Shown here: piece after piece, positions 1 through 64,000 of the stretch
Layout of the letters: the number at the start of each line of letters is the position of its first letter
How positions within the stretch are numbered: the first letter of the stretch is position 1
Origin: an uncultured Verrucomicrobiota bacterium
GTDB lineage: Bacteria; Verrucomicrobiota; Verrucomicrobiia; Chthoniobacterales; JACTMZ01
Direction of reading: 5' to 3'
NCBI GenBank assembly: GCA_903953565.1
Contig: CAJBKE010000033.1
Location: forward strand, 115,210-179,209
Length of the DNA stretch: 64,000 nt
Program-made: the position numbers and the translations under genes
Notes under the pieces: model-generated
Database searches by the model: none
What the model saw: only the letters and a program-made list of their open reading frames with translations
What the model was told of the DNA's origin: nothing

Positions 1-8
1 GGAAGCAG

Positions 9-971
9 GTGGTATTCTACTACCATCCGCATGTCGACACGGAGGATGCGATCTATCGTGCCGACCAAAAAGAGTATCCGCAGTTTTATGGAGACGATCG
101 GGTAACCGAATCTCCTTGGCGACGTCGCACGGCGGATGCGTGGAAGTATGCTGATCTGGTCATCTGCGCCAGTTCCTTCACCAAGCGAAGTCTTGTTGCT
201 GCGGGAATGGAAGAGCGGCGCATCGCCGTCGTGCCTTACGGCACGGCTCAGCCGAAGGCCGAGGTAATTAAGGCAACTAGTAGCGCGTCACTAGTAACGG
301 GTGGAGAGGAAAGGCCAGAGGCCAGAGGCGCTGGGCAAGAGGCAATAGGCGGGGGGCGTGAGGCTGGAGGCAATAGGCACGAGGCAATAGGCATGGGGCA
401 TGGGGCACGCGGCATACGGCGAACGGCAAACGGCCAACGGCAAGGGTCGTTGAAGCTGCTTTTTGTAGGGCGGAATCCTTTGCGCAAAGGGTTGCACCAT
501 CTCTTGATCGCCTGGAATGCGGCTGCAAGAAGTGCGGGAGATCTGTTGACGATCGTATGCGCTGCAAAACCTGCGGAGTTGCTGCGATTGGCTGAGGGCC
601 GGCAAGATGTCCGGTGGCTGGATTCGGTTCCAGCGCAAGGATTGGCCAAGCTTTACTCCGATTCGGACGCTCTTGTTGTTCCGAGTTTATGCGAGGGGTT
701 TGGGCACGTTTATCTCGAAGCGATGGGGTATGGCTGTGCGGTGGTCGGAACAAAGAGCAGCGCGCTTCCTGATATCGGCGACAAGCAGCAGGGTGTGTTC
801 ACTCTCGATTCAGGTGACATCGACGGCCTCACGGCTTTGATCTCGAGTGCTGCATCCGACCCCGGTGTTTTCCGAAGCTGCAGCGAAGCGGCACAGAGTC
901 GCGCGGCAGAATTCACGTGGCCTCGCTTCAGGCATGGAATCGTCGCTGCACTTCAACCAACTGTCGCCTGA
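9..971 (+). CDS. Glycosyltransferase family 1 / GT4-like (start may lie upstream of window); contains in-frame heptamer-repeat insertion
   Basis: C-terminal GT-B motifs LLFVGRNPLRKGLHHLL, DALVVPSLCEGFGHVYLEAMGYG; insertion EERPEARGAGQEAIGGG...NGQRQGS just before the C-domain. Confidence 0.85.
   Translation: MVFYYHPHVDTEDAIYRADQKEYPQFYGDDRVTESPWRRRTADAWKYADLVICASSFTKRSLVAAGMEERRIAVVPYGTAQPKAEVIKATSSASLVTGGEERPEARGAGQEAIGGGREAGGNRHEAIGMGHGARGIRRTANGQRQGSLKLLFVGRNPLRKGLHHLLIAWNAAARSAGDLLTIVCAAKPAELLRLAEGRQDVRWLDSVPAQGLAKLYSDSDALVVPSLCEGFGHVYLEAMGYGCAVVGTKSSALPDIGDKQQGVFTLDSGDIDGLTALISSAASDPGVFRSCSEAAQSRAAEFTWPRFRHGIVAALQPTVA
312..444. repeat. Array of 19 phased degenerate heptamers (NGGCNNN) inside a glycosyltransferase gene
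   Basis: AGGCCAG AGGCCAG AGGCGCT GGGCAAG AGGCAAT AGGCGGG GGGCGTG AGGCTGG AGGCAAT AGGCACG AGGCAAT AGGCATG GGGCATG GGGCACG CGGCATA CGGCGAA CGGCAAA CGGCCAA CGGCAAG; 133 nt = 19x7. Confidence 0.95.
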
Positions 972-982
972 GGCCGCCGACT

Positions 983-2452
983 ATGCGTCTCGCCATCATC
1001 GTTTCGCATCCGATCCAATACTACAGTCCGTGGTTCAGGCACATTGCGGAACACATGAGGCAAGTGGTAGAGGGCACGAGGCGAGAGGCGCGAGGCCAGA
1101 GGCCAGAAGACGTGGATCCGGACTCGCTACACGCAGCCGAACTTGCGAGACGGGTCGCCAAGCGACCAACTGATACCAACAACTTGCAACAGAACGCCCT
1201 GCGCGTTTTTTATCTTTGGGATTTCGGGGTGACTGAAAAAACAGACAAGGGGTTTGGCAAGGTGGTCAAGTGGGATGTGGATTTACTGGAGGGCTATGAT
1301 CACGAGTTGGTGCCGAACGTGTCCGCGCGGCCCGGAACGGATTGGTTTGGCGGGTTGGATAATCCGGGGTTGTCGCAGCGCGTGAAGGTCTTCGCGCCGG
1401 ATGCGGTGCTCCAATTCGGGTACAACTACAAGTCGTTGGTCAACTTCGATCTGCGCTGGAATACGAAGCGGGCGCCGTTGCTGTTCCGGGGGGATAGTCA
1501 TCTGCTCGCGGAGGACGGCGAGCGAGGCAAGGGGCAGGAGGCGATGGGCACTAGGCTCAAGCGGTGGATGAGAGAAATTGGACTGCGGCTGCATTTTCGC
1601 CGGTTTGCCTGTTTCTTGGCAGTTGGGAAGGCGAATGCGGATTACTTCCGCGCGCACGGCGTTCCGGAGAGCAAGATCGTGCGGTGTCCGCATGTGGTGG
1701 ATAACGCGTTTTTTATCGCAGAAAAAAACGCGGGCACGAGGCACGAGGCAACAGGCGATAAGGAGGAGGGGCGGGGGTTGCGGGAGGAGTTGGGGATTCC
1801 GGAGGATGAGTTGGTTTTTCTTTTTGCGGGGAAGTTGGAGGAGAAGAAGCAGCCGGGGCAGTTGCTCGAAGCGTTCCTAGCGGCAGATTTGCCTAAGGCG
1901 ACGCTGCTCTTCGTTGGTAGCGGTGAGCTTGAAAGCGCGCTAAAAGAGAAGGCGAAAGGCATTAGCCACGGATGGAAGAAGATAAACACGGATATATTTT
2001 CCGCCGGGGACCCCGCCGGAAAATCGTCATCGCATCAGGAAACTGAAAACTGCCAACTGACGACTGATGACTCCGCGCATCGCGTGGTTTTCCTCGAGTT
2101 TCAAAACCAATCGCGCATGCCGGCGGTTTACGGCACCGGGGATGTGCTCGTGTTGCCGAGCAAGGGGCGTTATGAGACCTGGGGTTTGGCGGTGAATGAA
2201 GCGGCTTGCTGCGGCTTGCCGACGATCGTGAGTTCGCACGTCGGTTGCGGACCGGATTTGATCGAGGATGGAGTAACGGGATGGATCTTTGAGGCGGGTA
2301 ATGTGCTCGCCTTGAAACGGGCCTTGGAAACGGCGGCGGCGAATCGTCATCGGTTGGCCGCGATGGGTGAGGCGCTGAAGCAGCGTGTGACCCGGGAGTA
2401 TTCCTACCAGAGCGCCACTGAGGCGTTGCTCGCGGCGCTGAACAAGCTTTAG
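983..2452 (+). CDS. Glycosyltransferase family 1 (GT4-like) with four in-frame repeat-derived insertions
   Basis: MRLAIIVSHPIQYYSPWF start; LVFLFAGKLEEKKQPGQLLEAF, DVLVLPSKGRYETWGLAVNEAACCGLP. Confidence 0.85.
   Translation: MRLAIIVSHPIQYYSPWFRHIAEHMRQVVEGTRREARGQRPEDVDPDSLHAAELARRVAKRPTDTNNLQQNALRVFYLWDFGVTEKTDKGFGKVVKWDVDLLEGYDHELVPNVSARPGTDWFGGLDNPGLSQRVKVFAPDAVLQFGYNYKSLVNFDLRWNTKRAPLLFRGDSHLLAEDGERGKGQEAMGTRLKRWMREIGLRLHFRRFACFLAVGKANADYFRAHGVPESKIVRCPHVVDNAFFIAEKNAGTRHEATGDKEEGRGLREELGIPEDELVFLFAGKLEEKKQPGQLLEAFLAADLPKATLLFVGSGELESALKEKAKGISHGWKKINTDIFSAGDPAGKSSSHQETENCQLTTDDSAHRVVFLEFQNQSRMPAVYGTGDVLVLPSKGRYETWGLAVNEAACCGLPTIVSSHVGCGPDLIEDGVTGWIFEAGNVLALKRALETAAANRHRLAAMGEALKQRVTREYSYQSATEALLAALNKL
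1058..1106. repeat. Phased heptamer array (7 units, aggcaag...aggccag)
   Basis: aggcaag tggtaga gggcacg aggcgag aggcgcg aggccag aggccag, in frame within the GT gene. Confidence 0.85.
1525..1559. repeat. Phased heptamer array (5 units)
   Basis: aggcaag gggcagg aggcgat gggcact aggctca. Confidence 0.8.
1732..1759. repeat. Phased heptamer array (4 units)
   Basis: gggcacg aggcacg aggcaac aggcgat. Confidence 0.75.
2041..2068. repeat. Phased heptamer array, second consensus (RACTGNN)
   Basis: aactgaa aactgcc aactgac gactgat. Confidence 0.75.
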
Positions 2453-2709
2453 CCACAGCCGGAGCGTAGCGAAGACGGCGTGAGGCGAAGCCGAGGGCAA
2501 ATTGACGCGGGACTGAAAAGGCGTTAGCCACGGATTAGCGCGGATTAAACGCAGGATAAGTCCGGGCGGCTGCGCCGACCGGACTTAGGGGAATACTCAC
2601 ACCAAGATGACCTTTGGTGCTCGCGATTAGTCTGCCGGAAAAGAGAATTCGGATTTAGGGAGAAAAAGTTGGTGCGCGTGTGCGCGCGGCAACTAATCCT
2701 CGTTGTTAA
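2451..2709. repeat. Composite multi-hairpin interspersed element (intergenic copy)
   Basis: agccacagccggagcg...; agccacggattagcgcggattaaacgcaggat; hairpin 1 AAGTCCGG..CCGGACTT (2558-2586); hairpin 2 CACCAA..TTGGTG (2600-2619); hairpin 3 GTTGGTGCGCGTGTGCGCGCGGCAAC (2668-2693); tail taatcctcgttgttaa. Confidence 0.8.
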
Positions 2710-2832
2710 TCTTCTGTTATCGGTGGCTAAAAACTCCTCCCTCGCCTTGCTGCGGGGGCTTCCCGGAGTAGAGTTCTGGTAAAGTCTTTCCGCGCCTGAA
2801 CAATCAAACGTAGTTTTCATCCTTAATCTTTC

Positions 2833-4665
2833 ATGCAACTCCTCACTCTTGAGCGAAGCCAGAGCGCGAAGCTTTTCTGGCTGATCGTCGCGCTCTTGGG
2901 AGTGGTGATGATCTGGACGGCGAAACAGACCGATCCGGGAATCGTAGCCACCGCAATGGCTTTGGGACTGGTTGCCGCCTTCCCCTTTCACCTTTGGCTG
3001 TCCGGGGCTTCGCATGGTCTGCCCATCTGGCCGGTCTTTGCCTTGATCAATGGTGCAACGGCCGCATTGCCCATGATTCAAGATCCCGTGACGCTCGAGT
3101 CTTACCAACCGTCGGAGATCATCATCGGTGGACTGACCATGATGTTTTTCATCGGTCTCGGCACTTTGACTTGGCTCGCAATCACCGCACGTAGGTCTCA
3201 AGCGCCGAGGGACATCCTCATGATTTCACGCCAACACGCGGACCGATATCTCTTCGCCTTCATCGTCGCGGGTCTCTTTTTCCAACTCAATCAGATCGGC
3301 TATTGGATCGCTTTGCCCGGAAATTCCATGCAGGTGGTGCGCGGGGTGACAATGTCACTCAATACGATGGGTATCTTTGTTCTCGCTTTCTACGCGGGGC
3401 GAAAAATGCTGACCAAGCCCCAAGAGGTGGCGTTGGTCGCCTTGGCGGCGGCGACCGCGCTCGTTATGGCCTCGGGCTTAATCATGGCCTCGGCGATCGT
3501 TCCGGTTGCCATGCTGCTCCTGGGCTATGCCTTGGGCAGCGGGACGATGCCCTGGAAGGGTTTGGGAGTTGTGTTCCTCGCCGCGGCTTTGCTGCATCCG
3601 GGAAAATATGCCATGCGGGAACTTTATTGGGGCCCAGAGAGCCCGCAATTCACGGTTTGGACGCTGCCTCAATTTTATGCGGAGTGGTTCGGTCAAGGCG
3701 TCGAGGGGGTCGGCGCGCTTGCGGGCGGCACAAGCCAGAAGCGCGAGGACGCCGAGTCGTCGACTATCTTCGAGCGGGCCGGCAACTTGCACATGCTCCT
3801 GTTGGTGCAGCAGAAGTCACCTGATCAGGTGCCATTTCTCAACGGGCTGACCTATGAACCTATTCCGCGGCTGCTCATTCCGCGGTTCTTGGATCGTGAC
3901 AAGGGCATTAGCCACGCCGGAAATGTGCTGCTGACGGTGAACTACGGCGTGCAAACGCTCGAGCAGACTGCGACCACGTCCATCGCATGGGGACTGGTGT
4001 CGGAGGCGTATGCAAACTTCGGCTACATCGGGGTGGTGCTGTTGGCTGTTTTTTTGGGGATTTTCTACGGATCTTTCACCAACTTGAGTGTGGGAGTTCC
4101 CATGACCTCGCTGCGCTTTGTGCTTGGACTACTTATTCTGGGCGCAGCGACCAAAGCGGACACCATGGGTGTTTTCTTGACGCAGCAATTCCAAGGAATT
4201 GTCGGCGTGAGCTTGGCAGCTCTGGTGCTGATGAAGCGGCAGAGCAATCCGTTCGCCACCGAAGGCGGCCGCGAAGGTATGCGGCATACGGCAGAAGGAA
4301 GTGAATCTAAAAGACAGCCGAGTTTGCGAGACGGGTTGCCAAGCAACCAACTGACAAGAGACGAAAAGAGCAAGAGACTGGGGGGAGATGCGCCTTTGCA
4401 CGCGGTGACTCCGGCGGGACAAGTGACGGGTGATGGAGGAATGGTGCGGACTTTGCCGATCAGGACGCCGAAGCGGATTGCTTCGTGGATGCCGAGGAGG
4501 GTGAGGGCAGCGGTGGTTGCGCAGTATGCTGCGCAGGAAATCGGTGGTGAGGAGGGAGAGGTGAAGGGACCAAGAGACCAAGAGTCTAAAAGACCAAAAG
4601 ATGGGAGCGAGAGACCGCGGCAGGTGGCGGTGCCGTATCAGAATTATAGACGCTATCGGGGGTAG
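2833..4665 (+). CDS. Multi-pass membrane protein, probable Wzy-type oligosaccharide repeat-unit polymerase, with repeat-derived C-terminal tail
   Basis: Many hydrophobic segments; position among EPS glycosyltransferases; hydrophilic low-complexity tail after about residue 475. Confidence 0.6.
   Translation: MQLLTLERSQSAKLFWLIVALLGVVMIWTAKQTDPGIVATAMALGLVAAFPFHLWLSGASHGLPIWPVFALINGATAALPMIQDPVTLESYQPSEIIIGGLTMMFFIGLGTLTWLAITARRSQAPRDILMISRQHADRYLFAFIVAGLFFQLNQIGYWIALPGNSMQVVRGVTMSLNTMGIFVLAFYAGRKMLTKPQEVALVALAAATALVMASGLIMASAIVPVAMLLLGYALGSGTMPWKGLGVVFLAAALLHPGKYAMRELYWGPESPQFTVWTLPQFYAEWFGQGVEGVGALAGGTSQKREDAESSTIFERAGNLHMLLLVQQKSPDQVPFLNGLTYEPIPRLLIPRFLDRDKGISHAGNVLLTVNYGVQTLEQTATTSIAWGLVSEAYANFGYIGVVLLAVFLGIFYGSFTNLSVGVPMTSLRFVLGLLILGAATKADTMGVFLTQQFQGIVGVSLAALVLMKRQSNPFATEGGREGMRHTAEGSESKRQPSLRDGLPSNQLTRDEKSKRLGGDAPLHAVTPAGQVTGDGGMVRTLPIRTPKRIASWMPRRVRAAVVAQYAAQEIGGEEGEVKGPRDQESKRPKDGSERPRQVAVPYQNYRRYRG
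4563..4602. repeat. Phased octamer array (NNNNAGAC-like) in the 3' end of the Wzy-like gene
   Basis: gaagggac caagagac caagagtc taaaagac caaaagat. Confidence 0.8.
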
Positions 4666-4720
4666 TGGAGGTGGCCCGCGCATACGGCAAAAGGCGTGAG
4701 GCAGACGGAGAGAAATGCTT

Positions 4721-4894
4721 TGCCACGGATAGACGCGGGTTAGCGCGGATAAGTCCGGCCGCCTGCACCGACCGGACTTGGGGGAATGCTCACACCAAGA
4801 TGACCTTTGGTGCTCGCAATGGACCGCATAACAGAGACTTTTTGAGACTAGGAGTTGGCGCGCGTGTGCGCGCGGCAACTAATCCTCGTTGTTA
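4721..4894. repeat. Multi-hairpin interspersed element (intergenic copy)
   Basis: gccacggatagacgcgggttagcgcggat; hairpin 1 AAGTCCGG..CCGGACTT; hairpin 2 CACCAA..TTGGTG; hairpin 3 GTTGGCGCGCGTGTGCGCGCGGCAAC (4854-4879); taatcctcgttgttaa. Confidence 0.8.
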
Positions 4895-4975
4895 AGAGCG
4901 TTAATTTGACCGCTTCGCTCAACTCTTTGAGTTGTCTGTCTCCCTTCGCTCGGCTGTGGCTAAAAATTGTCTTTG

Positions 4976-6103
4976 ATGAAAGTCCTCCACCATGAGCGGA
5001 AGCGTCTCGCTTCGCATTTTAGCATCGAGCGGCTGTTTGCCGAGATCCGGCGGTATATGCCGGCGGATTGCGAAATGACGTCGTGCCCGGCGCCGGAGGC
5101 GAGTGCGGGTATCTTGCCGCGTTGGCGCAACGTGCGGCATGCGGCGCGGCAGCAGGCGGATGTGCACCATATCGTGGGGGATTCGCATTATCTCGCCTTC
5201 GGCCTGCCACCGAAGAAAACGGTGCTGACCATCCATGATTGCGGGGCTTTGAATCGTTTGTCTGGGCTAAAGCGCGCGCTGCTGAAGTATTTTTGGTTCA
5301 CCGGTCCGATGCGGCGTGCTGCGGTGGTGACGACTATTTCACAGGCGTCGAAGGATGAATTGCGTAAGTGGGTCGGTCCGCTGGCGGACAAGGTCATAGT
5401 CGTTCCGGACTGCGTGTTCGGGGAGTTTGCTTATGACCCGAAGCCGTTCAATGAGGAGTGTCCGGTCGTGCTGCAGGTGGGGACGAAGTGGAATAAGAAT
5501 GTGGAACGAGTGATGGAAGCGGTGGGCGGGACGGGGTGTCGGTTGGAGATTGTCGGGGAGCTTAGCGAGAAACAAAAGGCAGGCCACGGATTAACACGGA
5601 TAAAAGGCAGGATAAGTCCGGGCGGCTGTGCCGACCGGACTGGGCAGGAGTGCTACGTGCTGGGTGACCCCAGCACTCGCAATGCGCCACCAGAGGGAAA
5701 GGCAACTGAACAGTTAGGCCATAGCCTAGTTCACGACCTCGGGAGGTTGACGGATGGGGAACTTGTCGAGGCTTACCGGCGGTGCGACATGGTGGTGTTT
5801 GCTTCGCTTTATGAGGGGTTCGGACTGCCGATCCTCGAGGCGCAGGCCATGGGGCGTCCGGTGATTACTTCGAATTTCGGGGCGATGAGCGAAGCAGCGG
5901 GCGACGGGGCGTTGATCGTCGATCCGTATTCGGTGGAGGCGATCCGGGATGCAATTTTGCGGGTGAAGAATGAGCCGGGGTTAAGGGAGGAGTTGATCGC
6001 GAAGGGACTGCGTAATGCAGCGAAGTTCAGCGCTGACGCTGTGGCGTTGAAATACGCTCGGATCTACAAGAATTTGGCCACAGCCGAGCGGAGTGAACCG
6101 TAG
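4976..6103 (+). CDS. Glycosyltransferase family 1 (GT4-like) with in-frame multi-hairpin element
   Basis: MKVLHHERKRLASHFSIERL; MVVFASLYEGFGLPILEAQAMGRPVITSNFGAMSEAAGDGALIVDP; insertion AGHGLTRIKGRISPGGCADRTGQECYVLGDPSTRNAPP. Confidence 0.85.
   Translation: MKVLHHERKRLASHFSIERLFAEIRRYMPADCEMTSCPAPEASAGILPRWRNVRHAARQQADVHHIVGDSHYLAFGLPPKKTVLTIHDCGALNRLSGLKRALLKYFWFTGPMRRAAVVTTISQASKDELRKWVGPLADKVIVVPDCVFGEFAYDPKPFNEECPVVLQVGTKWNKNVERVMEAVGGTGCRLEIVGELSEKQKAGHGLTRIKGRISPGGCADRTGQECYVLGDPSTRNAPPEGKATEQLGHSLVHDLGRLTDGELVEAYRRCDMVVFASLYEGFGLPILEAQAMGRPVITSNFGAMSEAAGDGALIVDPYSVEAIRDAILRVKNEPGLREELIAKGLRNAAKFSADAVALKYARIYKNLATAERSEP
5583..5690. repeat. Multi-hairpin interspersed element, copy inside a glycosyltransferase reading frame
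   Basis: gccacggattaacacggataaaaggcaggataagtccgggcggctgtgccgaccggactg...gtgctgggtgaccccagcac...ctcgcaatgcg. Confidence 0.9.
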
Positions 6104-6377
6104 GCGAAGCCGGAGATAGGTCGCCGCGGCGACCAAACAGATAAAGGCAATTTAGCCACGGATTAACGCGAATAGACACGGATAAGTCCGTTCGGCGCAG
6201 CGGAACGGACTGGAGTGAATGCTCATGCCGTGGGACCCACGGCAATCGCAGCGGTCTACCAAACCAGAAAGCAGTTTTGGACACTATGAGTTGGTGCGCG
6301 TGTGCGCGCGGCAACTAATCCTCGTCGTTTACCCTCTTCCATTTGCCTAAGGACTGTCTCGAAGACTCGGCTGTGGC
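6077..6377. repeat. 301-bp intergenic composite element bounded by a perfect 12-bp inverted repeat
   Basis: GCCACAGCCGAG (6077-6088) / CTCGGCTGTGGC (6366-6377); internal hairpins at 6119-6134, 6184-6211, 6226-6244, 6290-6315. Confidence 0.85.
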
Positions 6378-6392
6378 TAGAAAATTTCTGGA

Positions 6393-7886
6393 ATGAAAAT
6401 TCTCCACGTAGTGGCGCTCATCCAGGCTTCGACCGGGGGGCCGGCGGTTTCGGTGACCCGGTTGGCTTCGGAGCAGGCGAAGATGGGTCACGAGGTAACG
6501 CTGGCTTGCTTGGATTATCCGCACCTAGGTCCGCAAGTAGCGGCGCCGGGGGTGCGTATGGTTTCGGTGAAAGGAAACGTTCTCGCGGTGCGGGGGCGCG
6601 GATGGTGTCCGGAGTTTCGGCGCCTGCTGCGGGAGGAGGCTACAAAAGCGGATGTCGTGCACAATCATGGTTTGTGGATGTGGCCGAATGCTTATGCGCG
6701 GGAAGCAGCGGTAGCGGCGGGCAAGCCGTTGATCATTTCACCGCGGGGGATGCTCGAGGCTTGGTCGCTGGGTCGGAGCAAGCTGCGCAAGGCGGTGGCT
6801 TGGCGGTTGTTCGAGAGGAAGAATGTGCAGTCGGCGGTGATGTTTCATGCGACGGCCGCGAGCGAAGCTCGCAGTATTGAGGAAATTCTTAGCCACAGCC
6901 GACCGCAGGGAGACGGCGTGAGGCGAAGCCGAGGGCAAATTAACGCGAGCGGAGAAAAGGCAAGCCACGGATTAACGCGGATTAAAGGCAGGATAAGTCC
7001 GGGCGGCTGCGCCGACCGGACTGGAGGGGAATGCTCAAGCCCGGGGACCCCGGGCTCTCGCAATGCGTCCTCAAACGAAGACGGCATAAAACTTAAAACC
7101 ACCACCGGCGTGCCGATTGTTGTGGCTCCGAATGGGGTGGATTTGCCGGATTTGGGGCGTAGGCCGGGGCGGGAAATTCTCGAAAAGAAGTTTCCGCAGC
7201 TCAAAGACAGGCGATGGGTCGTGTTCATGTCACGGTTGCATCCGAAGAAAGGCAGCGACGTTTTGCTGCGCGCTTGGCGCAAGCAGCAAAACGTCGAGCA
7301 TGGAGCAGGCCTTCCGGCTCGTAGCGCCTACAGGTCGGAGAGGAGCATGGAGCAGGGGGCGAGTGAGAGGAAAGAGACTAAAAGACCGATAGACCAAGAG
7401 ACGAAGGACTCGCCTCTCCTCGTCCTCGCTGGTCCGGACCTAATTGGTTATCGGAAGGACATTGAGAGAATGATCAAGGAGCTTGGGCTCGGGCATTCTG
7501 TGGTGATAACGGGGGAAGTGGCGGGAGAGGAGAAAGACTGCTTGTTGGCTAATGCGGATGTTTTTGTGCTGCCGAGTTACTCAGAGAATTTTGGGATTGT
7601 CGTTGCGGAGGCGATGGCTTGGGGGCGTCCGGTAATTGCTTCGACGGGGACGCCTTGGAAAGAGATTGCTGACGTTGGTGCGGGGTGGTGGGTGAAACCG
7701 GAGGAGGATGCGCTCGCGCAGGCGCTGCACGAGGCGCTAGGCAAGGGGCGAGAGCAGTTGGATGCTATGGGTGCCAAGGGACGGGCCTTGGTTGAGCACC
7801 GCTATACTTGGGCTGAGCCGGCAGGCAAACTCGTGAGAGCTTATGAAGAAATTAGTGATCGAAAGACCAAAAGACAAAGAGACTAA
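6393..7886 (+). CDS. Glycosyltransferase family 1 (GT4-like) with two in-frame repeat-derived insertions
   Basis: MKILHVVALIQASTGGPAVSVTRLASEQ; VVFMSRLHPKKGSDVLLRAW; DVFVLPSYSENFGIVVAEAMAWGRPVIAS. Confidence 0.88.
   Translation: MKILHVVALIQASTGGPAVSVTRLASEQAKMGHEVTLACLDYPHLGPQVAAPGVRMVSVKGNVLAVRGRGWCPEFRRLLREEATKADVVHNHGLWMWPNAYAREAAVAAGKPLIISPRGMLEAWSLGRSKLRKAVAWRLFERKNVQSAVMFHATAASEARSIEEILSHSRPQGDGVRRSRGQINASGEKASHGLTRIKGRISPGGCADRTGGECSSPGTPGSRNASSNEDGIKLKTTTGVPIVVAPNGVDLPDLGRRPGREILEKKFPQLKDRRWVVFMSRLHPKKGSDVLLRAWRKQQNVEHGAGLPARSAYRSERSMEQGASERKETKRPIDQETKDSPLLVLAGPDLIGYRKDIERMIKELGLGHSVVITGEVAGEEKDCLLANADVFVLPSYSENFGIVVAEAMAWGRPVIASTGTPWKEIADVGAGWWVKPEEDALAQALHEALGKGREQLDAMGAKGRALVEHRYTWAEPAGKLVRAYEEISDRKTKRQRD
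6893..7066. repeat. Composite multi-hairpin element inserted in frame in a glycosyltransferase
   Basis: agccacagccgaccgcagggagacggcgtgaggcgaagccgagggcaaattaacgcg + gccacggattaacgcggattaaaggcaggat + AAGTCCGG..CCGGACTG + AGCCCGGGGACCCCGGGCT + ctcgcaatg. Confidence 0.9.
7371..7410. repeat. Phased octamer array (5 units NNNNAGAC)
   Basis: aaagagac taaaagac cgatagac caagagac gaaggact; encodes KETKRPIDQETKDS within the GT. Confidence 0.8.
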
Positions 7887-7891
7887 GAGTC
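7860..7891. repeat. Phased octamer array at the 3' end of the GT gene
   Basis: cgaaagac caaaagac aaagagac taagagtc; spans the stop codon at 7884-7886. Confidence 0.75.
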
Positions 7892-7947
7892 CGAAATGCA
7901 AGACTCGGCCAACTGACGACTGACTGCTGCCAACCTACGTTGTTCGT

Positions 7948-9105
7948 ATGAAAATCACCATTGCTACAGGGCCGATTTTTCCGGTGCCGGCTGTGCGCGG
8001 CGGGGCGGTGCAGCGGCTGTGGGACGGATTGGCACGGGAGTTTGTGCAGCGGGGGCATGAGGTGACGATTTTTGCGCGGGAGTTTCCCGGTCAGGCGACC
8101 GAGGAGACGGTCGATGGAATTCGCTATGTGCGGCGGGGTGGTTACGAGCAGAGCACGTCGATCAAACGGGATTTGGTACAATGCCTGCTTTATGCGTTGA
8201 AAACGGCGCGGCATGTGCCTCCGGGTGATGTGGTGGTTACGAACGATTTTTGGATGCCTGCCATTTTGCCGTGGTTTAACGGGAAAGTCGGCGGGGTGAT
8301 CGCCAGCATCGCCCGTTTTCCGAAGCGTCAATTTTTCCTCTACAAAAAATGTGCAGCAATCGCTCCGGTATCCGGAAGTGTAGCCCGGGGCATCCGCGAC
8401 CAGACGCCGTGCATTGCGGACAAAGTCACCGTGGTGCCGAACTGTGTTGATGCGGCTTTTCTCGATCCATTGCCAAGCAAGCAGCCCAAAGCCGTAGTGC
8501 GTGTTCTTTTTGTCGGGCGGATTCATCCGGAGAAGGGGTTGGGGTTGCTGGCAAACGCGCTGCGTTTGCTGGCAGCTAGAGACCAAAAGACCAAAAGACC
8601 AAAAGACGAAGAGCTTGGATGGGAGTGTGTGTTGGTCGGGCCGGTGAAGCAGAGTGAGGGCGGTGGCGGCGAAATGTTTGCCGAGGAGTTGAAGCGACAA
8701 CTCGCCGGTTTGCCCGTTAGGTTTCGGTCGCCGGTCTATAGTCCACGCGAGTTGGCCGCCGTGTACGACACGGGAGATATACTTCTCTACCCTTCGGTTG
8801 CGGAAACAGGTGAAGCTATGCCTCTGGCTCCCCTCGAGGGTATGGCGAGGGGGCTCGTGCCTGTTGTATCGGATATCGCCGCCTTCCGCGAATATCTCGA
8901 GCCGGGTGCGAATGGGATAGTGTTCGATCATCGGACGCCCCAGGCAGCAGCGAATTTGGCCGCATCGCTGCGGGACTTGATCGGAGATCCGGCCCGGCGC
9001 GAACGGATGGGCACGGCGGCGCGGCAGACGGCGGAGAACTTTTCCCCGGCGGCCGTTGCAGATAAATACCTGCAACTGTTCGAAAAGGTGATATCAGGCA
9101 CGTGA
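7948..9105 (+). CDS. Glycosyltransferase family 1 (GT4-like)
   Basis: MKITIATGPIFPVPAVRGGAVQRLWDGLAREF; VLFVGRIHPEKGLGLLANAL; DILLYPSVAETGEAMPLAPLEGMARG. Confidence 0.88.
   Translation: MKITIATGPIFPVPAVRGGAVQRLWDGLAREFVQRGHEVTIFAREFPGQATEETVDGIRYVRRGGYEQSTSIKRDLVQCLLYALKTARHVPPGDVVVTNDFWMPAILPWFNGKVGGVIASIARFPKRQFFLYKKCAAIAPVSGSVARGIRDQTPCIADKVTVVPNCVDAAFLDPLPSKQPKAVVRVLFVGRIHPEKGLGLLANALRLLAARDQKTKRPKDEELGWECVLVGPVKQSEGGGGEMFAEELKRQLAGLPVRFRSPVYSPRELAAVYDTGDILLYPSVAETGEAMPLAPLEGMARGLVPVVSDIAAFREYLEPGANGIVFDHRTPQAAANLAASLRDLIGDPARRERMGTAARQTAENFSPAAVADKYLQLFEKVISGT
8576..8607. repeat. Phased octamer array (ctagagac caaaagac x3) inside GT gene
   Basis: ctagagac caaaagac caaaagac caaaagac; encodes ARDQKTKRPKD. 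Confidence 0.85.
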
Positions 9106-9638
9106 CGATGGACATCGAGGCAAACCGCAGGAGCGAGAAATACAGTCGCGGGGAGTTGATGGGGCGTTTCCTTTGGGCGTGTTGCACGCCGCTGTTTCGT
9201 TGGAGTCCGCGGCTGTGCTGGGGATGGCGGCGTTTTTTGCTGAGGTTGTTCGGGGCGAAGGTCGGGGCGCGGGTGCATATCCATCCGTCGGCGTGGATTT
9301 TTCTGCCGTGGAATCTGGAGATCGGCGATTGGTCCTCTGTCGGCTTTGACGCGTTGCTCTACAATCTCGGGCCGATGCGAATCGGCGAGCGGGTGACTAT
9401 TTCGCAACGCGCGCATCTCTGCGGAGGCACGCACAGGTTCCGCGAACCCTCGATGCCGCTGGTGCGGGCGGCGATCACAGTGGGTGACGAGGTCTGGATC
9501 TGCGCGGATGCTTTTGTCGGGCCGGGTGTGATGGTCGGCGCCCGGGCGGTAGTTGGGGCGGGAGCCGTCGTGATGAGAAGCGTGCACGAGGGAAAGATCG
9601 TGACCGGCAACCCGGCGCGGGAAACGGGCGAGCGCTAG
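9102..9638 (+). CDS. Left-handed beta-helix acetyltransferase (WcaF/colanic-acid type)
   Basis: VHIHPSAWIFLPWNLEIGDWSSVGFDALLYNLGPMRIGERVTISQRAHLCGGTH; VWICADAFVGPGVMVGARAVVGAGAVV hexapeptides; 4-bp overlap with previous CDS. Confidence 0.88.
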   Translation: MTMDIEANRRSEKYSRGELMGRFLWACCTPLFRWSPRLCWGWRRFLLRLFGAKVGARVHIHPSAWIFLPWNLEIGDWSSVGFDALLYNLGPMRIGERVTISQRAHLCGGTHRFREPSMPLVRAAITVGDEVWICADAFVGPGVMVGARAVVGAGAVVMRSVHEGKIVTGNPARETGER

Positions 9639-9665
9639 CAACCGGGGCGTTAACGAAGCAAAGAA

Positions 9666-10499
9666 GTGTTTTCCATCCTCATCCTGACGAAAAACGAGGA
9701 GGCCAATATCGCGGCCTGTCTCGATTCGGTGGCGTGGTGCGACGATGTGGTGGTCTTGGATTCGCACAGCACGGACCGAACGCGGGATATCGCGGTGGCG
9801 CGCGGGGCGCGCGTCTTCGAGAGGGTTTTCGATGACTTCGGGGCCCAGCGGAACTATGCCCTGGATCAGGTCGAATTCCGTTATCCTTGGGTGTTCCACC
9901 TAGATGCGGATGAGCGGTTCAACGATGCCCTGCAGCGGGAGTGCGAGGAGGCGATCGCGAAGGACGAGTGCAGTGCCTACTTCGTAGCCAACCGGATTAT
10001 TTTTCTCGGGCGCTGGATCAAGCACAGCTCGCAGTATCCTTACCATCAGGTGCGGTTGGTGAAACGGGGTGAAGCGCGGTTTGCCAAGGCGGGGCATGGT
10101 CAGCGGGAAGATGCACCGCATCGCGGGGCCGGGTATTTGCAAACTCCCTACGACCACCTGAACTTCAGCAAAGGCATCGCCGACTGGGTGGACCGTCATA
10201 ATCGCTACTCGAGCGAGGAGGCAGCAGAAGCGGCGGCGCTCTGCGAGGGGCCGCTGCCTCTAGGTGATCTTCTTTCCGGTGACTCGCTGGCGCGGAAGCG
10301 GGCGCTGAAGCGTCTGCATGCGCGGTTGCCGGCGCGGTGGTTGTGGAAGTTTCTGTATCTTTATGTGGGCAAGGGGGGATTTCTCGACGGGTATCCGGGT
10401 TTCGCCTACTGCATGTTGAATGGGTTTTATGACTTTTTGATTTCCGTGAAGATCTCGGAGACCAGATCGAGAAGACAGGCCACGGATAGACACGGATGA
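9666..10499 (+). CDS. Glycosyltransferase family 2 (WaaE/KdtX-like)
   Basis: FSILILTKNEEANIAACLDSVAWCDDVVVLDSHSTDRTRDIA; FHLDADER; GTG start; stop codon lies in an interspersed element. Confidence 0.85.
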   Translation: MFSILILTKNEEANIAACLDSVAWCDDVVVLDSHSTDRTRDIAVARGARVFERVFDDFGAQRNYALDQVEFRYPWVFHLDADERFNDALQRECEEAIAKDECSAYFVANRIIFLGRWIKHSSQYPYHQVRLVKRGEARFAKAGHGQREDAPHRGAGYLQTPYDHLNFSKGIADWVDRHNRYSSEEAAEAAALCEGPLPLGDLLSGDSLARKRALKRLHARLPARWLWKFLYLYVGKGGFLDGYPGFAYCMLNGFYDFLISVKISETRSRRQATDRHG

Positions 10500-10580
10500 A
10501 AGGCAGGATAAGTCCGTTCGACCGCGCGACCGGACTTGAGGAGATGCGGCTGACAGATGACCTTGTCCGCCGCAAATCGT
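10478..10580. repeat. Multi-hairpin interspersed element overlapping the 3' end of the GT2 gene
   Basis: gccacggatagacacggatgaaaggcaggat; AAGTCCGttcgaccgcgcgacCGGACTT (10510-10537); GCGGCTGACAgatgaccttGTCCGCCGC (10546-10573). Confidence 0.8.
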
Positions 10581-10679
10581 CCGCCAAGCAAGGAGGCAAG
10601 TGAACAAGAAGGCCTCACACGCACAAGGACAGGTTATGCAAAAACCAAAATCCTTGTCGGCCTCGACAAACTTCGCCCT

Positions 10680-11927
10680 ATGAAAACTTACGTTTTCACC
10701 AACCGAGTCTACCCGCCGGTGGGCGGAGCCACGGGGGAATTGCTCAAGGAACTGGCGGAGGGATTGGTGGCGGGCGGAGATAGAGTGGTGGTAGTGACGA
10801 GCCGTGAGCATGGAGCTGGGAGCGTGGAGCAGGGAGAGGTCGGAGACCGGAGTTCGGAAGTCGGATACCAGAAAAGAGAGGCCAAAGGACAGAAGTCGAC
10901 CGCCGCTCATAGAGCGCCGCTACAAAATAGGGAGGCCATCAACGGGGTGGAAGTGGTTCGGGTGGGGACGGTGCCTTTTACAAGGGAATCGCATTGGCGG
11001 CGGGCGTTGAGTTATCTGGGGTTGTATCCGCAGTTGATGTGGCAGGTGTGGAAGCTGGGGCAGGTCGATGCGGTGGTTTCAATGACGGATCCCCCGTTGC
11101 AGGTCGCGGCAGTAACGTTGGCCTCGTGCCGCGCCAAGAAGAAGATTCATTGGGCTCAGGATGTGTATCCTGAATTGGCGGAAGAGTTGGGCGTCATCCC
11201 GCGCGGTGGTTTGCTGGCGCGGGTCCTGCGGTTCGTTTCGACATGGGCGCTGCGGCGTCAGGATGAAGTGGTGGCCGTCGGACGATGCATGCGGGAGCGG
11301 TTGATTCGTCGCGGGGTCGATGCGGGGAAGATTGAGGTGATTCCGAATTGGAGTTCGGTGGCGCCGGTGACGGCGGAGAAAGTGCAGGCCATGCGGGAGC
11401 GGTTGGGGTGGGAAGGCAAATTCATCATGCTCTATTCGGGCAACATCGGGTTGGCCCATGATTTCGAGACTTTAACCGGTGCGGCGAAGTTGCTCGAGGG
11501 AGGTGGAGTGCAGATGGTTTTCGCCGGTGAAGGGCCGCGATTGGAGCAAGTGCGCCGCGATACGGCGGGGCTCGAGCACGTAAGCTTCCTGCCGTCGCAG
11601 CCGAAGGAGGATTTGTCGGCGTTTCTCGCCGCGGCGGATGCGCATTTGGTCAGCGTGCGGGCGGGGCTGGAGGGGTTGGTCGTGCCGAGCAAGGCCTACG
11701 GGATCTTCGCCGCCGGGCGTCCGATTTTCTACGTGGGCGGGGCCGATGCCGAGGTGGCCAAGGTGATTGCGAAAAGCGGCTGCGGGGCGGTCATCCCGAA
11801 CGGTGACGCGTCTGCGTTGGCCGAGGCAATCAAGCAGGCGGTGCTGCCGCGCGGGCAGTCCCGTGTTGCCCCGACGGGAGGCTTTGCCAAGGCGCTGGCC
11901 AACTGGCGGGAAGTCTTGCAGGGGTAG
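10680..11927 (+). CDS. Glycosyltransferase family 1 (WbuB-like GT4)
   Basis: MKTYVFTNRVYPPVGGATGELLKELAEGLVAGGDRVVVVTSREHG; KFIMLYSGNIGLAHDFETL; LVVPSKAYGIFAAGRPIFYVG. Confidence 0.88.
   Translation: MKTYVFTNRVYPPVGGATGELLKELAEGLVAGGDRVVVVTSREHGAGSVEQGEVGDRSSEVGYQKREAKGQKSTAAHRAPLQNREAINGVEVVRVGTVPFTRESHWRRALSYLGLYPQLMWQVWKLGQVDAVVSMTDPPLQVAAVTLASCRAKKKIHWAQDVYPELAEELGVIPRGGLLARVLRFVSTWALRRQDEVVAVGRCMRERLIRRGVDAGKIEVIPNWSSVAPVTAEKVQAMRERLGWEGKFIMLYSGNIGLAHDFETLTGAAKLLEGGGVQMVFAGEGPRLEQVRRDTAGLEHVSFLPSQPKEDLSAFLAAADAHLVSVRAGLEGLVVPSKAYGIFAAGRPIFYVGGADAEVAKVIAKSGCGAVIPNGDASALAEAIKQAVLPRGQSRVAPTGGFAKALANWREVLQG
10805..10867. repeat. Phased heptamer array, third consensus (GGAGCNN / TCGGANN), 9 units
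   Basis: tgagcat ggagctg ggagcgt ggagcag ggagagg tcggaga ccggagt tcggaag tcggata. Confidence 0.8.
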
Positions 11928-11981
11928 CGGCCAGCGGACATTGCCCGCAAATAGGAGTGCGCCGCAGGGCGTGCTTGGGGA

Positions 11982-12010
11982 TTGACAGCGGCGGCGGCCT
12001 TTTTCATATT
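11982..12010 (+). promoter_or_regulatory. Sigma70-type promoter for tRNA-Gly
   Basis: TTGACA (11982-11987), 17-nt spacer, CATATT (12005-12010), about 12 nt upstream of the tRNA 5' end. Confidence 0.65.
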
Positions 12011-12021
12011 TCCCCGCTTTC

Positions 12022-12094
12022 GCGGGTGTAGCTCAGTTGGTAGAGCACTTCCTTGCCAAGGAAGATGTCGCGAGTTCGAGTCTCGTCACCCGCT
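12022..12094 (+). tRNA. tRNA-Gly (anticodon GCC)
   Basis: GCGGGTGTAGCTCAGTTGGTAGAGCACTTCCTTGCCAAGGAAGATGTCGCGAGTTCGAGTCTCGTCACCCGCT folds as a cloverleaf. Confidence 0.97.
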
Positions 12095-12176
12095 CTCCCC
12101 TTCATTACCAACGCTTAATGGGGATAGGTGGTCCCAAAATAGGCCAAAACACTAACAAACTCCTAACAAGCTTTGC

Positions 12177-12205
12177 GGCGCGGTGTTTTCCGCGCCGTTT
12201 TTTTT
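12177..12205 (+). terminator. Rho-independent terminator downstream of tRNA-Gly
   Basis: GGCGCGG tgtttt CCGCGCC g then T-run. Confidence 0.75.
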
Positions 12206-12325
12206 TGGCCCGGCGGAGAGCGTGGCGGACGATGTTTTGTTGCGCTCGGAGGCAGGGTGAAAGTAGGGTTTGCCCTCCGTTGCGGGGGCGACTTGCGTGG
12301 CGGTGTCTTAGTCCTCTTTTGCGCG

Positions 12326-12904
12326 ATGAAATTTTTATGGTTTACCTCGGCCGCAGTGGCGGTGTGTTTTCTTGCAGTGGGTTGCAACCGGAAAGCGCCG
12401 GATGATGCGGGAACGGAGCCAACGGCGGAGGCTAGTCCGGTCGCCGAGGTAGAGGCCACCGAAGTGGTGGAAATCGTGGAATCCCCGACCGGGGAAGTGG
12501 CGGCGCCCTCGGCCGTTTTGTTGGAGTCGAAGGTTGAGCCGATGTCTCCCGAGTCGGTGCCCGGACTTTATCGCGATCCGTCGGCGCCCGAGGTGCTCTA
12601 TGAGTTCATGGAGGGCGACCGTTGGTCGGCCACTTGGCAGCCGGATGACAAGAGCCGCGGCCTGATGATGGAAGGAGTCTACCAGGTGGAGAAGGGCGGG
12701 GTGGTGCATTTGCGCGTCATGCAATTCGGCCGGCGAGATGCGTTTCTGGGTGACGACTGGGATCGGCGTACGCCGCCGCATCCGCGTCCGCGCGGTTTCT
12801 TCCGCATCGAGGACAATGCACTCGTCATGATGTCCAACGGAACAGCCCAGGCTTTCACTATGGCGCCGTTCACGGCTGCGCGTTTGATGAAGGTGGCGCA
12901 GTAG
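12326..12904 (+). CDS. Putative lipoprotein
   Basis: MKFLWFTSAAVAVCFLAVGCNRK lipobox-type signal. Confidence 0.6.
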   Translation: MKFLWFTSAAVAVCFLAVGCNRKAPDDAGTEPTAEASPVAEVEATEVVEIVESPTGEVAAPSAVLLESKVEPMSPESVPGLYRDPSAPEVLYEFMEGDRWSATWQPDDKSRGLMMEGVYQVEKGGVVHLRVMQFGRRDAFLGDDWDRRTPPHPRPRGFFRIEDNALVMMSNGTAQAFTMAPFTAARLMKVAQ

Positions 12905-12990
12905 GCGGAAGCTGTGAGCAAAAGGGTCGCGGCATGGAGTGGGCGCGCGCCGAGGTTGCGTCGCGCGCATTGAGGTGTTAGGAGACCGCC

Positions 12991-13230
12991 ATGGAAACCC
13001 CGAATACCTGCCAAAAGTCACCGAAGGTTGAGGAAATGGAACCTGGCACCTACTGGTGGTGCTCTTGCGGTTACTCCTCAACGCAGCCGTTCTGCGATGG
13101 CGCGCACAAAGGAAAAGGCTTGAAGCCGGTGAAGGTGGAGATCACGGAGAAAAAACGGGTGGCCTGGTGCATGTGCAAGCACACGGCGACGCCGCCTTAC
13201 TGCGACGGTTCGCACGCCAAGCTGGTCTGA
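12991..13230 (+). CDS. CDGSH iron-sulfur (mitoNEET-type) protein with two CDGSH-like motifs
   Basis: WWCSCGYSSTQPFCDGAHKG and AWCMCKHTATPPYCDGSHAKL. Confidence 0.9.
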   Translation: METPNTCQKSPKVEEMEPGTYWWCSCGYSSTQPFCDGAHKGKGLKPVKVEITEKKRVAWCMCKHTATPPYCDGSHAKLV

Positions 13231-13317
13231 AAGGCGCCAAACCGGAGCTATTCAGAGGCTTTCGACCACCTATGGCACTGATCGCACGAATAGAAGAGAA
13301 AGCGGCCAGGGTGGGGC

Positions 13318-14031
13318 ATGCTTAGGATAGGTCGGCGGAGAGGTTTGCTCTGGGCGGCGGCTGCCGCGGCTGTGCTGCTGGGTTTTGCCGTCTGGTACAA
13401 CCAGCGGGTTGATGTGGTCGGACGCATCACATTGCGCTCATGGGGCGGCGAGGTATCCGTGCCGCAGTCTGCGCTCGCCATGGCGTATCCGCGACGGGCC
13501 ATCGTCACCGCCCTGCGCCAGCGCCTGGCCTCCCTGCCGGCCGCGCGCGGCCTTGCCGAGGAGAGGCATGCGGAAGCCATGCGTCTATGGCGCGAAAAAT
13601 CCACGGCGCGCGACGAGGCGTTGCGCGTGGTTCAGGTGGCAGAACGCGCCAATGCGGCGGACTTGGCACTATGCCGCGAGCTTTATGACAAAGCGGAAGC
13701 CGGGGCAAAGGAAGCCTTCGCGGAGCTGGAACGCCGCGCGGCGGGGTTGGAAGGACTGGCGGATCCCGCGGGCCTGCTGAGGGATCTTCCCGGGGCGGTC
13801 GATACCGTGGAGGTGGGGCCTGACGGAAGCTTCATGCTGGCAGCGCGCGTCGGGCAGGCGCCGGTGGTGGTGGTTCTGGCCGGTGAAGCTGGCGGGGGGC
13901 AGGCGTGGCTGCGTCCCATCCAGACCCGAGTCGCCGGGCGCATCGAAATGGATTTCGCGAATGAAAATTTGCTGACCATGGACGGGCTACGGGAGGTGGC
14001 TGGTCTGCCCCGCTCCCGGCATGATCAATGA
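13318..14031 (+). CDS. Hypothetical membrane-anchored protein
   Basis: N-terminal TM LLWAAAAAAVLLGFAVWY; coiled-coil middle; shares architecture with the next ORF. Confidence 0.55.
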   Translation: MLRIGRRRGLLWAAAAAAVLLGFAVWYNQRVDVVGRITLRSWGGEVSVPQSALAMAYPRRAIVTALRQRLASLPAARGLAEERHAEAMRLWREKSTARDEALRVVQVAERANAADLALCRELYDKAEAGAKEAFAELERRAAGLEGLADPAGLLRDLPGAVDTVEVGPDGSFMLAARVGQAPVVVVLAGEAGGGQAWLRPIQTRVAGRIEMDFANENLLTMDGLREVAGLPRSRHDQ

Positions 14032-14081
14032 TTGCGTCGTCGAGTCCGGTTGTTCATGTTAATACAGTTTCCAATAACGCA

Positions 14082-15170
14082 ATGATTTACCTTTCCGACA
14101 AAGGGGAAATGCTGGGCGAGTTTGAGGAGTCGTCCGTGCCGGCCATGCTGGCCACGCAAAAAATTTCGGCTGACGCTTTTTTCTGGCGCGAAGGGATGGC
14201 CGAGTGGCGTCCGGTGGCGGAGCTGAAGGCTTCGTCGCGGCCGGATGCCGCGCCCGGACCCAAACCAGCGGTGTCCGTGGTGGCGCCGGGTCCGGTGGCA
14301 GTGGCGCCGGCAGACCCCTTGAGGGCCGCCGCCGGGGCATCGAAACCATTTGTTCCGCGTCGCGGTTCTGTGGCGGCCCGGGCCGTAGACCAGCCGGCAG
14401 CGGACGAAAAGGCCATGCCGATGCGTGCGACCAAAGAGGTTTTGCCTGCTCCGGCCGCGGGGGGAAAGTCTCGGCGTTGGTTGGTCTGGTCGGCAGCGGG
14501 GCTTTTGCTGCTCGCGGGCGCGGGCGGGGGTGCGTGGTGGTGGATCAACCGGGAACCGCCGGTAATTCCGGGCACGGTGGTGCTGGCGGGGACGGAAGCA
14601 TCGCCGGTGGAGGTCCGTGTATTCCGGCGCGAAGATTTGGCAGGTCCGTGGCGCGAACGTTTGACGGGCGCAGATACGAGGGGCGCCGAGTTGGAGAAGT
14701 TGCTCGCGGACGCCGACGGCCAGATGCGGGAGAAAAAGCTCTTACACGAGGAGTCATCGCGGGTTTGTGAAGTCGGCGAGGAATACAACATGCCGGATGT
14801 TGCTGAGTTGCGGGCCGACCGCGATGCCAAGGAAGCCGAGGCGACGGCGGCCGCCGCGGAATATGACAAACTCAAAGCGGAAAAAGATTCGCTGTTGAGT
14901 GTGGCCGGGTTGCTGGAAAATCTGCCGCCTCCGGTGAATGCCGTGGTGGCCGACGGGCAGGGGAACTTCGCCTTGCCGCCGGCGGAAGGCGAAGTCGTGC
15001 TGCTGGCCACGACGGTCGCGGGCAGTGGCGAGCAGAAGGAGACCGTTGCGTGGCTCGAGACGTTGGAAGTGGCCGAGGACGGAACCGCGCCCGAGGCAGT
15101 GCGGTTCTCGGAAACCAATCGCCTGGATGTGAGCGCGGTCCGGAGTTTTGCCGGGGCTGCTACGCCTTGA
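14082..15170 (+). CDS. GYF_2 (DUF4339)-domain membrane protein
   Basis: MIYLSDKGEMLGEFEESSVPAMLATQKISADAFFWREGMAEWRPVAEL; TM WLVWSAAGLLLLAGAGGGAWWW. Confidence 0.7.
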   Translation: MIYLSDKGEMLGEFEESSVPAMLATQKISADAFFWREGMAEWRPVAELKASSRPDAAPGPKPAVSVVAPGPVAVAPADPLRAAAGASKPFVPRRGSVAARAVDQPAADEKAMPMRATKEVLPAPAAGGKSRRWLVWSAAGLLLLAGAGGGAWWWINREPPVIPGTVVLAGTEASPVEVRVFRREDLAGPWRERLTGADTRGAELEKLLADADGQMREKKLLHEESSRVCEVGEEYNMPDVAELRADRDAKEAEATAAAAEYDKLKAEKDSLLSVAGLLENLPPPVNAVVADGQGNFALPPAEGEVVLLATTVAGSGEQKETVAWLETLEVAEDGTAPEAVRFSETNRLDVSAVRSFAGAATP

Positions 15171-15399
15171 GTCGGCGATAAGGCCCTGAGGCGAAGTGCC
15201 CGGGCGGGTTTAGAATTACAGCGTTCCCCTAAATTTTTCGACTCTGGGGACGGCGCTGCTGGATTTTGATTGCGTTGCCGCTTCCCCGCCGCCGATCGAA
15301 GTGAGTTGCGGCATAGCCGCCGATGACCCTCCGGCTAAGTGCCGGTGCGCGTATCCGTATCGGCCGAACCCGCGGGAGCGGATCCGCTCAGACTCCGAA

Positions 15400-15660
15400 T
15401 CAGATCGCGGCGAGTTTGCGGGCGAGGGCGCTTTTGCGGCGGTTGGCCGTATTGCGATGGATCGTGCCTTGTTTGACAGCGCGATCGAGTTCGGAACTCA
15501 TTTCGCGGATATTTTCGGAGGCGACTTTCTTGTCTTTCGCGTCGAAGGCGGCGCCGGATTTGCGCGATAGGGTCTTGATGCGGTTGAGCGTGCTGCGGTT
15601 GCGCGCGGTGCGGACTTTCGCCTGACGGGCGCGTTTGGCGGCGGATTTGATGTTGGCCAT
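15400..15660 (-). CDS. rpsT: 30S ribosomal protein S20
   Basis: MANIKSAAKRARQAKVRTARNRSTLNRIKTLSRK...GTIHRNTANRRKSALARKLAAI. Confidence 0.97.
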   Translation of the reverse strand: MANIKSAAKRARQAKVRTARNRSTLNRIKTLSRKSGAAFDAKDKKVASENIREMSSELDRAVKQGTIHRNTANRRKSALARKLAAI

Positions 15661-15678
15661 ATGTGATCGGTGGTGCGT

Positions 15679-15753
15679 TGGTGCCAGGGGGGAGAATCGA
15701 ACTCCCGACCAAGGGCTTATGAGTCCCCTGCTCTACCGCTGAGCTACCCTGGC
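15679..15753 (-). tRNA. tRNA-Met-type (CAT anticodon), CCA encoded
   Basis: GCCAGGGTAGCTCAGCGGTAGAGCAGGGGACTCATAAGCCCTTGGTCGGGAGTTCGATTCTCCCCCCTGGCACCA. Confidence 0.93.
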
Positions 15754-15906
15754 TGTGACAGCGGCGGCCCTGCCGGGGCAGGGCCGTGAAGGTCGCGTAA
15801 TCTGTGGCGCCGGGTGCGTGGAGGCAAGGAAAAAGGGGGAAGTGGTGGAAGGCGGGGATTGAAATTTGAAATTTCAGAGAACCCCGGGAGGAGCGATGAT
15901 ACGGGG

Positions 15907-17001
15907 ATGGTGCGAGGAGTGTGCTTGTGGAAGGAGGAACCGCCGGACTGGGGCGCGGGCTCGTCATCTTTGCTGCTCAATCCGCGGATGCAGGATGCAC
16001 TGCGTCAGCGGATACTGGACGCAGATTTTCCCGATCTGCCGGATCATGTGTGGCTAGCAACATCTGGCACCAGCGGGCGGTTCAAACTCGTCGCGCTGGC
16101 GCGCCAAGCGATGGAAGCAAGTGCGCGTGCGGTCAATGCGCATCTCGGCGCTTCGGCGCAAGATGTGTGGATCAATCCGTTGCCGTTTTTCCACGTGGGA
16201 GGACTCGGCATCTTGGTGCGGGCGCATCTGACCGGATCGCGTTGCGAACTCCTCCACGGTGCTTGGGATCCACAGCGATTCGTCGATGCGGTGCGGCGCT
16301 GCGGTGCGACCTTAAGCGCCTTGGTGCCGACGCAGGTCCATGATTTGGTTAAGCGGGGTCTCCCGGCACCCGAATGTTTGCGCGGGGTGGTAGTTGGTGG
16401 GGGGCTGCTGACGGCGGATTTGTTCGCTCGCGCCGCCGGGTTGGGCTGGCTTCTTTTGCCGAGCTATGGACTGACCGAAGCGGCTTCGCAAGTGGCGACG
16501 GCGACGTTCGGGCGGAAGCCGGCGATGTGGTTGCCGTTGTTGTCGCACATGGAGGCGCGGGTGGGTGAGTGCGGTGTGCTTGAATTGCGCGGAGCTTCTT
16601 TGCTCACGGGATGGATGATTTTCGATGGCCATGGCACGGCACGTTGGGAGGATCCGAAAAATGGCGGGTGGTATAGGACTGGCGACCGCGCGGAGTTGCG
16701 CGGCGGCGAAGTGCGTGTTCTGGGGCGCGCGGACGATTTGGTGAAGATTCGCGGCGAGCTCGTCGACGTAGCCGCCTTGGAGCGGGCTTTGCAAGAACGG
16801 GTGGCTTCGGGGTTGGTGGTGTTGCGGGCGGAGGCCAACGAGCGAACCGGGTCGATGTTGTCCGTGTGCGTGGAAAACGAGAGCGCGCTAACCGAGGCGC
16901 GTTCGGCGCTGGAAATTTTTCCTCCTTTCGCCCGTCCCGAGAATTTCGAGGTCGCCCCCATCGAGCGGAGCGCGCTGGGCAAACCAATGCGCCCGCGCTG
17001 A
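15907..17001 (+). CDS. menE: AMP-dependent acyl-CoA ligase, probable o-succinylbenzoate-CoA ligase
   Basis: LATSGTSGRFKLVAL, LLPSYGLTEAASQVAT, GWYRTGDRAELRGGEVRVLGRADDLVKIRGELVDVAALE. Confidence 0.7.
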   Translation: MVRGVCLWKEEPPDWGAGSSSLLLNPRMQDALRQRILDADFPDLPDHVWLATSGTSGRFKLVALARQAMEASARAVNAHLGASAQDVWINPLPFFHVGGLGILVRAHLTGSRCELLHGAWDPQRFVDAVRRCGATLSALVPTQVHDLVKRGLPAPECLRGVVVGGGLLTADLFARAAGLGWLLLPSYGLTEAASQVATATFGRKPAMWLPLLSHMEARVGECGVLELRGASLLTGWMIFDGHGTARWEDPKNGGWYRTGDRAELRGGEVRVLGRADDLVKIRGELVDVAALERALQERVASGLVVLRAEANERTGSMLSVCVENESALTEARSALEIFPPFARPENFEVAPIERSALGKPMRPR

Positions 17002-17013
17002 GGCGCTCGGCTA

Positions 17014-17466
17014 TCAGGCCAAAGCGGAACGAATTTCGCCGGTGAGGGGAACGGGTTCCCCGCTGCGCTTGTCGATCAAGACATGCACCGTGCGAATGCG
17101 GGCGGTTGTGCGACCAGCATGGTCCGAGAACTCGACGAGGAACGTCACCGAAGTAGTGCCGGTTGCTTCCACTGTAGCGCGGGCGGTGAAAATTTCCCCG
17201 GCTTTCATTGGACGCAAAAAATCAGCCTCGGCATGCCGCAGCGGCACAGCGTGAGTCGGCGAGGCAAACCACGCCTCCCAGCCCAAGGGCGAATGGCGGA
17301 TGAGATTTTCTACCAATCCGTGGGCCAGCGCAATGGCGCGCGGGTAAAAAACCACGCCAGCCGGATCGGCGTCGGCAAATCCGATAGTGACAGCTTCCTC
17401 GTGGGCGCGCATAGAACGCAGTGAGGAAAGCGCAAAGCTGGCGGCGTGGGAATCCGGAAAACGCAC
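17014..17466 (-). CDS. Hotdog-fold acyl-CoA thioesterase (possible DHNA-CoA thioesterase)
   Basis: GFADADPAGVVFYPRAIALAHGLVENLI; convergent with menE-like gene. Confidence 0.7.
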   Translation of the reverse strand: MRFPDSHAASFALSSLRSMRAHEEAVTIGFADADPAGVVFYPRAIALAHGLVENLIRHSPLGWEAWFASPTHAVPLRHAEADFLRPMKAGEIFTARATVEATGTTSVTFLVEFSDHAGRTTARIRTVHVLIDKRSGEPVPLTGEIRSALA

Positions 17467-17503
17467 GCCGCAGAACGATCGAGTTTCTTGACGGCGTGGA
17501 AGT

Positions 17504-18397
17504 TTGTCCGATCCTCTCTTCGGAACACCTATGCCCTACAGCCCTGCCGGTCCGCACCACCGCCAATCTCGCCGCTCTTTGCAAAAGCAGGCTGTCTTGC
17601 GGCGTGCAGCGTGGGCTTTCAGTATCGTTCTTTGCGTGGGTGCCTTCGTGGGCGGTTTTGTTTTCCAGCGACACAAGCCGAGCGAACAATCCGCCGCGCA
17701 GATGGTTGCTCCGCAAGTCGCGCAGGAGCAGAAAACAGAGGCGTTGCGTCTCATGGATGAAGCGGTCCGCGCCAAGTATGAGGACCGCACTGAGGAGGCT
17801 GTTCGCATCGCGCAACGCGCACGCCAGATCGATCCGTCCGTTCGTGGAGTCGACATTCTGGCCGGCGAAATTGCGATCGAATCTCCCGATCCTGAAAAGC
17901 GTCAGAAAGCCCTGCTCGCCGCGAATAGCGCTTTGGCTTGCGGCGAGGACACGGCTGCGTCGCGCTTGATTCTTGCCCTCGGGACGTGGCAGGAGCAGGA
18001 CGGCGAAGGTGCCGCAGGCTTCACAGCGAAAACCCGCGCTTTGAGACTTGTCGGTGAGGCTGCGGATGAATTTCCATCCGCGCCAGCGCTTCATTTTTTT
18101 TGGTCCGAAATGTTGGCCCCGTCCGGCCACTACCGGGACGTTCATCGCAGGATGTTGACCGCAATGCATTGCACACAGCCTTGGCACAGCTCCGTGCTGA
18201 TCGCGCGCAAGACCTCCTCCGCATCCCGCGACGCCGAAGCGCAACACAACGCGTCAGGCAGCTCGACTTCGCATCAACAAGACACAATGAGGAAGTCCGA
18301 TCCTCTTGAACCAGGGGCCTTTTTGACTGCCCGCCAGTGGGAACTCATCAGAGCCGAGTTGCAAGAGCCTGTTCAACCGGGGCCGATCGAGAATTAA
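17504..18397 (+). CDS. Hypothetical TM-anchored protein, possible TPR-like
   Basis: Single TM AWAFSIVLCVGAFVGGFVF followed by helical repeats. Confidence 0.5.
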   Translation: MSDPLFGTPMPYSPAGPHHRQSRRSLQKQAVLRRAAWAFSIVLCVGAFVGGFVFQRHKPSEQSAAQMVAPQVAQEQKTEALRLMDEAVRAKYEDRTEEAVRIAQRARQIDPSVRGVDILAGEIAIESPDPEKRQKALLAANSALACGEDTAASRLILALGTWQEQDGEGAAGFTAKTRALRLVGEAADEFPSAPALHFFWSEMLAPSGHYRDVHRRMLTAMHCTQPWHSSVLIARKTSSASRDAEAQHNASGSSTSHQQDTMRKSDPLEPGAFLTARQWELIRAELQEPVQPGPIEN

Positions 18398-18616
18398 ATG
18401 GACGCCGTCAGGCTGATTTTCGGCGGTTCGGCGGTCAGGTTCGTGCGGCAACGAGGCCAACATCATGGGAATCAGGTTCTTAGCCGGGGCACGGGAAGGC
18501 CTTGCTTTTGATCGCTTCTCGTGGCAAAAACACCTTTGTCCGTGCATCGGTGTGACCGCAAAAAAAAATCAAAAAACCCTTTGACAGTCACTTACGCGTT
18601 GCTACTTTTCCCCCGT

Positions 18617-19660
18617 ATGAAACTTCTTCGCTCCTCCCTTGCGATCCTTCTTGCCGCTGGCCTCAGCTCGAACGCCCAAACCACGGCGACCACCGATCCG
18701 GTCGGCTTTACGACAGTCACCGTGCGCGGTAAGACATCCTCCGCAAAAGCCTTCAGCACGGTTGTCATTCCCATGGAGCGCGCTGACGCCTTCGCCGGTT
18801 CTTGTGCCGGTGCCTCCTTCAGTTTGGATGGCAGTAACCGCACGGTCATAACATTCGGCTCTGACCTTTTCACTGCCAATCAGTTCACCGGGACAGGGAA
18901 TCAGCATTACCTCCGCCTCACGTCTGATTCCAACAACGGCGACTTCAGCACTATCGTGGCCAACACCGCTAATTCGATCACCCTCGCGGACAACTTCAAT
19001 TCGGTGCTTACTACCTCATCGACTTTTAGTGTCACTCCCTATTGGACTTTGAACACAGCCCTGCCGTCTGGCGGAGGTCTCAACTCTGGAGCCAATGTCA
19101 ATGCTGCAGACAATGTCATCATCTACAACGCAAATTTCACCGGGACAACCTACTTCTACAGCAGCACCAATAACCGTTGGCAGACCGGCATTACCCCTTC
19201 CAACGATGTCATTATTCCGCCAGGAACGGGACTTGGGGTTGACCGCAAGCAATCCACTGCCGTCGGCTTGGTTTTCCCGGGTTCCGTGCCCCTCGGTTGG
19301 TCCGCGGTCGACGTCAACGGTTCCACGTCTGGCTCCGCTACCAAGAATACCTTGGTTGGAAGTGCGTATCCCTTGGCTTCCAAACGCCTCGCTGATATTG
19401 GTCTTTACACTGGCAGCTCCAGCACCGGCCTGCAGGGTGGTGCAAGCGCGGCCGCTTCCGACACCGTGACCATTTACAACCAATCCACCGGCGTAGGAAC
19501 TGCTTACTTTTACAGCACGACAAATAACCGCTGGCAGACGGGTATTTCAGACGCCAGCAACGTTACTATCCCTGAAGGCGCAGCAGTCCTGATCGCAAGA
19601 AAGTCGGGCCGCGCTCCCTTTACTTGGTATATCCCTCAGCCCACCATGGCGCTGAACTAG
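18617..19660 (+). CDS. Secreted TIGR02597-like protein
   Basis: Signal peptide LLRSSLAILLAAGLSSNAQ; DPVGFTTVTVRGKTSSAKAFSTVVIPME; two NNRWQTGI motifs. Confidence 0.65.
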   Translation: MKLLRSSLAILLAAGLSSNAQTTATTDPVGFTTVTVRGKTSSAKAFSTVVIPMERADAFAGSCAGASFSLDGSNRTVITFGSDLFTANQFTGTGNQHYLRLTSDSNNGDFSTIVANTANSITLADNFNSVLTTSSTFSVTPYWTLNTALPSGGGLNSGANVNAADNVIIYNANFTGTTYFYSSTNNRWQTGITPSNDVIIPPGTGLGVDRKQSTAVGLVFPGSVPLGWSAVDVNGSTSGSATKNTLVGSAYPLASKRLADIGLYTGSSSTGLQGGASAAASDTVTIYNQSTGVGTAYFYSTTNNRWQTGISDASNVTIPEGAAVLIARKSGRAPFTWYIPQPTMALN

Positions 19661-19721
19661 GTGCGTAGACCCATCGATACTTCTTTGCCTTAACAAGAAA
19701 CAACAAACCCCACAAGTAAAC

Positions 19722-20378
19722 ATGAAAAAATCAAGCATTCTCACAATTGCAGTCTTCTCGCTCGCACTCTGTGGGGTTACCCACGCCCAAACCATCGATT
19801 ACGGTATGACTGGTGCCGCAGTGAATAGCCCTGTTGGAGTTAATCTTGTCGGCGGCGGCTTCAACCTCCTTGGTGTCACGCCCTCCAGCGGCTTCAACCC
19901 CGCTGGTGCATCGCTGTCCAGCATTCTTAGCACGAACAACATGTTATCCGTCAGCAGTGCCTTCACCACAATTGGTGCCGGAGATGCTGGCCAATTTTAC
20001 GTCCCTGGGCTCTCTACATCGTGGTCTAGCGGTGGCACTATTAGCACCGGCACCCAACTCTACATTCTCGCCTCCACCTCAGCGACATTCGACCTTTCTG
20101 CTCCTTGGGCTCTCATTACCGGCACAGACCCGAGTTGGCTTTCCCCAAACCCGACCGACCCCTTTGGTTCATCGCTCATCGAAATGTCACTTGCCGGCAA
20201 TCAGGTCATAGCTAGTTCGGGAGCTAGCCAGGCATTCTTCGGTTCCTCCGCTCCCGGATCTCAAACGGCCGACAACGACAATTTCAATCTTGTTCCCGAA
20301 CCTTCAACCTACGCTCTTCTCGCTATGAGTGGGCTGGCCCTAGGAGGCTATGTGGTCCGCCGCCGTCGACGCGCGTAA
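19722..20378 (+). CDS. PEP-CTERM sorting-domain exported protein
   Basis: N-terminal signal peptide; C-terminus VPEPSTYALLAMSGLALGGYVVRRRRRA. Confidence 0.92.
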   Translation: MKKSSILTIAVFSLALCGVTHAQTIDYGMTGAAVNSPVGVNLVGGGFNLLGVTPSSGFNPAGASLSSILSTNNMLSVSSAFTTIGAGDAGQFYVPGLSTSWSSGGTISTGTQLYILASTSATFDLSAPWALITGTDPSWLSPNPTDPFGSSLIEMSLAGNQVIASSGASQAFFGSSAPGSQTADNDNFNLVPEPSTYALLAMSGLALGGYVVRRRRRA

Positions 20379-20402
20379 ATCGTTTTCAAAGTTCACACAG
20401 AG

Positions 20403-20425
20403 GGGCGCCTTCGGGCGCCCTTTTT
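20403..20425 (+). terminator. Rho-independent terminator after the PEP-CTERM gene
   Basis: GGGCGCC ttcg GGCGCCC TTTTT. Confidence 0.9.
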
Positions 20426-20430
20426 GTTTG

Positions 20431-22113
20431 TCAGGACAGGACGGGGACAAATTCGAATTTGGTGCCGTCGAAGAGGCCGCGGTCACTGAGTTTGAGAGCG
20501 GGGATGACGAGGAGGGCGAGGAAGCTAAGAGTCATGTAGGGAGCGTGCAGCGGGCTTCCGAGGGACTTGGCGGCTTGAGTCAGCCGGGCGTAGCCGGCCG
20601 CTGCGTCCTCCGCGTGGCCGTCACTCATAAGGCCGGCAACGGGCAGCGGGAGGATGTCGGCGAGGCCGCCCGGACCCACCACGGCGATACCGCCTTCGTT
20701 CGCAATGACGAGATTGACCACGCGGGCGAGGTCTTCATCTGAGGTGCCGACGGCAATGATGTTGTGGCAGTCGTGGGCCACGCTGGAGGCAATGGCGCCG
20801 GATTTGAGTCCCACGCCGCGGACGAAGGCCACGGCGGGCGGGGCGTCGCCATAGCGGTTGACCACCGTGATCTTGAGAATGTCGCGTGCGGGGTCGGCTG
20901 TGATGAAGCCATCTTGGACGCGGGCCTCCGCCTCGCCTGCGCCCGTGATGATTTGACCGTCGAGGGCTTCGATGATCCTAATTTGTAGCGGCGCCGTCCT
21001 GGGCGCCGGTTGTTGCTTTGGATTCGTCGCCGGGGACCGCCACGCTACAGGGCAAGGCAAGGCAAACTCGGCGGGCTGCTTGCGCTGGGCAAAGAAACGA
21101 TTGGCCCGGGGCGATTTCGACTTCGGGAGAAGCGACCTTCCATCTCGGGCCACGCATTCTCCGTCGATCCAAGTTTCCATTACCTTGAAGCTGACGAGGT
21201 CGTGGAGGCGAATCAGATCGGCGGGGTCACCTGGGCGCATCAATCCGCAACGTAGTCCGTAGTGCTCGACGGGGTTCAGGCAGGCGGCGCGCAAGACCTT
21301 GAAGAGCGGGACACCGTGGGCCACGGCGCGGGCGCAGAGCTGGTTGATGTGGCCTTCCATGAGGTCGTCCGGATGCTTGTCATCACTGCACAGCATGCAG
21401 GATCCGGGCGCTTCGTTGAGAAGCGGCCAGAGTGCCTCGAAATTTTTGGCGGCGGAGCCTTCGCGGATGAGGATCTTTTGTCCCAGGGCGAGCTTTTCGC
21501 GGGCTTCGTCGATCTGAAAACATTCGTGGTCGGTCTCGATGCCGGCCGAGACATATTTTTTGAGGTCCTCACCGCGGAGGCCGGGGGCGTGCCCGTCGAT
21601 GCGCTTCCCGTATTTCTTGGCGATCTCGAGCTTCTTCATCACCTCCGGATCGCGGTGGATGACGCCGGGGAAATTCATCATTTCGGAGAGATAGACGAGG
21701 GAGTCGTCGCGGCAGAGTTTCTCGATGGCGTCGGGTCCGAGGGTGGCGCCGGCTGTCTCGAAATTTGTGGCCGGCACGCAGGAGGGTATGCCGAAGTGGA
21801 TCTTGCAGGGGGTCTGGGCAGCGAGTCTCTGCATGTAACGCACGCCCTCGATGCCGAGGACATTGGCGATCTCATGAGGGTCGGAGACGGTGCCGACGGT
21901 GCCGTGAATCACGGCGATGCGGGCGAATTCGGGCGGGGTGAGCATCGAGCTTTCGATGTGCACGTGGGCATCGATGAATCCGGGGCAGAGATAGCCGGGG
22001 TCGGTGACGGATTGGTCCTCGCGGACAGAGACAATCTTGCCGTCGGCGATGTCGATCACGCCGGGGAAGATGCGTTCGTTCGGGATATCAATGATTTGGC
22101 CGCGGAGCTGCAT
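20431..22113 (-). CDS. ade: Adenine deaminase with in-frame 66-bp palindromic insertion
   Basis: GFIDAHVHIESSMLTPPEFARIAVIHGTVGTVSDPHEIANVLGI; HDCHNIIAVGTSDEDLARVVNLVI. Confidence 0.93.
   Translation of the reverse strand: MQLRGQIIDIPNERIFPGVIDIADGKIVSVREDQSVTDPGYLCPGFIDAHVHIESSMLTPPEFARIAVIHGTVGTVSDPHEIANVLGIEGVRYMQRLAAQTPCKIHFGIPSCVPATNFETAGATLGPDAIEKLCRDDSLVYLSEMMNFPGVIHRDPEVMKKLEIAKKYGKRIDGHAPGLRGEDLKKYVSAGIETDHECFQIDEAREKLALGQKILIREGSAAKNFEALWPLLNEAPGSCMLCSDDKHPDDLMEGHINQLCARAVAHGVPLFKVLRAACLNPVEHYGLRCGLMRPGDPADLIRLHDLVSFKVMETWIDGECVARDGRSLLPKSKSPRANRFFAQRKQPAEFALPCPVAWRSPATNPKQQPAPRTAPLQIRIIEALDGQIITGAGEAEARVQDGFITADPARDILKITVVNRYGDAPPAVAFVRGVGLKSGAIASSVAHDCHNIIAVGTSDEDLARVVNLVIANEGGIAVVGPGGLADILPLPVAGLMSDGHAEDAAAGYARLTQAAKSLGSPLHAPYMTLSFLALLVIPALKLSDRGLFDGTKFEFVPVLS
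20984..21049. repeat. 66-bp palindromic repeat (TGTAGCG...CGCTACA) inside ade
   Basis: tgtagcggcgccgtcctgggcgccggttgttgctttggattcgtcgccggggaccgccacgctaca; similar to 50736-50804. Confidence 0.85.
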
Positions 22114-22166
22114 ATAGGAAAGTTGAGGGTTGAGAGTTGAGGGGTGAGGGAAGAGAAGGTTACCGG

Positions 22167-22187
22167 CGGTCATAGACCGCCGCTACA
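22167..22187. repeat. Half-copy of the TGTAGCG palindrome family
   Basis: cggtcatagaccgccgctaca. Confidence 0.75.
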
Positions 22188-22199
22188 TATTTAGGGAAT

Positions 22200-22535
22200 T
22201 CAGCGGATGGCGCGTCTGGGGTCGGTGAGGCGGTTGTTTTCGAAGTGGGTACCTTCGCTGGCGAGGAGGCGGAGTTTGCGGGCAAGGGCCGGGCCGGCTG
22301 TTTTGCCTTGGAAGCCGCCCGGGGTGAGGTCGGAGGCGATGACGCGGTGGCAGGGGACTTGGGGTGCGAAGGGATTGGCGCGCAGGGCTTGGCCGATGGC
22401 CCGCGGCGAGCGGCAGCCGATGCGGCGCCCCAGAGCTGCATACGTGATGACGCGGCCCGCCGGGACTTTTCGCAGTGCGGTGTAAACCTGAGCGGCGAAG
22501 GGGGAGGAGACGGATTGGAAATGTGAAATCGGCAA
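22200..22535 (-). CDS. Methylated-DNA--protein-cysteine methyltransferase family (Ogt/ATL-type, with PCHRV motif)
   Basis: VYTALRKVPAGRVITYAALGRRIG...NPFAPQVPCHRVIASDLTPGGF. Confidence 0.88.
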   Translation of the reverse strand: MPISHFQSVSSPFAAQVYTALRKVPAGRVITYAALGRRIGCRSPRAIGQALRANPFAPQVPCHRVIASDLTPGGFQGKTAGPALARKLRLLASEGTHFENNRLTDPRRAIR

Positions 22536-22643
22536 TTTCAGAGATCAGAGAGAGGGGGTGTTTTTTGGTGCGTACAAAAGAAGATGGATGTGTGGTCATC
22601 TGGCTCCTCTGCACTGAAAACTCCCGTGCGCGGTGCGCGCGGG

Positions 22644-23201
22644 TCAGTTTTGCGTGACGTCATCGGGCGCGTCGGCGAGCACGCGATACATGGGGCCGAG
22701 ACCGCACATGATGCGACGCCAAGTGTCGTCGTCGGCATCGGAACGAAGCAGTTCGGGGTGCGGCTTGATGATGATCCATGAGTTGAGGGCGATTTCCTTC
22801 TCGAGTTGGTTTTTCGACCAGCCCGCGTAACCAAGAAAGACCCGCAGTTTGTCGTCATGACCGGACGGGAGGGTGAACTCGCCTTCAGGTTTCTGCATGG
22901 GCTCGAATTTGCAGGCGCCTGCGGCGGGGTCCCACTCGAGCGTGGCGACGATTACTTGGTTCGGCTGGACGGGGCCGCCTTCGTATATGGGCACGTGGGC
23001 GATGTCATCGAGCGCATTGTCCATTTCCAGTTCGCCCGCATTTTGGCCGAGCGGCCGGTTGATGATAAATCCGAGCGCCCCGTCATCCGCGCTGTGATGC
23101 GACAAGTAGAGGATGGTGTGGCGGAAATTCGGATCCGCCATCATGGGGTGGGCGACGAGCAGCGATCCCGAGAGGTTGCCGGCTTTGGGCAAGCGCTTCA
23201 T
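22644..23201 (-). CDS. YqgE/AlgH family protein
   Basis: GSLLVAHPMMADPNFRHTILYLSHHSADDGALGFIINRPLG; YAGWSKNQLEKEIALNSWII. Confidence 0.92.
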   Translation of the reverse strand: MKRLPKAGNLSGSLLVAHPMMADPNFRHTILYLSHHSADDGALGFIINRPLGQNAGELEMDNALDDIAHVPIYEGGPVQPNQVIVATLEWDPAAGACKFEPMQKPEGEFTLPSGHDDKLRVFLGYAGWSKNQLEKEIALNSWIIIKPHPELLRSDADDDTWRRIMCGLGPMYRVLADAPDDVTQN

Positions 23202-23250
23202 GACGGTTTAAACTTAATGCGCCGGATGCCTCGGCGCAACTGCGGTGCTG

Positions 23251-24837
23251 TTAGTCTCTTCGCCGGACGGCGGCTACGCCGAGTGCTGCGAAGGTGGCGA
23301 TGAGGCAGGCGGAGGCGAAGATCTCGCCCTTTTTCATGTAGAAAGTGGTCGGCGGGTTGACCGGGATTTGGATTTCGGCCGAGAGGACGCCCTCCGCAAA
23401 AATATTGCCGTCCGGATCGCTCAGCACGTGGGTCACGCGGCCGAGGCTGTCGATGAAGGCGGTCACGCCGTTGTTGGCGCAGCGGACCATCGGGCGTCGG
23501 TTTTCGGCGCAGCGGAAGACGGAGTGGGCCAAATGCTGTCGTCCGGCCGCGGTTTGTTTGAACCACCCGGTGTTGGTCACTGTGACAAAAAGCTGCGCTC
23601 CGAGGTTCGATGCCTCCCGGGCGAGATAGCCCAGCGTGTCCTCGAAGCAGACCAGCGGTGCGATGGCTACGGGCGGTTGAGGCAACCGGAAGATCACGGG
23701 GCCTTTGCCGTTGTCAAAGTCGGAGGGCACCATGTCTCCGACTATGATGGCAAAGAGAGGGAAGCTGTAGCGAAAGGGGATGTATTCGCCGAACATGACG
23801 AGGTGTGATTTGGGATAGAATTGCGGAGGCTCTTCCGCTCCCGTCAGAAGAACCGCCGCGTTGTAGTCGCCCTCGTGGCTGAGACGCAGGGTGCCGAAGA
23901 GCAGCGAGTAGTCGCCCTTGTTTGCCCACTTCCTGACAAACTCGTTGGCCGTGCGATCCTCGAAGAATCCGCGCGGCGTGGCGGCCTCCGGCCAGAGCAA
24001 AAGGTCGGGATTCATGGCCGCGGCAATGGCGGTCTGGCGTTCGAAAGTGTCGTAAATCCGCTGCTCGAAGGCCGGGTTCCACTTTTCGTTTTGCGGGATG
24101 GATGGTTGGACCGCTGCCACGCGTAGCGGGATCGTTTCCGCGGGCGCGCCGACTTGGCGGAGTCCGTAACCGAAAGCGGCCACGATGAGAGCGATGGTGA
24201 TGGTAAAATCAAAATGCGCGCGGATTTTTCCGCCGCGCGCCTCGATCATCAGGCGCCGCACGGTGGCCACGGCGATGGCGGAGGAAAGAACAGCAAGGAA
24301 AGACAGCCCGCCGACTCCGGTGAGCGAGGCGAGTTGAATGAACGGGATATTCGCGTGCAGGGCGATGCCGAGAGCATTCCATCCGAAGCCGGTGAAGACG
24401 TGCCCGCGAAGCAACTCGAGCGCGACCCAAGCCGCTGCGGCGAGCGCGCCGGTGGCGAGGTTGTGCCATGAGCTCAGCCAAACCGAGCGGAACGAGTGCG
24501 GATTCTCCCGTGGCGTGGCGATGACATAGACGATACCCGCCCATGCCGCCGGATAGACAGCGAGGTAGAGGCAGAGGATGAACCAGCCCGGAACGGTGAG
24601 CACGCTCATCCAGTGGAGGGATCCGAGGAAATAAACGAGGCCTGTCAGGTAGCCGAGTTCGATTTTGCGCAACAGGGGATACTTGGGATGGACTGGTCCG
24701 AACCAGATCGCCGCGATGAGCGGGGCGAGGGCGATCCAGACCAGCCAAGCCTGATCGAAAGGAGCAAAACAGAGCGTGAGCAAGACGCCGCTCAAGGCGG
24801 CGGCCAACCAGGGCCAAAGAACGCGCAGCAGGGACAT
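23251..24837 (-). CDS. lnt: Apolipoprotein N-acyltransferase
   Basis: LCFAPFDQAWLVWIALAPL; VAAVQPSIPQNEKW; LLLWPEAATP; VCFEDTLGYLAREASNLGAQLFVTVTNTGWF. Confidence 0.9.
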   Translation of the reverse strand: MSLLRVLWPWLAAALSGVLLTLCFAPFDQAWLVWIALAPLIAAIWFGPVHPKYPLLRKIELGYLTGLVYFLGSLHWMSVLTVPGWFILCLYLAVYPAAWAGIVYVIATPRENPHSFRSVWLSSWHNLATGALAAAAWVALELLRGHVFTGFGWNALGIALHANIPFIQLASLTGVGGLSFLAVLSSAIAVATVRRLMIEARGGKIRAHFDFTITIALIVAAFGYGLRQVGAPAETIPLRVAAVQPSIPQNEKWNPAFEQRIYDTFERQTAIAAAMNPDLLLWPEAATPRGFFEDRTANEFVRKWANKGDYSLLFGTLRLSHEGDYNAAVLLTGAEEPPQFYPKSHLVMFGEYIPFRYSFPLFAIIVGDMVPSDFDNGKGPVIFRLPQPPVAIAPLVCFEDTLGYLAREASNLGAQLFVTVTNTGWFKQTAAGRQHLAHSVFRCAENRRPMVRCANNGVTAFIDSLGRVTHVLSDPDGNIFAEGVLSAEIQIPVNPPTTFYMKKGEIFASACLIATFAALGVAAVRRRD

Positions 24838-24926
24838 CGGCAAAGCATGGATGCTAACTGCGGATGGCGCGGAGGGCACGGAGAAAGGATCGGCTCGGGG
24901 CTGCCCCGCGGCTTCGGGGAGGGTGT

Positions 24927-26486
24927 CTACTTGCCGCCGAACGAACAGACTTTGAGCACGGTCTTGAGAAGGATTTCCACGTCGAGAACGAGGGAGTAGT
25001 TTTTGATGTAGTAGAGGTCGTAGCGCAGTTTCTCGATGGCGTCATCGAGGCCCGAGCCGTAGCGGTAATTGACTTGGGCCCAGCCGGTGATGCCGGGTTT
25101 GACCAGGTGGCGCAGATGGTAGCTGGGGATCTTCGTCTCGTAATCGGCCACAATGCGCGACCACTCGGCGCGCGGTCCGACGATACTCATGTCGCCGAGG
25201 AGGACGTTGAATATTTGCGGCAACTCGTCGAGTCGGACAAGACGGAGAAGCCGTCCCACGCGGGTCACACGCGTGTCGTTGTCGCGCGTGTAAGGGTCGT
25301 CCTCGTTGTCGCGCACACGCATGGTGCGGAACTTGAGCAGGGTGAACTTCCTTTCTCCGCGCCCGATGCGCTCTTGCCGGAAAAGGATCGGGAAACCGCT
25401 GTCGATCAGCACGGCGATGGCAACCAGCGCCATGAGTGGCAGAGCGACCGGGAGGACGGCGAGGGCCAGGAAGTAATCCATGCCGGTTTTGAGGTAGCGG
25501 TAGGCGGAATGACGGGCGAGTTGGAAGTTCTGACGCAGGGCCCAGTAATGGTCGAGGCGGTGGACTGATTCCTTGCGCCAGATTTCACTGAAGAAGGTGT
25601 CCTCGCTGTAAACCGGAATACGGAGGAAATGAAGTCGTGCCAATTTCTCGAGCAGCGCCGCGGGATAAGCGGAGGGCGGATCGGTCAGCACGATGCCTTC
25701 GAAGTCTTGCGCGCGCCGTGCCGCTTCGTGGGCGGGGGCCAGCGGTTCCGGGCGCGAAGCCTCCTGTAGAATGGTGCGCGGCGAGACACGGAGAGCGCGC
25801 GCCTGGTCATCCATCAATTCGCCGACGACCTGCAGATTGAGTCCGGCCAGGACGATGGGATTGTGGAAGTCCATGCGCTCGCAGTAACGGGCGAAATCCG
25901 AAAGCTCCGAGTTTGTGCCGATGGCAAGGTAAGGCACGCGGCGGGCGCGGCGTGTCCAGACCGAAGCGGCCAACAGACGCAGTCCGAGCGCGGGCAGCGC
26001 GTAACCGACGGCCGTGTAGAAAAGCACCACGCGGCTTTGTGCGGTGTAGAAATCACCGGCCGAGAAGAAAACAAAGAGAATGAACGCGCCGACCGAAGCC
26101 CCGATGATCACGGCGAGGATGAACTCCGCGGCGAAGTGCAGCGCCTGAAAAGTGCGGCGGGCTTTGTAGCCACCGATGAGGCCCACGGCGGTAAGAATGC
26201 AGATAAAAAAGACACCGACCTGCACGAGGTAAGCGGGCGACATTTCCAACGCTTGATTGACCCGGATAGTGCGGCTGAGGAGGTAAGCTCCACTGACCAA
26301 CACAAGATCGGCGAGAAAGAGACTCAGACTGGTGAACCACGGTTGCCGCAAAATATTGCGCAAGACAGAGGCATCGCCGGTCCCGGATTCCGTGCTGATC
26401 TCGACCGTGCTCTTGGCTGAAGCGTCTTCGGGCTGAGGGAGATGCGACGATTGAGCTGTGGTGATCACAGAGGTGGGTGCCGACAT
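24927..26486 (-). CDS. Polyprenyl-phosphate sugar-1-phosphate transferase (WcaJ/WbaP-like exopolysaccharide initiation enzyme)
   Basis: C-terminus FRQERIGRGERKFTLLKFRTMR...RLDELPQIFNVLLGDMSIVGPRAEW...KPGITGWAQVNYRYG. Confidence 0.9.
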   Translation of the reverse strand: MSAPTSVITTAQSSHLPQPEDASAKSTVEISTESGTGDASVLRNILRQPWFTSLSLFLADLVLVSGAYLLSRTIRVNQALEMSPAYLVQVGVFFICILTAVGLIGGYKARRTFQALHFAAEFILAVIIGASVGAFILFVFFSAGDFYTAQSRVVLFYTAVGYALPALGLRLLAASVWTRRARRVPYLAIGTNSELSDFARYCERMDFHNPIVLAGLNLQVVGELMDDQARALRVSPRTILQEASRPEPLAPAHEAARRAQDFEGIVLTDPPSAYPAALLEKLARLHFLRIPVYSEDTFFSEIWRKESVHRLDHYWALRQNFQLARHSAYRYLKTGMDYFLALAVLPVALPLMALVAIAVLIDSGFPILFRQERIGRGERKFTLLKFRTMRVRDNEDDPYTRDNDTRVTRVGRLLRLVRLDELPQIFNVLLGDMSIVGPRAEWSRIVADYETKIPSYHLRHLVKPGITGWAQVNYRYGSGLDDAIEKLRYDLYYIKNYSLVLDVEILLKTVLKVCSFGGK

Positions 26487-26613
26487 GGGTGAGCCAAAAA
26501 CAAAGTATACAACGCAAATATGTTCCGGGCAAAGGCTAATGACATTTTGCTAATTCCTCAACGGCAGCGATTTGCGTATAGCCAAGAGGTCTGGTTGCCC
26601 GAAGGGTGGCAAC

Positions 26614-28581
26614 CTACTCTGCTGGCGCGCTTTCCGTGGCCGCGCTGTTGCCGCCCGATAGTTCCTCGGGAACAGGTGCTCCCTGGGGGTTCATGAGGTC
26701 TTCGGTGAATTCCGTGCTTTCTTCGACTGCTACAGGTGCCGTCTCCTCGCCGGGCGGCTCTTCTTTGGGTTCCTCTTCTTTCGTTTTCTCGGGCGGTTTG
26801 TAGTCCTTCAACAACTTGGAAAGAATATCGCCGATGAGCGGTGCGGCGGTGCTTCCGCCGGCCACTGTCTCGCCCGCGTTTCCTTCCACCACCACGGAGA
26901 AAGCATAGAGCGGCGGGTGGTTAGCCGGGGCGTAACCGGCGAACCATGCGGCGTTGCGGCGCTTGCTCACGGGTCCCCATTGCGCGGTGCCGGTTTTGCC
27001 GGCTACTTTCACCCCGCGAACGGTGGCGGCTCGGCGCCCGGTGCCGGTGCCGTGACTGGTGACCATGACGAGACCTTTGTCCACCGCCTCGAGGTTGGGC
27101 TCGTCGATGTTCAACTCCGCCCGGACGCGGTCGGGGTACGCGGCGATGACTTTGTTGTCGAGGCTCTGCACCTGCTTGACCAAGCGGGTCTGGTGGAAGC
27201 TGCCCTTGGCCGCAATCACGCCCATGGCCGCGGCCATCTGCAGCGGAGTGACGAGGATGTCTCCCTGCCCGATGCTCATGTTGGCGATGTCGCCCTGCAG
27301 GATGTTGCGGTTGTGGACGCGCAGCATGTAGTCGTCGGTCGGAATGTTGCCCGGCGACTCGGCACGGAGCGGGATCCCGGTGCGCTTACCGAATCCCAAG
27401 GCATCGGCCCAATCGATGATCGGGGCGGCGCCGATTTTCAAACCGACCTGGTAGAACCAGGTGTTGCACGACTGGGCGAGCGCTTGGGCGAGGGTCAAAC
27501 GGCCGGAGTGCCCGGAGCGGTGGTTGCGGAAATAGAAATTTCCGACCTGCAAACCGCCCGGACAACTCACCTTAGTGTCGGGCGCATAGAGGCCGGATTG
27601 CAGGGCGGCGAGGCCGACGAAGGTTTTGAATGTCGATCCCGGCGGATAGGCCGAGCGGAAGGCGCGGGGATAAAGCGGCACGGCGGGGTCGTCGTTCAGC
27701 TTGGCGAATGCATCCGCCTTGATCATCGGGATAAAGGCGTTCGGATCGAACGACGGGCGCGAGGCCATTCCGAGAATTTCTCCGTTGTTGGGATCGACCA
27801 CGACAATGGCGCCGCGCCGTCCGGACTTGGCGAGGGCTTCCTCGCAGGCCTTCTGCACGGCGAGGTCGAGTGTGGTTATGACATTGTAGCCGGGGATCGG
27901 ATTCTCCACCATCCGTTCGGTCGTCCGCTTTCCTTCCGCATTGAGGGTGAGGTTGAGGACGCCCGGTGTGCCGCGCAGTTGGTCGTCGAAGCCCTGCTCC
28001 AATCCCTCGCGCCCCTCGGCATCGGGGAAGAGGAGGTCGCGGTTCTCGATCGGTTTGACCGACAGGGGTGCCACGCGTCCGGTGTAGCCTACGATGTGCG
28101 CGGCCATGTATCCGAGCGGGTAATGCCGGAAGTAGGCGGGTTGCAGCACGAGGCCGGTGCCAAGTCCGCGGCTCACCTTGGCCACATCCTCGCCGCTCAA
28201 ATCCTCCGCGAGGATCAAGGGCAGCACGCCGCGGTTGTTGTAGTGCTGAATGATCGCTTCATCGGTGACATCGAACGGCCGCGCCAGCAGATCCTGAGCG
28301 GTGAGGATTTGACTGCGCGCGAAATTGACCGCTTGCCCGTCGGTGAATTCGAGCGGGGTGGGAAAACTCAGGCCGAGATTGTAGCCCACGCGTGTCTGGG
28401 CCAACGGTGCGCCGTGGCGGTCGGTGATCTGTCCGCGCGGGGCGGGCACATTGAGCAGATAGGTGCGCGCTTGCTTCTGGGTCTCCCATGTGGGACGCGG
28501 CACCTCGACCACATCGGTCAGTCGCCTCTGGGCGTGACCTGTTGCGGCAAGGGCCAGCAGGAGAATGAAGAAAAGCGGCAT
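26614..28581 (-). CDS. mrdA: Penicillin-binding protein 2
   Basis: RGQITDRHGAPLAQTRVGYNL; AYPPGSTFKTFVGLAAL; KVAGKTGTAQWG. Confidence 0.92.
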   Translation of the reverse strand: MPLFFILLLALAATGHAQRRLTDVVEVPRPTWETQKQARTYLLNVPAPRGQITDRHGAPLAQTRVGYNLGLSFPTPLEFTDGQAVNFARSQILTAQDLLARPFDVTDEAIIQHYNNRGVLPLILAEDLSGEDVAKVSRGLGTGLVLQPAYFRHYPLGYMAAHIVGYTGRVAPLSVKPIENRDLLFPDAEGREGLEQGFDDQLRGTPGVLNLTLNAEGKRTTERMVENPIPGYNVITTLDLAVQKACEEALAKSGRRGAIVVVDPNNGEILGMASRPSFDPNAFIPMIKADAFAKLNDDPAVPLYPRAFRSAYPPGSTFKTFVGLAALQSGLYAPDTKVSCPGGLQVGNFYFRNHRSGHSGRLTLAQALAQSCNTWFYQVGLKIGAAPIIDWADALGFGKRTGIPLRAESPGNIPTDDYMLRVHNRNILQGDIANMSIGQGDILVTPLQMAAAMGVIAAKGSFHQTRLVKQVQSLDNKVIAAYPDRVRAELNIDEPNLEAVDKGLVMVTSHGTGTGRRAATVRGVKVAGKTGTAQWGPVSKRRNAAWFAGYAPANHPPLYAFSVVVEGNAGETVAGGSTAAPLIGDILSKLLKDYKPPEKTKEEEPKEEPPGEETAPVAVEESTEFTEDLMNPQGAPVPEELSGGNSAATESAPAE

Positions 28582-28634
28582 GGCGGGGTCGCGGGTGAAG
28601 GGTCAATGAACACCCATCGCCTGACGGTGGCAAG

Positions 28635-29240
28635 TCACGGACGTTCGGATCGCGGGACGGTGATGTGTGGCGGCTTGAGGTAAATCGGCTCCAACCGCGC
28701 AGGGTCAGCCAGCGGCAAGTCGGGCGCCAAAGAAGCGAGAATCGCCGCATCCGGAGAGGCGGCGGGCAGTTGTTCGAAGCCGCGAACCTCGCCGATGCGG
28801 TAGGTTGGCGGGGTCAGATCGACCAGGCGCAGGAGGCATTCGTCCGGTGGCAAGAGCTCAATCTCACCGGCGAGCCGGCGTCCGCTCACTTTGGCCAGCC
28901 ACACGCGTCCCCCGCGCGCGTCTCCGACCGCGTGGTAGTCATTTTCCGTCACGTCGAGCAAGCAGCAGGACGGTGCCGCGACCAGTTCGAGGCCGAGAGC
29001 CATTTGAAAAGAACCGGCCAGCGCGCAGGCTACGCGCAATCCATTGTAGGATCCGGGTCCGAGGCCGATGGCGAGGCGGTCGAGCCCCTTCCACGTTTCG
29101 CGCATTTCCTCGATGATGGCGAAGACCTCCGCACCGCGTCCACGCGGCGCGGAAAAGCGCCGGACGGCGAGCAATTCTCCGTCGCGGGCAACGGCCACAC
29201 TCGACGCGGCCGAAGATGTCTCGAGCGCGAGGATCTTCAC
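28635..29240 (-). CDS. tsaB: tRNA threonylcarbamoyladenosine biosynthesis protein TsaB
   Basis: MKILALETSSAASSVAVARDGELLA; GLGPGSYNGLRVACALAG. Confidence 0.9.
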   Translation of the reverse strand: MKILALETSSAASSVAVARDGELLAVRRFSAPRGRGAEVFAIIEEMRETWKGLDRLAIGLGPGSYNGLRVACALAGSFQMALGLELVAAPSCCLLDVTENDYHAVGDARGGRVWLAKVSGRRLAGEIELLPPDECLLRLVDLTPPTYRIGEVRGFEQLPAASPDAAILASLAPDLPLADPARLEPIYLKPPHITVPRSERP

Positions 29241-29653
29241 GGTGCGATGGTGATGAGGCGCCGTCCTTCGCCGTGGTGCACGATGGTCACGCGGACGGCA
29301 TCCGGCGGGAGCAACGCGGGAAAACGGTCAGCCCATTCCACCACAACGAGACCGTCGGGACTTTCCAATTCATCGTGCGCCGAAGCCCAGATTTCCTCCG
29401 CGGATGCGGCGCGGTAGAGGTCAAAATGGAAGACCGGGCCGCGCGGCGTGGCGTATTCGTGGACGAGGGTGAAGGTGGGGCTGGTGGCATCCTCCGCCCC
29501 GCCCCATCCGCCAACCACTCCGCGCACGAAATGCGTTTTGCCCGCGCCGAGTTCTCCGCTCAGGGCCACGGTCGAGCCGGGTGGCAAGCGGGCGGCGAGG
29601 GCGCGACCTGCGGCCACGGTCTCGTCCGGTGTGGTGGTTACAGCGGTGCTCAC
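29237..29653 (-). CDS. tsaE: tRNA threonylcarbamoyladenosine biosynthesis ATPase TsaE
   Basis: VALSGELGAGKTHFVRGVVGGWGG...TSPTFTLVHEY. Confidence 0.92.
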   Translation of the reverse strand: MSTAVTTTPDETVAAGRALAARLPPGSTVALSGELGAGKTHFVRGVVGGWGGAEDATSPTFTLVHEYATPRGPVFHFDLYRAASAEEIWASAHDELESPDGLVVVEWADRFPALLPPDAVRVTIVHHGEGRRLITIAP

Positions 29654-29744
29654 GTCGGCCTATGGTATAGCACTGTCGCGGGGAGGGGGCCAATGCACGC
29701 TTGCCTTTGGCCTCCGGGCTTTTGACCATGCAGGGCCGAAATCG

Positions 29745-30629
29745 ATGGAGTCCGCCCAGATAACTTTCCGCCGCCGGCTGGCGAGCACGCTGCTTTTGTG
29801 GGTGTTGGTGCTCGGCACGATCCTCTCGGGTTACGAGCAGATTTTTTTCATCACCATTTCGGGGATCGGTCTGCTCGCGCTCTGGGAGTATTTCGTCATG
29901 CTCGACCGCCGCGGCGTGCCGAATTTCAAGCTTACCGCGCTGATTACCGCGGTGATTTTTATGGCCGGAAGCTTCTACGCTTTCCGATCCTACGGGCCGG
30001 ACAAATCCTACGACTTCGAGATCGCGGTGATGGTGATCTTTTTGCTCGTCGTCTTCGGCCGGCAAATGTTCCGCCGCACGCGCGATCAGAATCCCCTCGA
30101 AACGATGGCCTACACCCTGTTCGGCCTGCTCTACATCGTGTGGCTTTTCAATTTCATCACCAAGATCGTCTACCTTGCACCGCGCGGCCCGTTGGGTGAG
30201 ACCACGGGACAATTTTACGTCCTTTATCTGCTTTTGGTGACCAAGTTCAGCGACATGGGGGCCTACATCACGGGCTCGCTGTTCGGACGGCACAAACTCG
30301 TTCCCCACATCAGTCCCCACAAATCGTGGGAAGGCTTGGCCGGCGCGATTCTTTTCGCGGTCGGAGGGAGTTTCGGTCTTTGGTATCTCATCCCGGAAAA
30401 GTTGGCTGTCTTCGGGCCGACCGATCTGCTTGTGCTTGGCGTGTTGCTCGGTTTGGCCGCAGTGATCGGCGATTTGGCCGAGTCGATCGTCAAACGCAGC
30501 GCCGAGGCCAAAGACTCCGGAGGCCTGCTTCCCGGTATCGGTGGTGTGCTCGATCTGATCGACAGCCTTCTTTTCACCGCGCCGATCCTCTTTTTCTACA
30601 TGCGGCTGGTCCTCGGTTTGCCGTCATGA
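29745..30629 (+). CDS. cdsA: Phosphatidate cytidylyltransferase
   Basis: SDMGAYITGSLFGRHKLVPHISPHKSWEGLAGAI; GDLAESIVKRSAEAKDSGGLLPGIGGVLDLIDSLLFTAP. Confidence 0.93.
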   Translation: MESAQITFRRRLASTLLLWVLVLGTILSGYEQIFFITISGIGLLALWEYFVMLDRRGVPNFKLTALITAVIFMAGSFYAFRSYGPDKSYDFEIAVMVIFLLVVFGRQMFRRTRDQNPLETMAYTLFGLLYIVWLFNFITKIVYLAPRGPLGETTGQFYVLYLLLVTKFSDMGAYITGSLFGRHKLVPHISPHKSWEGLAGAILFAVGGSFGLWYLIPEKLAVFGPTDLLVLGVLLGLAAVIGDLAESIVKRSAEAKDSGGLLPGIGGVLDLIDSLLFTAPILFFYMRLVLGLPS

Positions 30630-31780
30630 GTTTGCGCAACGTCGTCCTGCTCGGTGCCACGGGGTCGATCGGGCAAAGTGCCTGTCGCGTGGCGCGCGAT
30701 CTCCCGGATCGTGTCCGCATCGTCGGCATGTCGGGCTTTCGCAACATGCCGCGCTTGGCCGAAGAAGCCAACCGCTTGCGCCCCGAGGTCTTGGCCGTGC
30801 CCGATGCGGAGGCCGAAGCCGAATTGCGGACGAAGCTGGACTACGCGCCGGCGAAAATTTTCACCGGCGAGGAGGGTTTGGTTTCGTTGGCCTCATGGCC
30901 TAGCGCGGACATGGTGCTGGTGGCCATCGTGGGCACGGGCGGACTGCGTCCCACGCTCGCGGCGCTCGAGGCGGGGAAGGACATTGCCTTGGCCAGCAAA
31001 GAGGTTCTCGTCATGGCCGGCGAGATGGTCATGGCCACCGCGCGACGCCACGGCCGACGCATCCTGCCGGTGGACAGCGAGCACAACGCTATTTTCCAAT
31101 GCCTCGAAGGTCGCGACACGCGGCACGTTCGCCGCCTCATTCTCACGGCGAGCGGCGGGCCGTTTCGCTCGTGGCCGGGGGAGCAATTGCGCGCGGTGAC
31201 CCGGCAGGAGGCCTTGCGGCATCCCACTTGGCGGATGGGCGAAAAAATCACCATCGATTCGGCGACCCTCTTCAACAAGGGGTTGGAAATGATCGAAGCG
31301 CGTTGGCTTTTCGACGTGGACATCACGCGCATCGACGTGGTTATTCATCCGCAGAGCATCGTTCATTCGATGGTCGAGTTCGTCGACGGTTCGGTGCTGG
31401 CGCAGATGAGTCATTCGGATATGCGTTTTCCGATCCAATACGCGCTGACCTGGCCCGACCGCATCGCTGGCACGTTGCCGCCGCTGGAATGGGCAAAGCT
31501 GGGCAAGCTGGATTTCGAGGAACCGCGTTACGATGTCTTCCCGGCCCTCGACTTGGCGCGCCAGGCAGCCGAGCGCGGAGGCGCCGCGTCTGCCGTGCTT
31601 AATGCCGCAAACGAAGTGGCCGTGGCAGAGTTTCTCGCCGGCCGGATCGCTTTCCCGCGCATTTGGGAAATCGTCGCTGCGGTCCTCGACAGCACCGGCG
31701 GCACGGCGGCTGATTTGGATGCATTGCTCGAGGCCGATCGCGAGGCCCGCGAGCGGGCTTCGGTTCTGGCCCGTTCCTAG
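30626..31780 (+). CDS. dxr: 1-deoxy-D-xylulose 5-phosphate reductoisomerase
   Basis: VVLLGATGSIGQSACRVARD; LASKEVLVMAGEMVM; VDSEHNAIFQCL; MGEKITIDSATLFNKGLEMIEARWLF; ATGA overlap with cdsA. Confidence 0.95.
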   Translation: MSLRNVVLLGATGSIGQSACRVARDLPDRVRIVGMSGFRNMPRLAEEANRLRPEVLAVPDAEAEAELRTKLDYAPAKIFTGEEGLVSLASWPSADMVLVAIVGTGGLRPTLAALEAGKDIALASKEVLVMAGEMVMATARRHGRRILPVDSEHNAIFQCLEGRDTRHVRRLILTASGGPFRSWPGEQLRAVTRQEALRHPTWRMGEKITIDSATLFNKGLEMIEARWLFDVDITRIDVVIHPQSIVHSMVEFVDGSVLAQMSHSDMRFPIQYALTWPDRIAGTLPPLEWAKLGKLDFEEPRYDVFPALDLARQAAERGGAASAVLNAANEVAVAEFLAGRIAFPRIWEIVAAVLDSTGGTAADLDALLEADREARERASVLARS

Positions 31781-31831
31781 CAACGCGGCTTGCCGCCGCT
31801 CCATCGCGGGGGTAAACATCGCACAGATACC

Positions 31832-32191
31832 ATGCCCACCTACGAATACCATTGCGCGAAGTGCGACAAAAACTTCGAGGTCTTCCAGTCGATGAAGGAC
31901 TCGGCCTTCAAGACCTGTCCGGAAGCCCAGTGCCAAATGACCCCCTGGGGCCACGGCGAGGTGAAACGCCTGATCGGCACCGGAGCGGGTCTGATTTTCA
32001 AAGGCAGCGGTTTCTATATCACGGACTACCGTAGCGAGGGCTACAAGCAGGCCGCGAAAAAGGAAACCGGCGGGGGAACGAAGGAAACAAAAGCTGCGGA
32101 CAAGCCCGCCGCATCCTCCGGTTCGACCTCGTCAGGGGGGACAACTTCGTCCACTTCCGGCGGCAGTTCCGCGGCTTCGACCGCCACCTGA
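31832..32191 (+). CDS. FmdB-family zinc-ribbon protein
   Basis: MPTYEYHCAKCDKNFEVFQSMKDSAFKTCP; low-complexity Ser/Thr/Gly tail. Confidence 0.85.
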   Translation: MPTYEYHCAKCDKNFEVFQSMKDSAFKTCPEAQCQMTPWGHGEVKRLIGTGAGLIFKGSGFYITDYRSEGYKQAAKKETGGGTKETKAADKPAASSGSTSSGGTTSSTSGGSSAASTAT

Positions 32192-32200
32192 GGAATTTTC

Positions 32201-32950
32201 ATGGGCCTGCGTTGCGCGAATTGCGGCTATGACAATGATCCCACGCGGGTCTATTGCCACAGTTGCGGCACGCGGCTGGAACGCGGCGGCCAATCGGCTG
32301 CGCCACCAACCGGGTTCACACATCCGACGGACGTGGCCAAAATGAAAAAGCCGCGGCAGCCACGCGCGTGGGGCAAGCTTTTCGCGTCTCTGCTGCGCTT
32401 CTTCATTTTGGCCGCTTTGGTCGGCGCTGTGGTCCTCGCGCTCTTGCCTCCGCGCGACGTCCCCGCTCCGGTTGCGCCCGATGAATCGCTCGCGGGACGC
32501 CTCTCCGAGTTGGTGGCCGCTTCGGCCGAAGCAGACGGGACACGCGCCTTCAGCATCCCCGCGGCCGATATCAACAAATGGTTGGTCACGAGCGTTGTTC
32601 TGAGGGAGCAGCCCGACAGTTTGGTCAAACTGAAGCCGGAACGGATCTATGCCGTGCCCGGGGATGGGGATTTGCGCGTGGGTTTGCAAGCCAAGCTGCC
32701 GGTCGGGCCGAGCCTTTATTTCGAGGGACTTTTCATGCCCTTGCCCGAGGGCGAGGGCAGCGGTCTAAAAGCCCGTCTTTTTTCCGTCGGCCGCTTGCCG
32801 CTGCCATCGGTTGCCGGTCTGCTTGTGCAGCGGCAATTCGCCGGCCTGGCATCCGAGTTGTCCGGGCCACTCGCGCAGTTGGCGCGCGCCTCACACATCG
32901 GAATCACGCCCGAGACGGTCACTCTTCGCTGGTCCGGTCGGCAGCCGTGA
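32201..32950 (+). CDS. Zinc-ribbon membrane protein
   Basis: MGLRCANCGYDNDPTRVYCHSCGTRLE; TM LLRFFILAALVGAVVLALL. Confidence 0.65.
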   Translation: MGLRCANCGYDNDPTRVYCHSCGTRLERGGQSAAPPTGFTHPTDVAKMKKPRQPRAWGKLFASLLRFFILAALVGAVVLALLPPRDVPAPVAPDESLAGRLSELVAASAEADGTRAFSIPAADINKWLVTSVVLREQPDSLVKLKPERIYAVPGDGDLRVGLQAKLPVGPSLYFEGLFMPLPEGEGSGLKARLFSVGRLPLPSVAGLLVQRQFAGLASELSGPLAQLARASHIGITPETVTLRWSGRQP

Positions 32951-34239
32951 AAGGCGCGCTCATTGCGGCGGTTGTCCTGTTGTCGGCACGGCTCCCGGCC
33001 GGAGCGCAGGCCGTTGCCCCCGAGTTGCTCAAGCCGGAGAACCGAACGGTCAGTGATTCGCGCCAATTCACGGCGTTCGGCGGAACGCGCGAAGAGCGTT
33101 CGACCTTGTTGCGCCGCGCCGAGCAATTGAAAGCGGGGTTGCTTCGCGAGTTGCAGGAATCCGATACGTGGAAGACGACGGTGTTGATGGTTCTGACCCC
33201 CGGTGACGGAGTGAGGCTGCGCCAGTCGCCGGTTCTTTTGCAGGTCTTCGACGCGGGTGAGGCGGGGCGGAAAATCCAGATCGATTTCGCACCCGGCTCG
33301 CTGGCCGATGCGGCTGCGGTCGATCGCGGTATGATGAGAGCCCTGCTTCTCGAGCGCGCCTTGCGGAAGCAGAAATTCGAGGGCGGCCGTTTTGTCGAAC
33401 CACCCGATTGGCTCGCTTCGGCCTTGGCCGCCGCACTCGGTCGGGAAGCCTCGCGCGAGGCTCCGCTCTACGCGGAATTGCTCGAGGCCAGAAGCATGCC
33501 GAAGCTCGACCGTTTCCTGCGCCAGAACGCAGCGACACTCCGGGGTCGTGCCCGTGATTTGCACGCGGCCCAGAGTCTGGCCCTTTATCAGGGCCTGATC
33601 GAGCTGCCTGAAGGACGTCGGCGGGTCATCGAGAACCTCACTTTGGCCGAACCGGCCCGCGATCCGCAGCAGCGCTTCGCCCAAACGTGGCCGGAGTTGG
33701 TCGATGATCCCGCCCGGCTGGCGCGAGTGTGGGCCTTGGCTGTGGCGCGCCTCTCGACGCCGAAGAAATTGGAATTTCTCGGAGCGGAAGAAACCGGCAA
33801 GAAACTGCGGCAGATTCTGGGCGAGTTGGATTCCTCGGTCGATGGCGAGCCGTCCCCCGAGGTGTTGCTGGCCTTGTCGCGCAAGGACCAAGGACAATTC
33901 CGCCTCGCCGGGGCGGCGCGTGAAATCCAGGGCCTCTCCTTCCGTTCCCATCCGCTCTACGCACCGTTGGTGGGCGAATACTTCATCTTGATCGAAGATC
34001 TCTCGCGCAAGCGCCGCCGCGGTTTTGCGAAGCGTTTTCAGGATGCGCAGGATCTGCGCGCCTCGCTCGACGAGCGCTCGGGCGAAATCACCGATTACAT
34101 CAATTGGTATCAGGCCAATGAATCGCAGTCCGAGCCCGTGTCTGACGTGGTGCACCGCCTTCCGCCGGCCGAACCTGCCGCCCGGCGCAACGACGCCATT
34201 TCCCGCTACCTCGATTCGGTGGAGCAGCGCGGCTGGTAG
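32947..34239 (+). CDS. Hypothetical exported protein
   Basis: GTG start overlapping upstream stop; signal-peptide-like KGALIAAVVLLSARLPAGAQA. Confidence 0.55.
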   Translation: MKGALIAAVVLLSARLPAGAQAVAPELLKPENRTVSDSRQFTAFGGTREERSTLLRRAEQLKAGLLRELQESDTWKTTVLMVLTPGDGVRLRQSPVLLQVFDAGEAGRKIQIDFAPGSLADAAAVDRGMMRALLLERALRKQKFEGGRFVEPPDWLASALAAALGREASREAPLYAELLEARSMPKLDRFLRQNAATLRGRARDLHAAQSLALYQGLIELPEGRRRVIENLTLAEPARDPQQRFAQTWPELVDDPARLARVWALAVARLSTPKKLEFLGAEETGKKLRQILGELDSSVDGEPSPEVLLALSRKDQGQFRLAGAAREIQGLSFRSHPLYAPLVGEYFILIEDLSRKRRRGFAKRFQDAQDLRASLDERSGEITDYINWYQANESQSEPVSDVVHRLPPAEPAARRNDAISRYLDSVEQRGW

Positions 34240-34242
34240 GCG

Positions 34243-35376
34243 TCAGGAGAAAAACTCCTTGGCCCGCTCGAGAAAACCTTTGGCGATCGGTGTGTTTTGG
34301 TCGCCGCAACTGGCGGCGAAATCCTCCAGTTTTTTCCGCTGTTCGGAGGTCAGTTTGGTCGGCACCTCGACGGCCGCACGGACGAGAAGCTGACCGTGTC
34401 CGGAGCCGCGGAGATGGGGCATGCCTTTGCCGCGGAGTTTGAAGACCGTGCCGTTCTGCGTGCCGGCCGGGATCTTGACCACAGCTTTGCCGTCGAGGGT
34501 GGGGACATTGATTTCGCCCCCGAGCGCCGCGGTCACGAAGGAAACGGGTATATCGCAGAACAGGTCATCGCCGTCGCGGGTGAAGATGCTGTGCTCCCGA
34601 ACGTGGATCACCACGTAGAGGTCACCCGAGGGCGCGCCCCGCACACCGGCTTCGCCGTTGCCGCCCGAACGTAAGCGAGAACCGTCGTCGATGCCGGCGG
34701 GAATTTTCAATTTGATGCGGCTGGTCACCTCGGCCCGGCCGTCGCCGCGGCAGACTTTGCAGGGATGATCGAACATCTCCCCGGCGCCGTGGCAGCGCGG
34801 ACAGGGTTGGGCGACTTGGAAAAATCCGCGTGAGGCAATCACTTGGCCTCGTCCGCGGCATGTCGGGCAGGTGTGCAACCGTGATCCGGGGCCCGCGCCC
34901 GATCCGCCGCAGGCCGAACAGCAACCGGTCTTGCGGATCTCGATTTCCTTTTCCACGCCCCGCGCGGCTTCCTCGAGCTTGATTTCCAGATCATATCGCA
35001 GGTCCGCGCCGCGTCCCTGCCCGGCGGGGCTGCTGGCTCCACCGAAAAAGTGCTCGAAAATCCCGCCGCCCCCCGCGCCGAATACCTCGCGGAACAAATC
35101 GAAAGGATCGTGGAAACCGCCACCCCCTCCGCCGCCCGCACCTTGGAAGGCCGCATAGCCGAAGCGGTCGAAAGCCGCGCGCTTTTCGGGGTCGGCCAAA
35201 ATGTCATAAGCCTGCGAGATCTCCTTGAACTGCTCCTCGGCCGCGATGTCGCCCGGATTGCGGTCGGGATGGTATTGCATCGCGAGCTTGCGGTAGCAGG
35301 ATTTGATCTCGTCCGCAGACGCGCTGCGGGAGACTCCGAGGATCTCGTAGGGATCCCTGCGGTGGCGCGACGACAT
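34243..35376 (-). CDS. dnaJ: Chaperone protein DnaJ
   Basis: J-domain [36 protein letters not shown]; CxxCxGxG zinc-finger repeats. Confidence 0.97.
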
Positions 35377-35384
35377 GGCGGCGG

Positions 35385-35903
35385 TCAGGCTTCGGGGCCC
35401 TTGGAGACAAAGACGCTCGCAGGGCGCAGAAGGCGGTCGCGGAGTTTGTAACCGCGGCGGGTCTGGCGCAGAACTTTGCCCTCGGGCACCTTCGGATCGT
35501 GCTCGTGTCCGACGGCTTCCATGAGGTTCGGATCGAAATCGGCGCCCTCCGTGGGAATTTCCACGGCGCCCACCGAGGCGAGGAAATCGCGGAACTGGCG
35601 CGCGACCATGCCGAGTCCCTGCAGGATGGCATCGGCTCCCGGTGCCGATTTGGCTGCTTCGAGGCCGAGTTCGAAGTTGTCGATCAAGGGCAACAGATCG
35701 CCCAGAAGCGAAGTGTTGGCGTAGCGGATGGAATCTTCCTTCTCGCGGGCAGCACGCTTGCGGAAGTTGTCGAAATCTGCCGCCGTGCGCATGGCGAGAT
35801 CGCGATACTTTTCCACTTCGGCTGCGGTATCGGGGGCGATTTCAGCGGGTGGAGTTGCGGCCTCTTTGACTTCGGCCGGTTCGTTCTCGTGTTTCTTGCT
35901 CAT
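35385..35903 (-). CDS. grpE: GrpE nucleotide exchange factor
   Basis: [49 protein letters not shown]; adjacent to dnaJ. Confidence 0.95.
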
Positions 35904-37327
35904 AGTTTGCGGATGGAAATCAGGGTGATGTCGTCGTATTGCGCCGAGGTGCCGGCGAATTCGTGCAGCTCCGACGCGATATTATTCACCGTCGCCGCCG
36001 CGCCCTTGGGTGCGTTGACCTGAACGGCTTGGGTCAGCCGCGCCAGACCGAACTCCGACCCGTGGGTATCGAGGGCCTCGGTCGCACCGTCCGTGTAGAG
36101 AAGGATGCCGTCTCCCGGCTCGAGCGTGACGGTTTGCTCGTCCGTGACCCTATCGAAGACATCACCGCTGTCAATTCCCACGGCCATACCCGGCGTGCGC
36201 AGCGGGATGATTTCGCGCCCCGCGGCCCGGTAGAGCAGTGGCGGATCGTGTCCCGCCCGCGCCATGGTCACATCGCTCGTGCGCGTGTCGACTACGAGGT
36301 AAAGCATGCTGACAAACATGTCCTGCTTGATGTCGGGATACATGCGGCGGTTGACCGCGCGCAGCACTTCGGCCGGGGAAGTGGAAGCCTGCGCCGCACT
36401 GCGGAGTAGGCTGCGGCACATGCCGGTGATGAGGGCGGCGGGAATCCCTTTGCCCGAGACGTCGGCGATGACAATGCCCCAGCGATGTTCGTCGAGTTGC
36501 AGGTAATCGAAATAGTCTCCGCTGACCTGGCGGGCGGGGATATTCAAGCCGCTCACTTCGTAGCCTGCGATCCGCGGTGATTCGGCCGGGAGGAGGATGC
36601 TCTGGATATCACGGGCCGTCTGCAAATCGCTGTCGAGCCGCCGCTTCTCGCCGGCTTCGAGGTAGACGGCTTCGCTGTATAGCGCGAAGGCTGATTGCTC
36701 GGCAATCGCTTTGAAAACGGCGAGGTCTTCGGGGCCGAACGTCGAGCCCATCGGTCCGTTGACCACGGCAAGAACACCGAGGACTTTGCCGCGGTAGGCC
36801 AGGCACCCCACGAGGGCGGAAGTGGCGCGCTGTCCGTCTCCGGCCAATCCGGAGAGTTCCGGATCGGAGAAGTTGAAAATGCGCGCGCCGCCTTCTTTCC
36901 AAATGAGCGCCAGGGCCCCGTCGCCCGGATGCACGGGATGCAAACGGAGGTAGCTTTCCAGCGCCACGGGATTCGAGGCGGCTTGCTCGCGGATGTGCGG
37001 CGGGACCTTGACCAGCGGCGCGCAGGTGCGGCTGATGAAAGTCGGCGAGAGGAATTTATCCGAACGGTCGACAAGGTAGAGTGCGCCCCCGTGGCCGTTG
37101 AGGATTCGCGCCGCTCCCTCCACGATCAAACGATGCAGCTCCCGGCGCCCGGTGCCGCCGCCGAACGATTCGCCGAGACCGTGCAGGAAATCGAAGACCT
37201 GCTTTTCCTCGGTCTGCAAGGCGCGCCATTCGCGGCCGACAAATTGCAAAGCACGCTGCTGCCGCATCACACGCCAACCGAGGTAGGCCGACAGAGCGAC
37301 GAAAAGGATAAGCAGTGCGGTCACCAT
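35900..37327 (-). CDS. PP2C-type SpoIIE-domain phosphatase with GAF domain (RsbU-like)
   Basis: DLQTARDIQSILLPAESPRIAGYEVSGLNIPARQVSGDYFDYLQLDEHRWGIVIADVSGKGIPAALITGM. Confidence 0.9.
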   Translation of the reverse strand: MVTALLILFVALSAYLGWRVMRQQRALQFVGREWRALQTEEKQVFDFLHGLGESFGGGTGRRELHRLIVEGAARILNGHGGALYLVDRSDKFLSPTFISRTCAPLVKVPPHIREQAASNPVALESYLRLHPVHPGDGALALIWKEGGARIFNFSDPELSGLAGDGQRATSALVGCLAYRGKVLGVLAVVNGPMGSTFGPEDLAVFKAIAEQSAFALYSEAVYLEAGEKRRLDSDLQTARDIQSILLPAESPRIAGYEVSGLNIPARQVSGDYFDYLQLDEHRWGIVIADVSGKGIPAALITGMCRSLLRSAAQASTSPAEVLRAVNRRMYPDIKQDMFVSMLYLVVDTRTSDVTMARAGHDPPLLYRAAGREIIPLRTPGMAVGIDSGDVFDRVTDEQTVTLEPGDGILLYTDGATEALDTHGSEFGLARLTQAVQVNAPKGAAATVNNIASELHEFAGTSAQYDDITLISIRKL

Positions 37328-37396
37328 GGGGCCTCCTTGCGGGATATGGAGAGGTTAGGACCCCCGGTGCCGCGGCATCAAGGCGGGGTTGCCGTG

Positions 37397-37879
37397 CTAA
37401 GCGTCTTTGTGCTGGAGGAATTCGAGCACGTCTTTGAAGCGGACCGCGTTTTCCGGGCTGGCCGCCACGAGATTCTCGTGCGCTTCGACGATCGTCTCGC
37501 GCTGCGCGGGGCGGGGGTCGCCGGGTTCCGCGCTTTTCATCGTGGCGGGCTCGGGTGCGGAAGTTGCGTCCTCCACGGCGAAAATGCGGTCCAGACCGAG
37601 ATTGCTCAGGACGCCGCGGTTGCGGGCATTGGCGTGCACGACGGTTAGTTTGCCGTCCGGACGCAGCCCGAGTGCGACGCCGGTGAGGGTGCCGAGGAAG
37701 GTTGAATCCATCAATTCGCAGGTGGCGAGATCCACCACGAAGGCGCGATGGCCGCGGCGCGTCATTTCCGCGGCGAATTCCTTCAAGCCGGCGCTGTTCT
37801 GGAACGTCCCGCGTCCGTCGACCCGCACCCAGACGACGTTCCCGGCCAAGCCGACTTGCACTGAAGAAATGGCACTCAC
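37397..37879 (-). CDS. STAS-domain anti-sigma-factor antagonist
   Basis: FVVDLATCELMDSTFLGTLTGVALGLRPDGKLTVVHANARNRGVLSNLGLDRIFAV. Confidence 0.85.
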   Translation of the reverse strand: MSAISSVQVGLAGNVVWVRVDGRGTFQNSAGLKEFAAEMTRRGHRAFVVDLATCELMDSTFLGTLTGVALGLRPDGKLTVVHANARNRGVLSNLGLDRIFAVEDATSAPEPATMKSAEPGDPRPAQRETIVEAHENLVAASPENAVRFKDVLEFLQHKDA

Positions 37880-37939
37880 AAAAGCTGGTTCAATGGGCGG
37901 TCGATCGGGACAGCAGGCAAACGTCGTGGCAACAGCCGG

Positions 37940-38449
37940 TCATTTCCACAGGTAGGATTGCGTGAAGGCCACGATGCGGTTGTTTTCGATGAGCAGGCAA
38001 CGCCAAGCAGTGACCGGCCCGTCCCACAAGAAGTTGTCGCCGATCACGGCGAACGATGTTTTCACCGTGCCGCGCGCCTGACGGTAGGCAATTTCCTGGG
38101 CGCGGACGTCATTGCCCAGTTTGGCCTGCCGGTATTCGAAGCGCACGGTGAGGTCGGCGCTTCGGCGGGCACGCCAGAAGACGTCAAAGTAGGTGCCTTG
38201 GCGCTGCTGGCGCTCGTCGGCAGAGAGCGCGCCGAAGTTTGCCCGTGAGCGCTCGAAGTTGATCACCTCATTTTGCGTCGGCTGGAAAGTCTCCGGCTGG
38301 TTGAGGAAGCGCTTCACCTTGCGGAACTCGAAATCGTTGTCGAGGGCGAGGGGCAGAACCGGGGCGCTCACCAGTTCGACCGGTTTGGGCGGCGCGGTGC
38401 AGGAAGCAATGAGCAGGGCCGCGACAATCAGTCCGGATCGCAGGTGCAT
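37940..38449 (-). CDS. Hypothetical lipoprotein
   Basis: MHLRSGLIVAALLIASCTAPPKP lipobox. Confidence 0.6.
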   Translation of the reverse strand: MHLRSGLIVAALLIASCTAPPKPVELVSAPVLPLALDNDFEFRKVKRFLNQPETFQPTQNEVINFERSRANFGALSADERQQRQGTYFDVFWRARRSADLTVRFEYRQAKLGNDVRAQEIAYRQARGTVKTSFAVIGDNFLWDGPVTAWRCLLIENNRIVAFTQSYLWK

Positions 38450-38545
38450 GCGCGCATGAAAGAAGGTTTGGCCCCCGATGTCAAACGGGCCCCGAAAGTG
38501 AATTGTCTTGCATCAGTCGCACGGCCCTCGGAATGCTCGCGCGGC

Positions 38546-39154
38546 ATGTCCACCACCGCAGGTTCCACCCACCCCGGAGAGAAGCAATCGGCGCATTTCC
38601 GCGGCTCGCTCGCCGCGGCGCGCGAAACATTCGCCGCACTCGACGCCCTCGAGGTTCCTTTGCTGCGCGCCGCCGATGCGGTGGTTGCCGCACTCACCTC
38701 GGGCGGTAAACTCATGCTCTGCGGCAATGGCGGCAGCGCATCCGATGCCGCGCACATCGCAGCCGAATTCGTCTGCCGCTTCGTCGGCGACCGCCGTCCT
38801 TATCCGGCCATGGCCCTCGGGGTGGATGGTGGTTTGCTCACGGCCATCGGCAACGACTATGACTTCGTCGACGCTTTCTCCCGGCAAGTGCACGGCTTCG
38901 GGCAAAAAGGCGACGTGCTCATCGGTATCTCGAGCTCGGGCAAATCTCGGAATATCCTTGCCGCCATCGAGGAGGCGCGCCGGCGCGGTATGGTCACGAT
39001 CGCCCTGCTCGGACGCGACGGCGGATTCACTAAGGGCGCGGCCGACATCGAACTGATTGTCACCGGACCCGATACCGCCCGCATCCAGGAAGCGCAGAAA
39101 TTCCTTCTCCACGTCCTCTGTGAATTGGCCGAGGAAAGGTTGCCGCGCGAATGA
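38546..39154 (+). CDS. gmhA: SIS-domain phosphoheptose isomerase
   Basis: GGKLMLCGNGGSASDAAHIAAEFVCRF; DVLIGISSSGKSRNILAAIEEA. Confidence 0.88.
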   Translation: MSTTAGSTHPGEKQSAHFRGSLAAARETFAALDALEVPLLRAADAVVAALTSGGKLMLCGNGGSASDAAHIAAEFVCRFVGDRRPYPAMALGVDGGLLTAIGNDYDFVDAFSRQVHGFGQKGDVLIGISSSGKSRNILAAIEEARRRGMVTIALLGRDGGFTKGAADIELIVTGPDTARIQEAQKFLLHVLCELAEERLPRE

Positions 39155-40197
39155 GCACGCCTTGGGCGTCCGCGGCCGTCTTTGTCTTCGGTCTTGTCTG
39201 CGGTTCGTTTCTCAATGCCGTCATCCACCGTCTGCCGCGTGGCATCGGGCTCGGACATCCCAAGCGGTCATTCTGTCCGCAATGCGGGCGCTCGTTGCCT
39301 TGGTACGAGAACATCCCCGTCCTGAGCTGGCTCTGGCTGCGCGGAAAATGTGCGGGCTGCAGTGCGCGTATCCCGTGGCGCTACCCGCTCGTCGAGACCC
39401 TCACCGCGCTGCTTTTCTTTTGGCTGTGGTCGGCGTTCCCTCCGGCCATCGCCGCAGCTTACATGGTTTTTGTCGCCATTCTCATCGCGGGAACTTTCAT
39501 CGATCTCGAGCATATGATCCTTCCGGACAGCCTCACGCTGGGCGGTGCTGCAGCCGGGCTAGCCTTGAGTATGCTCGTGCCGGGATTGCAAGCCGGTGAC
39601 GACTGGGAGGAATGTTTGCGCTCGGGCCTGTTCGGTGCCGGTCTCGGTTTTGTCGTACTCTTCGCGGTGGTTGAACTCGGCAAGCTCGCCTTTGGCCGCA
39701 AACGTTTCGAGTTGCAACCGGAAGAGGAATTCCAAGTGCTCGAGGCGCAAGGCGAGCCGCGGTTGCGGATCGGGAGCGAAGAGTGGGATCTGAGCGAGTT
39801 CTTCTACCGCCCGTCCGATGCCATCGAGTTGCATGCCTCAGGCGGCCAATTGTGGCGGCTCGATGCGCGCGGGGTGAGTTGCGACGGTCTCACGCGCAGC
39901 TACGCCGAAGCGGCTGGTGCCGGCGGTAAAGCACACGCCGTTGTTGTCCCGCGCGAAGCAATGGGCTTCGGCGATGTCAAATTCATGCTGACCCTCGGCG
40001 CGTTCCTCGGCTGGCCCGGGGCGCTTTTCAGCATTGCGGCAGGCTCGGTTATCGGGGCGGTCGCGGGCGTCTTGCTTCTCGCTTTTCGTCGGCTCGACGA
40101 GGCGGGACGGATTCCTTTCGGTCCTTACCTCGCGGCAGGTGCCCTGCTCTGGGTGGCGGCCGGTCCGGCGGTTTTGGGTTGGCTCTGGCGCCACTAG
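39151..40197 (+). CDS. Type 4 prepilin peptidase (A24)
   Basis: VCGSFLNAVIHRLPRG; CPQCGRSLPWYENIPVLSWLWLRGKCAGC; FGDVKFMLTLGAFLGWPGAL. Confidence 0.92.
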   Translation: MSTPWASAAVFVFGLVCGSFLNAVIHRLPRGIGLGHPKRSFCPQCGRSLPWYENIPVLSWLWLRGKCAGCSARIPWRYPLVETLTALLFFWLWSAFPPAIAAAYMVFVAILIAGTFIDLEHMILPDSLTLGGAAAGLALSMLVPGLQAGDDWEECLRSGLFGAGLGFVVLFAVVELGKLAFGRKRFELQPEEEFQVLEAQGEPRLRIGSEEWDLSEFFYRPSDAIELHASGGQLWRLDARGVSCDGLTRSYAEAAGAGGKAHAVVVPREAMGFGDVKFMLTLGAFLGWPGALFSIAAGSVIGAVAGVLLLAFRRLDEAGRIPFGPYLAAGALLWVAAGPAVLGWLWRH

Positions 40198-40212
40198 CGC
40201 CCGAACGGATGA

Positions 40213-41142
40213 TCAGCGCCGCCAGCGGTTGATCTGCAGGAAGGTCTGCACGGCGAGAAAGAGAATGACGAAGATGACCACCGACAGCGCCGCCGACCAG
40301 CCGAAGCGGTAGTAAGTGAAGGCGTTCTTATACACGTAGGAGGCTAGAATGTGGGTGGAGTCGCCCGGTTCGCCGCCGTTCGAGAAGAGCCAGATGACAT
40401 TCAGGTTGTTGAAATTCCAAATGATGCCGAGCGTGGTGGCCGGCAACATGACGGGCCGGAGCAGCGGCGCGGTCAGTCGGATGAATTGCGTCCAGGACGA
40501 CGCACCATCCAGTTTGGCCGATTCGTAGATGTTTTGCGGGATGGTGCGCAGGCCGACCAAAGCCACGACCATCATGAAAGGGAAGCCCATCCAGACATTG
40601 ACAAAAGTCGCCGCGGCGAAGGCTTCGAAGGGGGAGTTCAGCCACTCGATCGGCGCCCAACCGAAGGTGCGGCCGAGGAAGGCGTTCACCGTGCCGTCCT
40701 GGCCGTGAAACATGCCGCGCCACGTCAGCGCCGTTATATATTGAGGCATGGCCCAGGGCAGGAGCAGGAGGACGCGCCACGCCGATTGGCCGTGGATAAA
40801 ACTCTGATGCAGCACGATGGCGAGCGAAAGGCCAACTACCGCCTGCAAAAAGGTGCTCACCGCCGTCCACAGCATTGTCTTGCTGAAGATGATCCAGAAT
40901 TCCGGCTCGGCAAAGACGAGTGCGTATTGCCGGAAGCCGGTAATCTTCCAACCGCGGATGTGATAAATGTTGGCGTCGGATAGCGAGAGTATGACGTTGT
41001 AAATCAGCGGGTAGACCAACGCGAAAAGAAGAATGGTCAGCGCCGGTGCGAGGCAAAGACCGAGGAAGGCCCGGCGCCTTTCCCCCGGATCCCACCCGCT
41101 TATTTCGGTGAGGACTTCCGCTTCCTGTTTCGGATTGCTCAT
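40213..41142 (-). CDS. Carbohydrate ABC transporter permease (MalF-like)
   Basis: Multi-TM; ESAKLDGASSWTQFIRLTAPLLRPVMLPATTLGIIWNFNNLNVIWL (EAA-loop). Confidence 0.9.
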   Translation of the reverse strand: MSNPKQEAEVLTEISGWDPGERRRAFLGLCLAPALTILLFALVYPLIYNVILSLSDANIYHIRGWKITGFRQYALVFAEPEFWIIFSKTMLWTAVSTFLQAVVGLSLAIVLHQSFIHGQSAWRVLLLLPWAMPQYITALTWRGMFHGQDGTVNAFLGRTFGWAPIEWLNSPFEAFAAATFVNVWMGFPFMMVVALVGLRTIPQNIYESAKLDGASSWTQFIRLTAPLLRPVMLPATTLGIIWNFNNLNVIWLFSNGGEPGDSTHILASYVYKNAFTYYRFGWSAALSVVIFVILFLAVQTFLQINRWRR

Positions 41143-42371
41143 GGTTGGCTCTCGGCAATGCGCCGCTCCGCCTCACGTTGCATCAGGCGGGCCGCTTCGG
41201 CAGGCGGCAGGTCGTCGGTGAAGACCCGGCGGTAAGGTTCGCGGAAAGCGTCCCAGATGAAGCGGATGCGGTTGTCCACGGGCATCGGAATCGAATTTTT
41301 CGCCTGCTCGAAGGCCAACTGCAAGACGGGGTTGTCGCGGAAAGCTGGCGATTCGATTACCTTTCGCAGCGTCGGAGTGGTGAACAAACGCGAGGCCATG
41401 GCCAGTTGAATTTCCTCGCCGGCCAGATACGCGACGGCGCGCCGCACGAATTCGAATTTCCCCGCCGGGGTGTTGATGTTGAGAGCGTAGCCTTTGGCCG
41501 CGACAATCGGACGGCAGCGGAGTCCTGTTTCTTCGTTGACGGGAAGCAGGGCGAGCATGCTGCGCTCGGGAACGCCGTAATCGGCCCATGACCAAGGTCC
41601 GTTGATGATCATGGCCGCACGCCGCCGCAGGAACATCAGGTTTGCCGTGTTGTAATCTTCGTATCGCGGGATCAGGCCGTGCTTGTCGCGCAGGTCGAGG
41701 ACGAACTGCAGTGCGCGCCGCATCTCCGGCGTGTCGAGTGTCGGATTACCGTCTTGGTCGGCAATCCATCCTCCGAATCCGGTGAGAAAGGGGATGAAGA
41801 AATACGGCTCCGCGTAATTCCAGGTCAGTGCATAGCGTTCCGTCTGGCCATCGGACGTGAGTGTGACGGCGCGGCCGATCTCGATCAGCTCTCCCAGTGT
41901 TTCCGGCGGCTTGGCCACGGTCTGGCGTTCGTAGACCAGCATGAGTTGGTTTCCGATCTGGTCGGAAATGAGCCAGGGTTTTCCCTTCCAGCGGACGATG
42001 CCTTCGTCGGTGAACTGCGCGAGGAAGTCCGGCGCGACGACTTCGTCCCAGGCCCGGATGACGCGGGATTGGGCAAAGACGGCAACATTATCCGCCGGGC
42101 CGAAGACGAGATCGGGTCCTTGCCCGGCCACGGCCGCAATGATGAACGCATTGCGCATTTCCTCTCCCTCGCGGTAAAGCGCGACGAGTTCCTCGGCGGG
42201 GTGGCGGCGGTTGTAGTCCGCGACGACCTGCTCGAAAAACTCCCGCTCCGCTCCCGTCTTCTGGTGCCAGATGACGAGTTCATTGGGCCGCTCCCGCGGG
42301 GGGGTGCATGCGGCGGTCCAGAGCGCCAACCCGGCCGGTAACAATAATCGGAGGATGAAGACGCGGAACAT
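41139..42371 (-). CDS. Extracellular sugar-binding protein of ABC transporter
   Basis: Lipobox LALWTAACTPP; LVIWHQKTGAEREFFEQVVADYNRRHP; AMIINGPWSWADYG. Confidence 0.9.
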   Translation of the reverse strand: MFRVFILRLLLPAGLALWTAACTPPRERPNELVIWHQKTGAEREFFEQVVADYNRRHPAEELVALYREGEEMRNAFIIAAVAGQGPDLVFGPADNVAVFAQSRVIRAWDEVVAPDFLAQFTDEGIVRWKGKPWLISDQIGNQLMLVYERQTVAKPPETLGELIEIGRAVTLTSDGQTERYALTWNYAEPYFFIPFLTGFGGWIADQDGNPTLDTPEMRRALQFVLDLRDKHGLIPRYEDYNTANLMFLRRRAAMIINGPWSWADYGVPERSMLALLPVNEETGLRCRPIVAAKGYALNINTPAGKFEFVRRAVAYLAGEEIQLAMASRLFTTPTLRKVIESPAFRDNPVLQLAFEQAKNSIPMPVDNRIRFIWDAFREPYRRVFTDDLPPAEAARLMQREAERRIAESQP

Positions 42372-42479
42372 TCTCTTTACCGAATCTCACGGCGCACCCC
42401 GCCGCTGGCAAGCACCGAGCGCGCGCAATCCGCTTTCCCGTTGCCGCCAAGGATGCGAGGGAGCACAATCCGCCGCTTT

Positions 42480-43883
42480 ATGCCGGTCAATGATTTCAAT
42501 CTCGCGGTCAACCGCAAGGCGCTGGAACTGAACCTCGACGGCAAAGTTTACGGCACCTTTGCCGAAATCGGCGCGGGCCAGGAGGTGGCGCGTCGCTTTT
42601 TCTATGTCGGCGCCGCCGCCGGCACGGTGGCCAAGACCATGTCGGCTTATGACATGACGTTCAGCGATGCCATCTACGGGCCGGTGCAGCGCTACGTCAG
42701 TCGCGAACGCCTGAGCGGCATGCTCGAGCACGAATTCTCCCTCCTCCGCGAGCGTCTCGACGAGAAAATGGGCGCGGAGAAAACTTTTTTTGTTTTTGCC
42801 GACACTGTTTCCGCGCGCAGTTACCGAGGTCACAGTGAATCGCACGGTTGGATGGGGATCCGGTTCCAGACGGATCCGCGCGGTCCGGTCAGTGAAATCA
42901 TCATCCATGTCCGCATGCTCGATGCGGAAAATATCGCCCAGCAGGAAGCGCTCGGCATCATCGGCGTCAATCTGATCTACGGCGCATTCCGCCTGCATGC
43001 CGAGCCGGAAAAACTCATCGGCAGCCTGCTCGACGACCTCACGCCCAAACGCATCGAGGTCGACATGATCCGTTTCAGCGGTCCGGCTTTCGCCAAGGTG
43101 GACAACCGCCTCATGAGCCTGCAACTCGTCGCGCAGGGGCTGGGGCGTGCTGCCATGTTCCGCGCCGATGGAGAGGTTGTTCAACCGGCCGAGGAACTCT
43201 ACAAGCGCGCCGTCCTCATCGAGCGCGGCAGTTTCCGGCCCGTCACGCACGTGACCTACGAAATGCTTCGTTGCGCTTACGACGATTTCGCGCCCCGGGA
43301 GAAAGAGGCTCCGCGAGGTGTGCTCACCCTTGCCGAGATCACGATGGAAAACCTCCTGAGCACCGGCGATCTCGATCCCCAGGACTTTCTCGACCGCACC
43401 GATATCCTCGGTGCACTCGGCCAGACCGTGCTTGTTTCCAGCTTCGGGGAGTATTTCCGTCTGGTCGATTACATCGCGCGCCATACGACCGAGGCTATCG
43501 GCTTGGCGCTCGGCGTACCCTCCCTCGAGGAAATTTTCCGCGAGAAATATTACACCGACCTCGAGGGCGGGATTCTCGAGGGACTCGGACGTCTTTTCAA
43601 AAAGAACGTCCGCCTTTACGCCTATCCGCGTTTGGCCAGCGACGGGCAGATCATTACCGCCGACAATTTTCACGTCGAACCGCGCCTCCACCATCTTTAC
43701 GCCTACCTGCGCGAGAACGAATTTGTTGTCCCCGTCACCGACTACCGCGAGGAAATCCTCAGCATCAAGTCACCTGAGGTCCTCGCCATGATCCGTTCGG
43801 GTGACTCTGCTTGGGAGAAATGTGTGCCCCCCGAGGTTGCGCGAATCATCCGCGAACGCAAGTTGCTCGGCTGCGCAGGTTGA
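42480..43883 (+). CDS. Conserved hypothetical protein (often annotated as TonB-dependent receptor, though no TonB architecture is visible)
   Basis: NLDGKVYGTFAEIGAGQEVARRFFYVGAAAGTVAKTMSAYDMTFSDAIYG. Confidence 0.6.
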   Translation: MPVNDFNLAVNRKALELNLDGKVYGTFAEIGAGQEVARRFFYVGAAAGTVAKTMSAYDMTFSDAIYGPVQRYVSRERLSGMLEHEFSLLRERLDEKMGAEKTFFVFADTVSARSYRGHSESHGWMGIRFQTDPRGPVSEIIIHVRMLDAENIAQQEALGIIGVNLIYGAFRLHAEPEKLIGSLLDDLTPKRIEVDMIRFSGPAFAKVDNRLMSLQLVAQGLGRAAMFRADGEVVQPAEELYKRAVLIERGSFRPVTHVTYEMLRCAYDDFAPREKEAPRGVLTLAEITMENLLSTGDLDPQDFLDRTDILGALGQTVLVSSFGEYFRLVDYIARHTTEAIGLALGVPSLEEIFREKYYTDLEGGILEGLGRLFKKNVRLYAYPRLASDGQIITADNFHVEPRLHHLYAYLRENEFVVPVTDYREEILSIKSPEVLAMIRSGDSAWEKCVPPEVARIIRERKLLGCAG

Positions 43884-43896
43884 TCTATACACGACT

Positions 43897-45543
43897 ATGG
43901 AAACGATCGTCATCGGACACCGCAACCCCGACATGGATTCGATCTGCTCGGCTGTGGCCTACGCCGAGTTGAAACGTGCTTTGGGCGAAAAGGATGTGCG
44001 CGCGGCCCGCTGCGGTGCGCTCAACGAGAGGATCAGCTTTGTCCTGGAGAAGTTCGGCGTTGCCCAACCGGATTTCCTTCCGGACGTCACGCCGCAGGTC
44101 GGAGACGCGATGGTGCGCGACTTCATCAGTGTCGCCCCGGACCGGCCGGTCGCCGAAGCCTTGGATCTGCTGCGTCAACACCGCTTGCGCGCCTTGCCCG
44201 TGGTCGGCGCCGATCGGAAGTTCCATGGCGTCCTCAGCGAGAACAAGCTCCTCGGCTTGTTTCTTCCCCACCGCGACGCTGCGCAGCATGCCCGCGAGGT
44301 TCGGGTGTCTCCCGCCAATGTGGCCGCAGTGCTCGGCGGGACGAACCTGACGGGTGAGTTATCCGCGGAAGAAGAGACCTTCACTCTCATGGTCGCGGCC
44401 ATGGATAGCGCCACGTTTGTCGGCCGTCTGGCCCGCAGTCGGCCTGCGCGGACGATCCTGTTTGTCGGTGACCGCGAAGATGTGCAACACGCCGCGATTG
44501 CCGCCGGGGTGAAAAATATCGTGGCAACCGGCGGCGCGGCTGTTGCGGACGACGTCATTGCCGCGGCGCGGGCCGCGGGCACCACAGTCATCGCGTCTGT
44601 CTGGGACACGGCCACCTCGGTGTTTCTTTCCCGCGGCGCCGTGGTGGCCCGCCATGTGCTCGAGGCGTGCAAGGTCTCTTTCGATGCGGACCGCCCGCTT
44701 GCTGCGGCCCGCCGCTCGGCCGTCCTGTCGAATCAGTTTATCTTCCCCGTGCTTGATCCCGACGGACGGTTGGACGGTATTTTGTCCAAGAGCGACTTTC
44801 TCAAGCCTGTTGCGCGGCGGCTGATCCTTGTCGATCACAACGAAATTTCGCAGGCCGTGCCAGGCGCGGACGATTTGCCCATTTTGGAAATCCTCGACCA
44901 CCATCGCTTGGGCAATACGCCGACCGAGACGCCGATCCTTTTCATCAACCAACCGGTGGGCTCGACCTGCACGATCGTGGCCGACCTCTATGCGCGCCAT
45001 GGGCGCCAGCCTTCGCGCCAGATCGCGGGCTTGTTGTTGGCTGGCATCATCTCCGACACGCTCAACGGAACGTCACCAACCGCCACCGCCACGGACCGGG
45101 CTTTCCTCGAGGAACTTTCCGCGGCCGCGGGAATTTCGGCCGACGACCTCGCCGCCGAGATTTTTGCCGTCGGCTCGCCGCTGCGCAGTCTTTCTCCGGG
45201 CGAAGTCATCATGGCCGATGCCAAAGTCTACGAGGAGAGGGGATTAAAATTCAGTGTCTCGCAAATCGAGGAAGTCACCTTCTCCGGATTCGACGCGCAC
45301 CAAGAGAACCTGCGCGTGGCCTTGCGCGAGCGGGTTCGGCGGGAAGGACTCTTTTTCGCCGCTTTGCTTTTGACCGACATCAAAACACAGGACTCCTATC
45401 TGCTGGCTGAAGGCAACGCCGAGTTCCTCCGCGCCATCAACTATCCGGAGCAATCCGAGCATGTCTGGCTGCTCGAGGGCGTCGTCTCACGCAAGAAACA
45501 GTTGCTGCCTTATTTGACTGAGTGCCTGGCTGCCGTGCGGTGA
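43897..45543 (+). CDS. ppaC: Manganese-dependent inorganic pyrophosphatase with CBS/DRTGG region
   Basis: METIVIGHRNPDMDSICSAVAYAELK; CBS-like RQHRLRALPVVGADRKFHGVLSENKLLG; LVDHNEISQAVPG...ILDHHRLGN; LLLAGIISDTLNGTSPTATATDR. Confidence 0.92.
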   Translation: METIVIGHRNPDMDSICSAVAYAELKRALGEKDVRAARCGALNERISFVLEKFGVAQPDFLPDVTPQVGDAMVRDFISVAPDRPVAEALDLLRQHRLRALPVVGADRKFHGVLSENKLLGLFLPHRDAAQHAREVRVSPANVAAVLGGTNLTGELSAEEETFTLMVAAMDSATFVGRLARSRPARTILFVGDREDVQHAAIAAGVKNIVATGGAAVADDVIAAARAAGTTVIASVWDTATSVFLSRGAVVARHVLEACKVSFDADRPLAAARRSAVLSNQFIFPVLDPDGRLDGILSKSDFLKPVARRLILVDHNEISQAVPGADDLPILEILDHHRLGNTPTETPILFINQPVGSTCTIVADLYARHGRQPSRQIAGLLLAGIISDTLNGTSPTATATDRAFLEELSAAAGISADDLAAEIFAVGSPLRSLSPGEVIMADAKVYEERGLKFSVSQIEEVTFSGFDAHQENLRVALRERVRREGLFFAALLLTDIKTQDSYLLAEGNAEFLRAINYPEQSEHVWLLEGVVSRKKQLLPYLTECLAAVR

Positions 45544-45616
45544 GGTGCGTTCTCGGTGCTGGAACGACAAGCGACCACAGCATTTCGTAAACCTTTCTAG
45601 CGGCGCCTGACCGGGT

Positions 45617-45824
45617 AGGTAAGGGGATTATCTAGCTGCGCTCGATCTGTGCTTCGCGCTCGAACTGCGTTCTTCATCCCCTGAGGGGTTTCAAGGCTGC
45701 CTGCGGCAGACTGGAGGTAAGGGGATTGGCTTCGCTGCGCTCAGCCTGTCTCCGGCTCGAACTGCGTTCTCATCCCCTCATGGAGCTTCATGCTGCCTTC
45801 GGCAGACGTGGAGGTAAGGGGATT
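45617..45824. repeat. Two ~97-98 bp tandem units each carrying the 3' end of the adjacent tRNA-Ala
   Basis: aggtaaggggatt at 45617, 45715 and 45812 (the last within tRNA-Ala); intervening ctcgaactgcgttct, atcccct and gctgcctKcggcaga shared. Confidence 0.85.
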
Positions 45825-45881
45825 CGAACCCCTGGCCTTCTCATTGCGAACGAGACGCTCTACCAACTGAGCTATACCCCC
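45809..45881 (-). tRNA. tRNA-Ala (anticodon CGC)
   Basis: GGGGGTATAGCTCAGTTGGTAGAGCGTCTCGTTCGCAATGAGAAGGCCAGGGGTTCGAATCCCCTTACCTCCA; G3:U70 alanine identity pair. Confidence 0.95.
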
Positions 45882-45931
45882 TTGCGAGGAGTAGGAATTA
45901 TGCACCGGCGGTTGGCCGGGGCAAGTCTGGT

Positions 45932-48491
<2,560 letters not shown>

Positions 48492-48516
48492 GGTGTGTGT
48501 TTCTTTTGTTGGTGGT

Positions 48517-48951
48517 TTATTTGCCGGCGAACATCGAGGCGATGGCCGGAAGGTTTTTCAGCACGGCATTGACCGCGTCGTCGCCGGCCACGCTCTTGGC
48601 CTGGTCGAAGAATCCGCTGGCCAGGGGCGCAGCTTTGTCCAAAGGGATGCCGGCACTCTGCAGCGCGCTGGCTGCCTGGGCCGCTTCGCCGAGGTTGCCG
48701 CCGAGCAGGCTGCCCGCGGCGGAGAGAAGTCCGCCCAAGGCGCCGCCGCCACCGCCGCCGGATCCGGCAGCCGGGGTGGATGTCATGAGTTCCGATGCGC
48801 CTGGCAGGAGGCCGAGCAGCGCGGTGAATTGCGCGTTACCGGAGGCAGCCGACTTTTGTTTGACGAAGTTGAGGAGGATGCCAACGCCGGCGCGAACTGC
48901 AGATTCGGGCAAGCCAAGGCTTTGACTGAGCGATTTGATGATTTGATCCAT
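48517..48951 (-). CDS. DUF2780/VcgC-like small protein
   Basis: MDQIIKSLSQSLGLPESAVRAGVGILLNFVKQK; QFTALLGLLPGASELMTSTP. Confidence 0.6.
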   Translation of the reverse strand: MDQIIKSLSQSLGLPESAVRAGVGILLNFVKQKSAASGNAQFTALLGLLPGASELMTSTPAAGSGGGGGGALGGLLSAAGSLLGGNLGEAAQAASALQSAGIPLDKAAPLASGFFDQAKSVAGDDAVNAVLKNLPAIASMFAGK

Positions 48952-49041
48952 TGCGGCTGTCTATGTATGCCGCGGCCGCGGCAAAGGCCAGCGGGAAGAA
49001 CGAGAATACCCTGCGCAGGGTAGGCTGAAAATTACAATGCC

Positions 49042-49287
49042 TCAGGGATTGTCCGTCGAGGCACCCGCGCTGTCGGAGTTGAGGATGCGCTCGAGGGCAT
49101 CGGCAAAATCGTCCAGGGCCTCGTCGGGCACCATAATGGTGTCGCGGCGGCCATTGACGTCTTCTGTGATTTTCAAAACGCGGCCGCGGCTATTCTCTTT
49201 GTAATCGAGGAAAAAGATCTTCCGCCCCGAAACAACTTTCTCGGAGGCCAGCACGTGGTCCGAATTGCGCCCGAAATCTTCCTTCAT
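49042..49287 (-). CDS. DUF3276 / PUR-alpha-like nucleic-acid-binding protein
   Basis: SEKVVSGRKIFFLDYKENSRGRVLKITEDVNGRRDTIMVPDEALDDFADALERIL. Confidence 0.7.
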   Translation of the reverse strand: MKEDFGRNSDHVLASEKVVSGRKIFFLDYKENSRGRVLKITEDVNGRRDTIMVPDEALDDFADALERILNSDSAGASTDNP

Positions 49288-49291
49288 TCCT

Positions 49292-49702
49292 TCACTCCTT
49301 GCGTCTCCAGATGACCAATAAAGAAGCGACCGGAACCGCGATCAAGGAGAAAAGGTTCAGGGCCATGGAAATTCCGTGCAGGCGGGCGAAGTCCGAGGTG
49401 CCGGGGGCATGTGCGGCAATGGCCGGTTGGATGAAAAGCGGGATGGCAACCAATGCGGCAAGAGCGAGGATCTGCAGGGCCAAAGCCCCGTGGTCGCGGG
49501 CGCTGCGGCGGCGGAACCACAATACAGCGGTCGCCAGCAATCCGAGGGAGATTGCGACGGTGAAGTAAGCCGGGAAGAGCGCCGTGGTGACCTCGCCGGC
49601 CCGCTCGCGCGGGAAGACGGAGAAAAGCACGCGGGCCACGCCGAAGGTGAAAAACCAGAGCGCGGCAGTCCACGCACCAACGAGCCACGCGTAGAGCTTC
49701 AT
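49292..49702 (-). CDS. DUF4149 membrane protein
   Basis: Four-TM pattern; LFSVFPRERAGEVTTALFPAYFTVAISLGLLA; DFARLHGISMALNLFSLIA. Confidence 0.75.
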   Translation of the reverse strand: MKLYAWLVGAWTAALWFFTFGVARVLFSVFPRERAGEVTTALFPAYFTVAISLGLLATAVLWFRRRSARDHGALALQILALAALVAIPLFIQPAIAAHAPGTSDFARLHGISMALNLFSLIAVPVASLLVIWRRKE

Positions 49703-50667
49703 GGACGCAGCCCAACCGCGCTTTCGACGCGGGCCATGACTTTGTCCGCCAGCGCATTGGCATGTGCAGCACCGCGGCGCAGGACGTCATCAACGTAGCC
49801 CGGATCGGTGGCGATCTCCGCCCGCTTGGCGCGCATCGGGGCGAAATACTCCCAGACTGCGGCGAAGAGCTGCTTTTTGAAATCACCGTAGCCCGTGCCG
49901 CCGGCACGGAATTTTTCGGCCATGGCGGCGGCTTCGTCCGCCGAGGCGAAGAGTTTGTAGAGTTGGTAAATGGCGTTGGACTCCGGGTCTTTCGGCGCTT
50001 CGACCGGCGTCGAATCCGTGACCATGCCCATGATTTTTTTCTTAATAGTTTTTTCCTCGGCGAAGATCTCGATCGTGTTGTGGTAGCTCTTGCTCATCTT
50101 GGCTCCATCCGTGCCGGGGACGAGCGCGGCATCCTCGCGGATGGAGGGTTCGGGCAGCTTGAAGGTCGGGCCGAAGGTTTCGTTCACCTTCACCGCGATA
50201 TCGCGCGTGACCTCGAGGTGCTGCTTCTGGTCTTTGCCGACGGGGACGATGTCGCTGTCATAAATGAGGATGTCCGCCGCCATGAGCACGGGGTAGCTGA
50301 AAAGCGCGTGCGACGGCGCGATGCCGTGGGCAATCTTGTCCTTGTAAGAATGGCAACGCTCGAGCAACCCCATCGGCGTGACCGTGCTGAGGATCCAGGT
50401 GAGGAGAGGAACTTTCGGGATGTCCGATTGGCGGAAAAGAAAGGCCTTCGCCGGATCGAGTCCGCAGGCCAGAAAATCGAGGGCGACGTCGCGCGAATAA
50501 CGACGCAACGCGTCCGCGTCGTGCAGCGAGGTCAGGGCGTGCAGGTCGGCAATGAAGTAAAGGGCTTCGCCTTGATGCTGTAGTTCGACCGCGGGGCGCA
50601 TCATGCCGAGGTAATTCCCCAAGTGCAGCGCGCCGGATGGTTGGATGCCGGAAAGGATGCGTTTCAT
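49699..50667 (-). CDS. trpS: Tryptophanyl-tRNA synthetase
   Basis: RILSGIQPSGALHLGNYLGMM; PVGKDQKQHLEVTRDIA; GTDGAKMSKSYHNTI. Confidence 0.96.
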   Translation of the reverse strand: MKRILSGIQPSGALHLGNYLGMMRPAVELQHQGEALYFIADLHALTSLHDADALRRYSRDVALDFLACGLDPAKAFLFRQSDIPKVPLLTWILSTVTPMGLLERCHSYKDKIAHGIAPSHALFSYPVLMAADILIYDSDIVPVGKDQKQHLEVTRDIAVKVNETFGPTFKLPEPSIREDAALVPGTDGAKMSKSYHNTIEIFAEEKTIKKKIMGMVTDSTPVEAPKDPESNAIYQLYKLFASADEAAAMAEKFRAGGTGYGDFKKQLFAAVWEYFAPMRAKRAEIATDPGYVDDVLRRGAAHANALADKVMARVESAVGLRP

Positions 50668-50735
50668 GCGAAGCTTGGATTAAAACACAGTCAGCGCGCG
50701 CAGCACAGAGGGAATGAGGTTCAGCACGATTGTAG

Positions 50736-50804
50736 TGTAGCGGCGGCGTGCCAGCGGCCGGTTGTTCTCGATGAACGGCCGTCGCCGGGGACGGCGACGC
50801 TACA
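50736..50804. repeat. 69-bp palindromic repeat (TGTAGCG...CGCTACA), intergenic copy
   Basis: tgtagcggcggcgtgccagcggccggttgttctcgatgaacggccgtcgccggggacggcgacgctaca. Confidence 0.85.
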
Positions 50805-50862
50805 GGTGAGAGCTGCGGGCGCGGTTCGCGGGGACGCTCGCCCTCCAAGCGAATGCTCCCGC

Positions 50863-51321
50863 TCAGTAAACGTAATACTCCGGCAGAGGAAAGGCGTTGC
50901 GGATGAGGGTGATCTCGGGGGCGTCCTCGCTCGTGGCGAGGACTTCGACGATGTCGAAGCGGAGGCGGATGTCGGGATAGTTGAGAAGGCGGAGCCAGGC
51001 CATGGCGCCTCTGGCCACGCGGCGTTGTTTGTCATAGTCGACGGCGTCGGCAGGGCGTCCGCGTTCCTCGCTGGCCCGGGTCTTCACTTCGACGAAGACC
51101 AGGGTCTCCGTTTTTTTGTCCCGGCAAACGAGATCGACTTCGCCGCCGCCGGGCGGGACGAAATTGCGGTAGAGGATGCGGTAGCCGTGGCGGCGAAGGT
51201 ATTTCTCGGCCTGACGTTCGCCCCATTGTCCGAAGACGATATGACGGGGCAGGGGCTTAGACCGCGAACTGCGTTTGCGCCACCGGTTGAAAAGATCGGC
51301 GATGGACTGGGCTGGGGCCAT
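50863..51321 (-). CDS. YraN/UPF0102 family protein
   Basis: GQWGERQAEKYLRRHGYRILYRNFVPPGGGEVDLVCRDKKTETLVFVEVKTR. Confidence 0.88.
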   Translation of the reverse strand: MAPAQSIADLFNRWRKRSSRSKPLPRHIVFGQWGERQAEKYLRRHGYRILYRNFVPPGGGEVDLVCRDKKTETLVFVEVKTRASEERGRPADAVDYDKQRRVARGAMAWLRLLNYPDIRLRFDIVEVLATSEDAPEITLIRNAFPLPEYYVY

Positions 51322-51874
51322 GGGATCGGAGGGCTTCGAGGTGCTCGCGCACACCATAACCTTTGTGGCGGGCGAAGCCATACTGCGGATACTCCGCGTC
51401 GAGCGCGGTCATGAGACGGTCGCGGGCTACTTTGGCGATGATGCTGGCCGCGGCGATGCTCAGGCTGAGTGTGTCTCCGGCCACCAGTGCGGTGTGCGGC
51501 ACGGGAAGCCCGCGCACGGGGAGGCCGTCGACCAGCGCGTGGTCGGGCTTCCGCGGCAGGGCCGCCACGGCACGGGCCATGGCGAGATGTGTGGCGCGGA
51601 GGATATTGAGGCTGTCGATCTCTCCCACATCCGCTTGCCCGATGCCCCAGTGGATGTCGGCGCGGAGGGTGAGGATGGTGTGGAAATGCTCGCGTTTCTT
51701 GGCGGTCAGTTTTTTCGAGTCATTGAGACCCTCGATCGCGCAATCCTCGGGCAAGATGACGGCGGCGGCGACCACTGGACCGGCGAGCGGTCCGCGTCCG
51801 GCTTCATCGACCCCGGCGACCAAAAAAATCCCGCGAGCGCGCAGGGCACGCTCGCGGGAAAAGTCGCAGGCCAT
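51257..51874 (-). CDS. rnhB: Ribonuclease HII
   Basis: VAGVDEAGRGPLAGPVVAAAVIL; GLNDSKKLTAKKRE; SIAAASIIAKVARDRLM. Confidence 0.95.
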   Translation of the reverse strand: MACDFSRERALRARGIFLVAGVDEAGRGPLAGPVVAAAVILPEDCAIEGLNDSKKLTAKKREHFHTILTLRADIHWGIGQADVGEIDSLNILRATHLAMARAVAALPRKPDHALVDGLPVRGLPVPHTALVAGDTLSLSIAAASIIAKVARDRLMTALDAEYPQYGFARHKGYGVREHLEALRSHGPSPVHRRSFQPVAQTQFAV

Positions 51875-51893
51875 GGGAAGGCCCGGGAAAGGT

Positions 51894-52259
51894 TTATGCC
51901 GCGGCTGCGGTGGCGCGGGCTTTTTCCTTCACCGTGGTGGCGGATTTGCCTTTGCGCGTGCGCAGGTAATTGAGCTTGGCGCGGCGGACGGCGCCCTTCT
52001 TTTCCACTTCGATCTTGGCGATGCGCGGGGAGTGCAGCGGGAAGACGCGCTCGACGCCTTCGCCGTAGGAGACACGGCGCACGGTGAAATTCTCGTTCAC
52101 CCCGGTGCCTTTGCGTCCGATGACAATGCCGGCGTAGATTTGGATACGCTCTTTGTCGCCTTCGATGACGCGGGTGTGCACCTTGATGGTGTCGCCCACC
52201 GTGAATTGGGCGATTTCTTTCTTCAATTGCTCGGCTTCGATTTTGTGCAAAACATTCAT
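51894..52259 (-). CDS. rplS: 50S ribosomal protein L19
   Basis: [67 protein letters not shown]. Confidence 0.97.
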
Positions 52260-52412
52260 GGCTTCTTTCTTCTCCCGAAAAAAATGGCCCTGCTGTTTAT
52301 CTCCGCAAGGTCCTGAGGGCAACAACTTTCCTCCGTCCGGACGGAACATATCGACATATCATGATATTTTGATGGGTTGCTTTTGGATGATCCTCAGGTA
52401 TTTAATACGACG

Positions 52413-52976
52413 ATGAACAGTATTGCGACCAAAACGGGGGATGATGGGTCGACGTCTTTGTTGTTTGGCCGCCGCGTGTCCAAGACCGATATGCGCATCG
52501 TGGCCAACGGACGGGTCGACGAACTCAATGTCCGCCTCGGTATGGCCAAAGCCAGTCTGCCGCCCGACGAAACCGAAGCGCGCGTTTTCATCGAACAGGT
52601 GCAGCGCAATCTGGTGAACCTGATGGGCGAGGTGGCGGTGGCGCCGGAGGATTGGGAGCGTTACGCATCGAGCGGCATGCCGAATTTCGACGAGGCGCTC
52701 CTTGGTGTGCTCGATGCTCGCGTGGCGCGTTTGGAGTCCGAGGGATTCACCTACAAAGGTTGGGCCACGCCGGGGGGCAACCTTCCCGCGGCTTCGCTCG
52801 ACTGTGCCCGCACGGCCTGCCGCAACGCGGAGCTCGGACTTCTCACCGTTCGCGACGCCGGGCTGCTCAATCCTCAACGATCCGACCTCATGCTGCATTC
52901 CCTCAACCGCCTGTCGGACGTCCTCTGGCTCGAGGCGCGCCGGGCCGAGAGCACCATTCCTGCGCCCCAAGCGTAA
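52413..52976 (+). CDS. Cob(I)alamin adenosyltransferase (PduO-type)
   Basis: [46 protein letters not shown]-terminal [21 protein letters not shown]. Confidence 0.92.
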
Positions 52977-52984
52977 TCATTCCG

Positions 52985-56677
<3,693 letters not shown>

Positions 56678-56718
56678 AGGAAACAGGGCGGAGACCTGAG
56701 TTTGAGGCTTGAGTGAGT

Positions 56719-56787
56719 TGTAGCGGCGGTCTGTGACCGCCGGAGCATGAAGGAAATAGGCACAGACGGTCGCAGACCGCCGCTACA
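56719..56787. repeat. 69-bp palindromic repeat with 21-bp near-perfect inverted ends, downstream of metH
   Basis: TGTAGCGGCGGTCTGTGACCG ... CGGTCGCAGACCGCCGCTACA. Confidence 0.88.
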
Positions 56788-56846
56788 CCAGCAGAGGATG
56801 CGCTACATCTTGAACTCGGGAACGTCCTCGGCAACGCGCGGCAGCG

Positions 56847-58304
56847 TTAGATGAGTTTGGCAAACGGGTGAAATCTGAAACGGTTGTTCCTGTCCATTTT
56901 CTTTTTCAGAGCCTTGACGTTTTCCGCCATGGCCTCCGTCCCGAAAATGTCGGCTGCCGATACCATATAGTCCGCATCGTCGGGTTGCGAATGCGTCCCG
57001 CTGAAGTCGACGGTCAGGTTGTCGACGTTTCGTGCCTTCTCCACGAGGCGCCGGGTGAGGTCGGCAATGGCCTGTCGCTCGCCAGCCTTTTTCTTTCCGG
57101 CATCGTAGAGGGTGATCAGGTCGGCAAAAAACGTGTGATGACAATTGCCGCTCGGAAGCTTTGGCCCCGAGAGAGCCGCGCCTCCCAGCGTCCGAATCTC
57201 CAGGATCGACAGCTCCGCCTCGTCGAGCGGGGCTTGGCTGACGGCTGTGTCGGAGACGAATTCCAGAATTTCGTCATCGGGGATATCCTTGGTTCCCATG
57301 CAGTGTTGGAGCATGGCCAAAGGACTTCCCTTCATGCCGTCGATGACCGGCCACAAGGCGGCCGCCGTCTCGTACCAAGAGGTCCAGTGGAACTCCATGG
57401 CCACCGGAAGATTCAAGCTGGCGGCGAGATCCTCCAGCGGCTTGACGAACTCCGTCGTGCTTCCCCGGAAGGAATCATAAAAGACCACCGTCACGACCAG
57501 AGCTTTCGTACCCGTCACGACAAGCTCCATCGAGACCGACTCGTCCGGCAAGGCGTGCTCTTTCATGAAGCCGAGGGCGCTCCGTGAAAACTCCACCGCT
57601 TGTTCTCTTGTCTCGAAGGAGAAGATGCGCTGCTCTGCGCTCTGCACGACGCTCTCGGGCGCCGCGCGAACGGTGACATCGACGACGATGCCGAGGGCGC
57701 TGCCGGCTCCCAGCATGGCGGTAAAAAGTTCATCCTCCGGAGTGAGAACGCGTATGTCGCCCTCCGCCGTCACCATGGTCAACTTGACCGCGCGCTGTCC
57801 CAACAATCCGAGCCGCCGCGAAAAGTAGCCGCTCAATCCGCCATTGACGATGTAGCCGACCACGCCGACGCCCGGACCGGTCCCGACCGGCAGGGCGAGT
57901 TGATGGTGCTTGAGTGCCTCCACCAGTTCCCTGTTGAGCGCGCCGGCCCCCACCGTCACCAGAGTGCCTTCATCGTCCCGGTGAAACTCGATAGATTTCA
58001 GGTGGGCCAAATCCAGAATCACGGCATCGCTGCTGGCCAACGCGGCCGCGTTCGAAGATTCGTGACCTCCGCAGATGCAAGCGATCGGAGTGGTCGCCGG
58101 TGATGATTTGACCAGAGCGGCGATCTCATCGGCCGATCGAGGATGGTAAATGTGACGGGCTAAAGTCTGGGCGGGAGGTGCGGCTCCGTCGCTCGTCGTC
58201 AGCACCTTGTTGCCGCTCAGGCACCAAATGCGCTGTTTAAACCAATCCTTGTCCGCTTCGGGTGATGCTTTTTCCATGCTTGTCTGGGTTTGACTGGAGG
58301 CCAT
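56847..58304 (-). CDS. FAD-binding oxidoreductase (FAD_binding_4 / berberine-bridge-like)
   Basis: PRSADEIAALVKSSPATTPIACICGGHESSNAAALASSDAVILDLAHLKSIEF; LPVGTGPGVGVVGYIVNGGLSGYFSRRLGL. Confidence 0.75.
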   Translation of the reverse strand: MASSQTQTSMEKASPEADKDWFKQRIWCLSGNKVLTTSDGAAPPAQTLARHIYHPRSADEIAALVKSSPATTPIACICGGHESSNAAALASSDAVILDLAHLKSIEFHRDDEGTLVTVGAGALNRELVEALKHHQLALPVGTGPGVGVVGYIVNGGLSGYFSRRLGLLGQRAVKLTMVTAEGDIRVLTPEDELFTAMLGAGSALGIVVDVTVRAAPESVVQSAEQRIFSFETREQAVEFSRSALGFMKEHALPDESVSMELVVTGTKALVVTVVFYDSFRGSTTEFVKPLEDLAASLNLPVAMEFHWTSWYETAAALWPVIDGMKGSPLAMLQHCMGTKDIPDDEILEFVSDTAVSQAPLDEAELSILEIRTLGGAALSGPKLPSGNCHHTFFADLITLYDAGKKKAGERQAIADLTRRLVEKARNVDNLTVDFSGTHSQPDDADYMVSAADIFGTEAMAENVKALKKKMDRNNRFRFHPFAKLI

Positions 58305-58664
58305 GTGTCTCGGATCCGCTGCTCGATCGCATCGACTTTTCTTTTCCACCGTCGTGGAGATGGCTCTGGCCGGGACCATTGCTGCTGTCCGCGGCGGCTT
58401 CCGGCAAGTGTAAAGCACCGCAAATTCGTGTGCCCGCGGCAAACGATGCGAGCGTCGGTCTGAACAATGACGGCATCACTTCAGGTGATGGCGGCATAGG
58501 ACGCGACCATCGCATGCAGCGATCCGCGGCGCTGCCGCTTCGGACGCTTCGCTTTCAGTCCTCGCTCTTGTCCACCGCAACGAGGCGCGGTTTCCAGAGT
58601 TTGAGCGTGTCCATGAAGAGCTCCCATGTCTGCGGTGACATAGGGTAGGGGATGGTGCAGTCGC

Positions 58665-59576
58665 TTAGCAGGCGACTTTTTCGCCAGCACGATCCTTGTT
58701 GCTGCGGATCATGGCGTCGGTGAGCTTGCCGCGTAACCCCGTGGCCCGACTGCGGGTAATGGTCACGACGAGCGGCTTCCCGTTCGGAAGCGTGATGCGG
58801 TAGACGATGCGCTCACCAAAAACGTAGTCCGGCACGAGATAGTGTTCGTCACTCGTTGTTCGCTCAATCTCCGGCCAAAACGGATACCGCTCGAGCACCA
58901 CGTGGGTTTTTTGCTCGGGTTTGAATTGGCCGGAACTTTCGATTTGGTTCCACGCGGGGCTGTCGGCCACTTCCTTGGTCGCAGCAAGTTCGCCGATGGT
59001 CATTTCCTTGAGCTCGGAAGAGCCCTGCTGCAAAGCGTATTCGGCCATGTCAGAGTCGCTTGGGCCGGACTCGCGCCGTTCTTTGTTGAGAAGCTGGGCA
59101 AGATAGCGATACATGCGCCGGAATTTTTCCGGTTTCGATGCCAGTGGGCCGAGGAGGAGATCGATACGCAACCAGAGGTCATCGATTGCTTGCTGTGCGT
59201 CCTCAGCCGAAAGCGCGCTCTGCCGGTAGGACTCGTAGGTCTCTTTGGTGAAGAGCGAGCCATTGAGAGTTTTCGGCGCAAAGAACTCCACCGCTTCCGA
59301 CAAATCCGCGGAGGTGAGGAATGAAGCGTTTTTTTCCTGCCAGGCTTTGCGCCACGCCTCCGCGCTCTCCATCAACTTCATGGCGTTGCAACTGGTCGCC
59401 GCTTCGATTGCGAAAGCGGCGTCCTCCGGCAGCGGCGCGGCGCCACGCTCGATGTTTTGAATGGTGGCCGTTTTAAGCCCGGTTTGTTTTGCGCAATCCT
59501 CGCGCGACCATTCCAAGATGTCGCGGAGCTGGTGCAACGGATGCTTGTGGGGGGCAGCTGATTTCGTCTCGCTCAT
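58665..59576 (-). CDS. XRE-family HTH transcriptional regulator
   Basis: LHQLRDILEWSREDCAKQTGLKTATIQNIERGAAPLPEDAAFAIEAATSCN. Confidence 0.75.
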   Translation of the reverse strand: MSETKSAAPHKHPLHQLRDILEWSREDCAKQTGLKTATIQNIERGAAPLPEDAAFAIEAATSCNAMKLMESAEAWRKAWQEKNASFLTSADLSEAVEFFAPKTLNGSLFTKETYESYRQSALSAEDAQQAIDDLWLRIDLLLGPLASKPEKFRRMYRYLAQLLNKERRESGPSDSDMAEYALQQGSSELKEMTIGELAATKEVADSPAWNQIESSGQFKPEQKTHVVLERYPFWPEIERTTSDEHYLVPDYVFGERIVYRITLPNGKPLVVTITRSRATGLRGKLTDAMIRSNKDRAGEKVAC

Positions 59577-59666
59577 AACTCCGCTACCCTCGCACAGGCG
59601 ACAAGTAAGCTGTCAAGCAGAAAAACAGGTAGTCTGACATTTTGTAAAAAACTACATTTTGGGGTA

Positions 59667-59693
59667 TTGACTTAGTAGACTACTCGGTATAGT
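59667..59693 (+). promoter_or_regulatory. Putative promoter/operator between the divergent XRE regulator and hypothetical ORF
   Basis: TTGACT...TATAGT (15-nt spacing) with the palindrome AGTAGACTACT (59674-59684) in the spacer. Confidence 0.35.
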
Positions 59694-59807
59694 GGTTATT
59701 CATCGGACGGAACTATCTCTCGGTTCTCTCAAATGGGCCGGGCACCTCCAAAGAGACGTGCTCGTGAAGCTCAGAGGCTGAGGCGATGACCCCGCTACCG
59801 ATGAACT

Positions 59808-60353
59808 ATGCAACCTGCATACGAAACAAACACCTCCACCACGGAGGTCATCGAGAAACAACCCGATTCGAAGTATATCTTCAACGGGGTAGTCATCACG
59901 CCTGAGGTCGTCTCTCAGGTCGTGACCAAGATCAACGAGGCGAAAGCGTTGCTTCCGTCCTTGCCGAACCTCACAGGGCTCGAGCGCCGCCGCATGGCCA
60001 AGCTCGGCACCAAGACCTTGGGGTTTGTTCACGGGGCATTCGAGGCAGCGCAGAAAGATCCAGGCGTCCTACCCGGCAGCCTGTCCCTCGCCACGCTGGC
60101 ACAGCAGGAGGAACTCTACGAGGCCTTGAGCCTTTTGGAGGCCCACGCATCCGACTTCAACGCAAAGTTGGGCGATGCGCTCCTGCTCACCGGCAGCTGG
60201 AACTACTCGGTCGCCTTGTCCATCTACCAGATGTTCAAGACGCCGCTGGCCAAAGCAAAAATGCCTGAACAGCAGGCGTATTTGCGCCAGCGCTTTGCCC
60301 GCACTCCCAAAAAGAAGGAAGACCAATCCTCGGGCACGGCTAAAACGAAGTAA
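59808..60353 (+). CDS. Hypothetical protein
   Basis: 181-aa ORF with coherent amphipathic sequence, divergent from XRE regulator. Confidence 0.55.
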   Translation: MQPAYETNTSTTEVIEKQPDSKYIFNGVVITPEVVSQVVTKINEAKALLPSLPNLTGLERRRMAKLGTKTLGFVHGAFEAAQKDPGVLPGSLSLATLAQQEELYEALSLLEAHASDFNAKLGDALLLTGSWNYSVALSIYQMFKTPLAKAKMPEQQAYLRQRFARTPKKKEDQSSGTAKTK

Positions 60354-60517
60354 GCAGTTTGATCACCGCTTTGCCGACGGTTAATCGGCTCCTGACAGGC
60401 ATCGGCTAGACCCCGGTGCCTGTCTTTTTTGTGCCAGGGATTGGTCTGTGGGGAAAATTCACCGGGAAGTGGGGCAATTCAAGCGAAAACCCGCCTTTTT
60501 TCATTGGCGGCCCGAGA

Positions 60518-61020
60518 AAATTTGGTGACGCGCCGACCTTTTTTGGCGACGCGCCGACTAAATTTGGTGAAGCGCCGAGTTAATTTGGCGAACGGCCGAT
60601 CAGATTTGCTCAAGCGCCGACTCAATTCGGTGGCGCGCCGACTAAATTTGGTGACGGCCCGACCTTTTTTGGTGACGCGCCGACTAAATTCGGCGACGCG
60701 CCGAGTTGTTTTGGCGAACAGCCGATCAGATTTGCTCAAGCGCCGACTAAATTTGCTGACACGCCACCAAATTTTCTCGGGCCGCCAATGAATTTTGCTC
60801 AACCGCCGACCAAATTTGCTGACGCGCCGACTATTTTTGCTGGCGCGCCGACTCATTTTGCCCAAGCGCCGACTATTTTTGCTCACGCGCCACCAAAATT
60901 TGCCCAAGCGCCGAGTTGATTTGCTGACGCGCCGACCAAATTTGCTGGCGCTTCACCAAATTTTGCTCAACCGCCAATAAATTTTGGCGAATGGCCGATC
61001 AAATTTGCCGCCGCTCCAGT
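60518..61020. repeat. Tandem array of about 24 degenerate 21-nt units (aaatttgSYgacgcgccgact)
   Basis: e.g. ttttttggcgacgcgccgact / aaatttggtgaagcgccgagt / taatttggcgaacggccgatc / agatttgctcaagcgccgact... Confidence 0.95.
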
Positions 61021-61183
61021 CAATTTCACCCCCATTACGGCACTCAAAAACCATTTGCGCTGGGACAGGAAAATAACTATTTTTTGCCCATTGTTGTCAT
61101 CGTCTTGGGTGCGCCGGCCGCGGACCTCTTATTGTGACGACGCCGTATGCAAATGTCGGTGTTGGTCGCGGCCGGAAAAAAAC

Positions 61184-64000
61184 ATGCCCATGCTACAACC
61201 CATCACCCGCATCGCCGCGCGTTCGCGCGAGCTGGACCGTTACTTCTTTGCCCTGCTCTCGTTCATCGCGTTGATGTCACCGCTTGCTCCGAGAGCTTAC
61301 GCGGCCACCAACACATGGACAGGCCAAGGTGCCTCGACCAACGGCAACTGGTCCGCTGCGACGAACTGGGGCGGCACCGGTCCGAACGGCGCCGACAACA
61401 TCATCTTCGCCGGCACCACGGGCTTGACCAATACGAACAATCTCGCCGTTGACGGCGTCAACAACGTCAACATCAACCTCCTCTTCGCGACCAACGCCGG
61501 GGCATTCGTTCTCAATGGCACCAATGCCACCGCCTCGGCCTTGATTCTCACCGGCCCCGGAGTGCTGACCAATCTTTCGACCAACCTCCAGACGATCAAC
61601 TTCGGCCTCACCTTCCAGACGGCCACGGCCAACATCGACACGGCCTCCAACAGCGTCATCCTCAACGGCATCATCGCCGGAACGAACATCACCAAGTCCG
61701 GCGCGGCCACCCTCTTCCTCAACGGCGCCAACACCTTCACCGGCATCGTCACGAACAACGCCGGGGCCATCCGCGTGGGCAACAACAGCGGCCTGGGCAC
61801 GGCGGCCGGCGGCACGGTGATCGTGAGCGGCTCGGCCTTGGAGCTGACGACGAACAATGCCGGCGGCAACGTCAGCATCGGAGCCGAGTCCCTCTCCTTG
61901 GCGGGCACGGGCATCAGTTCCGGCGGCGCCCTGCGCAACATCACGGGATCGAACACCTACGGCGGCTTGATCACCCTGACCAATGCCACCCGCATCAATG
62001 CGGATGCCGGAACTCTGCTCCTGACCAATACCGGGACGATCACCGGCGCGACCTTCGGCCTGACTTTCGGCGGCGCGGGCAACATCACGGTGGCAAGCAT
62101 CATCGGCACGACGACGGGCACGCTGACCAAAGCGGGCACGGGAACACTGACTCTTTCTGGTTCCAACACCTACACAGGCTCGACAGTTTTGAATGGAGGA
62201 ACGACAATCGTTCTTGGATCGATCGGCGGCAGCATCGCCCTCCGCGTCGGCTACACCACCAGCGGCAACAGCCTGGTCATTTCAAACGGCGGTATGGTGG
62301 CTAATTCCGAGAGCGGCTACATCGGCCATGAGTCGACATCATCCAACAACAGCGTGCTCGTCACTGGCACGAATTCGCTCTGGAACAGCCCCCAAGTCTA
62401 TGTAGGCGTCGCAGGCAGCGGCAACAGTCTGGTCATCTCCGACGGCGGCACGGTGTCGAACACCGCCGGCATCATCGGCAACGTTGGCGGTTCCTCCAAC
62501 AACAGCGTGCTGGTGACGGGAACGGGATCGCTTTGGGCCAATAGAAGCAGCCTCTATGTCGGCCGTTTTGGCAGCGGCAATAGTCTCACGGTCTCCAACG
62601 GGGGCACGGTGGTGTCGACTAACACCAGCTACATCGGTTTTTCCAACAACAACAACAGCGTGCTGGTGACGGGAGCGGGATCGCTCTGGACCGATAGTGG
62701 CGGTATCCAAGTCGGCGTCTCAGGGAGCAGTAACAGCCTGGTCATTTCCAATGGTGGCAGGGTCGCGAATACCCAGGGCGTCATCGGCAACGCCACGAAC
62801 TCCTCCAACAACAGCGTGCTGGTCACCGGGACGAACTCGCTCTGGACCAACAGCAGCAGCCTCTTTGTCGGCTCCTCAGGGAGCGGTAACAGCCTAGTCA
62901 TTTCCAATGGTGGAACGGTGGCGAATACCTCGGGTAACATCGGCAACGGCTCAAACTCCTCTAACAACAGCGTGCTGGTGACCGGGACTGGTTCGCTCTG
63001 GACCAACAACGGCACTCTCACGGTCGGCAACTCAGGCAGCAACAACACCCTCACGGTTGCCGACGGCGGCACGGTGGCGGCCGCGAGTGTTGGCATCGCC
63101 GTAAGGTCGGGATCCTCCGGCACGCTCAATATCGGATCGCTCGGCGGGAGCGATGCCGGTGGGACGATCATCGCCGGATCGATCGCCGGAGGCTTAGGCA
63201 CGGGCGCAATCAACTTCAACCAGACCAACAGCGTCACCATCACGAGCGCGATCACCGGAGCCAATCTTTCCTTCAACCAGCGTGGCAGCGGCACGACCAT
63301 CCTCACTAGATCCAACACCTACTCGGGCGGCACGACGATCAGCGCGGGGACGCTCGTGGTGAGCAACACCTATGCTCTCGGAGCGACCAACGCGTTGCTC
63401 AATGTAGCGGCAGGCACGCTCAATAACGACTCGTTCAATGTTTCAGTGGGTGCGGTCAGCCTTGGCAACGGCTTCATCACCGGGAGCGGCACACTGACGG
63501 GAACCTCCTACACGGCTACCAACACGGGAGCCGCTTCCGTCGCCAACACGCTCGCAGGAAGCGGAAGCTTCACCCAGAGCGGAACCGGCACGACCACTCT
63601 GACAGCCTCCAACACCTACACCGGCGGCACGACGATCAGCGCGGGGACACTCTCGATCGGGGCGGGCGGGTCGATTCGGGGGAATGTGACCAACGCAGCC
63701 TCTCTGGTCTTCAATCCAACGGGCTCCTTGGTCATCCTCTTCTCGGGAAACATCACCAATACGAGCAGCAACTCCATCATCTCGGTGGTCAGCGGCACTC
63801 TTCAAGCCGGGAACGGCAGCGTGAGCAACACCATCATCGGCTACATGGCTCCTGCCGTGCCTCTGGTCTATACTAATATCCCAGGCAGCCCGGGTGGGAC
63901 GGCCTTGATCCTGGCCGACGGGGCAAACCTCTTTAACAACAGTGCTTCCCTCATCGCAGGCGGCACTGGCGGCTGGAGCGGCGCCCCAATAACCGGCGGC
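61184..64000 (+). CDS. Large autotransporter-type protein with PATR repeats and T5SS/PEP-CTERM-associated repeats (3' end beyond window)
   Basis: Frame open from ATG 61184 to window end (939 codons). Extended signal MPMLQPITRIAARSRELDRYFFALLSFIALMSPLAPRAYA; GTLTKAGTGTLTLSGSNTYTGSTVLNGGT; GSGNSLVISNGGTVANTSGNIGNGSNSSNNSVLVTGTGSLW repeats. Confidence 0.9.
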   Translation, partial: MPMLQPITRIAARSRELDRYFFALLSFIALMSPLAPRAYAATNTWTGQGASTNGNWSAATNWGGTGPNGADNIIFAGTTGLTNTNNLAVDGVNNVNINLLFATNAGAFVLNGTNATASALILTGPGVLTNLSTNLQTINFGLTFQTATANIDTASNSVILNGIIAGTNITKSGAATLFLNGANTFTGIVTNNAGAIRVGNNSGLGTAAGGTVIVSGSALELTTNNAGGNVSIGAESLSLAGTGISSGGALRNITGSNTYGGLITLTNATRINADAGTLLLTNTGTITGATFGLTFGGAGNITVASIIGTTTGTLTKAGTGTLTLSGSNTYTGSTVLNGGTTIVLGSIGGSIALRVGYTTSGNSLVISNGGMVANSESGYIGHESTSSNNSVLVTGTNSLWNSPQVYVGVAGSGNSLVISDGGTVSNTAGIIGNVGGSSNNSVLVTGTGSLWANRSSLYVGRFGSGNSLTVSNGGTVVSTNTSYIGFSNNNNSVLVTGAGSLWTDSGGIQVGVSGSSNSLVISNGGRVANTQGVIGNATNSSNNSVLVTGTNSLWTNSSSLFVGSSGSGNSLVISNGGTVANTSGNIGNGSNSSNNSVLVTGTGSLWTNNGTLTVGNSGSNNTLTVADGGTVAAASVGIAVRSGSSGTLNIGSLGGSDAGGTIIAGSIAGGLGTGAINFNQTNSVTITSAITGANLSFNQRGSGTTILTRSNTYSGGTTISAGTLVVSNTYALGATNALLNVAAGTLNNDSFNVSVGAVSLGNGFITGSGTLTGTSYTATNTGAASVANTLAGSGSFTQSGTGTTTLTASNTYTGGTTISAGTLSIGAGGSIRGNVTNAASLVFNPTGSLVILFSGNITNTSSNSIISVVSGTLQAGNGSVSNTIIGYMAPAVPLVYTNIPGSPGGTALILADGANLFNNSASLIAGGTGGWSGAPITGG
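62264..63110 (+). repeat. About 5.5 tandem ~50-aa repeats within the autotransporter ORF (TIGR04393-like)
   Basis: Repeated aacagcgtgctggtSacSggNacg / GNSLVISNGGTVANT..IGN..SSNNSVLVTGTGSLW. Confidence 0.85.

Follow-up and report, generated by a model that had tools for sequence, protein, structure and literature searches.

A two-hairpin palindromic element in frame within glycosyltransferase genes of a Verrucomicrobiota bacterium, with periodic ends also found around GxxExxY genes

Rickettsia palindromic elements (RPEs) are 105-146 bp long, form strong stem-loops and occur in intergenic DNA as well as in frame in genes for conserved proteins (PMC2229807). The element described here was found in a 64,000-nucleotide stretch of an uncultured Verrucomicrobiota genome (the window, G000:C33:115210-179209; the genome comprises 2.86 Mb in 70 contigs). 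It resembles RPEs in its length of ~105-140 bp, its two covarying hairpins and its presence in frame within three genes for GT4-type glycosyltransferases (GTs) whose orthologues are insert-free. An earlier note on this DNA had drawn the RPE parallel, and the insertion logic is indeed the same, an interspersed palindrome being inserted in frame. The differences are that in-frame copies are few here and confined to polysaccharide GTs, and that, when the systems are compared by description, the ends have a 10-bp period, recur across many phyla and are common to a nuclease-gene unit, while the hairpin stems are replaced between copies. We refer to the 10-bp-periodic end, CCACGGAT-NN-RCRCGGAT, as the head.

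REP elements with RAYT transposases (GTAG/CGTC families) are short palindromes located mostly 3′ of genes and sometimes within them (PMC3733652). The present element is likewise a short palindrome, mostly downstream of genes and sometimes intragenic, but the unit is longer, contains two hairpins and lacks a fixed GTAG/CGTC tag, its aligned stems being preceded mostly by GGATAAG. The Y1 transposase domain (PF01797) had no match in this genome and was detected in the control genomes; a RAYT/Y1 transposase was thus rejected as the mover.

Bacterial MITEs (Correia/NEMIS, ERIC, RUP) combine terminal inverted repeats with a short non-coding core, and some lie in frame within genes (PMC2229807). Relatives of our element also have terminal inverted repeats and some copies are in frame. 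Unlike in MITEs, there is no target duplication to be seen and no known transposase, the cores are largely unrelated between copies and the ends are built of repeated 10-bp units. A candidate autonomous partner with the same ends is the putative head-GxxExxY-head unit present in another genome (G028) and on contig C52 of the genome studied here. We found no description of the repeat itself in open-access papers.

In-frame and intergenic copies

GT1 (4976..6103, plus strand) is a GT4-like glycosyltransferase whose Pfam domains (PF00534, PF13692 and PF13439) flank the insert on either side. Copy 1 (5583..5687, plus strand) consists of head, hairpin 1 and hairpin 2, reads HGLTRIKGRISPGGCADRTG... 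in translation and adds ~45 residues net. GT2 (6393..7886, plus strand; PF00534, PF13692 and PF13579) is also GT4-like, with GT4-type domains flanking an insert that holds copy 2 (6963..7067, plus strand). The two copies are 82-85% identical and score 95.6 and 105.1 bits, respectively, with a covariance model of which both were training sequences. The same model matches a third in-frame copy on the minus strand of another contig (C55:91864-91970), inside the GT4-type protein GT3. The inserts of GT1, GT2 and GT3 occupy different places of the fold.

The earlier note had placed the same element inside both window GTs and between the genes, and the peptides and the DNA are present at 5583 and 6963 as it described. 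Three intergenic copies, all on the plus strand, follow genes: 2526..2633 lies ~74 nt past the stop of the GT at 917-2452, 4721..4826 lies ~56 nt past the stop of the gene at 2833-4665, and 6154..6259, between GT1 and GT2, lies ~51 nt past the GT1 stop and is missing in the short spacer of a congener, G007. A further plus-strand copy (10478..10590) covers the 3′ end of a GT2-family gene (9666-10499) and provides its last residues and stop. All of these copies are on the same strand as the genes. The note had also stressed that both in-frame copies are read in one frame with no stop. Both are open, but this is less remarkable than it appeared, as the element has a single open forward frame, C-CAC-GGA-TTA-ACR-CGG (HGLTRI...), which explains why the copies share it. 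One of the closed forward frames stops immediately (ACG GAT TAA), and the other stops at the end of the head in copy 2 or within the hairpin 2 loop in copy 1. The copies thus had to share this frame in order to survive, and the sharing is no separate sign of design.

The intact frames and domains suggest that the GT inserts are translated. An AlphaFold model of GT2, with only six window proteins as input, is poor (mean pLDDT 59.6; residues 117-254 below 50) and agrees with a disordered insert without proving one. Other repeats occur in the window as well. The glycosyltransferase at 9-971 carries a long, degenerate in-frame repeat (RPEARGAGQEAIGGGREAGGNRHEAIG...) between its domains, at about residues 95-145. 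Octamer repeats of the AGACCAAA kind, translating as KTKRPKDQ-like peptides, form part of the reading frames of several genes in this locus (4548-4600, 7364-7410, 7853-7886 and 8569-8616), and an eighteen-fold array with 21-bp spacing (60489-61013) precedes a long repetitive sequence (61.6-63.6 kb).

The GT2 insert exceeds the element, opening with an extra repeat module (6884..6947, plus strand) immediately 5′ of copy 2 that is missing in orthologues. Thirty-seven nucleotides of the module are 97% identical to 2473-2509, and there is an inverted match to 4938-4968. Since the insert is composite in this way, local duplication or gene conversion of intergenic DNA in polysaccharide loci, seeding the GT copies without transposition, is a live alternative, though in our judgement a rather unlikely one. 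It would also fit the 77-nt tail common to three spacers and the clustering of copies in contigs C33 and C55. It fits poorly with full-length copies on C63 and in two sister species (G002 and G006), with the different fold positions of the three inserts, and with a full inverted-repeat element of another genome that lies in frame in a methyltransferase gene.

Paired hairpins and position relative to genes

Eleven aligned copies share the layout head, short spacer, hairpin 1, ~15 nt, hairpin 2 and tail, with TGAC-type hairpin loops. From this alignment RNAalifold predicts 17 pairs, seven with double changes. A count of pairs bears this out: paired cells amount to 90.3% against 79.3% in shuffled alignments and the covariation score is 0.371 against 0.168 (0 of 500 shuffles), and shifting the partner abolishes pairing. 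Helix 1 seldom varies, whereas the helix 2 stem is swapped wholesale yet still paired: all six of its pairs are altered on both sides between copies, and its arms pair at 7.8 of 9 positions within a copy against 3.9 of 9 between copies, around a loop near RTGACC. Stems that are replaced but remain paired suggest either some mechanism by which pairing is restored or selection acting on the folded strand.

In the consensus fold nothing at the 3′ end pairs with the head. With a head at just one of their ends, the two-hairpin in-frame copies are not of the simple inverted-repeat type. An integron attC-like site was considered and rejected, as the outer ends do not pair with each other. In two species (C55:87649-87767, locus L107, and a locus of G010, L103), a hairpin loop of the element harbours another small palindrome, GATTGCCTATGGG..CCATCT..GGCCTCCGGTTCC.

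Allowing one mismatch or none, we counted 38 head patterns across the 2.86 Mb of the genome and no match to the reversed control, which excludes chance. The covariance model finds 35 matches in the genome, of which 14 are full-length with ≥69 bits, and one match each in the two sister species of the same genus (G002:C112 and G006:C6). Three of the 14 (C63:26838, C33:77774 and C55:87649) come from outside the alignment, and the genome-wide search confirms that copies exist apart from GT genes.

Most non-coding full-length copies lie 0-75 nt 3′ of a stop codon, co-directional with transcription, and several provide the stop of the gene themselves, as after ...LATD and ...VVATD on C55. The antisense exceptions are two copies behind a KilA-N-like gene (an assignment from our own reading of the sequence), one on C63 and one in G002. 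On C63, two similar direct copies ~1.9 kb apart (24910-25013 and 26838-26942) flank this gene; in G002 the copy (C112:2631-2736) sits behind its counterpart.

Together with the strong hairpin covariation, the position past stop codons would suit a structured RNA or transcription element (a terminator, 3′ stabiliser or attenuator) in exopolysaccharide operons, the in-frame copies being by-products. We regard this as unlikely. The element matches no Rfam family (the first 14 kb of the window gave a tRNA only), the two copies behind the KilA-N-like gene are antisense, the orthologous G007 genes lack a copy and three copies are intragenic. In addition, a near-constant helix 1 beside a helix 2 that is swapped wholesale is unusual for a ligand-type RNA.

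Orthologues of the glycosyltransferases

Insert-free orthologues of all three proteins exist within the genus. In G007, GT1 and GT2 are adjacent without either insert and without the intergenic copy, the GT1 orthologue being 60% identical. The element is absent from the GT2 orthologue of G009, and the GT3 orthologue of G008, 62-70% identical over the matched parts, has no insert; the GT3 insert is also missing in G019, G016 and G033. Neither heads (at most one mismatch) nor covariance-model matches were found in G007, G008 or G009. As a separate observation, GT2 of G009 has a KTKRLKDQ-type repeat where the window GT2 bears yet another repeat insertion, and G007 has none there.

With a genome in 70 contigs and repeats of ~100 bp, an assembly artefact might have fused pieces of different genes at a repeat. 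This is very improbable: the two sides of each insert align to a single orthologue, which speaks against chimeras, and the GT1-GT2 order is preserved in G007. An ancestral origin of the segment within these glycosyltransferases, three of which carry it in frame, can be given practically no credence, as the segment is missing in every orthologue examined, differs in position among the three proteins and recurs as the same DNA between genes elsewhere.

Because the orthologues lack the segment, the GT copies are insertions and not ancestral peptide, and the foreign origin that had been proposed for them is borne out by alignment with G007, G008 and G009. Both checks by which the earlier note could have been refuted thus favour it, the segment being missing in orthologues and copies occurring apart from GT genes. 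At the level of sequence comparison, this establishes the GT inserts as insertions of an interspersed palindromic element into seemingly dispensable stretches of the glycosyltransferases.

Periodic ends across phyla and GxxExxY genes

Heads occur in 25 of 113 sampled genomes of the class, and all controls gave zero. A stricter triple head, CCACGGAT-NN-ACACGGAT-NN-ACACGGAT, was found in a scan of named genomes in at least about ten phyla among the matches listed. These include Acidobacteria, Verrucomicrobia, Planctomycetes groups, Kiritimatiellae, Lentisphaerae and Nitrospirae, and further several Proteobacteria, Bacteroidetes, Cloacimonadota and WOR-3; most of the listed matches are metagenome bins, but Thiohalobacter thiocyanaticus Hrh1, a named strain, is also listed. 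Viral carriage was rejected, the triple head being present in just 37 stretches of a collection of 2.9 million contigs.

In loci from other genomes, 94 of 159 heads have an inverted partner within 450 bp, the two heads bounding a short palindrome, and the centres are unrelated. The flanks of such pairs, read unsystematically, are often complementary (ttaa/ttaa, ttag/ctaa) and not direct repeats. Terminal inverted repeats are present in many relatives and in the genome itself at C52:279542-279697. An exact core pattern has no match in the loci analysed, for which it is too strict.

Among 269 unique heads from other genomes, a single credible in-frame case was found (L069), and of 18 combinations of an open reading frame with a head only this one looks credible, the remainder being probably shadow frames or false upstream extensions. 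In L069 (1315-2685, genome G063), the frame of an Eco57I/N6-type methyltransferase contains a full head-to-head palindromic element; the same open reading frame also reads an IS200-like (Y1) transposase domain. With this one case elsewhere and just three internal in-frame copies among ~38 heads in the genome, in-frame insertion appears rare, and the role in diversifying proteins that the earlier note had envisaged is therefore unsupported. That note had not noticed the spread of the ends across phyla, the in-frame copy in GT3 or the connection with GxxExxY genes.

Some of the longer centres between inverted heads encode a GxxExxY protein (PF13366/TIGR04256, PD-(D/E)XK superfamily). On C52, such a gene lies between heads (279170-279508; TIGR04256/PF13366, PDDEXK_3, 129.1 bits against a cut-off of 35). 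The GxxExxY genes on C66 and C60 have weak repeats by eye, below the threshold of the inverted-repeat test. In G028, contig C14 holds a compact unit of head, open frame (GxxExxY) and head, alongside which this genome carries head pairs that have the same ends but no gene. A search for the GxxExxY motif between head pairs found it in two of five of the 300-650 bp class, although this is too strict as a measure.

By eye, the flanks of GxxExxY genes in the class form inverted repeats of ~10-bp units with many sequences. The inverted-repeat score exceeds the maximum of 30 distant-window controls at 25 of 30 GxxExxY loci, in a test devised after the observation and on loci taken as the best-scoring family matches rather than at random. 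The median bracketing score is 20.5, against 8.0 for the distant windows; when flanks from different GxxExxY loci are paired, the median is 9.0 and the highest score 20.5. PF13366 is present in 21 of 25 head-positive against 37 of 88 head-negative genomes of the class (hand count), a co-occurrence confounded with genome size and kinship. We found no description of the function or the bracketing repeats of GxxExxY in open-access papers. As an association seen in sequence, the end of our element belongs with the periodic ends by which GxxExxY genes are bracketed as well.

Several observations bear on whether these units move. Counting against the reading that we favour below, four of the 25 head-positive genomes have no PF13366 match, neither a transposition event nor a target-site duplication is visible, and the in-frame copies bear a head at one end; copies are mostly co-directional with transcription, a bias that plain transposition does not predict. 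In two sets of loci (L264/L265/L280 and L271/L277), compared by eye, the gene neighbourhood is alike and GxxExxY is kept while both ends have changed alike, suggesting long residence over active movement. At the site corresponding to C52 in G006, both flanking genes are kept and a different palindromic insert is present, so this is not a clean empty site.

With moderate confidence, we read the element as an interspersed palindromic repeat that is non-autonomous, related to GxxExxY elements and tolerated within GTs. A GxxExxY or related PD-(D/E)XK enzyme might recognise the periodic inverted ends or the hairpins and then copy or move the unit; gene-less palindromes would spread in trans or be decayed remnants. 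The GT copies would persist by lying in loops away from the conserved cores of the domains and being read in the sole stop-free frame. We infer that the nuclease may move or copy the elements, but hold this to be somewhat doubtful. Still tentatively, GxxExxY genes with 10-bp-periodic inverted ends may represent an undescribed class of mobile DNA found in many phyla, as its autonomous members, of which gene-less palindromes, including those in glycosyltransferases, would be the non-autonomous members, the arms of ends and hairpins changing together through pairing-restoring copying.

The in-frame copies show independently that proteins can tolerate a palindromic DNA element, and since insert-free proteins of sister species exist, what the insert does to the enzyme can be tested directly. 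More broadly, an abundant and unexplained class of repeats is tied to one small family of nuclease-like proteins, which makes GxxExxY a concrete and testable candidate for the maker or spreader of these repeats.
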